Shown here piece after piece: positions 1 through 49,374 of a stretch of 49,374 nucleotides of DNA. The position numbers and the translations under genes were made by a program. Origin of the DNA: Tropicimonas sp. IMCC6043 (GTDB lineage: Bacteria > Pseudomonadota > Alphaproteobacteria > Rhodobacterales > Rhodobacteraceae); the NCBI RefSeq assembly GCF_004146235.1, contig NZ_SELO01000028.1, positions 1-49,374 of the forward strand. Direction: 5' to 3'. A model generated the notes under the pieces. It ran no database searches, was not told the origin of the DNA, and saw only the letters and a program-made list of their open reading frames with translations. Every line of letters begins with the position of its first letter. Positions within the stretch are counted from its first letter, which is position 1.

Positions 1-96
1 CCCCAGCACGCGGCAGATCCGACGCTCCGATACCTTCATCTCGCTGCGGATCAGGTCGATACAGGCTCGACGACGAGCGGGGCTCAGAAGTTTCCC
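1..96 (-). CDS. IS3-family transposase OrfB, N-terminal part (cut by window edge)
   Basis: In the -1 frame relative to orfA, the minus strand reads KLLSPARRRACIDLIRSE followed by MKVSERRICRVLG and then leaves the window. This is the typical N-terminus of IS3 OrfB, the catalytic DDE half. The frame is entered through the slippery heptamer at 90-96, so the product is probably an OrfAB fusion. The catalytic core lies outside the window, so activity cannot be judged. Confidence 0.75.
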
Positions 97-362
97 CGTG
101 CCGCCTCCTTCAGAATGAGCTTGTCCAATGTGAGGTCTGACACCGCCTTCCTCAGCCGCTCGTTCTCTTTCTGAAGGCGTTTGAGTTCCTTCAGTTGGTC
201 GGTTCCCATCCCACCATTCTGCTTCCGCCAACGGTAGTAGGTCTGCTCCGTTATGCGTACCTCGCGGATCGCATCAACGCGTGCCATGCCTTGCCCGACA
301 AGCACATCAACCTGCCGCAACTTCTGAACTATTTCCTCTGGCTTGTGCCGCTTGTTTGCCAT
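84..362 (-). CDS. IS3-family transposase OrfA
   Basis: This 92-residue protein is the DNA-binding half of an IS3 transposase. Residues about 5-50 form the helix-turn-helix (HKPEEIVQKLRQ ... ITEQTYYRWRKQNGGM), and residues about 56-88 form a heptad-rich coiled coil (LKELKRLQKENERLRK) that mediates OrfA/OrfAB multimerisation. The ATG lies about 40 bases inside the presumed element terminus. The last codons read GGA AAC TTC TGA and contain a GGGAAAC heptamer in the phase needed for -1 slippage into orfB. Length and motif order are normal for OrfA. Confidence 0.9.
   Translation of the reverse strand: MANKRHKPEEIVQKLRQVDVLVGQGMARVDAIREVRITEQTYYRWRKQNGGMGTDQLKELKRLQKENERLRKAVSDLTLDKLILKEAARGNF
90..96 (-). 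promoter_or_regulatory. Programmed -1 frameshift site (GGGAAAC) of the IS3 element
   Basis: The minus-strand heptamer G GGA AAC fits the X XXY YYZ slippery consensus in the zero frame of orfA. It lies one codon before the OrfA stop (84-86). Slippage by -1 reads ggg aaa ctt and continues into the OrfB frame. IS3 elements are known to make their transposase this way. No downstream pseudoknot was evaluated. Confidence 0.7.
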
Positions 363-404
363 TCTCTGTCCTCCGCTTCCTAAACATAACGGTGGACCAG
401 TTCA

Positions 405-975
405 GATGGGGCACTCCAAGGCGTTCCGGAAAGATCCCGAAAGGCACCCGCTCAAGACGCCGTCCGGCAAGTTCGAGCTGTTCAGTCACCACGTGCATGG
501 GTTCGGGTATGACGACTGTCCCGGCTTCGCCAAGTGGATCGAGCCGGCCGAGTGGCTGGGGTCGAAGCTCGCGGAGCGCTATCCAATCCATCTCCTGTCG
601 AACAAGGCGGCCACTAGGCTGCACAGCCAACTGGACTATGCGACCGTATCACAACGCTCCAAGATCGAGGGTCTCGAACCCATACTCATCAATCCGGTAG
701 ACGCCAAGCGACGCGGATTGAAAACCGGCATGCGAGTCAAAGTGTTCAACGAGCGTGGCGCCACCCACGCGGCAACCCTTGTTCCCGACGATGTCATGCC
801 GGGCGTCGCCATACTATCTTCCGGCGCCTAGTACGCGCCCGAGACGATGGGCGAAGTCGGGTCCATCGACCTCGGGGGGAACGCCAACGTCCTCACCCTC
901 GACAAGGGAACATCCCGCCTGGGCCAGGGAACATCGTCGCAAACTGCCCTGGTTGAGATTTCTGTGGCGTCCTAG
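405..975 (+). pseudogene. Molybdopterin oxidoreductase (BisC/TorA/DorA type), C-terminal remnant
   Basis: From the IS edge the plus strand encodes the C-terminal region of a DMSO/TMAO/biotin-sulfoxide reductase-type enzyme: HPLKTPSGKFELFS, then AEWLGSK, then YPIHLLSNKAATRLHSQLD, then the molybdopterin-dinucleotide-binding domain (EPILINPVDAKRRGLKTG, VFNERGA). Two lesions are visible. The N-terminal two thirds are missing at the IS end, and an amber codon (829-831) interrupts SSGA-stop-YAPETMGEVGS where family members normally have Trp. The frame remains open after the amber through GNANVLTLDKGTSRLGQG to a stop at 973-975. The 5' part may survive on the other side of the IS, outside the window. 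Confidence 0.8.
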
Positions 976-1300
976 AAATTCCGCCAAGTCTCTGGCAGTT
1001 TCCGTGAGCCTCTTGTCTGTCTGTTTGATGCCGAGGTCTCATCGTGAGACCGTTTGGTCGGGATGGAACAAAGCAATAGAAAATGGCGCGACATGGCTAT
1101 GTGGGACGTCGGCGTTGCTGTTCGGCGATCGTACGATTACAGCGCGAGGCCGGATCGGAGGGCTGGTTCATGGGATTAACCGAAGGGCGGAAAGGAGCGT
1201 ACAGTATGGGAGTTGAACGCACTGCGCTCCTGGCGAGGAGGACATGCCGCCACAGTCTTGCGACAGCAGCGTCCACCGCGCATGGCATGAAAGGCGAACG
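976..1300 (+). other. Intergenic stretch before the IclR-type regulator
   Basis: About 325 bases lie between the end of the oxidoreductase remnant and the regulator start. Several short overlapping ORFs occur but have no recognisable product and no good ribosome-binding site. No RNA gene, terminator or repeat was recognised. The regulator promoter is presumably here. Confidence 0.4.
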
Positions 1301-2128
1301 ATGATGCCCGGCGAAAAGACGTCCACTCGTGAAGAAAGCCGTCATGTCAACAGCGTCCAGAACATGCTCGATATTCTGGACTGCTTCGATTTCCGGCACA
1401 CAGAGCTATCACTCACCTCGCTGAGCGAACGAACCGGTATCGCAAAGAGTAGGCTGACCAAACTTTGCAACACGTTGCTCCACAGCCGGTATTTGTCGCG
1501 CAATGGCGATAGCCTCAAGTTTCGGCTGGGACCGCAAATGATGGTGCTCGGTCGGCTGGCCGAAAAGACATCCGGTTTGGAGCAGATCTCGCGGCCTGCG
1601 GTCCGGAAACTCGCGGAAGAGACGAGCGAGACAGCTGCCCTCTTCGTCACTCAGGGAACGCGTCGGCTATGCCTCGTAAGGGAGGACGGTGATTTTCCCA
1701 TCCGATACGTCAATGCGGAGGGAGATATTCTGGATCTCTACCGCGGGGCCGCAGCAATGGTCTTGCTGGCCTATATGGACGAAGAAAAGCGGGACCAGAT
1801 CCTGAAGACGCTGGAACGAGACCCGGACACCCTGCTTTCGCCATCGTGGATGGAACTGCACGAACAGGAATTGGCAACGATCCGGCGCCGGGGATATGCC
1901 GTCGGGTTGGGAACCGTGCTTCCGGATGTGGCGTCGATTGCGGCGCCGATCTTTGACTATAGCGGAGTCTGCAGGGCGGCGATCGCCGTGGTCGGTCCCC
2001 TGGCGCGGTTCTCTCCAGAGCGACGCGAAGTCCTTTCGTGCCAGGTGCTGCAGACCGCAAACGGTATGTCGCGTGTTCTCGGTTTCGAGCCTGAACCACC
2101 AACCGAAGACGCTGAAGCTGCCGACTGA
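1301..2128 (+). CDS. IclR-family transcriptional regulator
   Basis: This is a 275-residue IclR-type regulator. Residues about 13-75 form the winged helix-turn-helix (HVNSVQNMLDILDCF, LSLTSLSERTGIAKSRLTKL, RYLSRNGDSLKFRLG). The rest is the effector-binding domain, with DLYRGAAAMVLLAYM, an EQELATIRRRGYAVGLG segment and SIAAPIFDYSGVCRAAIAVVG typical of the family. The ATG-ATG at 1301/1304 is preferred over an upstream ATG at 1244 because an AAGGCGA ribosome-binding sequence precedes it and homology starts only there. IclR proteins usually control a neighbouring catabolic gene set. No intact candidate target adjoins it here, so its ligand is unknown. It may once have controlled the disrupted oxidoreductase region. 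Confidence 0.9.
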   Translation: MMPGEKTSTREESRHVNSVQNMLDILDCFDFRHTELSLTSLSERTGIAKSRLTKLCNTLLHSRYLSRNGDSLKFRLGPQMMVLGRLAEKTSGLEQISRPAVRKLAEETSETAALFVTQGTRRLCLVREDGDFPIRYVNAEGDILDLYRGAAAMVLLAYMDEEKRDQILKTLERDPDTLLSPSWMELHEQELATIRRRGYAVGLGTVLPDVASIAAPIFDYSGVCRAAIAVVGPLARFSPERREVLSCQVLQTANGMSRVLGFEPEPPTEDAEAAD

Positions 2129-2167
2129 GGCAGCTTCCAAAGGGGGCATCAACATGTGCCGCGGACG

Positions 2168-2193
2168 ATGACACCTCGAGCGGGAGGTGTCAT
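2168..2193 (+). terminator. Hairpin terminator after the IclR-type regulator
   Basis: A perfect 10-bp inverted repeat, ATGACACCTC (2168-2177) and GAGGTGTCAT (2184-2193), encloses a 6-base loop 40 bases after the iclR-type stop codon. There is no clear T run after it, so it may act with Rho or only stabilise the 3' end. Confidence 0.5.
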
Positions 2194-2336
2194 GTCGACC
2201 AAATCTTTCCCCGCTTCATCCGGATGTCTGTTGGCGGCTCGTCCATTTGACTTCACAAAATTTGACTGGTGACGAAAACAACTCGAAGAACAATGCCTTC
2301 GACGGCACTATGGATATGAGGGCTCGCGAGAATCTC

Positions 2337-2365
2337 TTGAATTGGCTGTATCGGCAGAGTAGAGA
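2337..2365 (+). promoter_or_regulatory. Candidate promoter of tRNA-Gly
   Basis: TTGAAT (2337-2342), a 17-base spacer and TAGAGA (2360-2365) give a sigma-70-like promoter whose start would lie a few bases before the tRNA at 2375. The -10 is imperfect. Confidence 0.4.
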
Positions 2366-2374
2366 GAGCGCGCT

Positions 2375-2448
2375 GCGGGTATGGTGAAATGGTATCACAC
2401 GAGCTTCCCAAGCTCTTGGCGCGGGTTCGATTCCCGCTACCCGCTCCA
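2375..2448 (+). tRNA. tRNA-Gly (anticodon CCC)
   Basis: The 74-nt sequence folds as a tRNA. The acceptor stem is GCGGGTA (2375-2381) with TACCCGC (2438-2444), a T discriminator base and an encoded CCA (2446-2448). The anticodon loop TTCCCAA gives anticodon CCC, and the T arm GCGGG-TTCGATT-CCCGC is perfect. It closely resembles bacterial tRNA-Gly(CCC). The outermost anticodon-stem pair is C-T, a mismatch also tolerated in other tRNAs. It is convergent with the glycosyltransferase at 2470. Antisense reading of the tRNA produces a spurious protein-like ORF that should not be annotated. Confidence 0.95.
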
Positions 2449-2469
2449 GCTTCCAGTCTTTTCGAACCC

Positions 2470-3435
2470 TCACGCCGGCGCCGTCCAGAGCGCCGCCCGT
2501 TCGCTTTCGATCTCCGCCACCGCCGCGGCCTTGCCGCGGCGCAGCGCGCGGCGCTGATAGGCGCGGATGAAGGCCACGAGTTCCGGGTCGTCGAGTTGCC
2601 GCTCGCCGCGCAGCCACGCCCCGAGATAGCCCTGCAGCATCGCCAGCCCGCCGAGCACATAGGGCGGCTCGGCCATCCGGAAGACGCAGGTGGCGAGGTA
2701 GAAGAGCGGGTCGGAGCCCATGAAATACTGGCCAAACCCGTGCCGGCGCCTGCCGGTCCAGATCGAGATCTGCGACGAGCCCATAGGGCGCAGATGTTCG
2801 AAGCGCAGGTCCGGCTCGTCCCAGCTCCGGGCGATCCAGCCCAGCCGCCGCGCCTTGTGGCAGTCGATCGCATCCCACATCACCTCGCGGACATAGCCGC
2901 CGATCGCCTCGAAGCATTCTCGGCGGTAGAATTTCGTCATGCCGACCGACATCTCGTCGCCGCGCCGCTCCGAGACGAGCGCGCCGCTGCGCCGGACATA
3001 GGGCTTGCCGGAGCAGGTGCCGAGCCGCGGCTCCGCCTCCATCCGCTCCACGAGGATCTCGAAATAGCGCGGCGGCAGATCGAGATCGAGGTCGAGCTTG
3101 CAGGAATAGGCGTAATCGGCTGGCTCGATCGTGGCGTATCCGGCGTAGAAGGCCTCGATGACACCCGGACCGACGGCGCGATGGCCGCGGTCGGGCTTCT
3201 TCACGACGCGGATCCAGTCGTGGCGGGCGGTATAATCCGCAAGGATCTCGGGCGTTTCGTCGCTCGAGCCGTCGTCGACGATGACCCAGAGCGCCGGCGG
3301 CAGGCTCTGCGCGATCACGCTGTCGAGCGTGCGGCGCATGAACTCTGCCTCGTTGCGGCAGGGCGAGATCAGGACGTAGGAACGGTCGGGCACGGGAACT
3401 GTCCTTGGGCGAACGGGTCGATGCTCTTGTTTCAT
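2470..3435 (-). CDS. Glycosyltransferase family 2 protein
   Basis: This 321-residue protein has a GT-A fold. The N-terminal nucleotide-sugar binding region includes YVLISPCRNEAEFMRRTLDS (about 20-39) and VIVDDGSSDETPEIL (about 50-64). A metal-binding acidic cluster (KLDLDLDLPPRYFEIL) replaces the usual DxD. Downstream are FYRRECFEAIGG and a DEPDLRFEHLRPMG segment. No membrane segment is evident, so it is probably a cytoplasmic transferase for exopolysaccharide or lipid-linked sugars. The start at 3435 was chosen because upstream in-frame codons run into the divergent neighbour. It is divergently arranged with a GT4 enzyme (3542), which suggests a joint surface-glycan role. Substrate is not inferable. 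Confidence 0.88.
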   Translation of the reverse strand: MKQEHRPVRPRTVPVPDRSYVLISPCRNEAEFMRRTLDSVIAQSLPPALWVIVDDGSSDETPEILADYTARHDWIRVVKKPDRGHRAVGPGVIEAFYAGYATIEPADYAYSCKLDLDLDLPPRYFEILVERMEAEPRLGTCSGKPYVRRSGALVSERRGDEMSVGMTKFYRRECFEAIGGYVREVMWDAIDCHKARRLGWIARSWDEPDLRFEHLRPMGSSQISIWTGRRRHGFGQYFMGSDPLFYLATCVFRMAEPPYVLGGLAMLQGYLGAWLRGERQLDDPELVAFIRAYQRRALRRGKAAAVAEIESERAALWTAPA

Positions 3436-3541
3436 CGCAAAGGCGCGTATTGCAACAGGCGATGCGGAAACTCCTGTGATGTCTGGCGCCGAGCGGCTAG
3501 GGTCGCGGCATCGATTTGACCAGTTGAGACGCTTGCCGGAC

Positions 3542-4855
3542 ATGAATGACAGCAAGACCGCGCCGATCCCGCCGGCCGCCCGGACCCTCCCGCGCATCGC
3601 CTATCTCACCTCGCAATATCCGACGGTATCGCACACCTTCATCCTGCGCGAGGTCGAGACGCTGCGCCGCCTCGGGGCGGAGGTGCTGACCTGTTCGATC
3701 CGGCGGACCCCGCCCGCACAGCATCGCGGCCCGGCCGAGCGGGATGCGGCCGCGACCACGTTCAACGTGCTGCAATCGCTGCGCAGTCCGCGCCGGGTCC
3801 TCGCCGCCCAGGCGCGTTATCTCCGGCGACCGGGCCGCTACTCTGCAACCCTGGCGCTGGCGCTCCGGACCAGCGGTCCGGGGCTCCGGGCCTGGCTCTA
3901 CCAGTGGATCTATTTCCTCGAGGCGGTGATGCTTGCCGACCACCTCGAAAGCGAGCGGGTCACGCATCTGCACAACCATTTCACGTCGGGCTGCGGCACG
4001 GTGGCGATGCTGGCCTCCGAGCTGAGCGGCATCCCCTTCAGCCTCACCCTGCACGGGCCGGCCGATCTCGAGGAGCCGCGGCGCTGGCGCCTTGACGAGA
4101 AGGTCGCGCGGGCGCGCTTCGTCGCCGCGATCAGCCATTTCGCACGTAGCCAGCTGATGCTCCGGAGCGACCCCACGCACTGGCCGAAGATCCGCATCGT
4201 GCATTGCGGTGTCGCGCCGGCGCGCTATGAAGCGGAGGCCGGCGATCCGATCCCGGAACGTCGCGACGGCGAGATCCGGCTGCTCTTCGTCGGCCGGCTG
4301 GCGCCGGTCAAGGGGCTCAGGATCCTGCTCGAGGCGATGGGGCACCTCATGGTTTCCCTGCCGGACCTGCATCTCGTCATTGTCGGCGACGGCCCGGATC
4401 GCGCCGCGCTGGAGGCCGCCGCCGCGCCGCTCGGCGCCGCGGTAAGCTTCACTGGCTATCTCTCTCAGGACGAGGTCGCCAGCGCCATGCAATCCTGCGA
4501 CATCTTCGTGTTGCCGAGCTTTGCCGAGGGCGTGCCGGTGGTGCTGATGGAGGCGTTGGCGAGTTGCCGGCCGGTCATCGCCACGCAGGTGGCCGGGGTG
4601 GGCGAACTTGTCGAGGATGGCAAGAGCGGCTTCATCGTCCCGCCGGGCGATGCCGCGACGTTGGCCGACCGGATCGGTCGCCTAGCCGCCGATCCGGAGC
4701 TTCGCGACCGGATGGGACGGCACGGTCAGGCGGTCGTCCGGGCGGAATTCGACATCGAGACCGAGGCGGCCCGGCTCGCGCGCCTTCTGGTCGACGTGCC
4801 GGGAACGGGCAGCGCACCGCGGCCGGAGCCATTGTCAATCGCATCGGACGGTTGA
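3542..4855 (+). CDS. Glycosyltransferase family 4 protein (colanic-acid WcaL-like)
   Basis: This 437-residue GT-B glycosyltransferase has an N-terminal acceptor domain (RIAYLTSQYPTVSHTFILRE, then THLHNHFTSGCGTVAMLASE and FSLTLHGPADLEEP) and a C-terminal donor domain (RLLFVGRLAPVKGLRILLEA and the E-x7-E motif in FAEGVPVVLMEALA). The N-terminal pattern matches WcaL/AmsK-like transferases that extend exopolysaccharide repeat units on a lipid carrier. The ATG at 3542 begins MNDSKTAPIPPAART; the longer in-frame start at 3476 falls in the shared promoter region with the divergent GT2 gene. Sugar specificity is unknown. Confidence 0.9.
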   Translation: MNDSKTAPIPPAARTLPRIAYLTSQYPTVSHTFILREVETLRRLGAEVLTCSIRRTPPAQHRGPAERDAAATTFNVLQSLRSPRRVLAAQARYLRRPGRYSATLALALRTSGPGLRAWLYQWIYFLEAVMLADHLESERVTHLHNHFTSGCGTVAMLASELSGIPFSLTLHGPADLEEPRRWRLDEKVARARFVAAISHFARSQLMLRSDPTHWPKIRIVHCGVAPARYEAEAGDPIPERRDGEIRLLFVGRLAPVKGLRILLEAMGHLMVSLPDLHLVIVGDGPDRAALEAAAAPLGAAVSFTGYLSQDEVASAMQSCDIFVLPSFAEGVPVVLMEALASCRPVIATQVAGVGELVEDGKSGFIVPPGDAATLADRIGRLAADPELRDRMGRHGQAVVRAEFDIETEAARLARLLVDVPGTGSAPRPEPLSIASDG

Positions 4856-4883
4856 GGCGCTCCGGCGCGGTCCGCAGATCCAC

Positions 4884-4928
4884 AAAAAAACGGCGGCGAC
4901 ACGGGGGAGGAGTTCCGTGTCGCCGCCG
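4884..4928 (-). terminator. Terminator of the DUF1127 gene, with a CUCCUCCC loop
   Basis: A perfect 14-bp stem (CGGCGGCGACACGG at 4891-4904 with CCGTGTCGCCGCCG at 4915-4928) is followed on the minus strand by seven T (4890-4884), a strong intrinsic terminator for the DUF1127 transcript. Its minus-strand loop contains CUCCUCCC, the same core as the eight hairpins at 5420-5849, so it belongs to the same family of stem-loops and may also be functional as RNA. Confidence 0.8.
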
Positions 4929-4971
4929 GATGTGCGACCGAGAGGGAGGAGGGCGGTCGCGGGAAAGCGTC

Positions 4972-5187
4972 TCAGGCCGCGTCTACGGCGGCGCGAGCGA
5001 TCTCAGGGAATTGGCTGCGGTTCAGGCCCAGGTCATCGGCCTCGCGGTCGCTCATCTCGTTGAGTTCGCGGAGCGTACGGCGATAGGCGCGGAACTGGTT
5101 GACCTTCCGGCGGGCGCTCTCTGTGGTCGCGGTGAACCAGGCGCTCATCGGGCCGGCGTCGATGCGGGATGTCTGTGCAAGTTCCAT
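4972..5187 (-). CDS. DUF1127 small RNA-associated protein (CcaF1-like)
   Basis: This is a 71-residue, Arg-rich protein. The DUF1127 core is RRKVNQFRAYRRTLRELNEM followed by SDREADDLGLNRSQFPEIAR. In Rhodobacter sphaeroides the DUF1127 protein CcaF1, of similar size, sits in an operon with the CcsR small RNAs and is reported to bind RNA and affect their maturation. That knowledge plus the adjacent hairpin array (5414-5849) makes an RNA-binding role likely here. An AAGGA ribosome-binding site (plus 5196-5200) precedes the ATG at 5187. A candidate promoter lies at 5269-5296 and a terminator at 4884-4928. In R. sphaeroides the protein gene precedes the RNAs; here it follows them on the same strand. 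Confidence 0.88.
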   Translation of the reverse strand: MELAQTSRIDAGPMSAWFTATTESARRKVNQFRAYRRTLRELNEMSDREADDLGLNRSQFPEIARAAVDAA

Positions 5188-5245
5188 GTCACGTGTCCTT
5201 CGGAGTGTCCGGATCGGTCCCGGACCGGTTGCGAGCGCCGCTTCA

Positions 5246-5325
5246 TGTTAGCGCTCTCTTCGACGCACAACCTAGTCATTCCACCGGCAGTCACAATCGG
5301 GAGTCCGGTCAAACCCGCTATGCAG
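5246..5325 (-). promoter_or_regulatory. Shared regulatory block A (upstream of DUF1127)
   Basis: On the minus strand this block starts with CTGCATAGCGG (5325-5315) and ends with AGCGCTAACA (5255-5246), exactly 59 bases apart. The same two sequences, also 59 bases apart, occur in block B at 5943-6022 before the hairpin array. A TTGA at the same offset after the first motif and a GATT further in are also shared. Either both are binding sites of the same regulator, or the two promoter regions are a duplication. Confidence 0.6.
5269..5296 (-). promoter_or_regulatory. Candidate promoter of the DUF1127 gene
   Basis: On the minus strand TTGTGA (5296-5291), a 16-base spacer and TAGGTT (5274-5269) would start transcription near 5262, leaving a 75-nt leader. 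It was located by projecting from the candidate promoter of the hairpin array at 5966-5993 (TTGAGA, 16 bases, TATTTT), because both sit at the same distance from two shared flanking motifs (5246-5255 and 5315-5325). The elements resemble alphaproteobacterial heat-shock-type or sigma-70 promoters, but the match is weak. Confidence 0.35.
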
Positions 5326-5413
5326 AAGGGTCGTATCGAGCCCGTGGGAGAGGCTGCGCGACGACGCCTGTTCCCGGAGGGGCCGCTGCCGGACGAACGA
5401 TGCTGAGGGGCAG

Positions 5414-5491
5414 AAAAAAGCGGCGACACCAGGGAGGAGGGAGGTGTCGCTGCCAAAACACAGAAAACCCAGGGAGGAGGACGGGTTCTCT
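5414..5491 (-). ncRNA. Cuckoo/CcsR-like small RNA, copy 4 (terminator copy)
   Basis: Two adjacent hairpins: 5462-5470 with 5483-5491, and 5420-5430 with 5443-5453. Both minus-strand loops contain CCUCCUCCC. The A-C mismatch in the first stem as read on the plus strand becomes a G-U wobble on the minus strand, which favours minus-strand transcription. The second hairpin is followed by six T (5419-5414) and is therefore also the intrinsic terminator of the array. The two-hairpin plan with CCUCCUCCC loops is the definition of the CcsR/cuckoo RNAs of R. sphaeroides and relatives. Confidence 0.8.
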
Positions 5492-5545
5492 GATCCTGTA
5501 ACCGCGCCGCGTGGGCGCGGGCCGGTCCAGCCGGCGAAGAAGGGT

Positions 5546-5616
5546 GCGGCGACACCAGGGAGGAGGAAGGTGCCGCCGCGGAACCGAAAGACCCAGGGAG
5601 GAGGACGGATCTTCGG
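5546..5616 (-). ncRNA. Cuckoo/CcsR-like small RNA, copy 3
   Basis: Two hairpins: 5584-5594 with 5606-5616 (stem with a small internal loop), and 5546-5556 with 5569-5579. Both minus-strand loops contain CCUCCUCCC. In the second stem a plus-strand A-C mismatch is a G-U wobble on the minus strand. The spacer toward copy 4 (5492-5545) holds further GC-rich hairpins such as GCCGG-TCCAG-CCGGC. Confidence 0.78.
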
Positions 5617-5672
5617 AACTGTAAACTTGTTGCGCCGTTTCGGCGCGCCGGGCGAACCCGGCCGTATCGGGT

Positions 5673-5749
5673 GCGGTGACACCGGGAGGAGGAGGGTGCC
5701 GCCGCCGAAACTGGTGACCCGGGGAGGAGGATCGGGTCGTCCGGTTTCG
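5673..5749 (-). ncRNA. Cuckoo/CcsR-like small RNA, copy 2
   Basis: Two directly abutting hairpins: 5706-5720 with 5734-5749, and 5673-5683 with 5695-5705. Both minus-strand loops contain CCUCCUCCC. The spacer toward copy 3 (5617-5672) contains two small hairpins, GCGCCG-TTT-CGGCGC and CCGGG-CGAA-CCCGG, which could be removed during processing. Confidence 0.78.
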
Positions 5750-5778
5750 TATCTCCGCCCTTGCGGGCGGTATCTTGT

Positions 5779-5849
5779 GGCGGCAGCATCAGGGAGGAGG
5801 AGGATGCTGCCGCCGTATCAGAGAGCCCAGGGAGGAGACGGGCTTCTGA
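5779..5849 (-). ncRNA. Cuckoo/CcsR-like small RNA, copy 1 (promoter-proximal)
   Basis: Two hairpins: 5818-5828 with 5840-5849, and a perfect 12-bp stem 5779-5790 with 5803-5814. The second minus-strand loop holds CCUCCUCCC; the first holds UCUCCUCCC, one base off. The motif pairs with Shine-Dalgarno sequences and resembles the 3' end of 16S rRNA. In R. sphaeroides these RNAs are stress-induced and influence C1 metabolism and redox balance; that role is borrowed here, not shown. Confidence 0.78.
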
Positions 5850-5942
5850 ATGCTATGTCCTGCGCCACCGATCTTCCTCCGGATCTTTCAAGATGTCCTG
5901 CCAGAGACAGGTTTCGATCTCGTTAGCGCCGGAAGGAGTGAC

Positions 5943-6022
5943 TGTTAGCGCTTTCGTTGGAATTCAAAATAAGGAAGACGGCAGGTTTCTCAATCGCTGT
6001 CGGGCTCAATGCCGCTATGCAG
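5943..6022 (-). promoter_or_regulatory. Shared regulatory block B (upstream of the hairpin array)
   Basis: On the minus strand CTGCATAGCGG (6022-6012) and AGCGCTAACA (5952-5943) are 59 bases apart, as in block A at 5246-5325. A third GCGCTAAC occurs at 5929-5922. On the plus strand the first motif overlaps an inverted repeat TATGCA-gcatt-TGCATA (6016-6032). A candidate promoter, TTGAGA (5993-5988), 16 bases, TATTTT (5971-5966), lies between the motifs and would give a leader of about 110 nt before the first hairpin. Confidence 0.6.
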
Positions 6023-6153
6023 CATTTGCATACGTTCTTCTGACCTAAATTCTGGCGCCGTGCCTCGAATTTGAGCGGGCATCGAACCGACCTTGCACTC
6101 CGCGCAGGGCGCGGTAGGTGTTCAAGCAGGATTTCCGGAAGCTGGATGGAAAA

Positions 6154-7245
6154 ATGGCGGTTACCCGCGAAGAAGTTGTCAAGGTGCTGGAACGCGTGAA
6201 TTTGCCCGATGGTGGCGATCTTGTCTCACGCGACCTGCTGCGTGCGCTCACGGTCGATTCGGACGGGCGGGTCAGTTTCGTGATCGAGGCCGAGTCGGCC
6301 GCCTCCGCGCGGCAGTTGGAGCCGGTCCGCCAGCAAGTCGAGTCAGCTGTCGCCGGGATCGCTGGCGTGACAAGCGTCTCCGCGGTGCTAACAGCCCCCA
6401 CGGCGGCTCCCCGCGGTTCCGCGCCGGCGGGTGCGCCGCCCAATCTGACGATCGGGCGTCATCCCACCGCGCAACAGTCCGGTCCGCAGCCCGTTCCAGG
6501 CATCGCTCGCATCCTGCTCGTTGGGTCCGGCAAGGGCGGCGTCGGCAAGTCCACGGTCTCTGCCAATCTCGCGGTGGCCCTGGCGCGACAGGGGCGGCGC
6601 GTCGGCCTGCTCGATGCCGATATCTACGGCCCCTCGATCCCGCGGATGATGGGCACCAACAGTCGTCCGGCCTCGCCCGATGGCAAGAAGATCGAACCGC
6701 TCACCGCACATGGCGTGAAGCTGATGTCGATGGGGGCGATGCTTCGGGAGGCCGAGGCGGTGATCTGGCGCGGGCCGATGCTGATGGGCGCGATGCAGCA
6801 GATGCTGGGCGACGTGCTCTGGGGCGATCTCGACGTTCTCGTCATAGACCTTCCGCCCGGCACCGGCGACGTCCAGCTCACCCTCGGGCAGCGATACCGC
6901 ACCAACGGGGCGATCATCGTCTCGACGCCACAGGACGTTGCGCTGATCGACGCGCGCCGCGCCATCGACATGTTCGTTAAGCTCAAGGTGCCGATCCTCG
7001 GTCTGATCGAGAACATGTCGACCTATGTCTGCCCGCAATGCGGGCACGAGGCGCATCTGTTCGGCCATGGCGGGGTCGTCGCCGAGGCGAAGAAGCTCGA
7101 GGTTCCCTTCCTCGGCGCACTGCCGCTCGAACTCGAGACCCGGCTCGCCGGCGACAGCGGCGCCCCTGTGGCGCTTGGCGAGGGCGCGGCGGCCGCTGCC
7201 TATGGTGCGCTTGCGGCGCGTCTGGTTGGCGGCGGCATGGCCTGA
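6154..7245 (+). CDS. apbC: Iron-sulfur cluster carrier ATPase Mrp/ApbC
   Basis: This 363-residue protein is an NTP-dependent scaffold that delivers Fe-S clusters in the cytoplasm. The N-terminus (about 1-80) is a MIP18/DUF59-type domain (TREEVVKVLERVNLPDGGDL). After a Pro/Ala linker the P-loop domain carries the deviant Walker A GSGKGGVGKST, the LDADIYGPSIPRMMG segment, VIDLPPGTGDVQ and the cluster-binding CPQC in STYVCPQCGHEAHLFG. The ATG at 6154 is preferred over an upstream GTG at 6118. It is a single gene ended by a strong terminator at 7273-7299. Confidence 0.93.
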   Translation: MAVTREEVVKVLERVNLPDGGDLVSRDLLRALTVDSDGRVSFVIEAESAASARQLEPVRQQVESAVAGIAGVTSVSAVLTAPTAAPRGSAPAGAPPNLTIGRHPTAQQSGPQPVPGIARILLVGSGKGGVGKSTVSANLAVALARQGRRVGLLDADIYGPSIPRMMGTNSRPASPDGKKIEPLTAHGVKLMSMGAMLREAEAVIWRGPMLMGAMQQMLGDVLWGDLDVLVIDLPPGTGDVQLTLGQRYRTNGAIIVSTPQDVALIDARRAIDMFVKLKVPILGLIENMSTYVCPQCGHEAHLFGHGGVVAEAKKLEVPFLGALPLELETRLAGDSGAPVALGEGAAAAAYGALAARLVGGGMA

Positions 7246-7272
7246 TCCGGCCGCGCTGAGGTGATCCGGCTT

Positions 7273-7299
7273 ACGGGAGGGGCACGCCCCTCCCGTTTT
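7273..7299 (+). terminator. Intrinsic terminator after apbC/mrp
   Basis: A perfect 10-bp stem, ACGGGAGGGG (7273-7282) and CCCCTCCCGT (7287-7296), has a 4-base loop and ends in TTTT. It lies 28 bases after the stop codon. Confidence 0.9.
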
Positions 7300-7574
7300 G
7301 ATTCCGCCTTTTGGGATTTCATGGGCGCGGCCCTTCCGCCGCTGTCACGACGAATCAATTTCGCCTGAGCATTTGTTGATTCGCATGGGATTTCATGGTC
7401 AGGAGATCGATGTTCCTTTTTTGTTTTCGGTCTCCGGGTTCGTCGTCCGGCAGCCGGGGCGATTTTTTTGTTAACGGCAGATGCGCCATATCTTGTGTCC
7501 CTTGCGTCAAAAGACGCTATTTCTGCCGGTTTTCTGGTGCCCATCGGAGGCGATAGTGGCTTCTGTTAAGGCTT
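7300..7574 (+). other. Intergenic region between mrp terminator and dcw promoter
   Basis: No gene is recognised here. The only structure noted is a 12-base direct repeat GGGATTTCATGG at 7313-7324 and 7387-7398 and a T-rich tract near 7465-7472. Short ORFs crossing it have no family resemblance. Confidence 0.4.
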
Positions 7575-7600
7575 GTGGGGCAAAGTGGTGCAGAGTGTTA
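7575..7600 (+). promoter_or_regulatory. MraZ-binding repeats upstream of the dcw promoter
   Basis: GTGGGG (7575-7580), GTGGTG (7585-7590) and GTGTTA (7595-7600) recur with an exact 10-base period. MraZ is known to bind TGGGN repeats of this period upstream of its own operon and repress it. The third repeat is degenerate. The set directly abuts the -35 element. Confidence 0.65.
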
Positions 7601-7629
7601 TTGATTTCCATAAAGGTGCACGGCATAGT
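7601..7629 (+). promoter_or_regulatory. dcw cluster promoter (upsM-mraZ)
   Basis: TTGATT (7601-7606), a 17-base spacer and CATAGT (7624-7629) form a sigma-70-like promoter with a likely start at about 7636. It drives a leader of about 260 nt before mraZ, agreeing with the unusually long dcw leader described in R. sphaeroides. Confidence 0.6.
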
Positions 7630-7635
7630 GAGTTC

Positions 7636-7848
7636 ACACGATGAGGACGGGCAATCAAAGGGGCGGCAAAGACCCCGGAACTTCCCAAAAGTCAGGTTTC
7701 ATACAGGCACCCGCTTTCATCGAAACAAAGAGATCCGACGTGTGGGCGAGCAGACATCCCCCCAGGTGGCACGCGCGATCGGACGCACCCAGCGATGGGA
7801 CGAGGGCGGCGGATCAGACTTCGGCAGCAGTCTGATCCGCCGTTTTCG
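7636..7848 (+). ncRNA. upsM: UpsM-like leader sRNA of the dcw cluster
   Basis: Transcription from the promoter at 7601-7629 would meet a strong intrinsic terminator at 7807-7846 before reaching mraZ, giving an RNA of about 210 nt. In R. sphaeroides the mraZ 5' leader yields the abundant sRNA UpsM of about 206 nt by partial termination. Position, size and terminator agree, although primary sequence similarity could not be tested. Read-through would supply dcw mRNA, so the hairpin acts as an attenuator between the promoter and about 20 downstream division genes. Confidence 0.7.
7807..7846 (+). terminator. Intrinsic terminator (attenuator) ahead of mraZ
   Basis: A perfect 14-bp stem, CGGCGGATCAGACT (7807-7820) with AGTCTGATCCGCCG (7829-7842), has an 8-base loop and is followed by TTTT. 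It lies between the promoter and mraZ, 50 bases before the mraZ start. Confidence 0.9.
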
Positions 7849-7895
7849 TTAACGGCACGGGAACGAGGGACAGAGGCAGCAAGGAGCGCTCACAG

Positions 7896-8402
7896 GTGGC
7901 GCGCGTGTTCAGAGGTCAGGGTCGCCACAAGGTGGATGTGAAGGGCAGGGTATCGATCCCGGCCCCGTTCCGCCGTGTGATCGAAGCCTGTGACCCGGAC
8001 TGGACCGAGGGCCTGCAGCCGAACCTCGTGGTGCACTACGGCACCGCCTCGCGCATGGGCTACCCCTATATCGAATGCTACACGATCGCGGCGGCCGACA
8101 AGTTCGACGAGGATATCATCGAGAAGGATCCCGGCGATCCCGAGCGGGAATTCCTCGAAGATTACTTCAACGCGCAATCCACGCCGGCCACCGTGGACGA
8201 TAACGGGCGGCTGCTGCTCTCCAAGGACATCCGCGACCTGATCGGGCTGGAGGGCGAGGCGCTTTTCGTGGCGTCGGGCGAGACCTTCAAGATCTGGAAA
8301 CCCGAGACCTACGAGAGCGAGATGGCGCCGCAGATGCAGAGCGTGCGCGACCGGCTCGGCGGGGCCAATCCGAAGACGCTGCTCAAGCGGAGGCGGAGTT
8401 GA
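7896..8402 (+). CDS. mraZ: Transcriptional regulator MraZ
   Basis: MraZ is a DNA-binding protein with two tandem SpoVT/AbrB-like domains, which assembles into a ring and represses dcw transcription. Both DxxxR signatures are visible: DVKGR with SIPAPFRRVIE near the N-terminus, and DDNGR with LLLSKDIRDLIG in the second half. The length of 168 residues is somewhat longer than enteric MraZ, as in other alphaproteobacteria. The start is GTG at 7896, set by a perfect AAGGAG nine bases upstream (7881-7886). It is first in the operon; rsmH begins 3 bases after its stop. Confidence 0.96.
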   Translation: MARVFRGQGRHKVDVKGRVSIPAPFRRVIEACDPDWTEGLQPNLVVHYGTASRMGYPYIECYTIAAADKFDEDIIEKDPGDPEREFLEDYFNAQSTPATVDDNGRLLLSKDIRDLIGLEGEALFVASGETFKIWKPETYESEMAPQMQSVRDRLGGANPKTLLKRRRS

Positions 8403-8405
8403 CCC

Positions 8406-9407
8406 ATGGCTGCCGCTGCCCGCACGCCCGCCTCCGATGAACCTCATGTCTCCGTCCTGATCGAGCCGCTCATCGCCGCGGTCGCTCCGGTCAGCGGGCT
8501 CTGGCTCGACGGCACATTCGGCGCCGGCGGCTACACGCGGCGGCTTCTGGAGGCGGGGGCGGAACGTGTGATCGGGCTCGACCGGGATCCCGCCGCGCTG
8601 GCGCTGGCCGCGCCGCTCCTGGCGCAGTATGGCGACCGGCTGACGCTGTTCGAGGGCCGGTTTTCCGAACTCGACAAGCTCGCCGGTGAAGCGCTCGACG
8701 GGGTGGTGCTCGATCTCGGCGTCTCTTCGATGCAGATCGACCAGGCCGCGCGCGGCTTTTCCTTCCTGCGCGAGGGTCCGCTCGACATGCGGATGAGCGG
8801 CGAGGGGCCCACCGCCGCCGATCTCGTCAACACCGCCAGCGAGGCGGAACTCGCCGATATCCTCTACCATTACGGCGAGGAGCGCGCCTCCCGCAGGATC
8901 GCGCGCAGCATCGTTGCCGTGCGCCCGTTCGAGACCACGCTGCAACTTGCCGAGGCCGTCGCCTCCTGCCTGCCGCGCCCGCGCCCTGGCCAGATCCACC
9001 CGGCCACCCGCGCCTTTCAGGCCATCCGCATCGCGGTCAACGACGAGTTCGGCGAGCTGATCGCCGGGCTGGAGGCGGCCGAACGGGCGCTGAAGCCGGG
9101 CGGCAAGCTCGCGGTTGTGACCTTCCATTCGCTGGAAGACCGCGTCGTCAAGCGCTTCCTTCAGGCCCGCTCCGGCGGCACAGCCCGTGCCAATCGCTAC
9201 GCGCCCGAGGCGGAGGAGCAGACCGCGCAATTCACCCTGCTGACCCGCAAAGCCGTCGGCCCTTCAGACGACGAGGTCGCGGCCAACCCGCGGGCCCGCT
9301 CGGCCAAGCTGCGCGCGGCGGTCCGCACGCAGGCCCCCGTCACCCCGCTCGACCGCTCTGCCCTGGGTCTGCCTGGCCCCAGGGACTGGTGGAAGGACAC
9401 GCCATGA
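8406..9407 (+). CDS. rsmH: 16S rRNA (cytosine-1402-N4)-methyltransferase RsmH
   Basis: This 333-residue SAM-dependent enzyme methylates N4 of C1402 in the ribosomal P site. Visible family blocks are [31 protein letters not shown] (SAM loop), [54 protein letters not shown] and [16 protein letters not shown]. It overlaps ftsL by 4 bases (ATGA), so ftsL is probably translated by coupling. Confidence 0.97.
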
Positions 9408-9760
9408 AGACATTGCTGTTTCTGTTATCCATTTTCGGCGTCATGGGCCTCGCCTTCTGGGCCTATCAGGAGAACTACGAGACCCAGGCGGCGATCAAAC
9501 AGTCGATGCAGCTCAAGCGCGAGATCGGAGCGCTGCGCCAGGAGATGGCGGTGCTTGAGGCCGAATGGGCCTATCTCAACCGGCCGGGGCGGCTAGCCGA
9601 GCTCGCCGAGATCAATTTCGACCGGTTGGGGCTTCTGCCGCTCGAGCCCGAGCAGTTCGGTGCGCTGGAGCAGGTCGCCTACCCGCCACCGCCGCCCATG
9701 CCGATTTCCGATCCGATCGAGATCCGCGGGCAAATAGTCGAGGGAGCCGAGTTTCCATGA
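9404..9760 (+). CDS. ftsL: Cell division protein FtsL
   Basis: This is a 118-residue bitopic inner-membrane protein of the FtsQLB complex. A membrane segment covers about residues 2-21 ([19 protein letters not shown]), followed by a periplasmic coiled coil (about 28-60, [20 protein letters not shown]) and a proline-rich tail. Sequence conservation of FtsL is low, so identity rests on topology plus its fixed place between rsmH and ftsI. It overlaps both neighbours by 4 bases. Confidence 0.88.
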
Positions 9761-11541
9761 CCCGCACGCCACTTCGCCCGCTTGCTTCCGTTCTGACCGC
9801 CCGCGAGAAGGGCGAGAACCCCGAAGCCATCGCCCGCGAAAACCTGCGCCGCCGGCACGAGGCGATGCGCGACCGTGCCCGCAACCGCGCCGCCGGCCGG
9901 CTCGTCGTGCTCGCGCTGTCGTTCTTCTGTGCCTTCTCGGTGATCGGCCTGCGGATGGGCCAGCTCGCCGCCTCCGAGGCCGCCGAACCGCGCGCCGCGA
10001 CGAGCGGCTCGGACATCGTGGCAAGCCGTGCCAATATCGTCGATCGCAATGGTCGTATCCTCGCCACCAACCTCTCGACGCATTCGCTCTACGCCCAGAC
10101 GCCGGACATGGTGGATCCTTACCGCGCCGCGGAGGAACTGGCGGCGATCTTCCCCGATCTCGATGCCGAGCGTCTCAAGCGGGACTTCACAGGCCAGCGC
10201 AAGTTCCTGTGGATCAAGAAGAAACTCAGCCCCGAGCAGATGCAGGCCGTGCACGATATCGGCGAGCCGGGCCTGATGTTCGGCCCCCGGGAGATGCGGC
10301 TCTATCCGAACGGGCAGCTCGCGGCCCACGTCCTCGGCGGCGCGAGTTTCGGCCGCGAGGGAGTCCACTCGGCCGAAGTCGTGGGTGTCGCCGGTGTGGA
10401 GAAGGCGTTCGACGGCTGGTTGCGCGACCCGGCCAACAACGGCGCGCCGCTCGAGCTTTCGATCGACCTCACGGTCCAGGCCGCCGCGCGCGAGGTGCTG
10501 GCGGGCGGCATGCGGCTGCTCAATGCCAAGGGCGCCTCCGCGGTGCTGATGGATGTTCACACCGGCGAAATCCTCGCGATGGTCTCGCTGCCCGATTTCG
10601 ACCCCAACAAGCGCCCCCGGCCTTTGACCATGGGCAACGCCGGCGACAGCCCGCTGTTCAACCGCGCGGTGCAGGGCGTCTACGAGCTCGGCTCGGTCTT
10701 CAAGATCTTCGCGGTCGCGCAGGCGATGGATCTCGGCCTTGTCAACCCCGACACGATGATCGATGCCCACGCGCCGATGCGCTGGGGCAAGTTCAAGATC
10801 AACGAGTTCCGCAACAAGAACTACGGCACGCTTTCGGTCACCGACGTGATCGTGAACAGCTCCAATGTCGGCACGGCGAAGATTGCCCTGGCGATTGGCG
10901 CCGAGCGGCAGAAGGCGTTCCTCGGCTCGCTCGGCCTGTTCGAGCCCACCAGCCTCGAACTGGTCGAGGCGCCGACTGGCAAGCCGCTCGTGCCGTCCAA
11001 ATGGTCCGAGATCTCGACGATCACCATTTCCTATGGCCACGGACTCAGTTCCTCGCCGGTCCACCTCGCCGCCGCCTATGCCTCGGTTCTGAATGGCGGC
11101 ACGCGCGTGACGCCGACGCTGCTGAAGCGCACCCTGCCACAGGACGGTCCGCGCGTGGTCTCCGAAGAGGCCTCGAAGGCGGCGCGCTCGATGCTGCGGC
11201 AGGTCGTGCAGCGCGGGACCGCGAGCTTCGGCGAGGTGCCGGGCTACGCGGTGGGCGGAAAGACCGGCTCCGCCGACAAGCCGAAGCCCAAGGGTGGCTA
11301 CTACAAGGACAAGTTGATCTCCACCTTCGCCTCGGTCTTTCCCGCGCATGACCCCAGATACGTGCTCATCCTGACGCTGGACGAGCCGGTGGAGACCTCG
11401 GGCGACAAGCCGCGCCGCACTGCCGGCTGGACCGCCGTGCCGGTCGCCGCCGAGATGATCCGCCGCACCGCACCGCTTCTCGGGCTGCGCCCTGGGCCAG
11501 AGCCCGAACAGAAAGCGAAGATCGTGCAGGTGTCGAACTAG
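9757..11541 (+). CDS. ftsI: Septal peptidoglycan transpeptidase FtsI (PBP3)
   Basis: This 594-residue class B penicillin-binding protein crosslinks septal peptidoglycan with FtsW. A cytoplasmic Arg-rich N-terminus precedes one membrane segment (about 49-68, LVVLALSFFCAFSVIGLRMG). Next come the pedestal domain (SRANIVDRNGRILATNLSTH) and the transpeptidase domain with SVFK (catalytic Ser), SSN and KTG(S) motifs. The ATG overlaps the ftsL stop. A 64-base gap separates it from murE. Confidence 0.96.
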   Translation: MTRTPLRPLASVLTAREKGENPEAIARENLRRRHEAMRDRARNRAAGRLVVLALSFFCAFSVIGLRMGQLAASEAAEPRAATSGSDIVASRANIVDRNGRILATNLSTHSLYAQTPDMVDPYRAAEELAAIFPDLDAERLKRDFTGQRKFLWIKKKLSPEQMQAVHDIGEPGLMFGPREMRLYPNGQLAAHVLGGASFGREGVHSAEVVGVAGVEKAFDGWLRDPANNGAPLELSIDLTVQAAAREVLAGGMRLLNAKGASAVLMDVHTGEILAMVSLPDFDPNKRPRPLTMGNAGDSPLFNRAVQGVYELGSVFKIFAVAQAMDLGLVNPDTMIDAHAPMRWGKFKINEFRNKNYGTLSVTDVIVNSSNVGTAKIALAIGAERQKAFLGSLGLFEPTSLELVEAPTGKPLVPSKWSEISTITISYGHGLSSSPVHLAAAYASVLNGGTRVTPTLLKRTLPQDGPRVVSEEASKAARSMLRQVVQRGTASFGEVPGYAVGGKTGSADKPKPKGGYYKDKLISTFASVFPAHDPRYVLILTLDEPVETSGDKPRRTAGWTAVPVAAEMIRRTAPLLGLRPGPEPEQKAKIVQVSN

Positions 11542-11605
11542 GCGGAGGCTGGACCCCGGCGGGAAAAGCGACCAAAAGGGGCGGCAACACGCGAACGGGG
11601 ATGCC

Positions 11606-13093
11606 ATGGGCGAGAGGGTGACGAAATCGCTGGCCGAGTTGGGGCTGACCGCGCAGGGCGGGGCCGAGGCGCGGATCACCGGGCTGGCGGTCGACAGCCG
11701 CAAGGTCGAACCGGGTTTCCTCTTTGCCGCGCTGCCGGGCACCAAGGTCCATGGCGGCGAGTTCATCCAGTATGCCCTGCGCCAGCGGGCCGGTGCGATC
11801 CTGACCGACGCCGAGGGGGCCAGGATCGCCGAGACCGAACTGGCCGCGGATCCGGTGGCCGTCATCGTGGTCGAGGACCCGCGCGCCGCCCTTGCCGGCG
11901 CCGCAGCGCTCTGGTTCGCGGCCCAGCCCGAAGTGATGGTCGCGGTCACCGGCACAAACGGAAAGACCTCGGTCGCGAGCTTCACACGGCAGATCTGGTC
12001 GGCGCTCGGCTTTGCGGCGATCAACCTCGGAACGACCGGGGTCGAGGGCGCTTGGGAAGCGCCGCTGGCGCATACAACGCCCGAACCGATCACCTTGCAC
12101 CGGGTGCTGGCCGAGGCCGCGGCACAGGGCATCACCCATGCGGCGATGGAGGCAAGCTCGCACGGGCTGGCGCAGAGACGGCTCGACGGGGTGCGCCTCG
12201 CGGCTGCGGGCTTCACCAATCTCACGCAGGACCACCTCGACTACCACGCTGATTTTGAAGAGTATTTCGATGCGAAGGCGGGTCTTTTCCGCCGCGTTCT
12301 CGGCGAGGATGGCGTGGCGGTCATCCAGATCGACAGCGGCTATGGCGCGCGTATGGCCGAGCTGGCCGAGGCCGCCGGCCAGGAGGTGATCCGATGCGGG
12401 CGCAGCGAGGCCGCGCATCTGCGCATCCTCGGCCTGAGATTCGACGCGACCGGCCAGGACCTGCGCTTTTCCTGGAACGGCCGGGCGCATCAGGCACGGC
12501 TCAAGCTGATCGGCGGCTTCCAGTCCGAGAACGTGCTGCTCGCCGCCGGACTCGCCATCGCCTCGGGTTGTGATCCCGACGACGTCTTCGGCGCGCTGCC
12601 GCAGCTTCGGGGGGTGCGTGGCCGGATGCAGCTTGCCGCGACCCGCGACAACGGCGCGCCGGTCTTTGTCGACTACGCCCACACGCCGGACGCACTCGCC
12701 ACCGCGCTGAAGGCGCTGCGCCCGCATGTCATGGGGCGCATCATCTGTGTCTTCGGCGCGGGGGGCGATCGCGACACCGGCAAGCGGGTGCTAATGGGGC
12801 AGGCGGTGGCGGAGGCCGCGGATGTTGGCATTGTCACCGACGACAACCCGCGCAGCGAGGACCCGGCCGCGATCCGTGCCATGGTGATGGCGGGCTGCCC
12901 GGAGGCGACCGAGATCGGCGATCGCGCCGAGGCGATCTTGCGCGGCGTCGATGCGCTCGGCCCGGGCGACGCGCTGCTCGTCGCCGGCAAGGGGCACGAG
13001 ACCGGTCAGACACTGGGCGACGTGGTCTACCCGTTCGACGATGTGGAACAAGCCTCTGTCGCGGTGGCCGCGCTGGACGGGCATCTGACATGA
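11606..13093 (+). CDS. murE: UDP-MurNAc-L-Ala-D-Glu:meso-DAP ligase MurE
   Basis: This 495-residue cytoplasmic Mur ligase adds meso-diaminopimelate to the UDP-MurNAc dipeptide. Domain order is a UDP-binding N-domain (DSRKVEPGFLFAALPG), an ATPase centre (VTGTNGKTSVASF, TPEPITLHRVL, EASSHGLAQRRLDG, DHLDYH) and a C-domain with DNPR (TDDNPRSEDP), the signature for DAP rather than lysine specificity. It overlaps murF by 4 bases. Confidence 0.97.
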   Translation: MGERVTKSLAELGLTAQGGAEARITGLAVDSRKVEPGFLFAALPGTKVHGGEFIQYALRQRAGAILTDAEGARIAETELAADPVAVIVVEDPRAALAGAAALWFAAQPEVMVAVTGTNGKTSVASFTRQIWSALGFAAINLGTTGVEGAWEAPLAHTTPEPITLHRVLAEAAAQGITHAAMEASSHGLAQRRLDGVRLAAAGFTNLTQDHLDYHADFEEYFDAKAGLFRRVLGEDGVAVIQIDSGYGARMAELAEAAGQEVIRCGRSEAAHLRILGLRFDATGQDLRFSWNGRAHQARLKLIGGFQSENVLLAAGLAIASGCDPDDVFGALPQLRGVRGRMQLAATRDNGAPVFVDYAHTPDALATALKALRPHVMGRIICVFGAGGDRDTGKRVLMGQAVAEAADVGIVTDDNPRSEDPAAIRAMVMAGCPEATEIGDRAEAILRGVDALGPGDALLVAGKGHETGQTLGDVVYPFDDVEQASVAVAALDGHLT

Positions 13094-14514
13094 CCGGGAC
13101 CCTCTGGACATCCGACGATGCCGCCGCCGCCACGGGCGGTCGGGCCACGGCCTCCTGGGCGGCGAGGTCGGTCTCCATCGATACCCGCAGTCTCGAGCCG
13201 GGCGCGCTCTTCGTGGCGCTGAAGGATGTGCGCGACGGGCATGATTTCGTAGCCGACGCGCTGGCGAAGGGCGCCGCCGCGGCGCTGGTCAGCCGCATCC
13301 CCGAGGGCGTCGCCGCAGATGCGCCGCTGCTCGTCGTCCCGGATGTGCTTGCGGCGTTGCGCGCGCTCGCAGCCGCCGCCCGCGCCCGCACACGGGCGAC
13401 GGTCGTCGGCGTTACCGGCTCGGTCGGCAAGACCTCGACCAAGGAAATGCTGCGCGCGCTGCTCGGCGGGCAGGGCGTCGTCCATGCCGCGGAGAAGAGC
13501 TACAACAACCATTGGGGCGTGCCGCTGACCCTGGCACGGATGCCCGCGGACGCCGATTTCGCGGTGATCGAGATCGGAATGAACCATCCCGGCGAGATCG
13601 CGCCGCTGGCCCGGCTCGCCGATCTCGACGCGGCGCTCATCACCATCGTCGCGCCGGCGCATCTCGCCGCCTTCGACAGCATCGAGGGCATCGCGCGCGA
13701 GAAAGCGGCGATCTTCGAGGGCGTACGCCCGGGAGGGGCGGCGGTGATCAACGCCGATATCGAAACCGCACCGATCCTTGTCGACGCGGCGCGCGCCGCC
13801 GGTGCCGAGATCGTCACCTTCGGCGAGACAGGCGCGCAGGCCCGCCTGGTCGAGACCCGGCACGAAGCCGGACAGACCATCGTCAAGGCGCGGATCACGG
13901 GACGGGACGGCGTTTCCCATCCTGTGGTCTTCAAGCTCGACACGCCGGGGCGGCATTTCGCGATGAACGGCCTTGGCGCGCTGGCACTGACCACCGCGAT
14001 CGGCTGCGACCTGGCCATCGCGGCGCATGATTTTTCCCGCTGGAAACCCTATGCCGGCCGCGGCGCGCGCGAGGTCGTCTCGCTCGACATCGTCGACGAG
14101 ACGGCGCGCATCGAGCTGATCGACGACAGCTACAACGCCAATCCCGCCTCGGTCGGCGCGGCGCTCGACATGCTGGCGGCGAGCGCGCCCGCCGGCCGCC
14201 GCATCGCCATCCTGGGCGACATGCTGGAGCTCGGGCCGAGCGAGGCCGCGCTGCATGCTGCGCTCGCGGATCATCCGGCGATGCAGGACATCGCGCAGGT
14301 GCATTGCGTCGGCCCGCGCGCCCGCGCGCTCTGGGAGGCACTGCCGGCCGCGAAACAGGGCTGCTGGTGCGCAGAGAGCGGCGAGATGGCCGGACAGGTC
14401 CACACGCTCCTCGCGCCCGGCGACATCGTCCTCGTCAAGGGCTCGCTCGGCATCCGCCTGGCCCGGGTCGTCGACGCGATCCGAAAACTGGGCCAACCGG
14501 TCTCGACTACGTAA
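13090..14514 (+). CDS. murF: UDP-MurNAc-tripeptide:D-Ala-D-Ala ligase MurF
   Basis: This 474-residue ligase completes the UDP-MurNAc pentapeptide with D-Ala-D-Ala from Ddl. Key segments are [20 protein letters not shown] (N-domain), [14 protein letters not shown] (P-loop), [23 protein letters not shown], and in the C-domain [15 protein letters not shown] and ILGDMLELG. It is ATGA-coupled to murE; mraY follows after 13 bases. Confidence 0.97.
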
Positions 14515-14527
14515 CAGGGGGCGGAAG

Positions 14528-15610
14528 ATGCTCTATTGGCTGACAGGCTTCTCCGACGGTGGTGATTTCTTCAACCTCTTCAGGTATATCACCTTCCGCA
14601 CCGGGGGGGCGTTCTTCACCGCTCTGATCTTCGGATTTCTCTTCGGGCGGCCGCTGATTAACCTGCTCCGGCGAAAGCAGGGCAAGGGCCAGCCGATTCG
14701 CGAGGACGGCCCGGAGGGGCATTTCGTCAAGGCCGGCACGCCGACCATGGGCGGTGTGCTGATCCTCGGCGCGGTGGTGGTCTCGACGCTGCTCTGGGCG
14801 CGGCTCGACAATCCCTATGTCTGGATCGTGCTCTTCGTCACCGTCAGCTTCGGCGCCATCGGTTTTGCCGACGACTATGCCAAGGTCTCCAAGAACACCA
14901 CCGCTGGCGTTTCCGGCCGCGCCCGCCTGGCGCTCGGCTTCGCCATCGCGGCCTTCGCCTCGGGCCTTGCTGCCTGGGCGCACCCCGCCGAGCTGACCAA
15001 CCAGCTCGCCCTGCCGGTCTTCAAGGACGCGCTGATCAACCTTTCGTATTTCTTCATTCCCTTCGCGATGATCGTCATCGTCGGTGCGGCCAATGCCGTG
15101 AACCTTACCGACGGGCTCGACGGGCTCGCCATCATGCCGGTGATGATCGCGGCTGGGTCGCTTGGCATCATCGCCTATTTCGTCGGTCGCTCCGACTTCA
15201 CCGATTATCTCGGCCTGCATTACGTGCCCGGCACCGGCGAGCTCATCGTTTTCGTCGCGGGGCTCATCGGCGGCGGTCTGGGTTTCCTGTGGTACAACGC
15301 GCCGCCCGCGGCGGTCTTCATGGGCGATACCGGCTCGCTCGCCCTTGGCGGGGCGCTCGGTGCCATTGCCGTCTCGACCAAGCACGAGATCGTGCTGGCC
15401 ATCGTCGGCGGGCTCTTCGTCGTCGAGGCGCTCTCGGTCATCATCCAGGTGTTCTATTTCAAGCGCACCGGAAAGCGGGTGTTCCTGATGGCGCCGATCC
15501 ATCATCATTTCGAGAAGCGCGGCTGGGCGGAGCCGCAGATCGTGATCCGCTTCTGGATCATCTCGCTGATCCTCGGGCTGATCGGACTGGCGACGCTGAA
15601 ACTGAGATAG
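14528..15610 (+). CDS. mraY: Phospho-MurNAc-pentapeptide transferase MraY
   Basis: This 360-residue polytopic inner-membrane enzyme, with ten predicted membrane segments, transfers phospho-MurNAc-pentapeptide to undecaprenyl phosphate to make lipid I. Active-site motifs are present: GFADDYAKV (catalytic Asp pair), [20 protein letters not shown] and [22 protein letters not shown] Shine-Dalgarno sits just ahead of the ATG at 14528; the frame is open far upstream, but only from here does homology begin. Confidence 0.97.
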
Positions 15611-15628
15611 CAACGGGAGGGCGGGGCG

Positions 15629-16282
15629 ATGACGAGGGCCGCTCTGGTAACCGGCGGGAACCGTGGCATCGGCCGCGCCATCGCGGCGGGGCTCGTCGCG
15701 CGCGGCGTCAAGGTCACGATCACCGCGAGAGACCGGGCGGAGGGCGCGGAGGCGGCCGAGGCGCTCGGCTGCGACTGGGCGTTGGCCGATCTGCTCGAAT
15801 CGGACAGCCTGCGCCAGTTCGACGGCGCGCCGTTCGACATCCTCGTCAACAACGCCGGAATCCTCCCGTCAGGGTCCTTGCTCGACAATCCGCAGGGCTA
15901 TTTCGATTGCATGGCGGTCATGGTCGACGGCCCCTTCCGCCTCACGCTCGCGCTCGCCCCGGGCATGATCGCGCGCGGCTATGGACGGATCGTCAACCTC
16001 TCCTCCGGCTGGGGCGCCTTTGCCGAAGGGCTCGGCGGGCCGAACGGCTACGGCATCGCCAAGGCTGCGCTCAACGCGCAGACACTCGCGCTCTCCCAAG
16101 AGCTGCCCGGGAACGTCAAGATCAATGCCATGTGCCCTGGCTGGGTCAGGACCCGCATGGGCGGGCCGGGTGCCAATACCAGCCCCGAGGATGCGGCGGA
16201 CACCGCGATCTGGCTCGCCACGCTGCCGGCTGACGGCCCCACCGGCGGCTTCGTCCGCCGCCGGAGGCGCATCGACTGGTAA
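15629..16282 (+). CDS. Short-chain dehydrogenase/reductase (SDR)
   Basis: This 217-residue classical SDR has a Rossmann fold: nucleotide-binding TGGNRGIG (about 8-15), NNAG (about 74-77), the active-site Ser in NLSSGWGAF and YGIAK (YxxxK), then [13 protein letters not shown]. It lies in the operon between mraY (18 bases upstream) and murD (64 bases downstream), so it is co-transcribed with cell-wall genes. SDRs are not a core dcw component and the substrate cannot be inferred. The C-terminus ends in an unusual basic run (VRRRRRIDW). Confidence 0.9.
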
Positions 16283-16346
16283 ACCTTTCCCCCGCCGCCG
16301 ACTTGATGCAGATAGTGCCTGCAACCCGCAGGCAAGGAGTACGGCC

Positions 16347-17753
16347 ATGATCCCGGTTCGCGGTGTAGACGGACAGAAGGTCGCCATCTTGGGCCTCGGT
16401 CGCTCTGGTCTCACGGCCGCGCGCTCGGTCGCGGCGGGAGGCGGCCACCCGGTTTGCTGGGACGATGGCGCCGCGGGCCGCGAACGCGCCGAGGCGGAAG
16501 GCCATGAGCTGCGCGACCCGACAGCCCCGGGCGCGCTGGACGACATTTCCCTCATGGTGACCTCCCCGGGCATCCCGCATCTCTACCCGGCATCGCACCG
16601 CGCCATCGCGGCGGCTCTGGACGCGGGCGTTCCGGTCGACAACGATATCGGCCTGTTCTTCCGGTCGCTGGCCACCGACGACTGGGACCGTTTCGACACC
16701 CTTCCCCGCGTTGTCGCGGTCACCGGCTCGAACGGCAAGTCCACGACCTCGGCGCTGATCGCGCATCTGCTGAACGAGGCGGGGCGTCCGGCCCAGCTTG
16801 CCGGCAATATCGGTCGCGGCGTGCTCGACATCGACCCGCCGGAAGAAGGCGGAGTCGTGGTGCTCGAACTCTCCTCCTACCAGACCGAGCTCGCCCGCGC
16901 GCTGACCCCGGATGTGGCCGTCTTCACCAACCTCTCGCCCGACCATCTCGACCGCCATGGCGGCTATGGCGGCTATTTCGCGGCCAAGCGCCGGCTCTTC
17001 GCCGAGGGCGGGCCGGACCGGGCGGTGATCGGGGTGGACGAGGTCGAGGGACGATTCCTTGCCGGACAACTCACGCAAGGACCGGCGGACGACCGGGTGA
17101 TCCGGGTGTCGTCCGGGCAGAAGCTCACCGGGCCCGGCTGGAACGTCTTCGCGCGCAAGGGGTTTCTCGCCGAATACCGCAAGGGCCGCCAGATCGGCTC
17201 GATCGACCTGCGGCCGATCCGTGGCCTGCCCGGCGCGCATAACCACCAGAATGCCTGCGCCGCCTATGCTGTGGCCCGCACGCTCGGTCTCGCACCGCGG
17301 GTGATCGAGGCGGGGATGCAGAGCTTCGCCGGGCTGCCGCATCGCAGCCAGATGGTGGGGGAGAAGGACGGCGTCTCCTTCGTCAACGATTCCAAGGCGA
17401 CCAATGTCGACAGCGCGGCGCGGGCGCTTCAGGCCTTCGGCCGGATTCGCTGGATCTGCGGAGGGCTCGAGAAGGAGGGCGGGCTCGGCGAGTTGCATCC
17501 GCATCTGGAAAGCGTCGTGAAGGCCTATGTGATCGGGCGCGAAGCGGAGCATTTCGCGCTCGAGCTTGGCGCGGGAGTCGAGAGCGAGGTCTGCGGCACC
17601 ATGGAACGGGCGGTGGCGCGGGCGGTCGAAGACGCACAGCCGGGCGAGACTGTGCTGTTGGCACCGGCGGCGGCGAGCTTCGACCAGTATGATTCCTTCG
17701 AGCGCCGCGGAGAGGATTTCATGGCGCGGGTGCGCGCGGTGATCGGGCAATAG
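16347..17753 (+). CDS. murD: UDP-MurNAc-L-Ala:D-Glu ligase MurD
   Basis: This 468-residue ligase adds D-Glu to UDP-MurNAc-L-Ala. Visible are the N-domain ([20 protein letters not shown]), the P-loop [39 protein letters not shown], and the C-domain ([41 protein letters not shown]). The ATG at 16347 follows AAGGAG at about 16334; the frame is open further upstream through the SDR gene but without homology. Confidence 0.97.
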
Positions 17754-17824
17754 GAAGCGACCCGCCTGCGGCGCATTCGCTTTCAGCCCTTGGCGCGGTG
17801 GTGCGCTCAGCCCACCAAAGCGGA

Positions 17825-19018
17825 TCAGCCCCGGCGCCCGGCGATGGCCGTGCCAGCCGCCCAGCCCGAGGACCACGCCCATTGGAAATTGTATCCGCCG
17901 AGCCAGCCGGTGACGTCGACGCATTCGCCGATGAAATAGAGGCCGGGAAGCGCCGTGGCCTGCATGCTCCGGGAAGAGAGCGCGGACGTGTCGACGCCGC
18001 CGAGGGTGACTTCGGCGGTGCGGTAACCCTCAGAGCCGGAGGGGGTGAGGCGCCAGTCGGAGAGGTGATCGGTCAGGGTCCTGAGGGCGGCGTCGGACTG
18101 GTCGGCAAGGTTGCCGGTGAGCCCCACCTCCTCCACGAGGAGGCTCGCAAGGCGGGCGGGAAGATACTCGGACAGAACGTTGGCCGGCGCCTTGCGGCCA
18201 TCGGTGCGGCGGCGGTCGCGCAGGGCGTCGAGGAGGTCGGTCTCCGGGCAGAGGCGGATGGAGAGCGCGTCGCCCTCGCGCCAGTAGGAGGAAACCTGCA
18301 GGATCGCCGGCCCGGAGAGGCCGCGATGGGTAAAGAGCAGCGCGTCGCGGAACGCCGCACCGTCGCAGGCGATTTCGGCCGGCGCGGAGAGCCCGGCGAG
18401 CGGCCTGAGCCTGTCGAGCACCGGGCCGCCGAAGGTGAGCGGGACGAGCGCGGGGCGGGTCTCGGTGACCGGAAGGCCGAAGCGCTCGGCGATGCGGTAG
18501 GCGAGCCCGGTCGCACCCATCTTCGGGATCGACTTTCCACCGGTGGCGACCACGAGGCTGCGGGCCTCGACCGTGACGCGGCGCCCGCTCCGGGTCAGCT
18601 CGACGCGAAAGTACCCGTCGGCATGGGCGATGTCGCCGATCTCGGTCTCGAGCCAGAGCTCTGCGCCGGCCGCCGCCGCCTCGGCGAGCAGCATCCCGAT
18701 GATGTCCTTCGCCGAGCGGTCGCAGAACAACTCGCCCTTCGCCTTCTCGTGCCAGGGGATGCCGTGCCGGGCGACGAGGTCGAGAAAGTCCCACTGCGTG
18801 TAGCGGTTCAGCGCGGATTTGCAGAAATGCGGGTTGGCGGAGAGGAAATTCTCCGGCCCTGCATGCAGGTTGGTGAAGTTGCACCGCCCGCCACCCGAGA
18901 TCCGGATCTTCTCGCCCGGCGCTTTCGCGTGGTCGACGACGAGGCAGCGCCCGCCTGCATGCGCGGCGCACATCAGCCCGGCGGCACCGGCCCCGAGGAT
19001 CAGGCAATCGATCTCCAT
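17825..19018 (-). CDS. BaiN/HI0933-like FAD-dependent flavoprotein
   Basis: This 397-residue NAD(P)/FAD-dependent oxidoreductase is of the HI0933/YhiN type (often named aminoacetone oxidase family). Visible are the dinucleotide-binding start DCLILGAGAAGLMCAAHAGG, the family signature ISGGGRCNFTN, ARSLVVATGGKSIPKMG, THRGLSGPAILQVSSYW, and the C-terminal GLYFIGECVDVTGWLGGYNF with QWAWSSGWAAG. Physiological substrate is unsettled for the family. It lies antisense between murD (convergent) and ftsW (divergent), interrupting the otherwise co-directional dcw cluster. Confidence 0.92.
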   Translation of the reverse strand: MEIDCLILGAGAAGLMCAAHAGGRCLVVDHAKAPGEKIRISGGGRCNFTNLHAGPENFLSANPHFCKSALNRYTQWDFLDLVARHGIPWHEKAKGELFCDRSAKDIIGMLLAEAAAAGAELWLETEIGDIAHADGYFRVELTRSGRRVTVEARSLVVATGGKSIPKMGATGLAYRIAERFGLPVTETRPALVPLTFGGPVLDRLRPLAGLSAPAEIACDGAAFRDALLFTHRGLSGPAILQVSSYWREGDALSIRLCPETDLLDALRDRRRTDGRKAPANVLSEYLPARLASLLVEEVGLTGNLADQSDAALRTLTDHLSDWRLTPSGSEGYRTAEVTLGGVDTSALSSRSMQATALPGLYFIGECVDVTGWLGGYNFQWAWSSGWAAGTAIAGRRG

Positions 19019-19179
19019 GCGCCGCACCTGCCGGGCGCAGTGGCCGGGGTCAAGCCCCGGCGCGCACCGGCTAAATCCCGGCCGCTGTGTCATTCTTCTG
19101 GAAAAACGCGGTTCATCCGCGTAAGATCGCCGCGAGACCCGGAAAACCGGGCGGCAAGAGGCAGAGCAGCGGTAAATCC

Positions 19180-20346
19180 ATGACGGAAATGGTCTATGGC
19201 ACCGCGCCCGCGCGGGGTGGCGATCCGGTCCTTCCCCGGTGGTGGCGCACAGTCGACAAGTGGACGATGTCCGCGATCCTGTTGCTCTTCGGCATCGGCC
19301 TGCTGCTCGGGCTTGCCGCCTCGCCGCCGCTGGCCGCACGCAACGGGCTTGCCTCCTTCCACTATGTCGAGCGGCAGGTATTCTTCGGCGGGCTCGCTAT
19401 CGTGGCCATGCTCTTCACGTCGATGATGTCGCCGGCGCTGGTGCGCCGCCTTGCCGTCATCGCCTTTCTCCTGGCGCTGATCTCGCTCGCACTGCTGCCC
19501 TTCCTCGGAACCGATTTCGGCAAGGGCGCGGTGCGCTGGTACTCGCTGGGATTTGCGTCCATCCAGCCGTCCGAGTTCCTCAAGCCCGCCTTCGTGGTCA
19601 CCGCCGCCTGGATGATGGCCGCGAGCCACGAGATTGGCGGACCGCCGGGCAAGACGCTCTCCTTCGGCCTTGTCTGCATCATCGTCGGCCTGCTGGCCAT
19701 GCAGCCCGATTTCGGCCAGGCCGCGCTGACGCTCTTCGCCTGGGGGGTGATGTATTTCGTTGCCGGCGCGCCGATCGTGCTGCTTGTCGGCATCGCCGGC
19801 GGGGTCGTCGGGCTTGGCGTCTTCGCCTACAACGCCTCGGATCACTTCGCCCGCCGCATCGATGGCTTTCTGACCCCCGAACTCGACCCGCGCACCCAGC
19901 TCGGCTATGCCACCAACGCGATTCAGGAAGGCGGATTCTTCGGCGTCGGCGTGGGCGAGGGCCAGGTGAAATGGTCGCTGCCGGATGCCCACACCGATTT
20001 CATCATCGCGGTGGCGGCGGAGGAATACGGCCTCGTCCTCGTCCTCGCCATCATCCTGCTCTATTCGATCGTCGTGCTGCGCTCGCTCTACCGTCTCACC
20101 CGCGAGCGCGACCCGTTCATCCGCCTTGCCGGCACCGGGCTCGCCTGCATGTTCGGCGTGCAGGCGATGATCAACATGGGCGTGGCGGTGCGCCTGCTGC
20201 CGGCAAAGGGCATGACGCTGCCCTTCGTTTCCTATGGCGGCTCTTCGCTGATCGCCGGAGGGATCGCCGTCGGCATGCTGCTCGCCTTCACGCGCAGCCG
20301 CCCGCAGGGCGAGATCGCCGACATCTTCCAGCGCAGGGGGCATTGA
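19180..20346 (+). CDS. ftsW: Septal peptidoglycan polymerase FtsW
   Basis: This 388-residue SEDS-family protein with about ten membrane segments polymerises lipid II at the septum together with FtsI. Conserved stretches are [61 protein letters not shown] and [20 protein letters not shown]. The ATG at 19180 was chosen over an in-frame start at 19087 because the upstream part has no membrane character. Its TGA shares a base with the murG ATG (TGATG). Confidence 0.96.
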
Positions 20347-21470
20347 TGGCGACGCCGACGCTGCCCCTGGCCATCATCGCCGCCGGCGGCACTGGCGGCC
20401 ACATGTTCCCGGCCCAGGCGCTGGCCGAGGCTTTGCTGGCCCGCGGCTGGCGCGTGCGGCTCTCGACCGACGCGCGCGGCGCGCGCTATGCCGGCGGTTT
20501 CCCGGAGGCGGTGGAGATCCAGCAGGTCGCCTCCGCCACGTTTGCCCGCGGCGGCGCGCTCGCCAGAGCGCTGGTGCCGTTCCGCATCCTCGGTGGCATC
20601 GCCGGCGCGATGATCCGCATGCTTTTCAACCGGCCGTCCATCGTCGTCGGCTTCGGTGGCTACCCGACCATCCCGGCGATGTCGGCGGCCTGGATCCTGC
20701 GCGTCCCGCGGATGATCCACGAGCAGAACGGCGTGCTGGGCAGGACCAACCGGATCTTTTCGAAGCGGGTGGACAGGGTCGCGTGCGGCACCTGGCCCAC
20801 CGACCTGCCCGACGGCGTCGAGGGCGTGCCCTCCGGCAACCCGGTGCGCGGCGCGGTGATGGAGCGCGCCGGTGCGGGCTACATCCCGCCCGGCGACTAC
20901 CCGATGTCGCTGGTGGTCATTGGCGGCAGCCAGGGCGCGCGGATCCTCTCCGACGTCGTGCCGCCTGCCATCGCCGCCCTGCCGATGGAGATGCTCGCCC
21001 GGCTCCGCGTCGCTCACCAGGCGCGCGGCGAAGACGAAGAGCGTGTCGCCACCTATTACGCCGAGCACGCCATCGACGCCGAGGTCGAACCCTTCTTCAC
21101 CGACATTCCGCGCCGCCTCTCGGAGGCGCAGCTTGTGATCTCGCGCGCTGGCGCCTCCTCGGTCGCTGATATCTCGGTCATCGGCCGGCCGTCGATCCTG
21201 GTGCCCTATGCGGTCGCTGCGGGCGACCACCAGACCGCCAATGCGCGGGGGCTCGCGCAGGCCGAGGCGGCCGTGGTGATCCCGGAATCACAGCTTGATG
21301 TCGAGACGCTTTCGGAGCAGATACGCGCGATCCTGGAAAACCCCGAGGCCGCGTCCCGGATGGCGCGAAACGCGCTGGCCGAGGGGCGTCCGGACGCAAC
21401 CGAGAAACTGGTCGAGATGGTCGAAGAACTGTCCGGCGTGACCCCGAGGCCCGAAGGAGAGCAGCGATGA
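20346..21470 (+). CDS. murG: Lipid II synthase MurG
   Basis: This 374-residue peripheral inner-membrane GT-B glycosyltransferase adds GlcNAc to lipid I. Motifs: [83 protein letters not shown] and [10 protein letters not shown]. It overlaps ftsW by 1 base and murC by 4. Confidence 0.97.
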
Positions 21471-22885
21471 TGGACGGGAGCACGATGATGAACGCGGTGA
21501 CCAAGCTTCCCACCGATGTGGGACCGATCCATTTCGTCGGCATCGGTGGCATCGGCATGTCCGGCATCGCCGAGGTGCTGCTGACCCATGGCTACTCCGT
21601 ACAGGGCTCCGACCTGAAGGAGTCGAAGATCACCGAGCGCCTCAAGAGCCTCGGCGCGCGGATCTTCATCGGCCAGCAGGAGGACAATCTCGAGGGCGCC
21701 GAAGTCGTTGTCATCTCCTCTGCCATCAAGCCGGGCAACCCGGAACTCGATGGCGCCCGCGCCCGCGGCCTGCCGGTGGTGCGCCGCGCGGAGATGCTGG
21801 CCGAACTCATGCGCCTCAAGTCCAACGTCGCGATCGCCGGCACCCACGGCAAGACCACGACGACGACCATGGTCGCCACCCTTCTCGATGCCGGCGGCAT
21901 CGACCCCACGGTCATCAACGGCGGCATCATCCACGCCTATGGCTCCAACGCGAGGGCGGGGCAGGGCGAGTGGATGGTCGTCGAGGCCGACGAGAGCGAC
22001 GGCACGTTCAACCGCCTGCCCGCCACCATCGCCATCATCACCAATATCGACCCCGAGCACATGGAGCACTGGGGCACGATCGAGGCGCTCCGCCAGGGCT
22101 TTAAGACCTTTGTCGAGAACATCCCCTTCTACGGTCTCGCGATCTGCTGCACCGACCATCCCGAGGTGCAGGCGCTGGTCGGCCGGATCACCGATCGCCG
22201 CGTCGTCACCTATGGCTTCAACGCCCAGGCCGATGTGCGCGCGGTGAACCTCACCTACAAGGCCGGCGTGGCGCATTTCGACATCGTCCTGCGGAACGAC
22301 GAGATGGTGATCGAGGGCTGCACCCTTCCAATGCCGGGGGACCATAACGTGTCCAACGCACTTGCCGCCGTGGCCGTAGCGCGCCATCTCGGCATGAAGG
22401 CCGACGAGATCCGCGACGCGCTGGCGGGTTTCGGCGGCGTGAACCGTCGATTCACGAAGGTCGGCGAAGTGAACGGCGTGACCATCATCGACGATTACGG
22501 CCACCACCCGGTGGAGATCGCCGCGGTTCTAAAGGCGGCGCGCCAGGCGTCGGAGGGCCGGGTGATCGCGGTGCACCAGCCGCACCGCTATTCGCGCCTG
22601 CACAATCTCTTCGACGATTTCTGCTCCTGCTTCAACGAGGCGGACGTGGTGGCCATCGCCGAGGTCTTTGCCGCCGGTGAAGAGCCGATCGAAGGAGCCG
22701 ATCGCGACAGCCTCGTGGCCGGCCTCATCCGCCACGGCCACCGCCACGCCCGCGCGCTGCTCTCCGAGGACGATCTCGAGCGGCTCGTGCGCGAACAGAC
22801 GCAGCCGGGCGATATGGTGGTCTGCCTCGGCGCAGGCACGATCAGTGCCTGGGCCAATGCCCTGCCGGAGCGCCTGAGGGGATGA
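21467..22885 (+). CDS. murC: UDP-MurNAc:L-alanine ligase MurC
   Basis: This 472-residue ligase adds L-Ala to UDP-MurNAc. N-domain [19 protein letters not shown]-loop [38 protein letters not shown], and C-domain [22 protein letters not shown] and HQPHRYSRL are all intact. The ATG at 21467 has a perfect AAGGAG seven bases upstream and overlaps the murG stop. An internal ATG at 21488 ([10 protein letters not shown]), also preceded by GGGAG, is an equally possible start and matches the usual family N-terminus. Confidence 0.96.
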
Positions 22886-22927
22886 CCAACGCTGCCACTC
22901 TCGCAGGCTGGCCCGGGTAGAGTCGCG

Positions 22928-23179
22928 ATGAACGTTCTGGTCCTCGGATGTCTCTGGGTGCTGGTCGGAACGGCCACCGCCCTGATGCCGATGCGCTACC
23001 AGTATCTGCCGGGTTTCCTCTTGTTGCTCAGCGCGCCTGTCCTGATCTGGAAGATCGGTGTGGCCTATGGCTGGCTGCCGCTGCTTCTCGTGACGGCGGC
23101 CTTTGCCTCGATGTTCCGCAAGCCCCTGCGCGCGCTCGCGCTGTGGGCGCTCGGAGGCCGCGGGGAGTCGGGCCCGTGA
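22928..23179 (+). CDS. DUF2484 family membrane protein, copy 1
   Basis: This 83-residue hydrophobic protein has about three membrane segments (VLVLGCLWVLVGTATALMP, LPGFLLLLSAPVLIWKI, LPLLLVTAAFASMF) and a basic C-terminal end. It belongs to DUF2484, a family found next to murC/murB in Rhodobacterales. No function is established. The next gene is a paralogue that overlaps it by 4 bases, which suggests that the two are made together. Confidence 0.8.
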   Translation: MNVLVLGCLWVLVGTATALMPMRYQYLPGFLLLLSAPVLIWKIGVAYGWLPLLLVTAAFASMFRKPLRALALWALGGRGESGP

Positions 23180-23418
23180 CTCTCTCGCTCGTCCTTGCCT
23201 GCCTCTGGGTCGTCGCGGCGACCGTGATGGCGTTGATTCCCTCGCGGCGCAATCATTGGCCACAGGCCTATGCCCTCATCGCCACCGGCATCCCGCTCCT
23301 CGGCTATGTCACCTACCAGAACGGGCCGGTCGTGGGCCTTCTGGTCTTTCTCGCCGGTGCCTCGATCCTGCGCTGGCCGCTGATCCATCTCTGGCGGTGG
23401 GTCCGGCGGAGGGTCTGA
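23176..23418 (+). CDS. DUF2484 family membrane protein, copy 2
   Basis: This 80-residue membrane protein is paralogous to the preceding gene: LVLACLWVVAATVMALIPSR aligns with LVLGCLWVLVGTATALMPMR, and both end in an IL/MF-R-x-P-L segment. It starts with GTG overlapping the upstream TGA (GTGA), so coupling rather than an independent ribosome-binding site is likely. The C-terminus WRWVRRRV is basic and probably cytoplasmic. Function unknown. Confidence 0.8.
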   Translation: MTLSLVLACLWVVAATVMALIPSRRNHWPQAYALIATGIPLLGYVTYQNGPVVGLLVFLAGASILRWPLIHLWRWVRRRV

Positions 23419-23469
23419 GAGCGGAAGGGCGATGCGAAACGTGCCTTTCACGGCGGGCGGTTCCGGCCT

Positions 23470-24717
23470 ATGACGCCCGGGCCGCTACGACGAGCCGGAG
23501 CGATGGACTCCACAGGACTTTCCCGCTGGCGCATCCTCTTCTATGCGCTGCTGACATCGCTGACGGCGTTGAGCATCGACGCGCTTTTACCCGGGTTGCA
23601 GATCATCGGTGCCACGATGGCGCCCGCGCCGCCGCTGTCGACGCAGCATGTGATCTCGCTCTTCATCTTCGGAATGGCCTTTGGCGAGCTTCTGATCGGA
23701 CCGCTCGCCGATGCGCTCGGCCGGAAGAGGGCGCTGGCGCTCGGCATCGGTATCTACGGGCTCGGCACGCTGATCGCGCTGTCGGCGGGACGGCTGGAGG
23801 TCCTGATCGCCGGGCGCATCATCCAGGGCATCGGCGTGGCGGGACCAAAGATCGCGACCCGCGCAATGATCCGCGACCAGTTCGAAGGCGCGGTGATGGC
23901 GCGGGTCATGTCCTTCATGTTCACGCTCTTCATCCTTGTCCCGATGGCCGCTCCGATGCTCGGGCAGGCCCTTATTGCGCTCGGCGGCTGGCGGGCGATC
24001 TTCGTTCTCTATCTCGTCATGGCCACCTTGCTTGGCCTGGCAATGGTCCTGAAACACCCCGAGACGCTGCCGCCGGAGCGGCGAATCCCATTTCGCCCGA
24101 AGCTCATATGGCTCAACTGCCTGCGCATCGGATCGGACCGCCGTGTCGGGCTCCTGATCGTGGCGACCGGGCTCGTCTTCGGCGCGCAGCTTCTCTATCT
24201 CAGCACGGCCGCGCAGCTCTTCGATGACGGTTTCGGGATCAGGGAGAGCTTTCCGCTCTGGTTCGCCATCCTCGCCTCCGGCATCGGGATCGCATCCTAT
24301 GTGAACGGCAGGCTGGTGCGCCGGGCTGGCATGGAGAGGATGATCCGCCCGGCCTTCCTCGGCCTCGCGGCGTCGGGGTTCCTCCTTCTCTGCGAGACCT
24401 GGGTCTCGGGCGGACCGCCGCCATTCGCCGTCTTCATGGGGTTGGGGTTCCTGGCCTTCTTTTCGATCGGCGTCCTGTTTGGCAACATGAACGCGCTGGC
24501 CATGCTCACGCTCGGCGAGGTGGCCGGATATGGCGCCTCGCTGATCGCGTCGGGATCGAGCCTCGTCGCGACGGTCTTTGCCATCGCCCTTGGGGCTTTC
24601 TACGACGGCAGCACGCTGAGCCTTTCCGCCGGATTTCTTGCTGCCGGCCTGGGGGCGGCGGCGCTCACCCGGCTGGCGCTTGACCGCGCCGCCACGCCGA
24701 TTGCCGCGGTGAGATAG
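23470..24717 (+). CDS. MFS transporter, Bcr/CflA drug-resistance type
   Basis: This 415-residue inner-membrane protein has about 12 membrane segments. Motif A is GPLADALGRKRALALG after the second segment. The N-terminal TALSIDALLPGLQIIG and the later RDQFEGAVMARVMSFMFTLF match Bcr/CflA proton-driven exporters. Substrate cannot be predicted. A second in-frame ATG at 23503 (MDSTGLSRW), preceded by CGGAG, may be the real start. It lies co-directionally in the dcw cluster but is not a known cell-wall gene. Confidence 0.85.
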   Translation: MTPGPLRRAGAMDSTGLSRWRILFYALLTSLTALSIDALLPGLQIIGATMAPAPPLSTQHVISLFIFGMAFGELLIGPLADALGRKRALALGIGIYGLGTLIALSAGRLEVLIAGRIIQGIGVAGPKIATRAMIRDQFEGAVMARVMSFMFTLFILVPMAAPMLGQALIALGGWRAIFVLYLVMATLLGLAMVLKHPETLPPERRIPFRPKLIWLNCLRIGSDRRVGLLIVATGLVFGAQLLYLSTAAQLFDDGFGIRESFPLWFAILASGIGIASYVNGRLVRRAGMERMIRPAFLGLAASGFLLLCETWVSGGPPPFAVFMGLGFLAFFSIGVLFGNMNALAMLTLGEVAGYGASLIASGSSLVATVFAIALGAFYDGSTLSLSAGFLAAGLGAAALTRLALDRAATPIAAVR

Positions 24718-24733
24718 AGCCCGCGCTGGCACC

Positions 24734-25153
24734 TTACTTGGGTGTGACCTTCGCAGCATAGGAATGGCTGACGATCTTGCCATCGTCGACGAAATAGGTC
24801 TCCGCTGCATAGTCGTAGACATTGTCGGGAGACTCCGCGTGCCAGACGACAAATCCGGTGTCGTTTCCGATCATGATCGTCTCGGTCTCCATCGAGATCC
24901 CGTCCTGCGAGAACTCGGCGACCAGGGGCTCAAGGAACTCCCGGATTTCCGCCGGCCCGGTGAAGACACGCGCCGGCGTGACAACTTCCGCATCGTCGCT
25001 GTAGGTCGCGAGCAGGGCATCTATGTCGAGGGCGCCGAAGGCACGGAGATGGGTCCTCACCACATCCTACGTCGCCCTGTCGTCCGATGCGGCATAGAGC
25101 GTCGTCGACGCGACGGCCAGGGCCGTAGCGGCACGCATCGGAATCCTCGTCAC
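24734..25153 (-). pseudogene. Secreted NTF2/SnoaL-like protein with an internal amber codon
   Basis: The minus strand opens with GTG at 25153 behind a perfect AGGAGG (25164-25159) and encodes a signal-peptide-like start, MRAATALAVASTTLYAASDD, then RAT. An in-frame TAG (25069-25067) follows, then the frame continues DVVRTHLRAFGALDIDALLA to the end of an NTF2-like domain (YSDDAEVVTPARVFTGPAEI, FVVWHAESPDNVYDY, YFVDDGKIVSHS). One base change (CAG to TAG) would explain the break. Translation from the GTG codons at 25063/25060 would give a 109-residue protein without a signal peptide, but there is no ribosome-binding site there. The gene is most likely inactivated. Confidence 0.7.
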
Positions 25154-25374
25154 ACTTTCCTCCTGCGGAAGCTCGGGTCGCGCACCCGACATCCACCATG
25201 CTACCGTGAGCGGGGTGACGTAACGGCAATTTCAACGAATCCTGATCACTCCGGTCCGGCGCCCTTTGATCGCGCGAAGGGCCTCGCGCGCATGTCCGAC
25301 CGCCCGCTGCCCCTCGACACCCGCACCTCGCCTCCGCTATCAGGCAGCCTCGGACCCCAGCGAGGAGGCTACCA

Positions 25375-26307
25375 ATGGCCACGCCCGATCAGATCGAGAT
25401 CCGCGGCACGCTCACGCCCGACCGCCCGCTCGACAGCCTTACCTGGCTGCGCGTCGGCGGCCCGGCCGACTGGCTCTTCCAGCCCGCCGACCGAGACGAC
25501 CTCGGCCATTTTCTCGCAGAGCTCGATCCCGAGATTCCTGTCTTCCCGATGGGCGTCGGCTCCAACCTCATCGTGCGCGACGGCGGCATCCGCGGCGTCG
25601 TGATCCGGCTCGGGCGCGGCTTCAATGCAATCGACTGCAACGCGGGCGAGATCACCGCCGGCGCCGCCGCGCTCGACGCCCATGTCGCGCGCAAGGCTGC
25701 CGAGGCAGGGCTTGATCTCACCTTCCTGCGTACCATCCCCGGCGCGATTGGCGGGGCGGTGCGGATGAATGCCGGCTGCTACGGCTCCTATGTCGCCGAC
25801 CACCTGATCGAGGCCGAGGCGGTCGCCCGCGACGGCTCCGTGCTCCGGCTTACGCCCGAGACGCTTGAGTTCGCGTATCGCTCAACGTGCCTGCCGCCGG
25901 GCTGTGTCATTACTTCTGCCCGCTTCCGCGCTGCGCCCGGAGATCCGGACGAACTCGCAGAGAAGATGCAGCACCAGCTTGCCCGCCGCGACGCCACGCA
26001 GCCGACCAGGGACCGCACCGCCGGCTCCACTTTCCGGAACCCGGTCGGCTACAGTTCCACCGGCGCGGCCGACGACACGCATGAACTCAAGGCCTGGAAG
26101 GTGATCGACGACGCCGGGATGCGCGGTGCCCGGCGCGGCGGCGCCCAGATGTCCGAAAAGCACTCGAATTTCCTCGTGAACGCCGGAAATGCGACCGCCG
26201 CGGACCTCGAGGGACTGGGCGAGGAGGTCAGGAAAAAGGTTTACCAAATCAGCGGAATAGAGCTAGAGTGGGAAATCATGAGGGTCGGTGAACCGGCTCC
26301 GCAATGA
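25375..26307 (+). CDS. murB: UDP-N-acetylenolpyruvoylglucosamine reductase MurB
   Basis: This 310-residue FAD enzyme reduces UDP-GlcNAc-enolpyruvate to UDP-MurNAc. FAD-domain motifs are [32 protein letters not shown] and [20 protein letters not shown]. The catalytic Ser lies in AGSTFRNP and the C-terminal glutamate in the SGIELEWEI segment. GAGGAGG sits just before the ATG. It restarts the run of cell-wall genes after the MFS/NTF2 interruption; ddl follows after 96 bases. Confidence 0.96.
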
Positions 26308-26403
26308 TGCCGGCTCCAACATGCCGGCCAAATGGGCAGTGAACTCCCGCAACGAGCGGATTTCACGTGAATAATTGGGCCGAAGGCCCGGATCGAGGCG
26401 GGA

Positions 26404-27318
26404 ATGTCGAGCAGGGCATCCCCGAAAGTGGCGGTCCTCCTCGGAGGGCCCTCGGCGGAACGCGAGGTTTCGCTGTCGACGGGGCGTGAATGCGCCGCCG
26501 CTTTGCGGGGCGAGGGATATGACGTGGTGGAGCTGGACGCGGGTCCGGACCTCGCGCAGCGCCTTGCAGACCTGCGGCCGGATGTCGCCTTCAACGCGCT
26601 GCACGGTCGCTGGGGCGAGGATGGCTGCGTGCAGGGCCTGCTTGAATGGCTGCGCATCCCCTACACCCATTCCGGGGTTCTTACCTCTGCGCTGGCGCTC
26701 GACAAGCAGCGCACGAAGGAGGCCTACAGGGCCGCCGGTCTGCCGGTGGTCGAGAGCCGGCTTGCCTGTGCCGCCGAGGTGCGCGCGCGCCACGTCATGG
26801 CGCCGCCCTATGTCGTGAAGCCAAACAACGAAGGCTCCTCGGTCGGTGTCTACCTCGTCCACGAGGCCGCCAACGGCCCGCCGCAGCTCGCCGACGACAT
26901 GCCCGAGGTGGTCATGGTGGAGAAATTCGCTCCGGGCCGCGAGCTGACTACCACGGTCATGGGTGACCGCGCCCTGACCGTCACCGACATTCTCACCGAC
27001 GGCTGGTACGACTACGACGCGAAATACAAGCCTGGCGGCTCGCGCCACGTCTGCCCGGCAGACCTTCCGAAGGACGTCTTCGACGCCTGCCTCGACTATG
27101 CGCTCCGCGCCCATGACGCGCTCGGCTGCCGCGGCCTCTCGCGCACCGATTTCCGCTGGGACGAGGCAAGCGGGCTCGACGGGCTGATCCTGCTCGAGAC
27201 CAATACCCAGCCGGGCATGACGCCGACCTCGCTCTCTCCGGAACAGGCCGCCGCCTGCGGGATCTCGTTCGGTGCGCTGTGCCGCTGGCTTGTGGAGGAT
27301 GCCTCATGCAACCGGTGA
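26404..27318 (+). CDS. ddl: D-alanine-D-alanine ligase Ddl
   Basis: This 304-residue ATP-grasp enzyme makes the D-Ala-D-Ala dipeptide used by MurF. Motifs: VAVLLGGPSAEREVSLSTG (N-terminal), ALHGRWGEDGCVQGLLEWL, YVVKPNNEGSSVGVYLV, EKFAPGRELTT, GCRGLSRTDFRW and ETNTQPGMTPTSL (metal and ATP sites). It overlaps ftsQ by 13 bases. Confidence 0.97.
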   Translation: MSSRASPKVAVLLGGPSAEREVSLSTGRECAAALRGEGYDVVELDAGPDLAQRLADLRPDVAFNALHGRWGEDGCVQGLLEWLRIPYTHSGVLTSALALDKQRTKEAYRAAGLPVVESRLACAAEVRARHVMAPPYVVKPNNEGSSVGVYLVHEAANGPPQLADDMPEVVMVEKFAPGRELTTTVMGDRALTVTDILTDGWYDYDAKYKPGGSRHVCPADLPKDVFDACLDYALRAHDALGCRGLSRTDFRWDEASGLDGLILLETNTQPGMTPTSLSPEQAAACGISFGALCRWLVEDASCNR

Positions 27319-28184
27319 CGCAGCCAGCGCACGATCCGGCGCCCTCGCGCCTCTCCTACCGGATCCACCGCTGGTGGCTGACTCCGTTCTACCGCCGCAT
27401 CATGCGGATCGGCCTGCCGCTGGTGCTGATCGCCGGCGGCGCCGGCTGGTATGCTTCCGATCCCGCCCGCGTGGAACAGATCACCGACGCCGTGAGCGAG
27501 GCCCGAGAAGCCTTCGAGGAACGCCCCGAATTCATGGTCCAGCTGATGTCCATCGAGGGCGCTGCGCCGGAACTGGCCGAGGCGGTGCGCGCGGAACTGG
27601 CGCTGCGTCTGCCGATGTCGAGCTTCGAAATGGACCTGGGCGCCATGCGCGCGACGGTCGAGCGGTTCAATGCGGTGGAGAGTGCAAGGCTGCGCCTGCG
27701 CCCCGGCGGCGTGCTGGCCGTCGAGATCACCGAACGCGTCCCGGCCATCCTCTGGCGCAGCGCCGGCGGGCTCAGCCTGCTCGACGCCGAGGGCCACATG
27801 GTTGCCGGCGCCTCGCTGCGCGCCGACTGGCCCGACCTGCCGATTGTGGCCGGTGCGGGCGCCGAACGGGCGATCCCCGAGGCGCTCGAACTCTTTGCTG
27901 CCGCGGCACCCCTCAAGGACCGCCTGCGCGGGCTCGTGCGCATGGGCGAGCGGCGTTGGGACGTCGTTCTAGATCGCGATCAGCGCCTGTTGCTGCCCGA
28001 GGACGGGCCGGTCGCGGCGCTGGAGCGTCTGATCGCGCTCGACAAGGGCCGCGACATGCTCACGCGCGACATCACCATCGTCGATTTCCGAAGCCCGCGC
28101 CGTCCCACGGTGCGGCTCAACAGCAACGCGGTCCATGAGTTGCGGAACGTAAGAGACCAGGCGTCCGGAGGTTTTTCCCAATGA
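27306..28184 (+). CDS. ftsQ: Cell division protein FtsQ
   Basis: This 292-residue bitopic protein of the FtsQLB complex has a cytoplasmic basic N-terminus, one membrane segment (about 33-50, MRIGLPLVLIAGGAGWYAS), a POTRA domain (QLMSIEGAAPELAEAVRAEL, then RLRLRPGGVLAVEITERVPA) and a beta domain (WDVVLDRDQRLLLPEDGP). The ATG at 27306, behind GGAGG, is preferred over a start at 27279. It ends in ATGA shared with ftsA. Confidence 0.94.
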   Translation: MQPVTQPAHDPAPSRLSYRIHRWWLTPFYRRIMRIGLPLVLIAGGAGWYASDPARVEQITDAVSEAREAFEERPEFMVQLMSIEGAAPELAEAVRAELALRLPMSSFEMDLGAMRATVERFNAVESARLRLRPGGVLAVEITERVPAILWRSAGGLSLLDAEGHMVAGASLRADWPDLPIVAGAGAERAIPEALELFAAAAPLKDRLRGLVRMGERRWDVVLDRDQRLLLPEDGPVAALERLIALDKGRDMLTRDITIVDFRSPRRPTVRLNSNAVHELRNVRDQASGGFSQ

Positions 28185-29515
28185 CGGAGCTGTATCAGAC
28201 ACAGCGTGCGATGCGGCGGATGCGCCGGCAGGCCATGGAACGCGGCGTGATCGCGATCCTCGATGTCGGCACATCGAAGATCGGCTGCCTCGTGCTGCGC
28301 TTCGACGGCTCGGACCGGTTTCTCGGCCGGGATGGAGTCGGCTCGCTGGCCGGCCAGTCGAGCTTCCGGGTAATCGGCGCGGCGACCACTCGGTCGCGCG
28401 GCGTGGCCTTCGGCGAGATCGACGCCATGGGTGAGACTGAACGCGCGATCCGCACTGCCGTGCAGGCGGCACAGAAGATGGCCAATGTCCGCGTCGACCA
28501 TGTCATCGCGTGCATGGCCGGGGCGCGGCCGAGGAGCTACGGGCTCGAGGGCCGCATCGAGCTTGCCGACAGCGTGGTCAGCGAGAACGATGTTGCCCGC
28601 GTGCTCGCGGCCTGCGACGTGCCCGATTACGGCCGCGACCGAGAGGTGCTGCACGCCCAGCCGGTCAATTTCGCCATCGACCACCGCTCCGGCCTATCAG
28701 ATCCGCGTGGCCAGATGGGCAATTCCCTGGCCGTCGACATGCATCTGCTGACGGTCGACACCTCCGCAATCCAGAACCTGCTCTATTGCATCAAGCGCTG
28801 CGACCTCGAACTCGCCGGCCTCGCATCCTCCGCCTATGTCTCGGGCATCTCGGCGCTGGTCGAGGACGAGCAGGAACTTGGCGCGGCATGCCTCGATTTC
28901 GGCGGCGGCGCGACCGGGCTCTCGATCTTCATCAAGAAGCACATGATCTACTCCGACTCGGTACGGATCGGCGGCGATCACATCACCCAGGACATCTCCA
29001 AGGGGCTGAAGGTGCCGCTCAATGTCGCCGAGAGGATCAAGACCTTCTATGGCGGGGTCATGGCCACCGGCATGGACGACCGCGAGATGATCGAGATCGG
29101 CGGCGACACGGGCGACTGGGAACGCGACCGCCGCACGGTGAGCCGCGCCGAGCTGATCGGCATCATGCGCCCCAGGGTCGAGGAGATCCTCGAGGAGGTG
29201 CGCCTGCGGCTCGACGGCGCGGGGTTCGACCACCTGCCGGCGCAGCAGATCGTGCTCACCGGCGGCGGCAGCCAGATCCCCGGGCTCGACGGGCTGGCGA
29301 CGCGCATTCTCGGCCAGCAGGTCCGCCTCGGCCGGCCGCTGCGCGTCCAGGGCCTGCCGCAGGCGGCGACCGGGCCGGCCTTTGCCTCGGCCGTCGGGCT
29401 CTGCCTCTTCGCCGCGCATCCGCAGGACGAGTGGTGGGATTTCGACACACCGGCCGAGAGCTATCCGGCGCGGTCGCTGAAACGCGCGGTGAAGTGGTTC
29501 CGCGACAACTGGTGA
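28181..29515 (+). CDS. ftsA: Cell division protein FtsA
   Basis: This 444-residue actin-like ATPase tethers FtsZ filaments to the membrane. Visible are the phosphate-1 loop AILDVGTSKIGCLVLR, the SHS2/1C region (MANVRVDHVIACMAGARPRS), LDFGGGATGLSIF (phosphate 2), VLTGGGSQIPGLDGLA (adenosine motif) and a C-terminal amphipathic membrane-targeting helix (RSLKRAVKWFRDNW). ftsZ normally follows ftsA; here it does not and is found inverted at 41695-43302. Confidence 0.96.
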   Translation: MTELYQTQRAMRRMRRQAMERGVIAILDVGTSKIGCLVLRFDGSDRFLGRDGVGSLAGQSSFRVIGAATTRSRGVAFGEIDAMGETERAIRTAVQAAQKMANVRVDHVIACMAGARPRSYGLEGRIELADSVVSENDVARVLAACDVPDYGRDREVLHAQPVNFAIDHRSGLSDPRGQMGNSLAVDMHLLTVDTSAIQNLLYCIKRCDLELAGLASSAYVSGISALVEDEQELGAACLDFGGGATGLSIFIKKHMIYSDSVRIGGDHITQDISKGLKVPLNVAERIKTFYGGVMATGMDDREMIEIGGDTGDWERDRRTVSRAELIGIMRPRVEEILEEVRLRLDGAGFDHLPAQQIVLTGGGSQIPGLDGLATRILGQQVRLGRPLRVQGLPQAATGPAFASAVGLCLFAAHPQDEWWDFDTPAESYPARSLKRAVKWFRDNW

Positions 29516-29720
29516 GATCTGGCGGGGCGCGGCTGTTCGCGCGGCGCGCGTGCTCCACGCGCGATACGGTCCTTCGGACCGTGCCTGCGGCGGGGTATTT
29601 CGCGAGCAGGAGAAGGCGGGGCGTGTGCGCTTGAACCGCCGGCGATGCGGAATGGCATCCGCCCCTTTGCAGCGCGTCGCCGCTTGCCTATAAGGGGCGG
29701 CGGGGCGAGCAGCGGGAAGA
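29516..29720 (+). other. Intergenic region after ftsA (where ftsZ is expected)
   Basis: No gene is recognised in these 205 bases. A 7-bp hairpin ACGGTCC-TTC-GGACCGT (29566-29582) and a GC-rich CGCGCG repeat lie here without a T run. A TATAAG-like -10 sequence near 29688 could serve the next gene. This may be one breakpoint of the rearrangement that separated ftsZ from ftsA. Confidence 0.35.
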
Positions 29721-30350
29721 ATGGACGACAGAATGCCGGTTTACGAATACAAGGTGGTGCCCGCCCCAGAGAAGGGGCGCAAGGGGAAGGGCGTGAAGGG
29801 ACCGCGGGAGCGGTTCGCCAATGCGCTCGAATTTCTGATGAACGAGCTCGGCGCCCAGGGCTGGGACTATGTCCGCGCCGACACGTTGCCCTGCGAGGAG
29901 CGCTCCGGACTCACCGGCACGACCACGACCTACCAGAACATGCTGGTCTTCCGCCGCGAACGTGCGGAGCAGGTGGCAGTTCCTGCGCCGCGCCCGCAGC
30001 AACAGATGCTGCCCGCACCGGCCCCGGTCGCTGCCCCGGCGGTCGAAGCGCCCGCCGTCCATCCGGCGGCACCGGCGCCCGCCGCCCCTCCGGCCAAGCC
30101 CGGGCCTGCCAGCGACGCGCCGCCGCCGCTCAGCGTCACCGAATTGCCCGCCGCCTTTCATCCTCCAGAAGAGAGTTCCACGCCTCCTGCGCCTCGGCTG
30201 ACGCCGATACCGCAGCCGACCTCGCCGAAGGATGCCGCGGCCGCCGCCGCCGCCGCGGCGCTCACCGCCTATCGCGAGTCGAGTTCGAACGCGCCGAAGC
30301 TTGGTCCGGCGCCTGTCCGGTCTCCCGCGCGCGACGCGTCGTCCGACTGA
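29721..30350 (+). CDS. DUF4177-like protein with Pro/Ala-rich tail
   Basis: This 209-residue protein has an N-terminal globular part of about 80 residues (YEYKVVPAPEKGRKGKGVKG, then RFANALEFLMNELGAQGWDY and RADTLPCEERSGL) resembling DUF4177, followed by a low-complexity Pro/Ala-rich tail to the end. No signal peptide or membrane segment is visible. GGGAAG precedes the ATG at 29721; an ATG at 29733 (MPVYEYK) matches the usual family start. Function unknown. Confidence 0.75.
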   Translation: MDDRMPVYEYKVVPAPEKGRKGKGVKGPRERFANALEFLMNELGAQGWDYVRADTLPCEERSGLTGTTTTYQNMLVFRRERAEQVAVPAPRPQQQMLPAPAPVAAPAVEAPAVHPAAPAPAAPPAKPGPASDAPPPLSVTELPAAFHPPEESSTPPAPRLTPIPQPTSPKDAAAAAAAAALTAYRESSSNAPKLGPAPVRSPARDASSD

Positions 30351-30354
30351 ACCC

Positions 30355-30612
30355 TCAGGGCGCGAGGTCGAGCGACAGCGCGTGGATCCGGCCAACAAGG
30401 TCAGACCCGAGAGAGGCATGCACCGCACGGTGGCGGGCCACCCGGCTCAGACCGTCGAACTCCGCCGAGCGCAGCATGACGTGGAAATGGGTCTCGCCGC
30501 CCTCCCGGAAGCCCGAATGACCGCGATGCTTCTCGCTCTCGTCGATCACCTCGATCGCGCTCGGCGAAAAGCGCTCGGTGAGTTTCTGCGTGATCTCCTC
30601 GGTGACGGTCAT
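30355..30612 (-). CDS. BolA family protein
   Basis: This 85-residue BolA-type protein (ITQKLTERFSPSAIEVIDES, then HRGHSGFREGGETHFHVML and SRVARHRAVHASLGSDLVG) keeps the conserved histidines used with monothiol glutaredoxins in Fe-S trafficking and the RHR-x(n)-H helix. The ATG at 30612 follows AGAGGA. It is divergent from the J-domain gene, an arrangement common in Rhodobacteraceae, and convergent with the DUF4177-like gene, only 4 bases away. Confidence 0.92.
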   Translation of the reverse strand: MTVTEEITQKLTERFSPSAIEVIDESEKHRGHSGFREGGETHFHVMLRSAEFDGLSRVARHRAVHASLGSDLVGRIHALSLDLAP

Positions 30613-30721
30613 TTTTCCTCTCACCCCCTGTTCGAATCCCCTCCCGGCAGATTAAACTCCTGCGTCCGAGTCGGAAAGAACCCGGACTCCGAGCAGTTCT
30701 TGAAGGAAAGGATCCTGCGCC

Positions 30722-31348
30722 ATGGTCAAACCAGATCCCTTCGGCTTCGATATCCGCGTCAAGAGCGACAAGAAAAAGCGGTCCCGCGGCAAGCGTGGCA
30801 TGTCTGGCGCCTTCGAGACCTCGCAGCGCGTGTGCGAGCATCCCGGCTGCGAGGAGGCGGGAAAGTATCGCGCGCCGAAATCGCCCGACACGCTCGATGA
30901 CTATTTCTGGTTCTGCAAGGACCATGTCCGCGAATACAACCTGAAATGGAACTTCTTCGACGGCACGACCGAGGAGGATCTGCAGGGGCAGATCGACCGG
31001 GACCGGGTCTGGGAGCGCGAGACAAAGCCCTTCAGGCAGTCGGCCGAGGAGCGCGCATGGGCGCGGCTCGGCATCGATGACGCACATCAGGTTCTGGGGG
31101 AGAACGCCACCCGCAACCCGGGCAAGGGCAATGGCGGCGGCCGCCGGCTGCCCCCGACCGAGCGAAAGGCGCTGGAGATCCTCGATGCCAAGGACCATTG
31201 GTCCAAGGCGGAACTGCGAAAGGCCTACAAGGGGCTGATCAAGGTGCTGCACCCGGACATGAACGGCGGCGACCGGTCCGACGAGGACAGGCTTCAGGAG
31301 GTCGTCTGGGCCTGGGACCAGATCAAGGACAGTCGCAACTTCAAGTAG
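30722..31348 (+). CDS. J-domain (DnaJ-like) protein
   Basis: This 208-residue protein carries a C-terminal J domain (ERKALEILDAKDHWSKAELR, then KAYKGLIKVLHPDMNGGD) with the essential HPD tripeptide that stimulates DnaK. The N-terminal half is a family-specific region with paired Cys residues (RVCEHPGCEEAGKYRAP and YFWFCKDHVREYN) that may bind metal. It lacks the G/F and zinc-finger domains of true DnaJ. In Rhodobacteraceae this type commonly precedes cobS-cobT; here cobS is absent from the locus. Confidence 0.9.
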   Translation: MVKPDPFGFDIRVKSDKKKRSRGKRGMSGAFETSQRVCEHPGCEEAGKYRAPKSPDTLDDYFWFCKDHVREYNLKWNFFDGTTEEDLQGQIDRDRVWERETKPFRQSAEERAWARLGIDDAHQVLGENATRNPGKGNGGGRRLPPTERKALEILDAKDHWSKAELRKAYKGLIKVLHPDMNGGDRSDEDRLQEVVWAWDQIKDSRNFK

Positions 31349-31393
31349 ACGAGACCGGGGGCGGTCCGCGGCGCGGCAGTGGGCCGATCGTGG

Positions 31394-31693
31394 TCAGCCG
31401 CCGACTAGGACCGTCGGCACGCCCACGATCACCGTGCCGCCATGCATGGTGGTATCTCCCATGCGCACCTGCATGCGATTGCCGACGAGCACGGTCGCCG
31501 ATCCCTTGGCCGTGGCGTCCGGCACGCAGCAGCAGACGGCCATGTTCCCCGGCGCCGGTGCCGCCGGCATGCCCGAGATCAGCACGGTCGGAACGCCCGG
31601 CGGCAGGATCGGGCCGCCGACATGCGGGCAGGGGGCCGGCGCAACCAGCGGGCAGACATGCATATGCGTGATCGTGGAAGCTGGCTGACCCAT
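31394..31693 (-). CDS. PAAR-domain protein (orphan)
   Basis: This 99-residue protein matches PAAR proteins, the conical tips of type VI secretion spikes: MGQPASTITHMHVCPLVAPA, PHVGGPILPPGVPTVLISGM, AARG-like PAAPAPGNMAVCCC and GDTTMHGGTVIVGVPTVLVGG. Histidine and cysteine residues for the metal-bound tip are present. No other secretion gene (VgrG, Hcp, effector) lies in the window, so it is an orphan. It is convergent with the J-domain gene. Confidence 0.85.
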   Translation of the reverse strand: MGQPASTITHMHVCPLVAPAPCPHVGGPILPPGVPTVLISGMPAAPAPGNMAVCCCVPDATAKGSATVLVGNRMQVRMGDTTMHGGTVIVGVPTVLVGG

Positions 31694-31823
31694 TCCTTGC
31701 CTTTCGGGCGGCTTCTATGGCGGCAAGTCTAGCCGGGCGAAGCCGATCCGTCGAGGGTTTCAAGCGCCGGTGCCGGGGGAGGCTGGGCGAGTATCCGTAT
31801 ACTTACTTGTATCTCAGGTAGCG

Positions 31824-33392
31824 ATGTCCTACATCCCAACCATGACCGAAATCGAGTTGAAGTTCGTCCTCGACGAAGACGGCGTGCGCAGGTTGAAGGG
31901 GCGGATGAAGGCGCTCGGGCTGAACCGGCACGCGCCCCGGACGCGGTCCCTCCATAGCATCTATTATGACACCGCCGATCACGCCCTGCGCCGGGCCGGA
32001 ATCGCGCTGCGCCTGCGCAAGGACGGGCGGCGCTGGGTCCAGACAGTGAAGGCAGGGGCGACGATCAATGGCGGATTGCTCCGGGCACGCGAGGTGGAGA
32101 CCCCGGCGGCCGGCGGGCGGCTGGACCTGATGAACATCCCCGTGCAGGCGGTCCGGGCCGAGGTCGAGGAGGCGATTGGCGGGGCCGAGCTGTCGCCGGT
32201 CTGCGAGACCCGGATGAAGCGCGCGGCCAGCCTGCTGGAACTGGACGGCGGCGCCCGGGTGGAGCTTTCCATCGATACGGGCGAGATCGTTGCCGGCGGG
32301 CTCAGCGAGCCTTTCAGCGAGGCCGAACTGGAGCTTTTCGAGGGCGACCTGGATGCGCTCTACGACCTGACGCAGACGCTGTTTCCCGAGGGAGGTCTGC
32401 ATCTTTCCACGATAGCGAAATCGACGCGCGGCTATATGCTGGCCGAAACCGGCCGGATCGAGACCGATCCGCAGCCGCGCACCGCGCGCGAAGTCCCGCT
32501 CGACGACGAGATGACCTCCGAGATCGCCGCGCGCGACGTGCTGCGCGAATGTTTCGAGCAGATCGCGGCCAATGTCGACGTGGTGCTGTCGACCGATGCG
32601 CCCGAGGGGCCGCACCAACTCCGGATCGGGCTGCGCCGCCTGCGCGCCGCCTTCGGGATCTTTCGGCCGGTGATCGGCCATCCGGAGATGGCGCGCCTCA
32701 ACACGGCGGCCAGGGAGGTCGGTGCCCGGGTGGGCGCGCTGCGCGATCTCGACGTGGTGATTGCCGACATCATTGCCCCCGAGTTCGAGGCACATCCGCA
32801 CGAGCAGGGCTTCGCGGCGCTGCGCGCGGCGATCGAAGCGCGGCGCGAGACGGTGCGCGCGACGCTTCGCGACTACCTGCGCTCCGCCGAGGTGCAGAGC
32901 TTCCAGATCGACCTTGCACGTTTCATCGAGACGCGGCGCTGGCTGACGCCGGAGGATTTCGAGCAGACCGCGCGCCTGGCGCGACCGATCCGGAGCCACG
33001 CCGACAACGCGCTCGCCAAGCGCTGGAAATCCTGCGTTAAGCATGCGCGCGGGATCGACCACCTGACGGTCGGCGAGCGTCACGAATTGAGAAAGGAGCT
33101 GAAGAAGCTCCGCTACTCGATCGAGTTTCTCGGTCCGCTCTATTCGCCCAAGAAAGTTGCACGCTTCGTCAAGAGGTTGAAGAAGCTCCAGACCATCTTC
33201 GGGGATCTCAACGACCTTGCGATGGCCGAGCATCTTCTGTGCCAGGCCGACAGCCCAGGTGCACAGGATGCCGACGCGCAGCGCGCGGTGGGCCGGTTGC
33301 TCGGCGCGCGCTCGGCGACGGCGGAAAGCGCCTGGTCACATGCCAAGGCGCTCTGGCACGGCGTTGTCGAGACGGGGCCGTTCTGGACGTAG
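31824..33392 (+). CDS. CYTH-CHAD domain protein (inorganic triphosphatase type)
   Basis: This protein of about 522 residues has an N-terminal CYTH domain with the ExExK signature (EIELKF), then RSIYYDT-like [20 protein letters not shown] and [13 protein letters not shown] domain follows ([57 protein letters not shown]) with the conserved His and basic residues thought to bind polyphosphate. Such fusions hydrolyse triphosphate or bind polyphosphate. Start is 31824 (weak AGG upstream) or 31842 (MTEIELKF). Confidence 0.88.
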
Positions 33393-33486
33393 GGCCCCGC
33401 GACCCTTCCGGGGGGCGGCCCCTTGCGAATCCCGCACGCATCCCCGATTACGGGACGAAGGCCACATCCGTAGCGAGGATCGGGAG

Positions 33487-35355
33487 ATGACCAAGAGCGA
33501 CAACCCGGCCGATCCCTTCAAGAAGGCGCTGTCCGAGGCCGCCCGCGTGATCGCCGACGACCCAGAGATGGGTGTCGTCTTCACCGTGGACCCGCCGGGT
33601 CTTACCAATGACCAGATGCGGCTGCCGCAGGTGAGCCGGCGGATGACGCGCGACGAGGTTCTGCTGGCGCGCGGCACGGCGGATGCGCTGGCCCTGAAGC
33701 GGCGCTACCACGATGCGGGCGTCCACCAGCGCTACCTGCCAGCGGGCCAGATGGCGATCGAGCTCTACGAGGCGATGGAGACGGCGCGCTGTGAATCGGT
33801 TGGCGCGCGTGTGATGCCGGGCACGGCGAGCAACATCGACAGCAAGATCGAGACCGAGGCGCGCCGCAAGGGCTATGGCCAGATCACCAAGGCCAGCGAG
33901 GCGCCGCTGGCGGTGGCCGCGGGCTACATGATCCGGCAACTGGCGACCGGCCGCGAGCTTCCCGAAGGGGCGCAGAACGTGCTCGATCTCTGGCGCGAGC
34001 ATCTCGAGGGCTCGGCGATGGAGACGCTGCCGAAGCTGGATGCCTGCCTTGAGGACCAGGCCGCCTTCGCGCGCTTCGCACGGCAGGTGATCGAGGACCT
34101 AGGCTATGGCGACCAGCTCGGCGACGATCCCGACGAGCTCGACGACGAGGAGCAGCCCGACGAGGCCGAGGAGGAGCCCGACGAGCCGGAGAGCACGGGT
34201 GACGAGGACGAGGAGGGGCGGGAAGACGACAGTTCGCCCGAACAGGACCAGGAAGCGACGGACGACCCCAGCGAGGCCGAGGTCTCGATGGACGACTCGG
34301 CCGACGAGCAGATGGGCGACGAGGCGGAGATGCCCGAGGGCGAGGCGCCGCTCGAACCGCCCGCACCGGCGCCGGTCTCCGAGGCCGATCCGAATTACGA
34401 GGTCTTTGCCACCGAGTTCGACGAGATCATCGAGGCGACCGAGCTGGCCGAACCGGCCGAGCTGGAGCGGCTCCGGGATTATCTCGACAAGCAGCTCGAG
34501 CCGCTCAAGGGCGCGGTCTCCCGGCTTGCCAACAAGTTGCAGCGGCGGCTCCAGGCGCAACAGAACCGGAGCTGGGAATTCGACCTCGAAGAGGGGATTC
34601 TCGACGCCGGCAGGCTGGCCCGGGTGGTGGCCAATCCGACAACGCCGCTCTCCTTCAAGATCGAGAAGGACACCGAGTTCCGCGATACGGTGGTCACCCT
34701 GCTGCTCGACAATTCCGGTTCGATGCGCGGCCGGCCGATCTCGATCGCGGCGATCTGTGCCGACGTGCTGGCGCGGACGCTGGAACGCTGCGCGGTGAAG
34801 GTCGAGATCCTCGGCTTCACGACACGCGCCTGGAAGGGCGGGCAGAGCCGCGAGAAATGGTTGAAGGAAGGCCGGATGCAGGTTCCCGGCCGACTGAACG
34901 ACCTGCGCCACATCATCTACAAGTCGGCCGACGCGCCCTGGAGACGGTCGCGCGACAATCTCGGTCTGATGATGAAAGAGGGGCTGCTGAAGGAGAATAT
35001 CGACGGCGAGGCGTTGGAATGGGCGCATAAGCGGATGGTCGTCCGCCCCGAGGCGCGCAAGATCCTGATGGTGATCTCCGATGGCGCGCCGGTGGACGAT
35101 TCCACGCTCTCGGTGAACCCGGCGAACTATCTCGAAAAGCACCTGCGCGACGTGATCGCGATGATCGAGAAGCGCCGGCAGGTCGAACTGATCGCCATCG
35201 GCATCGGCCATGACGTGACGCGCTACTATGACCGGGCGGTGACGATCACCGATGTCGAACAGCTCGCCGGCGCGATCACCGAGCAGCTCGCGTCGCTCTT
35301 CGACAACGATCCGCGGGCGCGGGCGCGCTTTGCGGGGATGCGCAAGGCCGGTTGA
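33487..35355 (+). CDS. cobT: Cobaltochelatase subunit CobT
   Basis: This 622-residue protein is a component of the ATP-dependent aerobic cobaltochelatase (CobN-CobS-CobT) that inserts cobalt in B12 synthesis. The N-terminal domain ([43 protein letters not shown]) is followed by a long acidic linker (about 215-310, rich in D/E) and a C-terminal VWA domain with the MIDAS motif [15 protein letters not shown] and [11 protein letters not shown]. CobS, its AAA+ partner, usually lies immediately upstream but is not in this window. Confidence 0.95.
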
Positions 35356-35444
35356 CGGGATGATCCTGCGGAAAGTGCCTCCCGCCGAGGGAATTGGGGA
35401 CGGAAGAGAGGGCCGGCCGGGATCGGTTCGGCAAAGGATGGGCC

Positions 35445-37232
35445 ATGTGTCAGTCGTTTGATGTCACCAGCCGGCCGGCGGATGGGCCGCCCCGCCTGGC
35501 CGCCCTGCGCGCACGGATGGCCGAGGCCGGTCTGGAAGGGTTCTTGGTGCCGCGCGCGGATGCCCATCAGGGGGAATATGTCGCGCCCCATGACTCGCGG
35601 CTGGCCTGGCTGACCGGGTTCACCGGCTCGGCTGGGAGCTGCGCGGTGCTGCCCGGTATCGCGGGCGTCTTTGTGGACGGGCGTTATCGCGTTCAGGTGC
35701 GTGTGCAAGTCGATCTCGACCATTTCACGCCGGTGGACTGGCCGAAGGTGCAATTGGCCGACTGGCTGGCCGAGCACCTGCCGGAGGGCGGGCGCGTCGG
35801 GTTCGACCCCTGGCTGCATTCGCTTGCTGAGATCGAGGCGCTAAGGGACGCGGGCCTGACCCTCGTGGCCTCGGCCAATCTCGTCGACGCGATCTGGGAG
35901 GACCAGCCGGCGCCGCCGATGGGCGCGATCCGCGTTCATCCGCTGGAGGTTGCCGGGGAACCGCAGGAAGAGAAGCGGGCGCGGCTGGGCCGGGCGCTGG
36001 CGGAGCGCGGCGAGCGGGCGGCGGTGCTGACGCTGCCCGACAGCATCGCCTGGCTCTTGAACATCCGCGGCAGCGACATCCCGCGCAACCCGGTGCCGCA
36101 TGCCTTTGCCATCCTGCACGATGACGGGTCCGTGGACCTGTTCTGCGCGGCGGAAAAGCTTTCGGAGCCGGTTCGGGCGCATCTCGGTGACGAGGTGCGG
36201 ATTGCCGCGTCGGAAGCGTTCGGACCGGCCCTCGCGGCGCTCGACGGACCGGTGCGGCTTGACCGGGAGAGCGCGCCCGTTTGGGTGGCCGACCGGCTGG
36301 GCGAGACCGATCTCCGGTTCGGGAGCGATCCCTGCCTGCTGCCCAAGGCGCGCAAGAACGCGGCCGAGATAAGCGGCATGGAGGCGGCGCATCTGCGCGA
36401 CGCGGCCGCCATGTGCCGTTTCCTGTGCTGGATCGATGCCGCGGCGCCGACGGGCGAGCTGACCGAGATCGACGTGGTGCGACGCCTCGAGGACGAGCGG
36501 CGGCGCGAGGCGGGGCTGCGCGACATCAGCTTCGAGACGATAGCTGGGGCAGGGCCGAACGGGGCGATCGTGCATTACCGCGTGACCGATGCGACCAACC
36601 GGCCGGTCCGCCCGGGCGAACTCCTGCTCGTCGATTCGGGCGGCCAATACGAGGACGGGACGACGGATATCACCCGCACCGTCGCAACCGGCCCGGTCGG
36701 TGACGAAGAACGCGCCGCCTTCACGCGCGTGCTTCAGGGGATGATCGCGATCTCGACTCTGCGCTGGCCGAGCGGCCTCGCGGGGCGGGATATCGACGCG
36801 CTGGCCCGTGCGCCGCTCTGGCGGGCAGGGATGGACTATGATCACGGCACCGGGCACGGCGTCGGGGCCTATCTCTCGGTTCACGAGGGGCCGCAGCGAA
36901 TCTCGCGCATATCGGCGGTGCCGCTCGAGCCCGGCATGGTGCTCTCCAACGAGCCCGGCTATTACCGCGAGGGCGCCTTCGGCATCCGCATCGAGAACCT
37001 TCTGCACGTCATCGAGGCACCGGCGCTCGCGGGTGCGGATGACCGGGCGATGCTCGCCTTTGCGACGCTGACATGGGTGCCGATCGACCGGCGATTGGTC
37101 GATGCGGACGCGCTCACACCGTTCGAGCGGACCTGGCTGGACGCCTATCACGCGGAATGCCGGGCACGCGTCTCGCCCCGGCTCGAAAGCGACGCCGCGG
37201 CGTGGCTGGACGCGGCGACGGCACCACTGTAG
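35445..37232 (+). CDS. Aminopeptidase P family protein (M24B)
   Basis: This 595-residue cytoplasmic metallopeptidase removes N-terminal residues before proline. It has the three-domain layout of long Xaa-Pro aminopeptidases: two creatinase N-domains (GFLVPRADAHQGEYV, WLTGFTGSAGSCAVL; TLPDSIAWLLNIRGSDIP) and a pita-bread catalytic domain. Metal ligands can be seen in LLVDSGGQYEDGTTDITRT (two Asp), HGTGHGVGAYLSVHE (His), LSNEPGYY (Glu) and FGIRIEN (Glu). AAAGGA precedes the ATG at 35445. Confidence 0.93.
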   Translation: MCQSFDVTSRPADGPPRLAALRARMAEAGLEGFLVPRADAHQGEYVAPHDSRLAWLTGFTGSAGSCAVLPGIAGVFVDGRYRVQVRVQVDLDHFTPVDWPKVQLADWLAEHLPEGGRVGFDPWLHSLAEIEALRDAGLTLVASANLVDAIWEDQPAPPMGAIRVHPLEVAGEPQEEKRARLGRALAERGERAAVLTLPDSIAWLLNIRGSDIPRNPVPHAFAILHDDGSVDLFCAAEKLSEPVRAHLGDEVRIAASEAFGPALAALDGPVRLDRESAPVWVADRLGETDLRFGSDPCLLPKARKNAAEISGMEAAHLRDAAAMCRFLCWIDAAAPTGELTEIDVVRRLEDERRREAGLRDISFETIAGAGPNGAIVHYRVTDATNRPVRPGELLLVDSGGQYEDGTTDITRTVATGPVGDEERAAFTRVLQGMIAISTLRWPSGLAGRDIDALARAPLWRAGMDYDHGTGHGVGAYLSVHEGPQRISRISAVPLEPGMVLSNEPGYYREGAFGIRIENLLHVIEAPALAGADDRAMLAFATLTWVPIDRRLVDADALTPFERTWLDAYHAECRARVSPRLESDAAAWLDAATAPL

Positions 37233-37312
37233 AGTCGCACGCTAACATTCATCATTCATGCAAATGTAACATTCCCCGCCCATAGGGGGCGGAAGGGGTC
37301 AAGGGGGCCGTC

Positions 37313-37660
37313 ATGGTAGAGCATATCAAGATCCGCAAGGCGGAGGGTACCTGGGTCGTGCGCGCTGGCGGCGCGGTCTTGGGGGAGAGCGTGAATGCGC
37401 TCGAGCTGTCGGAAGGCGAGATGTCGCCGGTGATCTATTTCCCGCGCGAGGACATCGCCATGGCGTTCCTCGAGGCCAGCGACCAGGTGAGCCATTCCCC
37501 GCACAAGGGGGACGCGCGCTTCTACTCGATCCACACCAAGAGCCGCGAGTTGAAGAACGCCGCCTGGTCCTATGAAGCGCCGCTCGACGTGGTGCAGCGT
37601 ATCAAGGATCATGTCGCCTTCTATGCCGATGGTGGAGACGTGGCGATCGAGCGGGTGTAA
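37313..37660 (+). CDS. DUF427 domain protein
   Basis: This 115-residue protein matches DUF427: VVRAGGAVLGESVNALELSE, SPVIYFPREDIAMAFLE, then SHSPHKGDARFYSIHTKSRE and NAAWSYEAPLDVVQRIKDHV. It is a small soluble beta-rich domain of unknown function. A GC-rich hairpin CCGCCC-atagg-GGGCGG lies just before the start, next to the ribosome-binding site. It stands alone between aminopeptidase P and recN (convergent). Confidence 0.88.
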   Translation: MVEHIKIRKAEGTWVVRAGGAVLGESVNALELSEGEMSPVIYFPREDIAMAFLEASDQVSHSPHKGDARFYSIHTKSRELKNAAWSYEAPLDVVQRIKDHVAFYADGGDVAIERV

Positions 37661-37786
37661 CCGCCGCGCCGGGAGACCGGGGGCGGCGGGCGAGCGGACT
37701 TGCGCTGGCGCTCGGCGCAGCGATGGCCGGCATCCGAGGACGCCCGACTTCTTTCGAGAAGAGTGCGCCCGCCTACTGGTTGGGCG

Positions 37787-39436
37787 TCAGCCTTCCAGGA
37801 GCGCCTGGGCCGCGGCGCGCGCCTCTTCGGTGACGGTGTCGCCTGCCAGCATCCGGGCAAGCTCGTCGATCCGGGCGGCGCGGTCGAGCGCGGTGACGCG
37901 GGAGAGCGTGGTCTCGCCGGCGATCTGCTTGTCGACCCGCCAGTGATGCCGGCCGAGCGCGGCGACCTGCGGCGAATGGGTGACGACGAGGACCTGCGCG
38001 CCCTCCGCGAGCCGCTGCAACCGCCGTCCGACGGCATCGGCGGTCGCGCCACCCACGCCGCGGTCGATCTCGTCGAAGATCATCGTGACGCCCTTCGCCT
38101 CCCCCATCAGGCAGACCTTCAACGCCAGCAGGAACCGCGAGAGTTCGCCGCCCGATGCGATCCGGTTGAGTGGGCCGGCCGGGGCACCGGGGTTCGGAGC
38201 GATGGTAAAACTGACATTGTCCTGCCCTTCGGCACCGGGGGCTGTCGCTTCGATACAGGTCGTGAAGACGGCCCGCTCCATCTTCAGCGGCGCGAGTTCG
38301 GCCGCCACGGCGCCATCGAGCCGCATCGCGGCGGCGTGCCGCGTCTGGCTCAGCGCGTCGCAAGCCGCCAGATGCGCCGCCTCCGCCTCGCGCGCGTCCG
38401 TCTCGCGCGCCGCGAGCCCTCCGGACCCCGCCTCGAGCAGGTCCAGCGCGTCGCGGAACTCCTCCGCCTTGTCCGGCAGCTCGTCCGGCTGCACCTTGTG
38501 CTTGCGGGCAAGATCGCGCAACGCGAAGAGCCGTTCGGTGATCCGTTCGAGCTCGTTTGGGTCCAAGGCCAGCGCGTCGAGGCAATCGGTCACCTGCTGC
38601 TCTGCCTCGCCCAGTGCTTCGAGCGCCCGGCCGAGCGCCTCGCTCGCACCGTCGAGCCGGCCGTCGACGCCCGCCGCCGCTCCGTCGAGCCAGCGCAACG
38701 CGTCCGAGACGAGCCCTTCGGCGCCGTCGCCCGAGATCGCGGCATGGGCCCGGACGATATCCTCGCGCACCCGCTCGGCCGTCTGCATCAGGCGCCGGCG
38801 TGCGTCGAGCGCCGCCTCTTCGCCGGGCTCCGGCGCCAGGCGCTCGAGCTCTTCGGCGGCGTGGCGCAGGAAATCCTCCTCCGCACGCAACGCCTCTTGC
38901 CGCGCCCGCGCGTCTTCGAGCGCGCTCCGCGCCTCCTGCCGGGTCCGCCAGGCAGCGCGCACGGCCTCGAGCTGACCAGCCGCGCCGGCGAACTCGTCCA
39001 GCAGCTCCCGGTGCCCCCGCGGGTTGAGCAGCCCTCGGTCGTCGTGTTGCCCGTGCAACTCGACCAGCGTCGCCGAGACCTGCCGCAGCACCTCGCCCGA
39101 GCATCGGCGGTCGTTGATCCATGCGGTCTTGCGCCCCTCGGCGGTATTGATCCGCCGCAGGATCAACTCGTCCTCTTCGGGGAGGCCTGCCTCGCGCAGC
39201 ACGTCGCGGGCGGGATGCTCTGGCGGCAGGTCGAACCAGGCAACCACCTCGCCCTGCGCCGCGCCCGCCCGCACCAACTCCGCGCGGCCGCGCCATCCGA
39301 GCACGAATCCGAGCGAATCCAGCAGGATCGACTTTCCCGCACCGGTTTCGCCGGTCAACACGTTGAGGCCCGGCTGGAAGACGAGTTCCAGCCGGTCGAT
39401 GATCAGCACGTCACGGATTTCGAGCCCGCGCAGCAT
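37787..39436 (-). CDS. recN: DNA repair protein RecN
   Basis: This 549-residue SMC-like ATPase acts in double-strand break repair. The Walker A motif is GETGAGKSILLDSLGF, followed by LVELHGQHDDRGLLNPRGHR. A long coiled coil rich in Arg/Glu/Ala (about 170-360) is followed by the signature NRIASGGELSRFLLALK, Walker B TMIFDEIDRGVGGATADAVG and LVVTHSPQVAALG. Start at 39436 (MLRGLEIRDVLIIDRLELVF) matches the family N-terminus. It is last in the minus-strand ftsZ-lpxC-bamD-recN block. Confidence 0.95.
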   Translation of the reverse strand: MLRGLEIRDVLIIDRLELVFQPGLNVLTGETGAGKSILLDSLGFVLGWRGRAELVRAGAAQGEVVAWFDLPPEHPARDVLREAGLPEEDELILRRINTAEGRKTAWINDRRCSGEVLRQVSATLVELHGQHDDRGLLNPRGHRELLDEFAGAAGQLEAVRAAWRTRQEARSALEDARARQEALRAEEDFLRHAAEELERLAPEPGEEAALDARRRLMQTAERVREDIVRAHAAISGDGAEGLVSDALRWLDGAAAGVDGRLDGASEALGRALEALGEAEQQVTDCLDALALDPNELERITERLFALRDLARKHKVQPDELPDKAEEFRDALDLLEAGSGGLAARETDAREAEAAHLAACDALSQTRHAAAMRLDGAVAAELAPLKMERAVFTTCIEATAPGAEGQDNVSFTIAPNPGAPAGPLNRIASGGELSRFLLALKVCLMGEAKGVTMIFDEIDRGVGGATADAVGRRLQRLAEGAQVLVVTHSPQVAALGRHHWRVDKQIAGETTLSRVTALDRAARIDELARMLAGDTVTEEARAAAQALLEG

Positions 39437-39572
39437 CGGCTCACCCCATTCTCGCTGGCGCCTTTCTAGACCGATTTTCCGGCAGAACACCAGTCGCCGC
39501 CGCCCGCAGCCGGTTTCTTCTGCTTGAAAATTTCCCCGCCGGAGGCACGCGCCGTCCGGCGCTCGCGGCCGG

Positions 39573-40424
39573 TCAGAGCCACTGGCCCTTGATCATCTGG
39601 CGATGCACCTGGCGCAGCCAGCTGTCGCCCTTGGCCTGTGCCTGCAGGCCGTTCTTGACCAGAAGCTGGTAGCTGTCCTGATACCAGACCGTGGACTGGA
39701 AGTTATAGGCAAGAATCGCGCCGGCGGTCTGCGCCTCGTCGACCAGTCCGAGGGAGAGATAGGCCTCGACCAGCCGGTGCAGGGCTTCGGCCGTATGCGT
39801 CGTCGTCTGGAAATCCTCGACCACGACGCGGAAACGGTTGATTGCCGCTGTGTAGTGCTGACCGCTCAGATAGAAGCGACCGATCTCCATCTCCTTGGCG
39901 GCAAGATGGTCGAAGGCAAGGTCGAATTTCAGGATCGCCGAGCGGGCATACTCGCTGTCGGGATAGGTTTCGATCACTGTGCGCAGCGCCTGCAACGCCT
40001 GGTAGGTCAGGCCCTGGTCGCGGCCGACCTCGTCGATCTGGTCGTAATAGCTGAGCGCCAGAAGATATTGCGCATAGGCCGCGTCCTCGTCGGCAGGGTA
40101 GAAGTCGATATAGCGCTGCGCCGAGGCGCGGCTGTTCTCGTAATCGTGGTCCTGGTGATAGGAGAAGGCCTGCATGATCAGCGCCCGCTTGGCCCATTCC
40201 GAGTAGGGATAGAGCCGCTCGATCTCGCCGAAGAGCTCGGCCGCATCGTCCGGGTCGCCATTCTCGAGGTCGTATTCGGCGCGCTGATAGATCTGCTCGG
40301 CGGTGAATGTCTCCAGCGGAACGCCACGGCTCGCATTGACGCCCTTGCGGTTGCCGCAATCGGCGAGCAGCACCACCACGGCCAGAGCAGCGACCAGTCG
40401 GATCGTTATCCCACGCACCGCCAT
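39573..40424 (-). CDS. bamD: Outer membrane assembly lipoprotein BamD
   Basis: This 283-residue lipoprotein is the essential TPR subunit of the BAM complex that inserts outer-membrane proteins. The signal peptide (ITIRLVAALAVVVLLADC) ends in a lipobox LADC with the acylated Cys at residue 23. Asp at -1 is unusual. TPR segments follow (AEQIYQRAEYDLENGDPDDA, SAQRYIDFYPADEDAAYAQY, YYDQIDEVGRDQGLTYQALQ). The ATG at 40424 follows GGAC; a TTG six codons upstream is less likely. It lies between lpxC and recN, the usual alphaproteobacterial context. Confidence 0.93.
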   Translation of the reverse strand: MAVRGITIRLVAALAVVVLLADCGNRKGVNASRGVPLETFTAEQIYQRAEYDLENGDPDDAAELFGEIERLYPYSEWAKRALIMQAFSYHQDHDYENSRASAQRYIDFYPADEDAAYAQYLLALSYYDQIDEVGRDQGLTYQALQALRTVIETYPDSEYARSAILKFDLAFDHLAAKEMEIGRFYLSGQHYTAAINRFRVVVEDFQTTTHTAEALHRLVEAYLSLGLVDEAQTAGAILAYNFQSTVWYQDSYQLLVKNGLQAQAKGDSWLRQVHRQMIKGQWL

Positions 40425-40496
40425 GTCCTGTTTCCCCTGCAAACTTCCAGCTCTTCGACCGGCCTCAAGGCCGACAGTCGCCTTCCTCTAGCACAG

Positions 40497-40531
40497 AAAA
40501 ATCCGGTGCAAAATGTCTCCGCACCGGATTT
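40497..40531 (-). terminator. Intrinsic terminator of lpxC
   Basis: An 11-bp stem, AAATCCGGTGC (40499-40509) and GCACCGGATTT (40521-40531), is followed on the minus strand by a T run (40501-40497). It lies 24 bases after the lpxC stop. Confidence 0.85.
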
Positions 40532-40554
40532 CCTCAGCAAGATCACGGATGTTG

Positions 40555-41475
40555 TCAGGCGACCGCGGCCATATCCAGCTGGCTCACACCGACGCCGGGC
40601 AGGTGCCGCCGGGTCTCGGGGCTGCAGAGCACCCATTCGGCGGCGCCGGGCTCGGAAAAAAGCGCCCGGAGTGCCATGTTGGTCAGCGTGTGGCCGGCGC
40701 GGAAGCCGGTATAGCGGCCGATAATCGGGCCGCCTGCCAGCGCGAGGTCGCCAAGCGCGTCCAGCATCTTGTGGCGCACCGGTTCGTCGGCATGCCGCAA
40801 CCCGCCGGGATTGAGCACCCTGGCGCCGTCGACCACGACGGCATTGTCCATCGAGCCGCCGAGCGCCAGCCCGTTGGCGCGCATCGCCTGGATATCCGCG
40901 AGGCGGCAGAAGGTGCGGCTGTCGCAGAGCTCGCGCACGAAGGCACCGTTGGCTAGGGTCAGCCGCTGCTGCTGGTGACCGATCGCGGCGTCGTCGAAAT
41001 CGATCTCGAAGGCGATCTCCAGCCCGTCATGCGGTTCGATCCGCGCCCAGCCCATGCCGGCGCGGACCTCGATCGGCTTGAGGACCTTGAGCACGCGCAG
41101 GGGCGCGTCGAGCCGCCGCACGCCGGCTTTCAGGATTTCCCGCACGAAGGGCGCGGCGCTGCCATCGAGAATTGGCAGTTCGGGGCCGGATACCTCGACG
41201 AGGACATTGTGCACGCCGGTGCCGGCGAGCGCGGCCATCAGGTGTTCGATTGTCGACAGCGTGACGCCGTCGTGATTCACCAACTGCGTGCAAAGTGGAA
41301 CATGAACGGTCGCGTCCCACCGGGCGGGCAGCAGCGGATCGCCCTCGACGGCGTCCGTGCGCCGGAAGACGATGCCGTGATCCGCAGGGGCCGGCACCAG
41401 TGTGACACGGGCCGGGCGACCGGAATGGAGACCTTCGCCTGTGAGGGTCACCGCGCTGTTGAGCGTTGTCTGCAC
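40555..41475 (-). CDS. lpxC: UDP-3-O-acyl-N-acetylglucosamine deacetylase LpxC
   Basis: This 306-residue zinc enzyme catalyses the committed step of lipid A synthesis. Motifs: TLTGEGLHSGRPARVTLVPA, TLSTIEHLMAALAGTGVHN (first Zn His), DGSAAPFV, DEPVRHKMLDALGDLALAGG (second Zn His, Asp) and FRAGHTLTN (catalytic His). The start is taken as GTG at 41475, which aligns with the usual MQTTL N-terminus; a GTG at 41505 is possible. A terminator follows at 40497-40531. Confidence 0.95.
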   Translation of the reverse strand: MQTTLNSAVTLTGEGLHSGRPARVTLVPAPADHGIVFRRTDAVEGDPLLPARWDATVHVPLCTQLVNHDGVTLSTIEHLMAALAGTGVHNVLVEVSGPELPILDGSAAPFVREILKAGVRRLDAPLRVLKVLKPIEVRAGMGWARIEPHDGLEIAFEIDFDDAAIGHQQQRLTLANGAFVRELCDSRTFCRLADIQAMRANGLALGGSMDNAVVVDGARVLNPGGLRHADEPVRHKMLDALGDLALAGGPIIGRYTGFRAGHTLTNMALRALFSEPGAAEWVLCSPETRRHLPGVGVSQLDMAAVA

Positions 41476-41639
41476 GTTGAATTCTTTCTGTTGGCGGGAT
41501 CGCACCTTCCCGCATCCTGCACATACGGGGGCGCTCTCACGGGCTCAATTCAAAGATTGTAACCATGTGAAACATTGCCCGGCCGCAATGAGCAGAACCC
41601 CGCCGATAGCGCGATCAGGGGGGCTAATGCCTTAGCCTT

Positions 41640-41671
41640 AATAATAAAAAGGCCGGCAAAAGCCGGCCTTT
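41640..41671 (-). terminator. Intrinsic terminator of ftsZ
   Basis: The stem AAAGGCCGGC (41648-41657) with GCCGGCCTTT (41662-41671) and loop AAAA is followed on the minus strand by TTTTTATTATT. It lies 24 bases after the ftsZ stop and is AT-flanked on both sides, so it could also stop plus-strand transcription. Confidence 0.9.
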
Positions 41672-41694
41672 CTTTGGTGCTGTGAAGAAAGATG

Positions 41695-43302
41695 TCAGTT
41701 GGCCTGACGGCGCAGGAACGCCGGAATCTCGATCCGCTCCTGTTCGGCATCCATCTCCGGCTCGTCCTCGTAGCTCTCGATCGGACGCGAAGTCTGCTGG
41801 CGCAGCTGCGGCGGTTGCTGGCGCGAGGGCTGGGCCGGGCGCTCGTGGGTCTCGCCCGTGCCGGACATCCGGTGGATCAGGTTGCCGATGCCGAAGCTGC
41901 GCTTCTCGGTCGCCGGAGCCTGGGCCGCCGGCGCGGTCTCGGTCTTCGGCGCGGCCCTGCTGACGGCGGCCTGGAGCCTCTGGATCGCTTCGGGGCTCGG
42001 CGTGCCGGCGCGGCGCGGTTGCGGTGCCACATATTCTTCGGCTGTCTCTTCGATGGCATCGACCAGTGGCAGCGGTTCGCTCGCGGCCGGCTGGTAGGCC
42101 GGGGGCGGCAGGTCGTCGGCGAGTTCGACGCTCTCCGTCTCCTCTGCGGCGGCCGGCTGGAAGCCGGGGAAGAGCGACGGCTCTTCGGTCTCGGCGGCCG
42201 GTTCGTCCACATGCGACTTGGCGACGATCTGTTCCATCATGTCGGGCGCTGCCGGTGCCGGGGCGGCCTTCTCGGCGATCTCGCCGACGGCGCGCAGGGT
42301 GCGGGCCGGGCGCGGGATCTCGTGCGGCACGCCCGAGGCGTCGATGCCGGTGGCGACGACGGAGACGCGCATCCGGCCTTCCATATCGGTGTCGAGCGTC
42401 GAGCCGACGATGATGTTGGCCTCCGGGTCGACCTCCTCGCGGATGCGGTTGGCCGCCTCGTCGAGCTCGAAGAGCGTCAGGTCGTAGCCGCCGGTGATGT
42501 TGATAAGAACGCCCTTGGCGCCCTTGAGCGAGATCTCGTCCAGCAGCGGGTTGGCAATGGCCTTCTCGGCGGCTTGGATGGCGCGGTCCTCGCCGTCGCT
42601 CTCGCCGGTGCCCATCATCGCTTTGCCCATCTCGTCCATCACCGAGCGCACGTCGGCAAAGTCGAGGTTGATGAGGCCCGGCCGAACCATCAGGTCGGTC
42701 ACGCCCTTGACGCCCTGATAAAGAACGTCATCGGCCATCGAGAAAGCCTCGGTGAACGTCGTCTTCTCGTTGGCAAGCCGGAACAGGTTCTGGTTGGGAA
42801 TGATGATGAGGGTGTCGACGACCTTCTGCAGCGCCTCGACGCCTTCCTCGGCCTGGCGCATCCGCTTGGCGCCTTCGAACTGGAAGGGCTTGGTGACGAC
42901 GCCGACGGTCAGCACACCGAGCTCGCGCGCAGCCTGGGCGATGATCGGCGCGGCGCCGGTGCCGGTGCCGCCGCCCATCCCGGCGGTGATGAAGCACATA
43001 TGTGCCCCGGCGAGGTGATCGACGATCTCCTCGATTGTTTCCTCGGCGGCGGCCGCGCCGACCGCGGGGCGGGCGCCGGCACCAAGACCTTCGGTGACCT
43101 TCACGCCCATCTGGATCCGGTTCTCGGCATGGCTCTGCTGGAGCGCCTGCGCATCGGTATTGGCGGTGACGAATTCGACACCTTCGAGATTCTTCTCGAT
43201 CATGTTGTTGACGGCGTTGCCGCCTGCGCCGCCAACACCGAACACGGTGATGCGCGGCTTCAGTTCGTCCTGCTCCTGGGGGATGCCGAGGTTCAAAGCC
43301 AT
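41695..43302 (-). CDS. ftsZ: Cell division GTPase FtsZ
   Basis: This 535-residue tubulin homologue forms the Z ring. N-terminal [19 protein letters not shown], tubulin signature [21 protein letters not shown]7 loop region [16 protein letters not shown] and [20 protein letters not shown] are intact (about 1-320). A long, variable Pro/Ala/Glu-rich linker of about 190 residues follows, as in Rhodobacterales, and then a C-terminal conserved peptide ending [13 protein letters not shown] that binds FtsA. ATG at 43302 behind CGGAG. It is on the opposite strand from ftsA, 12 kb away, with its own terminator at 41640-41671. Confidence 0.97.
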
Positions 43303-43680
43303 TTTCACTCCGCCTGATTGCGCCGCCTCGTAGAATGGACGACTTGCTGCCTGTCCCAAGGGGGAAACGCGCCCCCGAAATTCGATTTGTTGCAGCGAGC
43401 ATAATCATTGCATCCCGCGGCGTCATCGAAAAAATGCAAAAAAGCCACAAAATATGGAAAAGCCGGCAAGCGAGCGCCTAAGATCTGCCGGAACCCACCC
43501 TATGTTGCGGTTTGAGACAGAAATGACACAAGGCCGCGGCAAATATCGGATTTTGCACGGTCTTTCCGCCCGGACGGGCGGCATACTTGTCATTCTGGGG
43601 CGGCTGCTCGGCCTGCCTCGCCCGGATTTCCCGGTTCTCGTGAATTGAGAGTCGCACAGGCGGCGCGCGGGTTCCAGCGA

Positions 43681-43700
43681 TTTCCACAGGCTGTGGATAA
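43681..43700. promoter_or_regulatory. Candidate DnaA-box pair upstream of ftsZ
   Basis: TGTGGATAA (43692-43700) is a perfect DnaA box in reverse orientation (TTATCCACA). TTTCCACAG (43681-43689) is a near match facing the opposite way. Together they make the palindrome CCACAG-G-CTGTGG. DnaA is known to control ftsZ in some alphaproteobacteria; the site is about 380 bases from the ftsZ start. Confidence 0.5.
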
Positions 43701-43737
43701 GTTTTCGGAAATTTCAGTCGCGCGGCGCAGAGACGCC

Positions 43738-43764
43738 GCCGGACAGGCGTAATACCTGTCCGGC
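43738..43764 (-). terminator. Hairpin after the otn operon
   Basis: A perfect 10-bp stem, GCCGGACAGG (43738-43747) with CCTGTCCGGC (43755-43764), has a 7-base loop about 50 bases after the otnI stop. There is no T run on the minus strand, so it may be a Rho-assisted end or an RNA-stabilising hairpin. Confidence 0.5.
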
Positions 43765-43814
43765 AGCGGTGCCGGGGCGAAGAGAGGGGGAGACTCCCCG
43801 GCGGTTCGGTGGCG

Positions 43815-44582
43815 TCAGCTCCCGCCGCCGAATGTCGTCATCCAGCCCAGCCCGGACGCGGTCGTCTCGCGCGGCTTGTATTCGGCGCCGAGCGGAGCGT
43901 CGTAGCCGAGGCTTTCGATATGAGCGAAAATGTGGGCGTAGTTCACCTCGCCGCAATCGGGTTCGCTGCGCGCGGGCACCGAGGCGAACTGGATATGGCC
44001 GATGATCGGCAGCCGCGCGGTCAGCCGCCGCGTCAGGTCGCCTTCCATGATCTGCAAATGATAGCAGTCGAACATCAGCGCCAGGTTTTCGGCGCCGACC
44101 TCGGCGATGATCTCGGCGGCCTGGTCGGAGGTTGTCAGGAAATATCCAGGCGCGTCGTATTTGTTGAGCGGCTCGATGAGGATCGTGATGCCCTTCGCCG
44201 CAGCCTGCTCGCAGGCATAGCGCAGGTTGGAAACGAATGTCTCATGCGCCGCCGCGCCTTCGGCGAAGCCAGCCATCACGTGGACCTTGGGCGTGCCGAT
44301 CTTACCGGCATAGTCGAGCGCCTGGTCGATCGCCGCATGCGCTTCCGCCTCGCGGCCGGGCAGGGCGCAGAGGCCGTTCTCGCCCGGCTTGCCGCGGATC
44401 GTGTTGAGCCCGAGCATCGTGAGCCCCGTCTCCTCGAGCGCGGCGGCGACGTCCTCGGCCGGGGTCTCGTAGGGCCAGTGGCACTCGACCGCGTCGAACC
44501 CCGCGGCCTTGGCAGCGCGAATCGCGTCGGGCAGGGAGAGTTCGGTCCAGAGAAAGCCGAGATTGGCAGAGAAACGGGTCAT
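43815..44582 (-). CDS. otnI: 2-oxo-tetronate isomerase / hydroxypyruvate isomerase OtnI
   Basis: This 255-residue TIM-barrel isomerase of the Hyi/OtnI type has MTRFSANLGFLWTELSLPDA, AGFDAVECHWPYETPAEDVA, LGLNTIRGKPGENGLCALPG, ILIEPLNKYDAPGYFL, MFDCYHLQIMEGD and IGHIQFASVPARSEPD, with the metal-binding Glu, Asp and His residues of the fold. With OtnK and OtnC upstream, the OtnI role is favoured over stand-alone hydroxypyruvate isomerase: it interconverts 2-oxo- and 3-oxo-tetronate. It starts one base after the otnC stop. Confidence 0.92.
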   Translation of the reverse strand: MTRFSANLGFLWTELSLPDAIRAAKAAGFDAVECHWPYETPAEDVAAALEETGLTMLGLNTIRGKPGENGLCALPGREAEAHAAIDQALDYAGKIGTPKVHVMAGFAEGAAAHETFVSNLRYACEQAAAKGITILIEPLNKYDAPGYFLTTSDQAAEIIAEVGAENLALMFDCYHLQIMEGDLTRRLTARLPIIGHIQFASVPARSEPDCGEVNYAHIFAHIESLGYDAPLGAEYKPRETTASGLGWMTTFGGGS

Positions 44583-44583
44583 G

Positions 44584-45237
44584 TCAGTCGTCCCATTCGA
44601 CGTTGAACTTGGTCACGAGGCCGCGGATCTCGGCCTCGGTCAGCAGGCGCGGCGCGAGGCCGCGGGTCAGAATGGCGAGTTTGGAGGTCTCTTCGAGCTC
44701 TTCCATCGCGTAGACGGCTGCCTCGAGGTCCTTGCCGGCCACGACGGGGCCGTGGTTGGCAAGGACCACCGCGCTGCGCTTGCCCGCAAGGCCGCGGATC
44801 GCGTCGCCCATCGCCGGATCTCCCGGCATGAAATAGGGCAACAGCTTCACCTTGCCGAGCTTCATGATCCCGTAGGCCGTGAGTGGCGGCAACATATCCT
44901 CGGGATCGGTGTCGGGCAGCAGCGAGAGCGCGACCGAATGGGTCGAGTGCAGGTGGACCACGGCACCGGTTTGCGCCGGGCGGGTCTCGTAGAAGGCGGA
45001 ATGCAGCGGCACTTCCTTGGTCGGCTGTGCGCCGGAGACGTGCCGGCCGGCCGCGTCCAGCACCGACAGCCCCTCCGGATCGAGCCGGCCGAAGCAACTC
45101 CCCGTCGGGGTGACCAGCAGCCGGCCATCCTCCATCCGGGCCGAGATATTGCCGCTCGATCCGGGTGTCAGGCCGCGGTCATAGAGCGACTTTGCCAGCA
45201 GGCAGATCTGCTCGCGCAGGCGGGCCTCTGCGCTCAT
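44584..45237 (-). CDS. otnC: 3-oxo-tetronate 4-phosphate decarboxylase OtnC
   Basis: This 217-residue class II aldolase/adducin-type enzyme has SLYDRGLTPGSSGNISARME (substrate phosphate loop), LLVTPTGSCFGRLDPEGL, the metal-binding HLHSTHSVALSLL and ANHGPVVAGKDLEAAVYAME. In the erythronate/threonate pathway it converts 3-oxo-tetronate 4-phosphate to dihydroxyacetone phosphate and CO2. Its ATG overlaps the otnK stop (ATGA), and otnI follows immediately. Confidence 0.92.
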   Translation of the reverse strand: MSAEARLREQICLLAKSLYDRGLTPGSSGNISARMEDGRLLVTPTGSCFGRLDPEGLSVLDAAGRHVSGAQPTKEVPLHSAFYETRPAQTGAVVHLHSTHSVALSLLPDTDPEDMLPPLTAYGIMKLGKVKLLPYFMPGDPAMGDAIRGLAGKRSAVVLANHGPVVAGKDLEAAVYAMEELEETSKLAILTRGLAPRLLTEAEIRGLVTKFNVEWDD

Positions 45238-46511
45238 TGTTTGGTCTCCAGCTTGGACAGCGCCTCGGCAAAGAAGGTCTCCGAGCCGAAATTGCCGGAT
45301 TTCAGCGTCATCGCGATGCGGGTGTCGCCCGAGTGGCACCAGGTCCAGGGCACGCCGGGCGCGATTTCCGCGCCGATCTCCATCGCGGTCACGCCGAGCG
45401 CCTTGGTCACCGCGCCGGAGGTCTCGCCGCCCGCAACGACGAAGCGCCGCACGCCCAGGGCAAGCGCGTCCTTCGCGAGCAGCGCCAGCGCTGCTTCCAC
45501 CAGATCGCCCGCGCGGGCCACGCCGAGCGCCTCCTGCGCCTTGGCGACCGCCTCCGGCTCCGCGGTGGCATAGATGATCTTCGCGGCTTCCGGTGGCTGG
45601 GCGGCCAGCCAGTCGCGCGCAGCCTGCGGCCCGTTCTCGGCCAGATCCAGCGGATCGAGCCGGTAGCCCGCGGCGTTTGGCAGGTACGCGGCCACCTGAG
45701 CCCGGGTCATCGCCGAGCAGGAGCCCGACAGCACGATGTTGCCCGGTCCAACCTCGGGCGCGGCGGCGCGCTTCGCGGCCTCGGTGATCGCGCCCTCGCG
45801 CAGATAGATGTGCGGCAGCGGCATCGCCACGGCGCTGCCGCCGGTCAGCAGCGTCATGTCGTGGCAGGCCTCCGCGATCACGCCGAGATCCTCGTCGGCC
45901 ACTGCGTCCACCACCACATGGACGACGCCCTCGGCCTTCAGCGCGTCGAGCCGCGCCCTGAGGCTCTCGGGGCCGCGAGCGACTGTGAGACGGTTCGCCA
46001 GGCCGACCTTCCCCTCCACCTGCGGTGCCAGGAGCCGCATCAGGTTGCTGTCGCGCATCGGCGTCAGCGGGTGGTCCTTCATCGGGCTTTCGGCCAGCGG
46101 CAGCTCGCCGACAAAGAGATTGCCCATGAAGATCGCACGGCCGTTCTCGGGGAAGGCGGGGCAATAGATCGTCTGGTCCGCGCCCGTCGCCGCCATCAGC
46201 GCTTCGGCCACAGGGCCGATATTGCCCTCCGCCGTGCTGTCGAAGGTGGAGCAGTATTTCCAGAAGAACCGCTCGGCACCGGCGCGCCTGAGCCAGTCGA
46301 GCGCCGCCAGCGTCTCGGCCACGGCCTGGGCCTTGGGCGCGGTCCGGCATTTCAGCGCGATGACTTCGAAGGCGGCGGTGTCGGCCGTCTCCGGCGCTTC
46401 CTCCGGCACGCCCATCCGGAGCGAGACCCGAACGCCCGACCGCGCCAGAAGGCCGGCAAGGTCCGTTGCCCCGGTGAAATCGTCTGCGATGCAGCCCAGA
46501 ACCACTCCCAT
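45234..46511 (-). CDS. otnK: 3-oxo-tetronate kinase OtnK (four-carbon acid sugar kinase)
   Basis: This 425-residue kinase has the two DUF1537-derived domains: the N-terminal sugar-acid binding domain (LGCIADDFTGATDLAGLLAR, KYCSTFDSTAEGNIGPVAEA, YCPAFPENGRAIFMGNLFVG) and the C-terminal nucleotide-binding domain (VLSGSCSAMTRAQVAAYL, RRFVVAGGETSGAVTKALG, CHSGDTRIAMTLKSGNFGSE). It phosphorylates 3-oxo-tetronate at C4. It is first in the otnK-otnC-otnI operon behind a GGAGGAGGGAG ribosome-binding site. A dehydrogenase to make the 2-oxo acid is not in the window, so the starting substrate (erythronate or threonate) is unknown. Confidence 0.92.
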   Translation of the reverse strand: MGVVLGCIADDFTGATDLAGLLARSGVRVSLRMGVPEEAPETADTAAFEVIALKCRTAPKAQAVAETLAALDWLRRAGAERFFWKYCSTFDSTAEGNIGPVAEALMAATGADQTIYCPAFPENGRAIFMGNLFVGELPLAESPMKDHPLTPMRDSNLMRLLAPQVEGKVGLANRLTVARGPESLRARLDALKAEGVVHVVVDAVADEDLGVIAEACHDMTLLTGGSAVAMPLPHIYLREGAITEAAKRAAAPEVGPGNIVLSGSCSAMTRAQVAAYLPNAAGYRLDPLDLAENGPQAARDWLAAQPPEAAKIIYATAEPEAVAKAQEALGVARAGDLVEAALALLAKDALALGVRRFVVAGGETSGAVTKALGVTAMEIGAEIAPGVPWTWCHSGDTRIAMTLKSGNFGSETFFAEALSKLETKQ

Positions 46512-46665
46512 CGGTCTCTCCCTCCTCCTGTTTCCCGGTGCGGCGCGGCACCCTCCCGGCGGCGCGGGCCCGGAGCCGGGCCGCAACATGCCGCGCAGAG
46601 AGGGCTCCTCCTGCCGGCACCACCCCACGTCTCGACCCGGCCGGTTCGGCGGGGAAGGGGTGGGT

Positions 46666-46677
46666 GGTATCGATACC
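46666..46677. promoter_or_regulatory. Candidate LacI-family operator between otnK and its regulator
   Basis: GGTATCGATACC is a perfect 12-bp palindrome with the central CG typical of LacI/GalR operators. It lies 155 bases upstream of otnK and 127 bases upstream of the lacI-type start, in the divergent promoter region, and could control both. Confidence 0.6.
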
Positions 46678-46803
46678 GGCATCGCTACGGGACTCGTGGA
46701 CCCGCTGTCAAGTTTGCGATATGTGTCAAATCGGCCCGGTCGAGAGGCGGGCCTGCGCCGCGAGGCGGGATCGCCGCGCAACTGCCTGAACAGACGGGAA
46801 TCC

Positions 46804-47817
46804 ATGTCCGAAAAGCGATTGACCCTCGCTGATGTCGCCCGCGCCGCAGGGGTCAGCAAGATGACCGCCTCGCGGGCATTGCGCGACGCCGGCGACGTGA
46901 GCCGGGAGAATGTCGAGAAGGTGCGGCAGGCGGCGCGCGAGATCGGTTATGTCGGCAATCTCGTCGCGATGTCGCTGTCGAGCCAGCGCACAAACCTGAT
47001 CGGCGTGGTGGTGCCCTCGGCCTCCAACATCGTCTTCGGCGAGGTGCTGTCGGGCATTGCCGACGCGCTCTGGGGGAGCGGTTTCCAGCCGGTGATCGGG
47101 GTGACCGACTACGACTCGGAGCGCGAGGCAGAGATCATCCGTGGGATGTTGTCCTGGCGCCCGGCGGGGCTGATCGTAACCGGCGTTGACCAGCCGGAAG
47201 AGACACGGCTGCTGCTCCACACGGCCGGGCTACCGGTCGTTCAGATCATGGACATGGACGGCGACCCGGTGGATGGCTCCGTCGGCATCGCGCAGTTCGA
47301 GGCGGGCGCGGCGATGGCCCGGGCGCTCCTCGCGGCAGGGCGGCGGCGCTTCGGCCATATCGCCTGCGCGCGGCAACGCGATTCGCGCGCGGCCAAGCGC
47401 TTCCGCGGGTTTGCCGCCGCGCTCGAAGCGGAAGGGCATCTCCCGGTCGGGTCGGTGGTCTCCGAGCAGCCCTCCTCTGTGGAAATCGGGCGCGACCTGA
47501 CGCGGGAGTTCCTGGAGCGGCATGGCGATGTCGACTGCCTCTACTACGCGAATGACGACATCGCCGTGGGCGGCCTGTTCCACTGCATGGCGGCGGGGAT
47601 CGACGTTCCCGGGAACGTGCTGATCACCGGTTTTAATGGACTTGATATCGTCAAGGCGCTGCCAGAGCCGATCGCGACGACGCATACGCCGCGGCGCGAG
47701 ATCGGTTATCGGGCGGCCGAGCTGATCCTCAAGGCGGCAGAGCGGCGCAGCCCGCGGGTCGGCGCGGCGATCGAACTGCCGACCCGGGTCGACCTCGGCG
47801 CTGCGGCAGCCGATTGA
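46804..47817 (+). CDS. LacI-family transcriptional regulator of the otn operon
   Basis: This 337-residue regulator has an N-terminal LacI helix-turn-helix (LTLADVARAAGVSKMTASRA, with hinge VRQAAREIGYVGNLVAMSLS) and a periplasmic-binding-protein-like effector domain (NLIGVVVPSASNIVFGEVLS, LSWRPAGLIVTGVDQ, FGHIACARQRDSRAAKRFRG, YYANDDIAVGGLFHCMA, THTPRREIGYRAAELIL). It is of the GntR/gluconate-like subgroup. Divergent placement from otnK and the intervening palindrome suggest it represses the operon and senses a tetronate or pathway intermediate. ATG at 46804; the frame is open upstream but only from here is the family N-terminus seen. Confidence 0.92.
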   Translation: MSEKRLTLADVARAAGVSKMTASRALRDAGDVSRENVEKVRQAAREIGYVGNLVAMSLSSQRTNLIGVVVPSASNIVFGEVLSGIADALWGSGFQPVIGVTDYDSEREAEIIRGMLSWRPAGLIVTGVDQPEETRLLLHTAGLPVVQIMDMDGDPVDGSVGIAQFEAGAAMARALLAAGRRRFGHIACARQRDSRAAKRFRGFAAALEAEGHLPVGSVVSEQPSSVEIGRDLTREFLERHGDVDCLYYANDDIAVGGLFHCMAAGIDVPGNVLITGFNGLDIVKALPEPIATTHTPRREIGYRAAELILKAAERRSPRVGAAIELPTRVDLGAAAAD

Positions 47818-47867
47818 ACAGCGGAAATCGGTTTTTCCTTTCCATGCGGAGATTGTAGGGTCGCCGG

Positions 47868-48209
47868 ATGACCAAACGGATCCCTCTCACGCTGTTCCTG
47901 ATGCTGTCGCTCGGCCTGTCGACGATCGGCTTCGGCGTGGCGCGTGGGCAGGCGCCCGTGGCGCGCGAACAGGTGATCTGCACCGGCCTCGGAGCCGTGA
48001 CGGTCGCCGTGGATGCCAGCGGAAACCCGGTTCGGTCGCATGGCCTTTGTCCTGACAATGCGGCGCTGTTCTTTGCGGTCCTGCTGCCCGTGGCGCCGGA
48101 TGCAATGGGCCTGTCCGGCGCGATGGTCGGGCGTGACTGGCCGGCGGACGAGATCGTCGGTCGTGCGGCGCGCCCCGGACTCCGGTGGCCGCGCGCTCCG
48201 CCGGCCTGA
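47868..48209 (+). CDS. DUF2946-like small secreted or membrane protein
   Basis: This 113-residue protein starts with a signal anchor or signal peptide (IPLTLFLMLSLGLSTIGFGV) followed by VICTGLGAVTVAVDASGNPV and HGLCPDNAALFFAVLLP. The ICTG...GNPV...H-x-CPD pattern resembles DUF2946-type proteins often seen beside copper chaperones. The usual CPDC motif is here CPDN, so one Cys is missing. It precedes a PCuAC copper chaperone by 58 bases, which suggests a role in periplasmic copper handling, but this is inference. Confidence 0.65.
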   Translation: MTKRIPLTLFLMLSLGLSTIGFGVARGQAPVAREQVICTGLGAVTVAVDASGNPVRSHGLCPDNAALFFAVLLPVAPDAMGLSGAMVGRDWPADEIVGRAARPGLRWPRAPPA

Positions 48210-48267
48210 GCTCGGGCCGTTGGCCCACCACGGTGTTTCAACGAAATTCGAAGGATGGAGACGACAG

Positions 48268-48726
48268 ATGTCCCAAAGGTTGCTTTTCGCGGCTGTTGCC
48301 GCGCTGTCCCTTGCCGGCCCTGCGCTGGCCGAGATCGAGATTCGCGACGCCTATGCGCGCGCCGCGATGCCCACTGCCAAGGCCGGCGCGGCCTTCATGG
48401 AGATCGCGAATACCGGTGCGGAGGACGACCGGCTGGTCGCCGCTCGGACCGACATTTCCGCCAAGGCCGAACTGCACACCCATGTCGATGCCGGCAATGG
48501 CGTGATGCAGATGATCGAGGTCGAGGAAGGGTTCCCGATCCCGGCCGGCGGCACGCATCTGCTCGCCCGCGGCGGCGATCACGTGATGTTCATGGGGCTC
48601 AAGGGTCCGATGAACCACGGCGAGAGCGTGACCGTGACGCTCGTCTTCGAGAAGGCCGGGGAGATGACCGTCGAGATTCCGGTCGATCTCGAGCGCCAGG
48701 ACGACGCGATGACGATGGGCAACTGA
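48268..48726 (+). CDS. PCuAC periplasmic copper chaperone
   Basis: This 152-residue secreted protein has a signal peptide (LLFAAVAALSLAGPALAEIE, cleavage likely after ALA) and a PCuAC domain with the H-x(n)-M-x(21)-H-x-M copper site: ELHTHVDAGNGVMQM and GGDHVMFMGLKGPMNHGES. Such proteins deliver Cu(I) to the CuA/CuB centres of cytochrome oxidase. ATG at 48268. It is probably co-transcribed with the DUF2946-like gene. A Met/Asp-rich end (RQDDAMTMGN) may also bind copper. Confidence 0.9.
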   Translation: MSQRLLFAAVAALSLAGPALAEIEIRDAYARAAMPTAKAGAAFMEIANTGAEDDRLVAARTDISAKAELHTHVDAGNGVMQMIEVEEGFPIPAGGTHLLARGGDHVMFMGLKGPMNHGESVTVTLVFEKAGEMTVEIPVDLERQDDAMTMGN

Positions 48727-48750
48727 GCAGGCGCCGGCGTCGGCGTCCGG

Positions 48751-48984
48751 TCAATTCCCGTCGAGGAGCGTCTCGACCCAGGCCGGGACCACGGTGGTCG
48801 CCGGGCCCTCGTGGCGCTCCTCGAACATGCCGCTGAGTTCGGAGGACTCTAGGTTGAGCTCGACCGTATGGGCGCCCGCAGCATTGGCCTTCAGCACGAA
48901 ACCCGCGGCCGGGAAGACCTGTCCGGAGGTGCCGATCGACGCGAAGAGGTCGCATTCCGCGATATGGCGTTCGATCAGGTCCAT
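48751..48984 (-). pseudogene. Sir2-type NAD-dependent deacylase, C-terminal fragment
   Basis: The minus strand encodes 77 residues matching only the C-terminus of a CobB/Sir2 deacylase: MDLIERHIAECDLFASIGTS, then GQVFPAAGFVLKANAAGAHT and VELNLESSELSGMFEERHEG. The NAD-binding Rossmann core, catalytic His and zinc Cys residues of the other two thirds are missing. Upstream of residue M (48984) the frame continues into unrelated sequence. The gene was cut by a rearrangement at about 48985-48990. Confidence 0.8.
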
Positions 48985-48987
48985 GTC

Positions 48988-49134
48988 ATGGTCAGTTTTC
49001 CGTTGCTGCTGGCGCAGCGCGGGGCCAACTGGCTGCGCACCGGCACCTCCGCGGCCATCGGCATCGCCGCGCTGTGGATCGGCGCGGCGATCATCATCGA
49101 GAACGGGACGGCCCTCAACCTCCTCGGAGGTTGA
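48988..49134 (+). pseudogene. Tail of an unrecognised membrane protein
   Basis: In the plus frame the sequence reads MVSFPLLLAQRGANWLRTGT, then SAAIGIAALWIGAAIIIENG and TALNLLGG, then stop. This looks like the last membrane helix and C-terminal end of a polytopic membrane protein. The frame is open upstream only through the Sir2 fragment in antisense, so the rest is gone. Its family was not recognised. Confidence 0.45.
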
Positions 49135-49219
49135 ACACGCCGGCAACTGGGAACGAAGCTGTGGAGACCCAAGTTCTCCCCCCCTCCCTAATACAGTCGA
49201 ATACCTGATAAAAACCGAA

Positions 49220-49325
49220 GGTTGCGCTCAATAGCGCCCGATGCGCTCGGTAATTCTCCCTACGCGAGCCGAAATCTAATCCATGAGCAGTGGAATTACC
49301 GGGCGCAACCGAGCGCATCGGGCGC
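49220..49325. repeat. Nested inverted repeats at the right end
   Basis: A perfect 17-bp inverted repeat, GCGCCCGATGCGCTCGG (49234-49250) and CCGAGCGCATCGGGCGC (49309-49325), flanks an inner 9-bp pair CGGTAATTC (49248-49256) and GAATTACCG (49293-49301) and a third pair GGTTGCGC (49220-49227) and GCGCAACC (49303-49310). The pairs partly overlap, so alternative foldings exclude each other. No coding frame explains it. It could be the end of a mobile element, a recombination site or a structured RNA. Confidence 0.75.
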
Positions 49326-49374
49326 ACTTTCGGATTTTGTGTTCGATGTTCACGATAGATCTGGCGCGTAGAAG

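Follow-up and report, generated by a model that had tools for sequence, protein, structure and literature searches.

A run of hairpins that share an anti-Shine-Dalgarno (aSD) loop lies at positions 5414–5849 of the window, by which we mean the whole analysed stretch of 49,374 nt, and raises the question of what kind of RNA is encoded here, what drives it and what it acts upon. The most probable answer, which we place at roughly 0.7, is a CIN1/cuckoo-type array of a Rhodobacteraceae bacterium that is activated by LsrB, free of ccaF1 and engaged in silencing uptake mRNAs. The computed basis consists of conserved structure and strand, homology, synteny, loss of a leader gene, an operator together with its genomic specificity, and the presence of an ortholog of the regulator; from these we infer that the array is transcribed, where its transcript begins and ends, that it is processed, that LsrB binds and that targets are silenced. 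The kind of locus is already known as cuckoo/CcsR (CIN1), and the present one is a variant by virtue of its leaderless arrangement and its operator.

A CcsR-like array of two-hairpin units

The minus strand of the window has 10 copies of CTCCTCCC, always inside 4905–5837, and the plus strand has none; in 100 dinucleotide shuffles of the window, copies averaged 3.14 and never exceeded 8. Ten hairpins with CUCCUCCC loops on the minus strand (4888–5853) make up five two-hairpin units, and the eight such stem-loops at 5415–5853 (minus strand) constitute four tandem units. The original prediction of eight minus-strand loops in 5414–5849, seven with the full CCTCCTCCC and all with different stems, is borne out, and its grouping into four pairs is evident from core-to-core distances of 38, 38, 38 and 40. 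Its spacing of 29–56 bases between pairs was about right, the Rfam unit matches being separated by 26, 47 and 44 bases; all four pairs are real, but a fifth pair on the same strand, with cores at 4905 and 4944, had been overlooked. The GC-rich hairpins that it placed in the inter-unit spacers (e.g. 5755–5770) are present in the predicted fold and are possible processing or protection elements.

All five units match the Rfam family CcsR1 (RF02791) over model positions 1–83 of 83 (E-values 1.7e-12 to 2.7e-6), with 43.6 bits for unit 1 (5775–5853), 34.6 for unit 2 (5668–5748), 55.5 for unit 3 (5541–5620), 45.6 for unit 4 (5415–5496) and 39.9 for unit 5 (4888–4967; fold z -8.15), all on the minus strand. 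They have the two hairpins of CcsR1 with CCUCCUCCC in each loop, save that two of the ten loops carry CUCCUCCC only. The CcsR1 gathering score of 65.3 is reached by none of the five (34.6–55.5 bits), nor by the second locus in the genome (55.3 bits), and we therefore name the units CcsR-like instead of assigning them to RF02791. Likewise, no window unit reaches the gathering score of ar14 (NfeR1, RF02344), which is 58.8 (26.3–42.5 bits obtained). At gathering threshold, an Rfam scan of the window returned a single tRNA and nothing else; weak matches to ar7, 6C, STnc500, sX13, mir and others all lay under the cut-off.

The 3' hairpin of unit 4 followed by U6 (5419–5414, minus strand) resembles a Rho-independent terminator, as does the end hairpin of unit 5 with U7 (4890–4884, minus strand). 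Both are absent from the list of our terminator scan, which admits loops of 3–8 nt only; the unit 5 loop is too long for it. Unit 5 lies 3' of an ORF for a DUF1127 protein of 71 aa (4972–5187, minus strand; PF06568 44.6 bits, cut-off 23.3). This second cassette (5187–4888) thus combines a short DUF1127 gene with a CcsR-like RNA, the defining arrangement of CIN1, and so does the second genomic locus (C79:396579–396660, L009), in which DUF1127 is followed by a single CcsR unit (55.3 bits), then by a U-run and lastly by a further DUF1127 gene. The CcsR1 search of the genome, in which 150 of 4761 candidates were scored, gave at least 11 matches with E-values of 1 or less; six are strong (E 2.2e-6 or better), namely the five window units and C79, and the other five have E-values of 0.33–0.97.

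CcsR1 matches are found in 30 of 60 related genomes, among them all eight of the genus, where loci are often tandem cassettes of operator, DUF1127 gene and CcsR unit. Some relatives have loci built in this way whose units exceed the Rfam cut-off (86.7 bits in G028, 84.2 in G033 and 66.4 in G002). Since loop, unit plan and neighbourhood are shared with these relatives, the locus is of the cuckoo/CIN1 type. The number of cores per array among relatives ranges from 2 to 23, the largest array being that of Primorskyibacter flagellatus (L095; 23 CUCCUCCC cores).

Loss of the DUF1127 leader gene

In Rhodobacter sphaeroides, ccaF1 is reported to be co-transcribed ahead of the four CcsR RNAs (PMC10253847). 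The window array resembles this CcsR1-4/ccaF1 system (CIN1, RF02791) in its tandem two-hairpin units, CCUCCUCCC loops, nearby DUF1127 and terminator-like end hairpin. Against what papers and the Rfam model show of the R. sphaeroides system, however, the array differs: it has no DUF1127 leader, its promoter has a LysR-type operator, a fifth unit stands behind a separate DUF1127 cassette and the Rfam scores are below the cut-off. The R. sphaeroides CcsR1-4 plan proposed for this locus therefore holds for the tandem two-hairpin units but not for the leader gene, nor does it include the downstream DUF1127 gene, to which a promoter-like element and an extra CcsR unit belong.

The syntenic anchor is mrp (6118–7245, plus strand; PF10609 321 bits), a divergent neighbour encoding a Fe-S P-loop ATPase. 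The interval from mrp to the first hairpin has no DUF1127 ORF in the window, so that the ccaF1-CcsR operon plan is missing there, whereas such an ORF occupies this interval in 92 of 99 usable loci. Only five of the 99 are without any leader ORF: the window, G006 (L047), G030 (L067), L073 and Paenirhodobacter enshiensis L141. In the other two (Maritimibacter L098 and L138), the leader position holds an ORF of 41 aa that does not match DUF1127. The 99 loci do not include L046, L054 and L064 (no Mrp detected), L086 and L146 (no array, contig ends by mrp) and L137 (no array), and cassettes that are not beside mrp (L009, L041, L043, L048, L050, L052 and L062) were likewise omitted from the counts. 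Some of the loci counted are not independent: L149/L059 and L125/L065 are apparently the same records, L112/L115 come from one strain and L111/L124 have identical Mrp. L124 is titled Croceicoccus sp. (MAG) and its Mrp is identical to that of the Paracoccus MAG L111, a probable binning error.

The distance from the Mrp match to the first loop core is 281 nt in the window versus 521–541 nt in the six leader-bearing members of the genus that were measured. Alignment with G003, G007 and G008 indicates that the promoter-proximal part of the leader is retained and the ORF body lost; the remnant region is 5854–5922 (minus strand), where, relative to G003, G008, G007 and G006, the body of the CcaF1-like DUF1127 ORF is gone. 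On a quick Mrp tree with 96 labelled rows (a single gene, SH-aLRT only, 32 of 95 inner branches open), presence of the leader changes five times. In this tree the window is joined to G003 and G008 (SH-aLRT 99), both of which bear the leader, so its own loss probably occurred inside that group. DUF1127 matches are retained elsewhere in the genomes of leaderless loci, with seven here, five in G006, one in G030, two in the genome of L141 and two in that of L073.

A LysR-type operator upstream of the array

The predicted array promoter, TTGAGA-N16-TATTTT (5966–5993, minus strand), is the sole promoter-like site in 4700–6200, where 0.2 are expected. Upstream of it lies a predicted LsrB/VtlR-type operator, TGCAAATGCTGCATAGCGGCATTG (6007–6030, minus strand), with TGCA-N6-GCAT at 6030–6017, predicted to be -71 to -58. 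LsrB is reported to bind TGCA-N6-GCAT at -72 to -60 of nfeR1, an aSD sRNA gene of Sinorhizobium meliloti, and to activate it (PMC10746234); an LsrB consensus is described at -61 to -49 of abcR1 (PMC8844928). The array element is thus exact in sequence and about equal in position, the latter as counted from a predicted promoter. The array operator does not match the stricter consensus given for rhizobia, GCAT-N3-TG-N3-T (PMC7486931), because it has G in place of the T of TG; the same position is replaced in 90 of 90 boxes (A in 50, G in 37 and C in 3).

The operator is conserved in relatives and, in its extended form, confined to the CcsR loci of this genome. The operator 15-mer is present within two mismatches at 90 of 101 loci, and TTG follows the operator by 12–13 nt in 81 of 83 distinct promoter sequences. 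TGCA-N6-GCAT in register is exact at 60 of 95 loci, with one mismatch at 31 and two at four, while shifted controls always have at least four mismatches. The GCAT half is part of the box that was used to select loci, whereas the TGCA half is independent, and among 90 boxes the latter matches fully in 59, with one mismatch in 27 and two in four. In the 5.46-Mb genome, TGCA-N6-GCATNGCNGCATTG at no more than one mismatch is found in two places, the array and the second CcsR locus. Similarly, CAATGCAGCCATGCA is quoted as a reported VtlR-binding motif (PMC12595884), and CAATGCNGCNATGCA, in which the two positions where the array operator departs from it are left free, has two mismatch-free copies genome-wide, both at CcsR loci. 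Across 12 genomes the combined 24-mer at no more than one mismatch occurs in 27 places and the reversed pattern in one; of the 19 places examined, 17 are at CcsR/DUF1127 cassettes and two are about 70 nt behind the LysR match. An exact copy apart from a CcsR locus is found in G001 (C1:181056–181079). The operator is degenerate at the Rhodobacter loci L143–L145, where the best sites have two to three mismatches to the 15-mer and do not always lie on the strand expected, and it is poor or partly decayed at two of the five leaderless loci (two mismatches in G006, four in G030). The second cassette of the window has a weaker operator (5310–5324, minus strand; two mismatches to the 15-mer).

Two GCGCTAAC elements, also seen in the genus, lie just 3' of the predicted start (5923–5951, minus strand). 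Most DUF1127/CcsR cassettes of the genus have the element some 70 nt behind the operator, and ahead of the main array it is often doubled; further copies are at 5248–5254 in the second cassette and at positions 2302 and 2826 of L009.

An ortholog of VtlR/LsrB beside a SorX-like sRNA

In Agrobacterium, vtlR is reported to adjoin trxB and abcR genes, and the trxB-vtlR order is called well conserved in the class (PMC7486931). With a profile (A1) of 12 trxB-adjacent LysR proteins from a class-wide sample, we detected a VtlR/LsrB ortholog at C272:102544–103425 with 385.6 bits, the runner-up scoring 178.6. Orthologs above 300 bits are present in 58 of 61 genomes of the family, and the remaining three genomes are 74–86% complete. 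No LysR gene adjoining trxB in this genome is in the ORF list, and the ORFs at the side of trxB are unmatched by the LysR set of the genome. A SorX/SorY-like sRNA is instead found within about 450 nt of the LysR gene at 11 of the 12 best-scoring loci (L236–L247) of the 61 genomes; L333 and L334, which were picked for operator matches, stand outside this count. In the present genome this SorX-like sRNA (C272; L245 1298–1373, minus strand) scores 47.2 bits against an Rfam cut-off of 46.6, and exact TGCA-N6-GCAT lies 76 nt upstream of it. Overall, the operator is found no more than 140 nt upstream of the sRNA exactly in six of the 11 cases and at no more than one mismatch in 10, compared with 1.2% and 9.8%, respectively, of 2200 random segments. 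The arrangement recalls the Rhizobiales VtlR/LsrB regulon (AbcR, DUF1127) in that a VtlR-type LysR gene stands beside an sRNA and DUF1127 genes have a related operator; it differs in that the adjacent sRNA is SorX/SorY-like (RF02784/RF02651) and trxB is elsewhere in the genome.

An ordinary CcsR locus under RpoH control, with stress sigma factors acting alone and the LysR-like palindrome an unrelated conserved element, is the first alternative to be weighed. The CcsR promoter of R. sphaeroides, that of ccaF1-CcsR, is reported to be driven by RpoHI/RpoHII (PMC10253847, PMC8307010), which counts against LsrB; the TTG/TAT hexamers of the array promoter also fit the RpoHI/RpoHII promoter description (PMC10673084), and the compatible spacing is conserved here too. 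Moreover, LsrB is stated in one report to be unique to Rhizobiales (PMC11975290), which again counts against it here, as do the degenerate operators of L143–L145 and the lack of a LysR gene beside trxB. A search of literature outside the key primary papers on CcsR, CcaF1 and cuckoo RNAs found no paper tying LsrB/VtlR to CcsR. Nevertheless, the palindrome is kept across the family at the published LsrB spacing and position, and TGCA-N6-GCAT recurs before the SorX-like sRNA beside the LsrB ortholog, so that control by RpoH alone appears unlikely to us. The two kinds of control are compatible and both models can hold.

Candidate targets are rich in uptake systems

The loops are complementary to strong Shine-Dalgarno sites. 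The pattern GGGAGGAG-N4-9-ATG has 36 matches in the genome and its reverse four; without two overlapping duplicates and the array itself, 33 distinct sites with a fully complementary ribosome site remain, a count that covers perfect 8-nt sites before ATG and does not extend to shorter sites or GTG/TTG starts. Thirty of the 33 were scanned, the other three having ORFs of 1, 7 and 14 aa. For the control pattern GAAAGGAG, 40 of 41 sites were taken (C293:59221 was omitted), of which 31 encode at least 100 aa and 30 were scanned (L314, similar to L311, was omitted). Parts of uptake transporters account for 11 of 25 Pfam-assigned target sites versus one of 25 in the control (Fisher p 0.002), although the category was not chosen blind, since reports on NfeR1 (PMC10746234) and an initial inspection of the proteins had suggested it. 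The 11 are BPD_transp_1, Peripla_BP_4 (two), Peripla_BP_6, DctP (two), TctC, TctB, NMT1_3, SBP_bac_1 and a MalK-type ABC protein; the other 14 assigned sites form a mixture that includes two HlyD-type proteins, a FadL-type one, dehydrogenases and a response regulator. It may also be that GGGAGG sites are simply favoured by transporter genes.

NfeR1 (alpha-r14, RF02344) of S. meliloti is another close parallel in the features compared: it has CCUCCUCCC aSD loops, variable stems, transporter-type candidate targets and an LsrB operator TGCA-N6-GCAT at about the same distance from the start, which is predicted here. It is described as a three-hairpin CCUCCUCCC sRNA that silences through its aSD loops (PMC10746234), whereas the window units form an array with DUF1127 genes and score 26.3–42.5 bits, below the 58.8 of the family. 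The loops might alternatively serve as a global buffer, mimicking the tail of 16S rRNA and titrating strong Shine-Dalgarno sites generally, with loop number acting as dose. An invariant loop on drifting stems, the range of 2 to 23 cores per array and the reported redundancy of NfeR1 loops (PMC10746234) are all in keeping with such a role; yet perfect 8-nt sites before ATG are few (33) and rich in transport genes, and we hold general titration to be improbable.

Covarying stems and the RNA strand

Structure was compared in 448 units, 413 of them distinct, drawn from 105 pooled loci: 80 named ones, 24 stretches from related genomes and the window itself. When arms were swapped between species among the 413 distinct units, the mean stem score fell from 7.4 to 4.24 for the 5' hairpin and from 10.46 to 6.04 for the 3' hairpin. 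All four Watson-Crick pair types are used at most stem positions, indicating compensatory change. An ungapped column covariation map (77 units, core distance 38) proved unusable because loop lengths vary, and the arm-swap test was used in its place. Cuckoo RNAs were reportedly defined by Reinkensmeier and Giegerich in 2015 by a conserved aSD loop motif with freely varying stems, and the window units have this combination.

Interior appositions in 626 distinct hairpins are G-T in 260 cases and A-C in 45. By locus, 79 lean to G-T and seven to A-C, with 19 ties that include loci without hairpins; as the loci are related by descent, this per-locus count is the fairer figure and p values are not literal. 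The original prediction based its choice of strand on stems 5462–5491 and 5546–5579, where A-C on the plus strand becomes G-U on the minus strand. Both cases are real, but A-C also occurs on the minus strand at 5419–5454 and in the 5684 stem, so that the window alone is undecided (strict interior count, four G-T versus two A-C), and it is over the relatives that the minus strand is upheld. With a lax stem criterion the counts are nine G-T versus 12 A-C in the window and 549 versus 297 at all loci; as proof of a hairpin this criterion was dropped, since 956 of 4000 random positions also satisfied it. The fold z of the array is -10.8 on the minus strand and -4.4 on the plus strand. Because the stems covary and interior G-U pairs are in excess over the relatives, the minus strand is the RNA strand of the array. 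Absence of covariation, or a preference for the plus strand among relatives, would have spoken against the predicted CcsR/cuckoo homology; instead, CcsR1 matches all five units, the loop is kept, the stems covary, the minus strand is favoured and relatives exceed the cut-off.

A plus-strand RNA acting as a CsrB-like sponge for CsrA, to which plus-strand loops reading GGGAGGAGG with their GGA would lend themselves, is very improbable and was rejected, because CsrA (PF02599) is unmatched in the genome (three of 14 control genomes give a match), and strand bias, fold and the sole promoter-like site in 4700–6200 favour the minus strand. Chance or DNA-level inverted repeats without an RNA role (REP-like elements or stacked terminators) would account for the terminator-like hairpins that close both cassettes but hardly for a conserved loop, covarying stems, a one-strand G-U excess and conserved adjacency to mrp, and have a negligible likelihood.

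A model for the array and its implications

For the LsrB-activated array we propose a minus-strand transcript of about 545 nt that would start near 5959 and end at the U-run near 5414. The LysR-type operator would be read by the VtlR/LsrB ortholog as an activator, perhaps jointly with RpoH-type sigma factors. RNase E would then probably cleave the transcript to yield four CcsR-like RNAs, each about 80 nt long; processing of CcsR RNAs by RNase E is reported for R. sphaeroides (PMC10253847, PMC8625941). Each RNA would expose two CUCCUCCC-type loops which, in a pairing modelled on NfeR1, may block translation by binding Shine-Dalgarno sites of the GGGAGGAG type; mRNAs of uptake systems (ABC, TRAP and TTT) are prominent candidate targets. 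The CcaF1-type DUF1127 gene that usually precedes the RNAs is no longer part of the array transcript, and DUF1127 proteins are now supplied by separate genes only, of which one is next door with its own CcsR unit and more are elsewhere in the genome. In R. sphaeroides, CcaF1 is reported to take part in CcsR maturation and extra CcaF1 to interfere (PMC10253847, PMC8307010); loss of ccaF1 from the transcript would thus uncouple RNA dose from CcaF1 protein.

More broadly, we lean somewhat towards the view that one old LysR regulator (VtlR/LsrB) commands aSD RNAs and their DUF1127 partners across alphaproteobacteria, including NfeR1 and AbcR in rhizobia and CcsR arrays and the SorX/SorY-like RNA in Rhodobacteraceae. 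The array would have shed its partner gene separately here and in four other lineages, becoming a stand-alone brake on uptake, and the loss here would have left the operator intact. The literature, as far as the sources cited cover it, places CcsR/CcaF1 in R. sphaeroides as a stress operon driven by RpoH, and assigns LsrB/VtlR to regulation in rhizobia and their kin. A shared operator, if true, would join these two fields, and both the governing signal and the reason why DUF1127 genes travel with the RNAs would become testable. Furthermore, the repeated losses of the leader gene are natural knock-outs for the cis requirement of CcaF1-type proteins.
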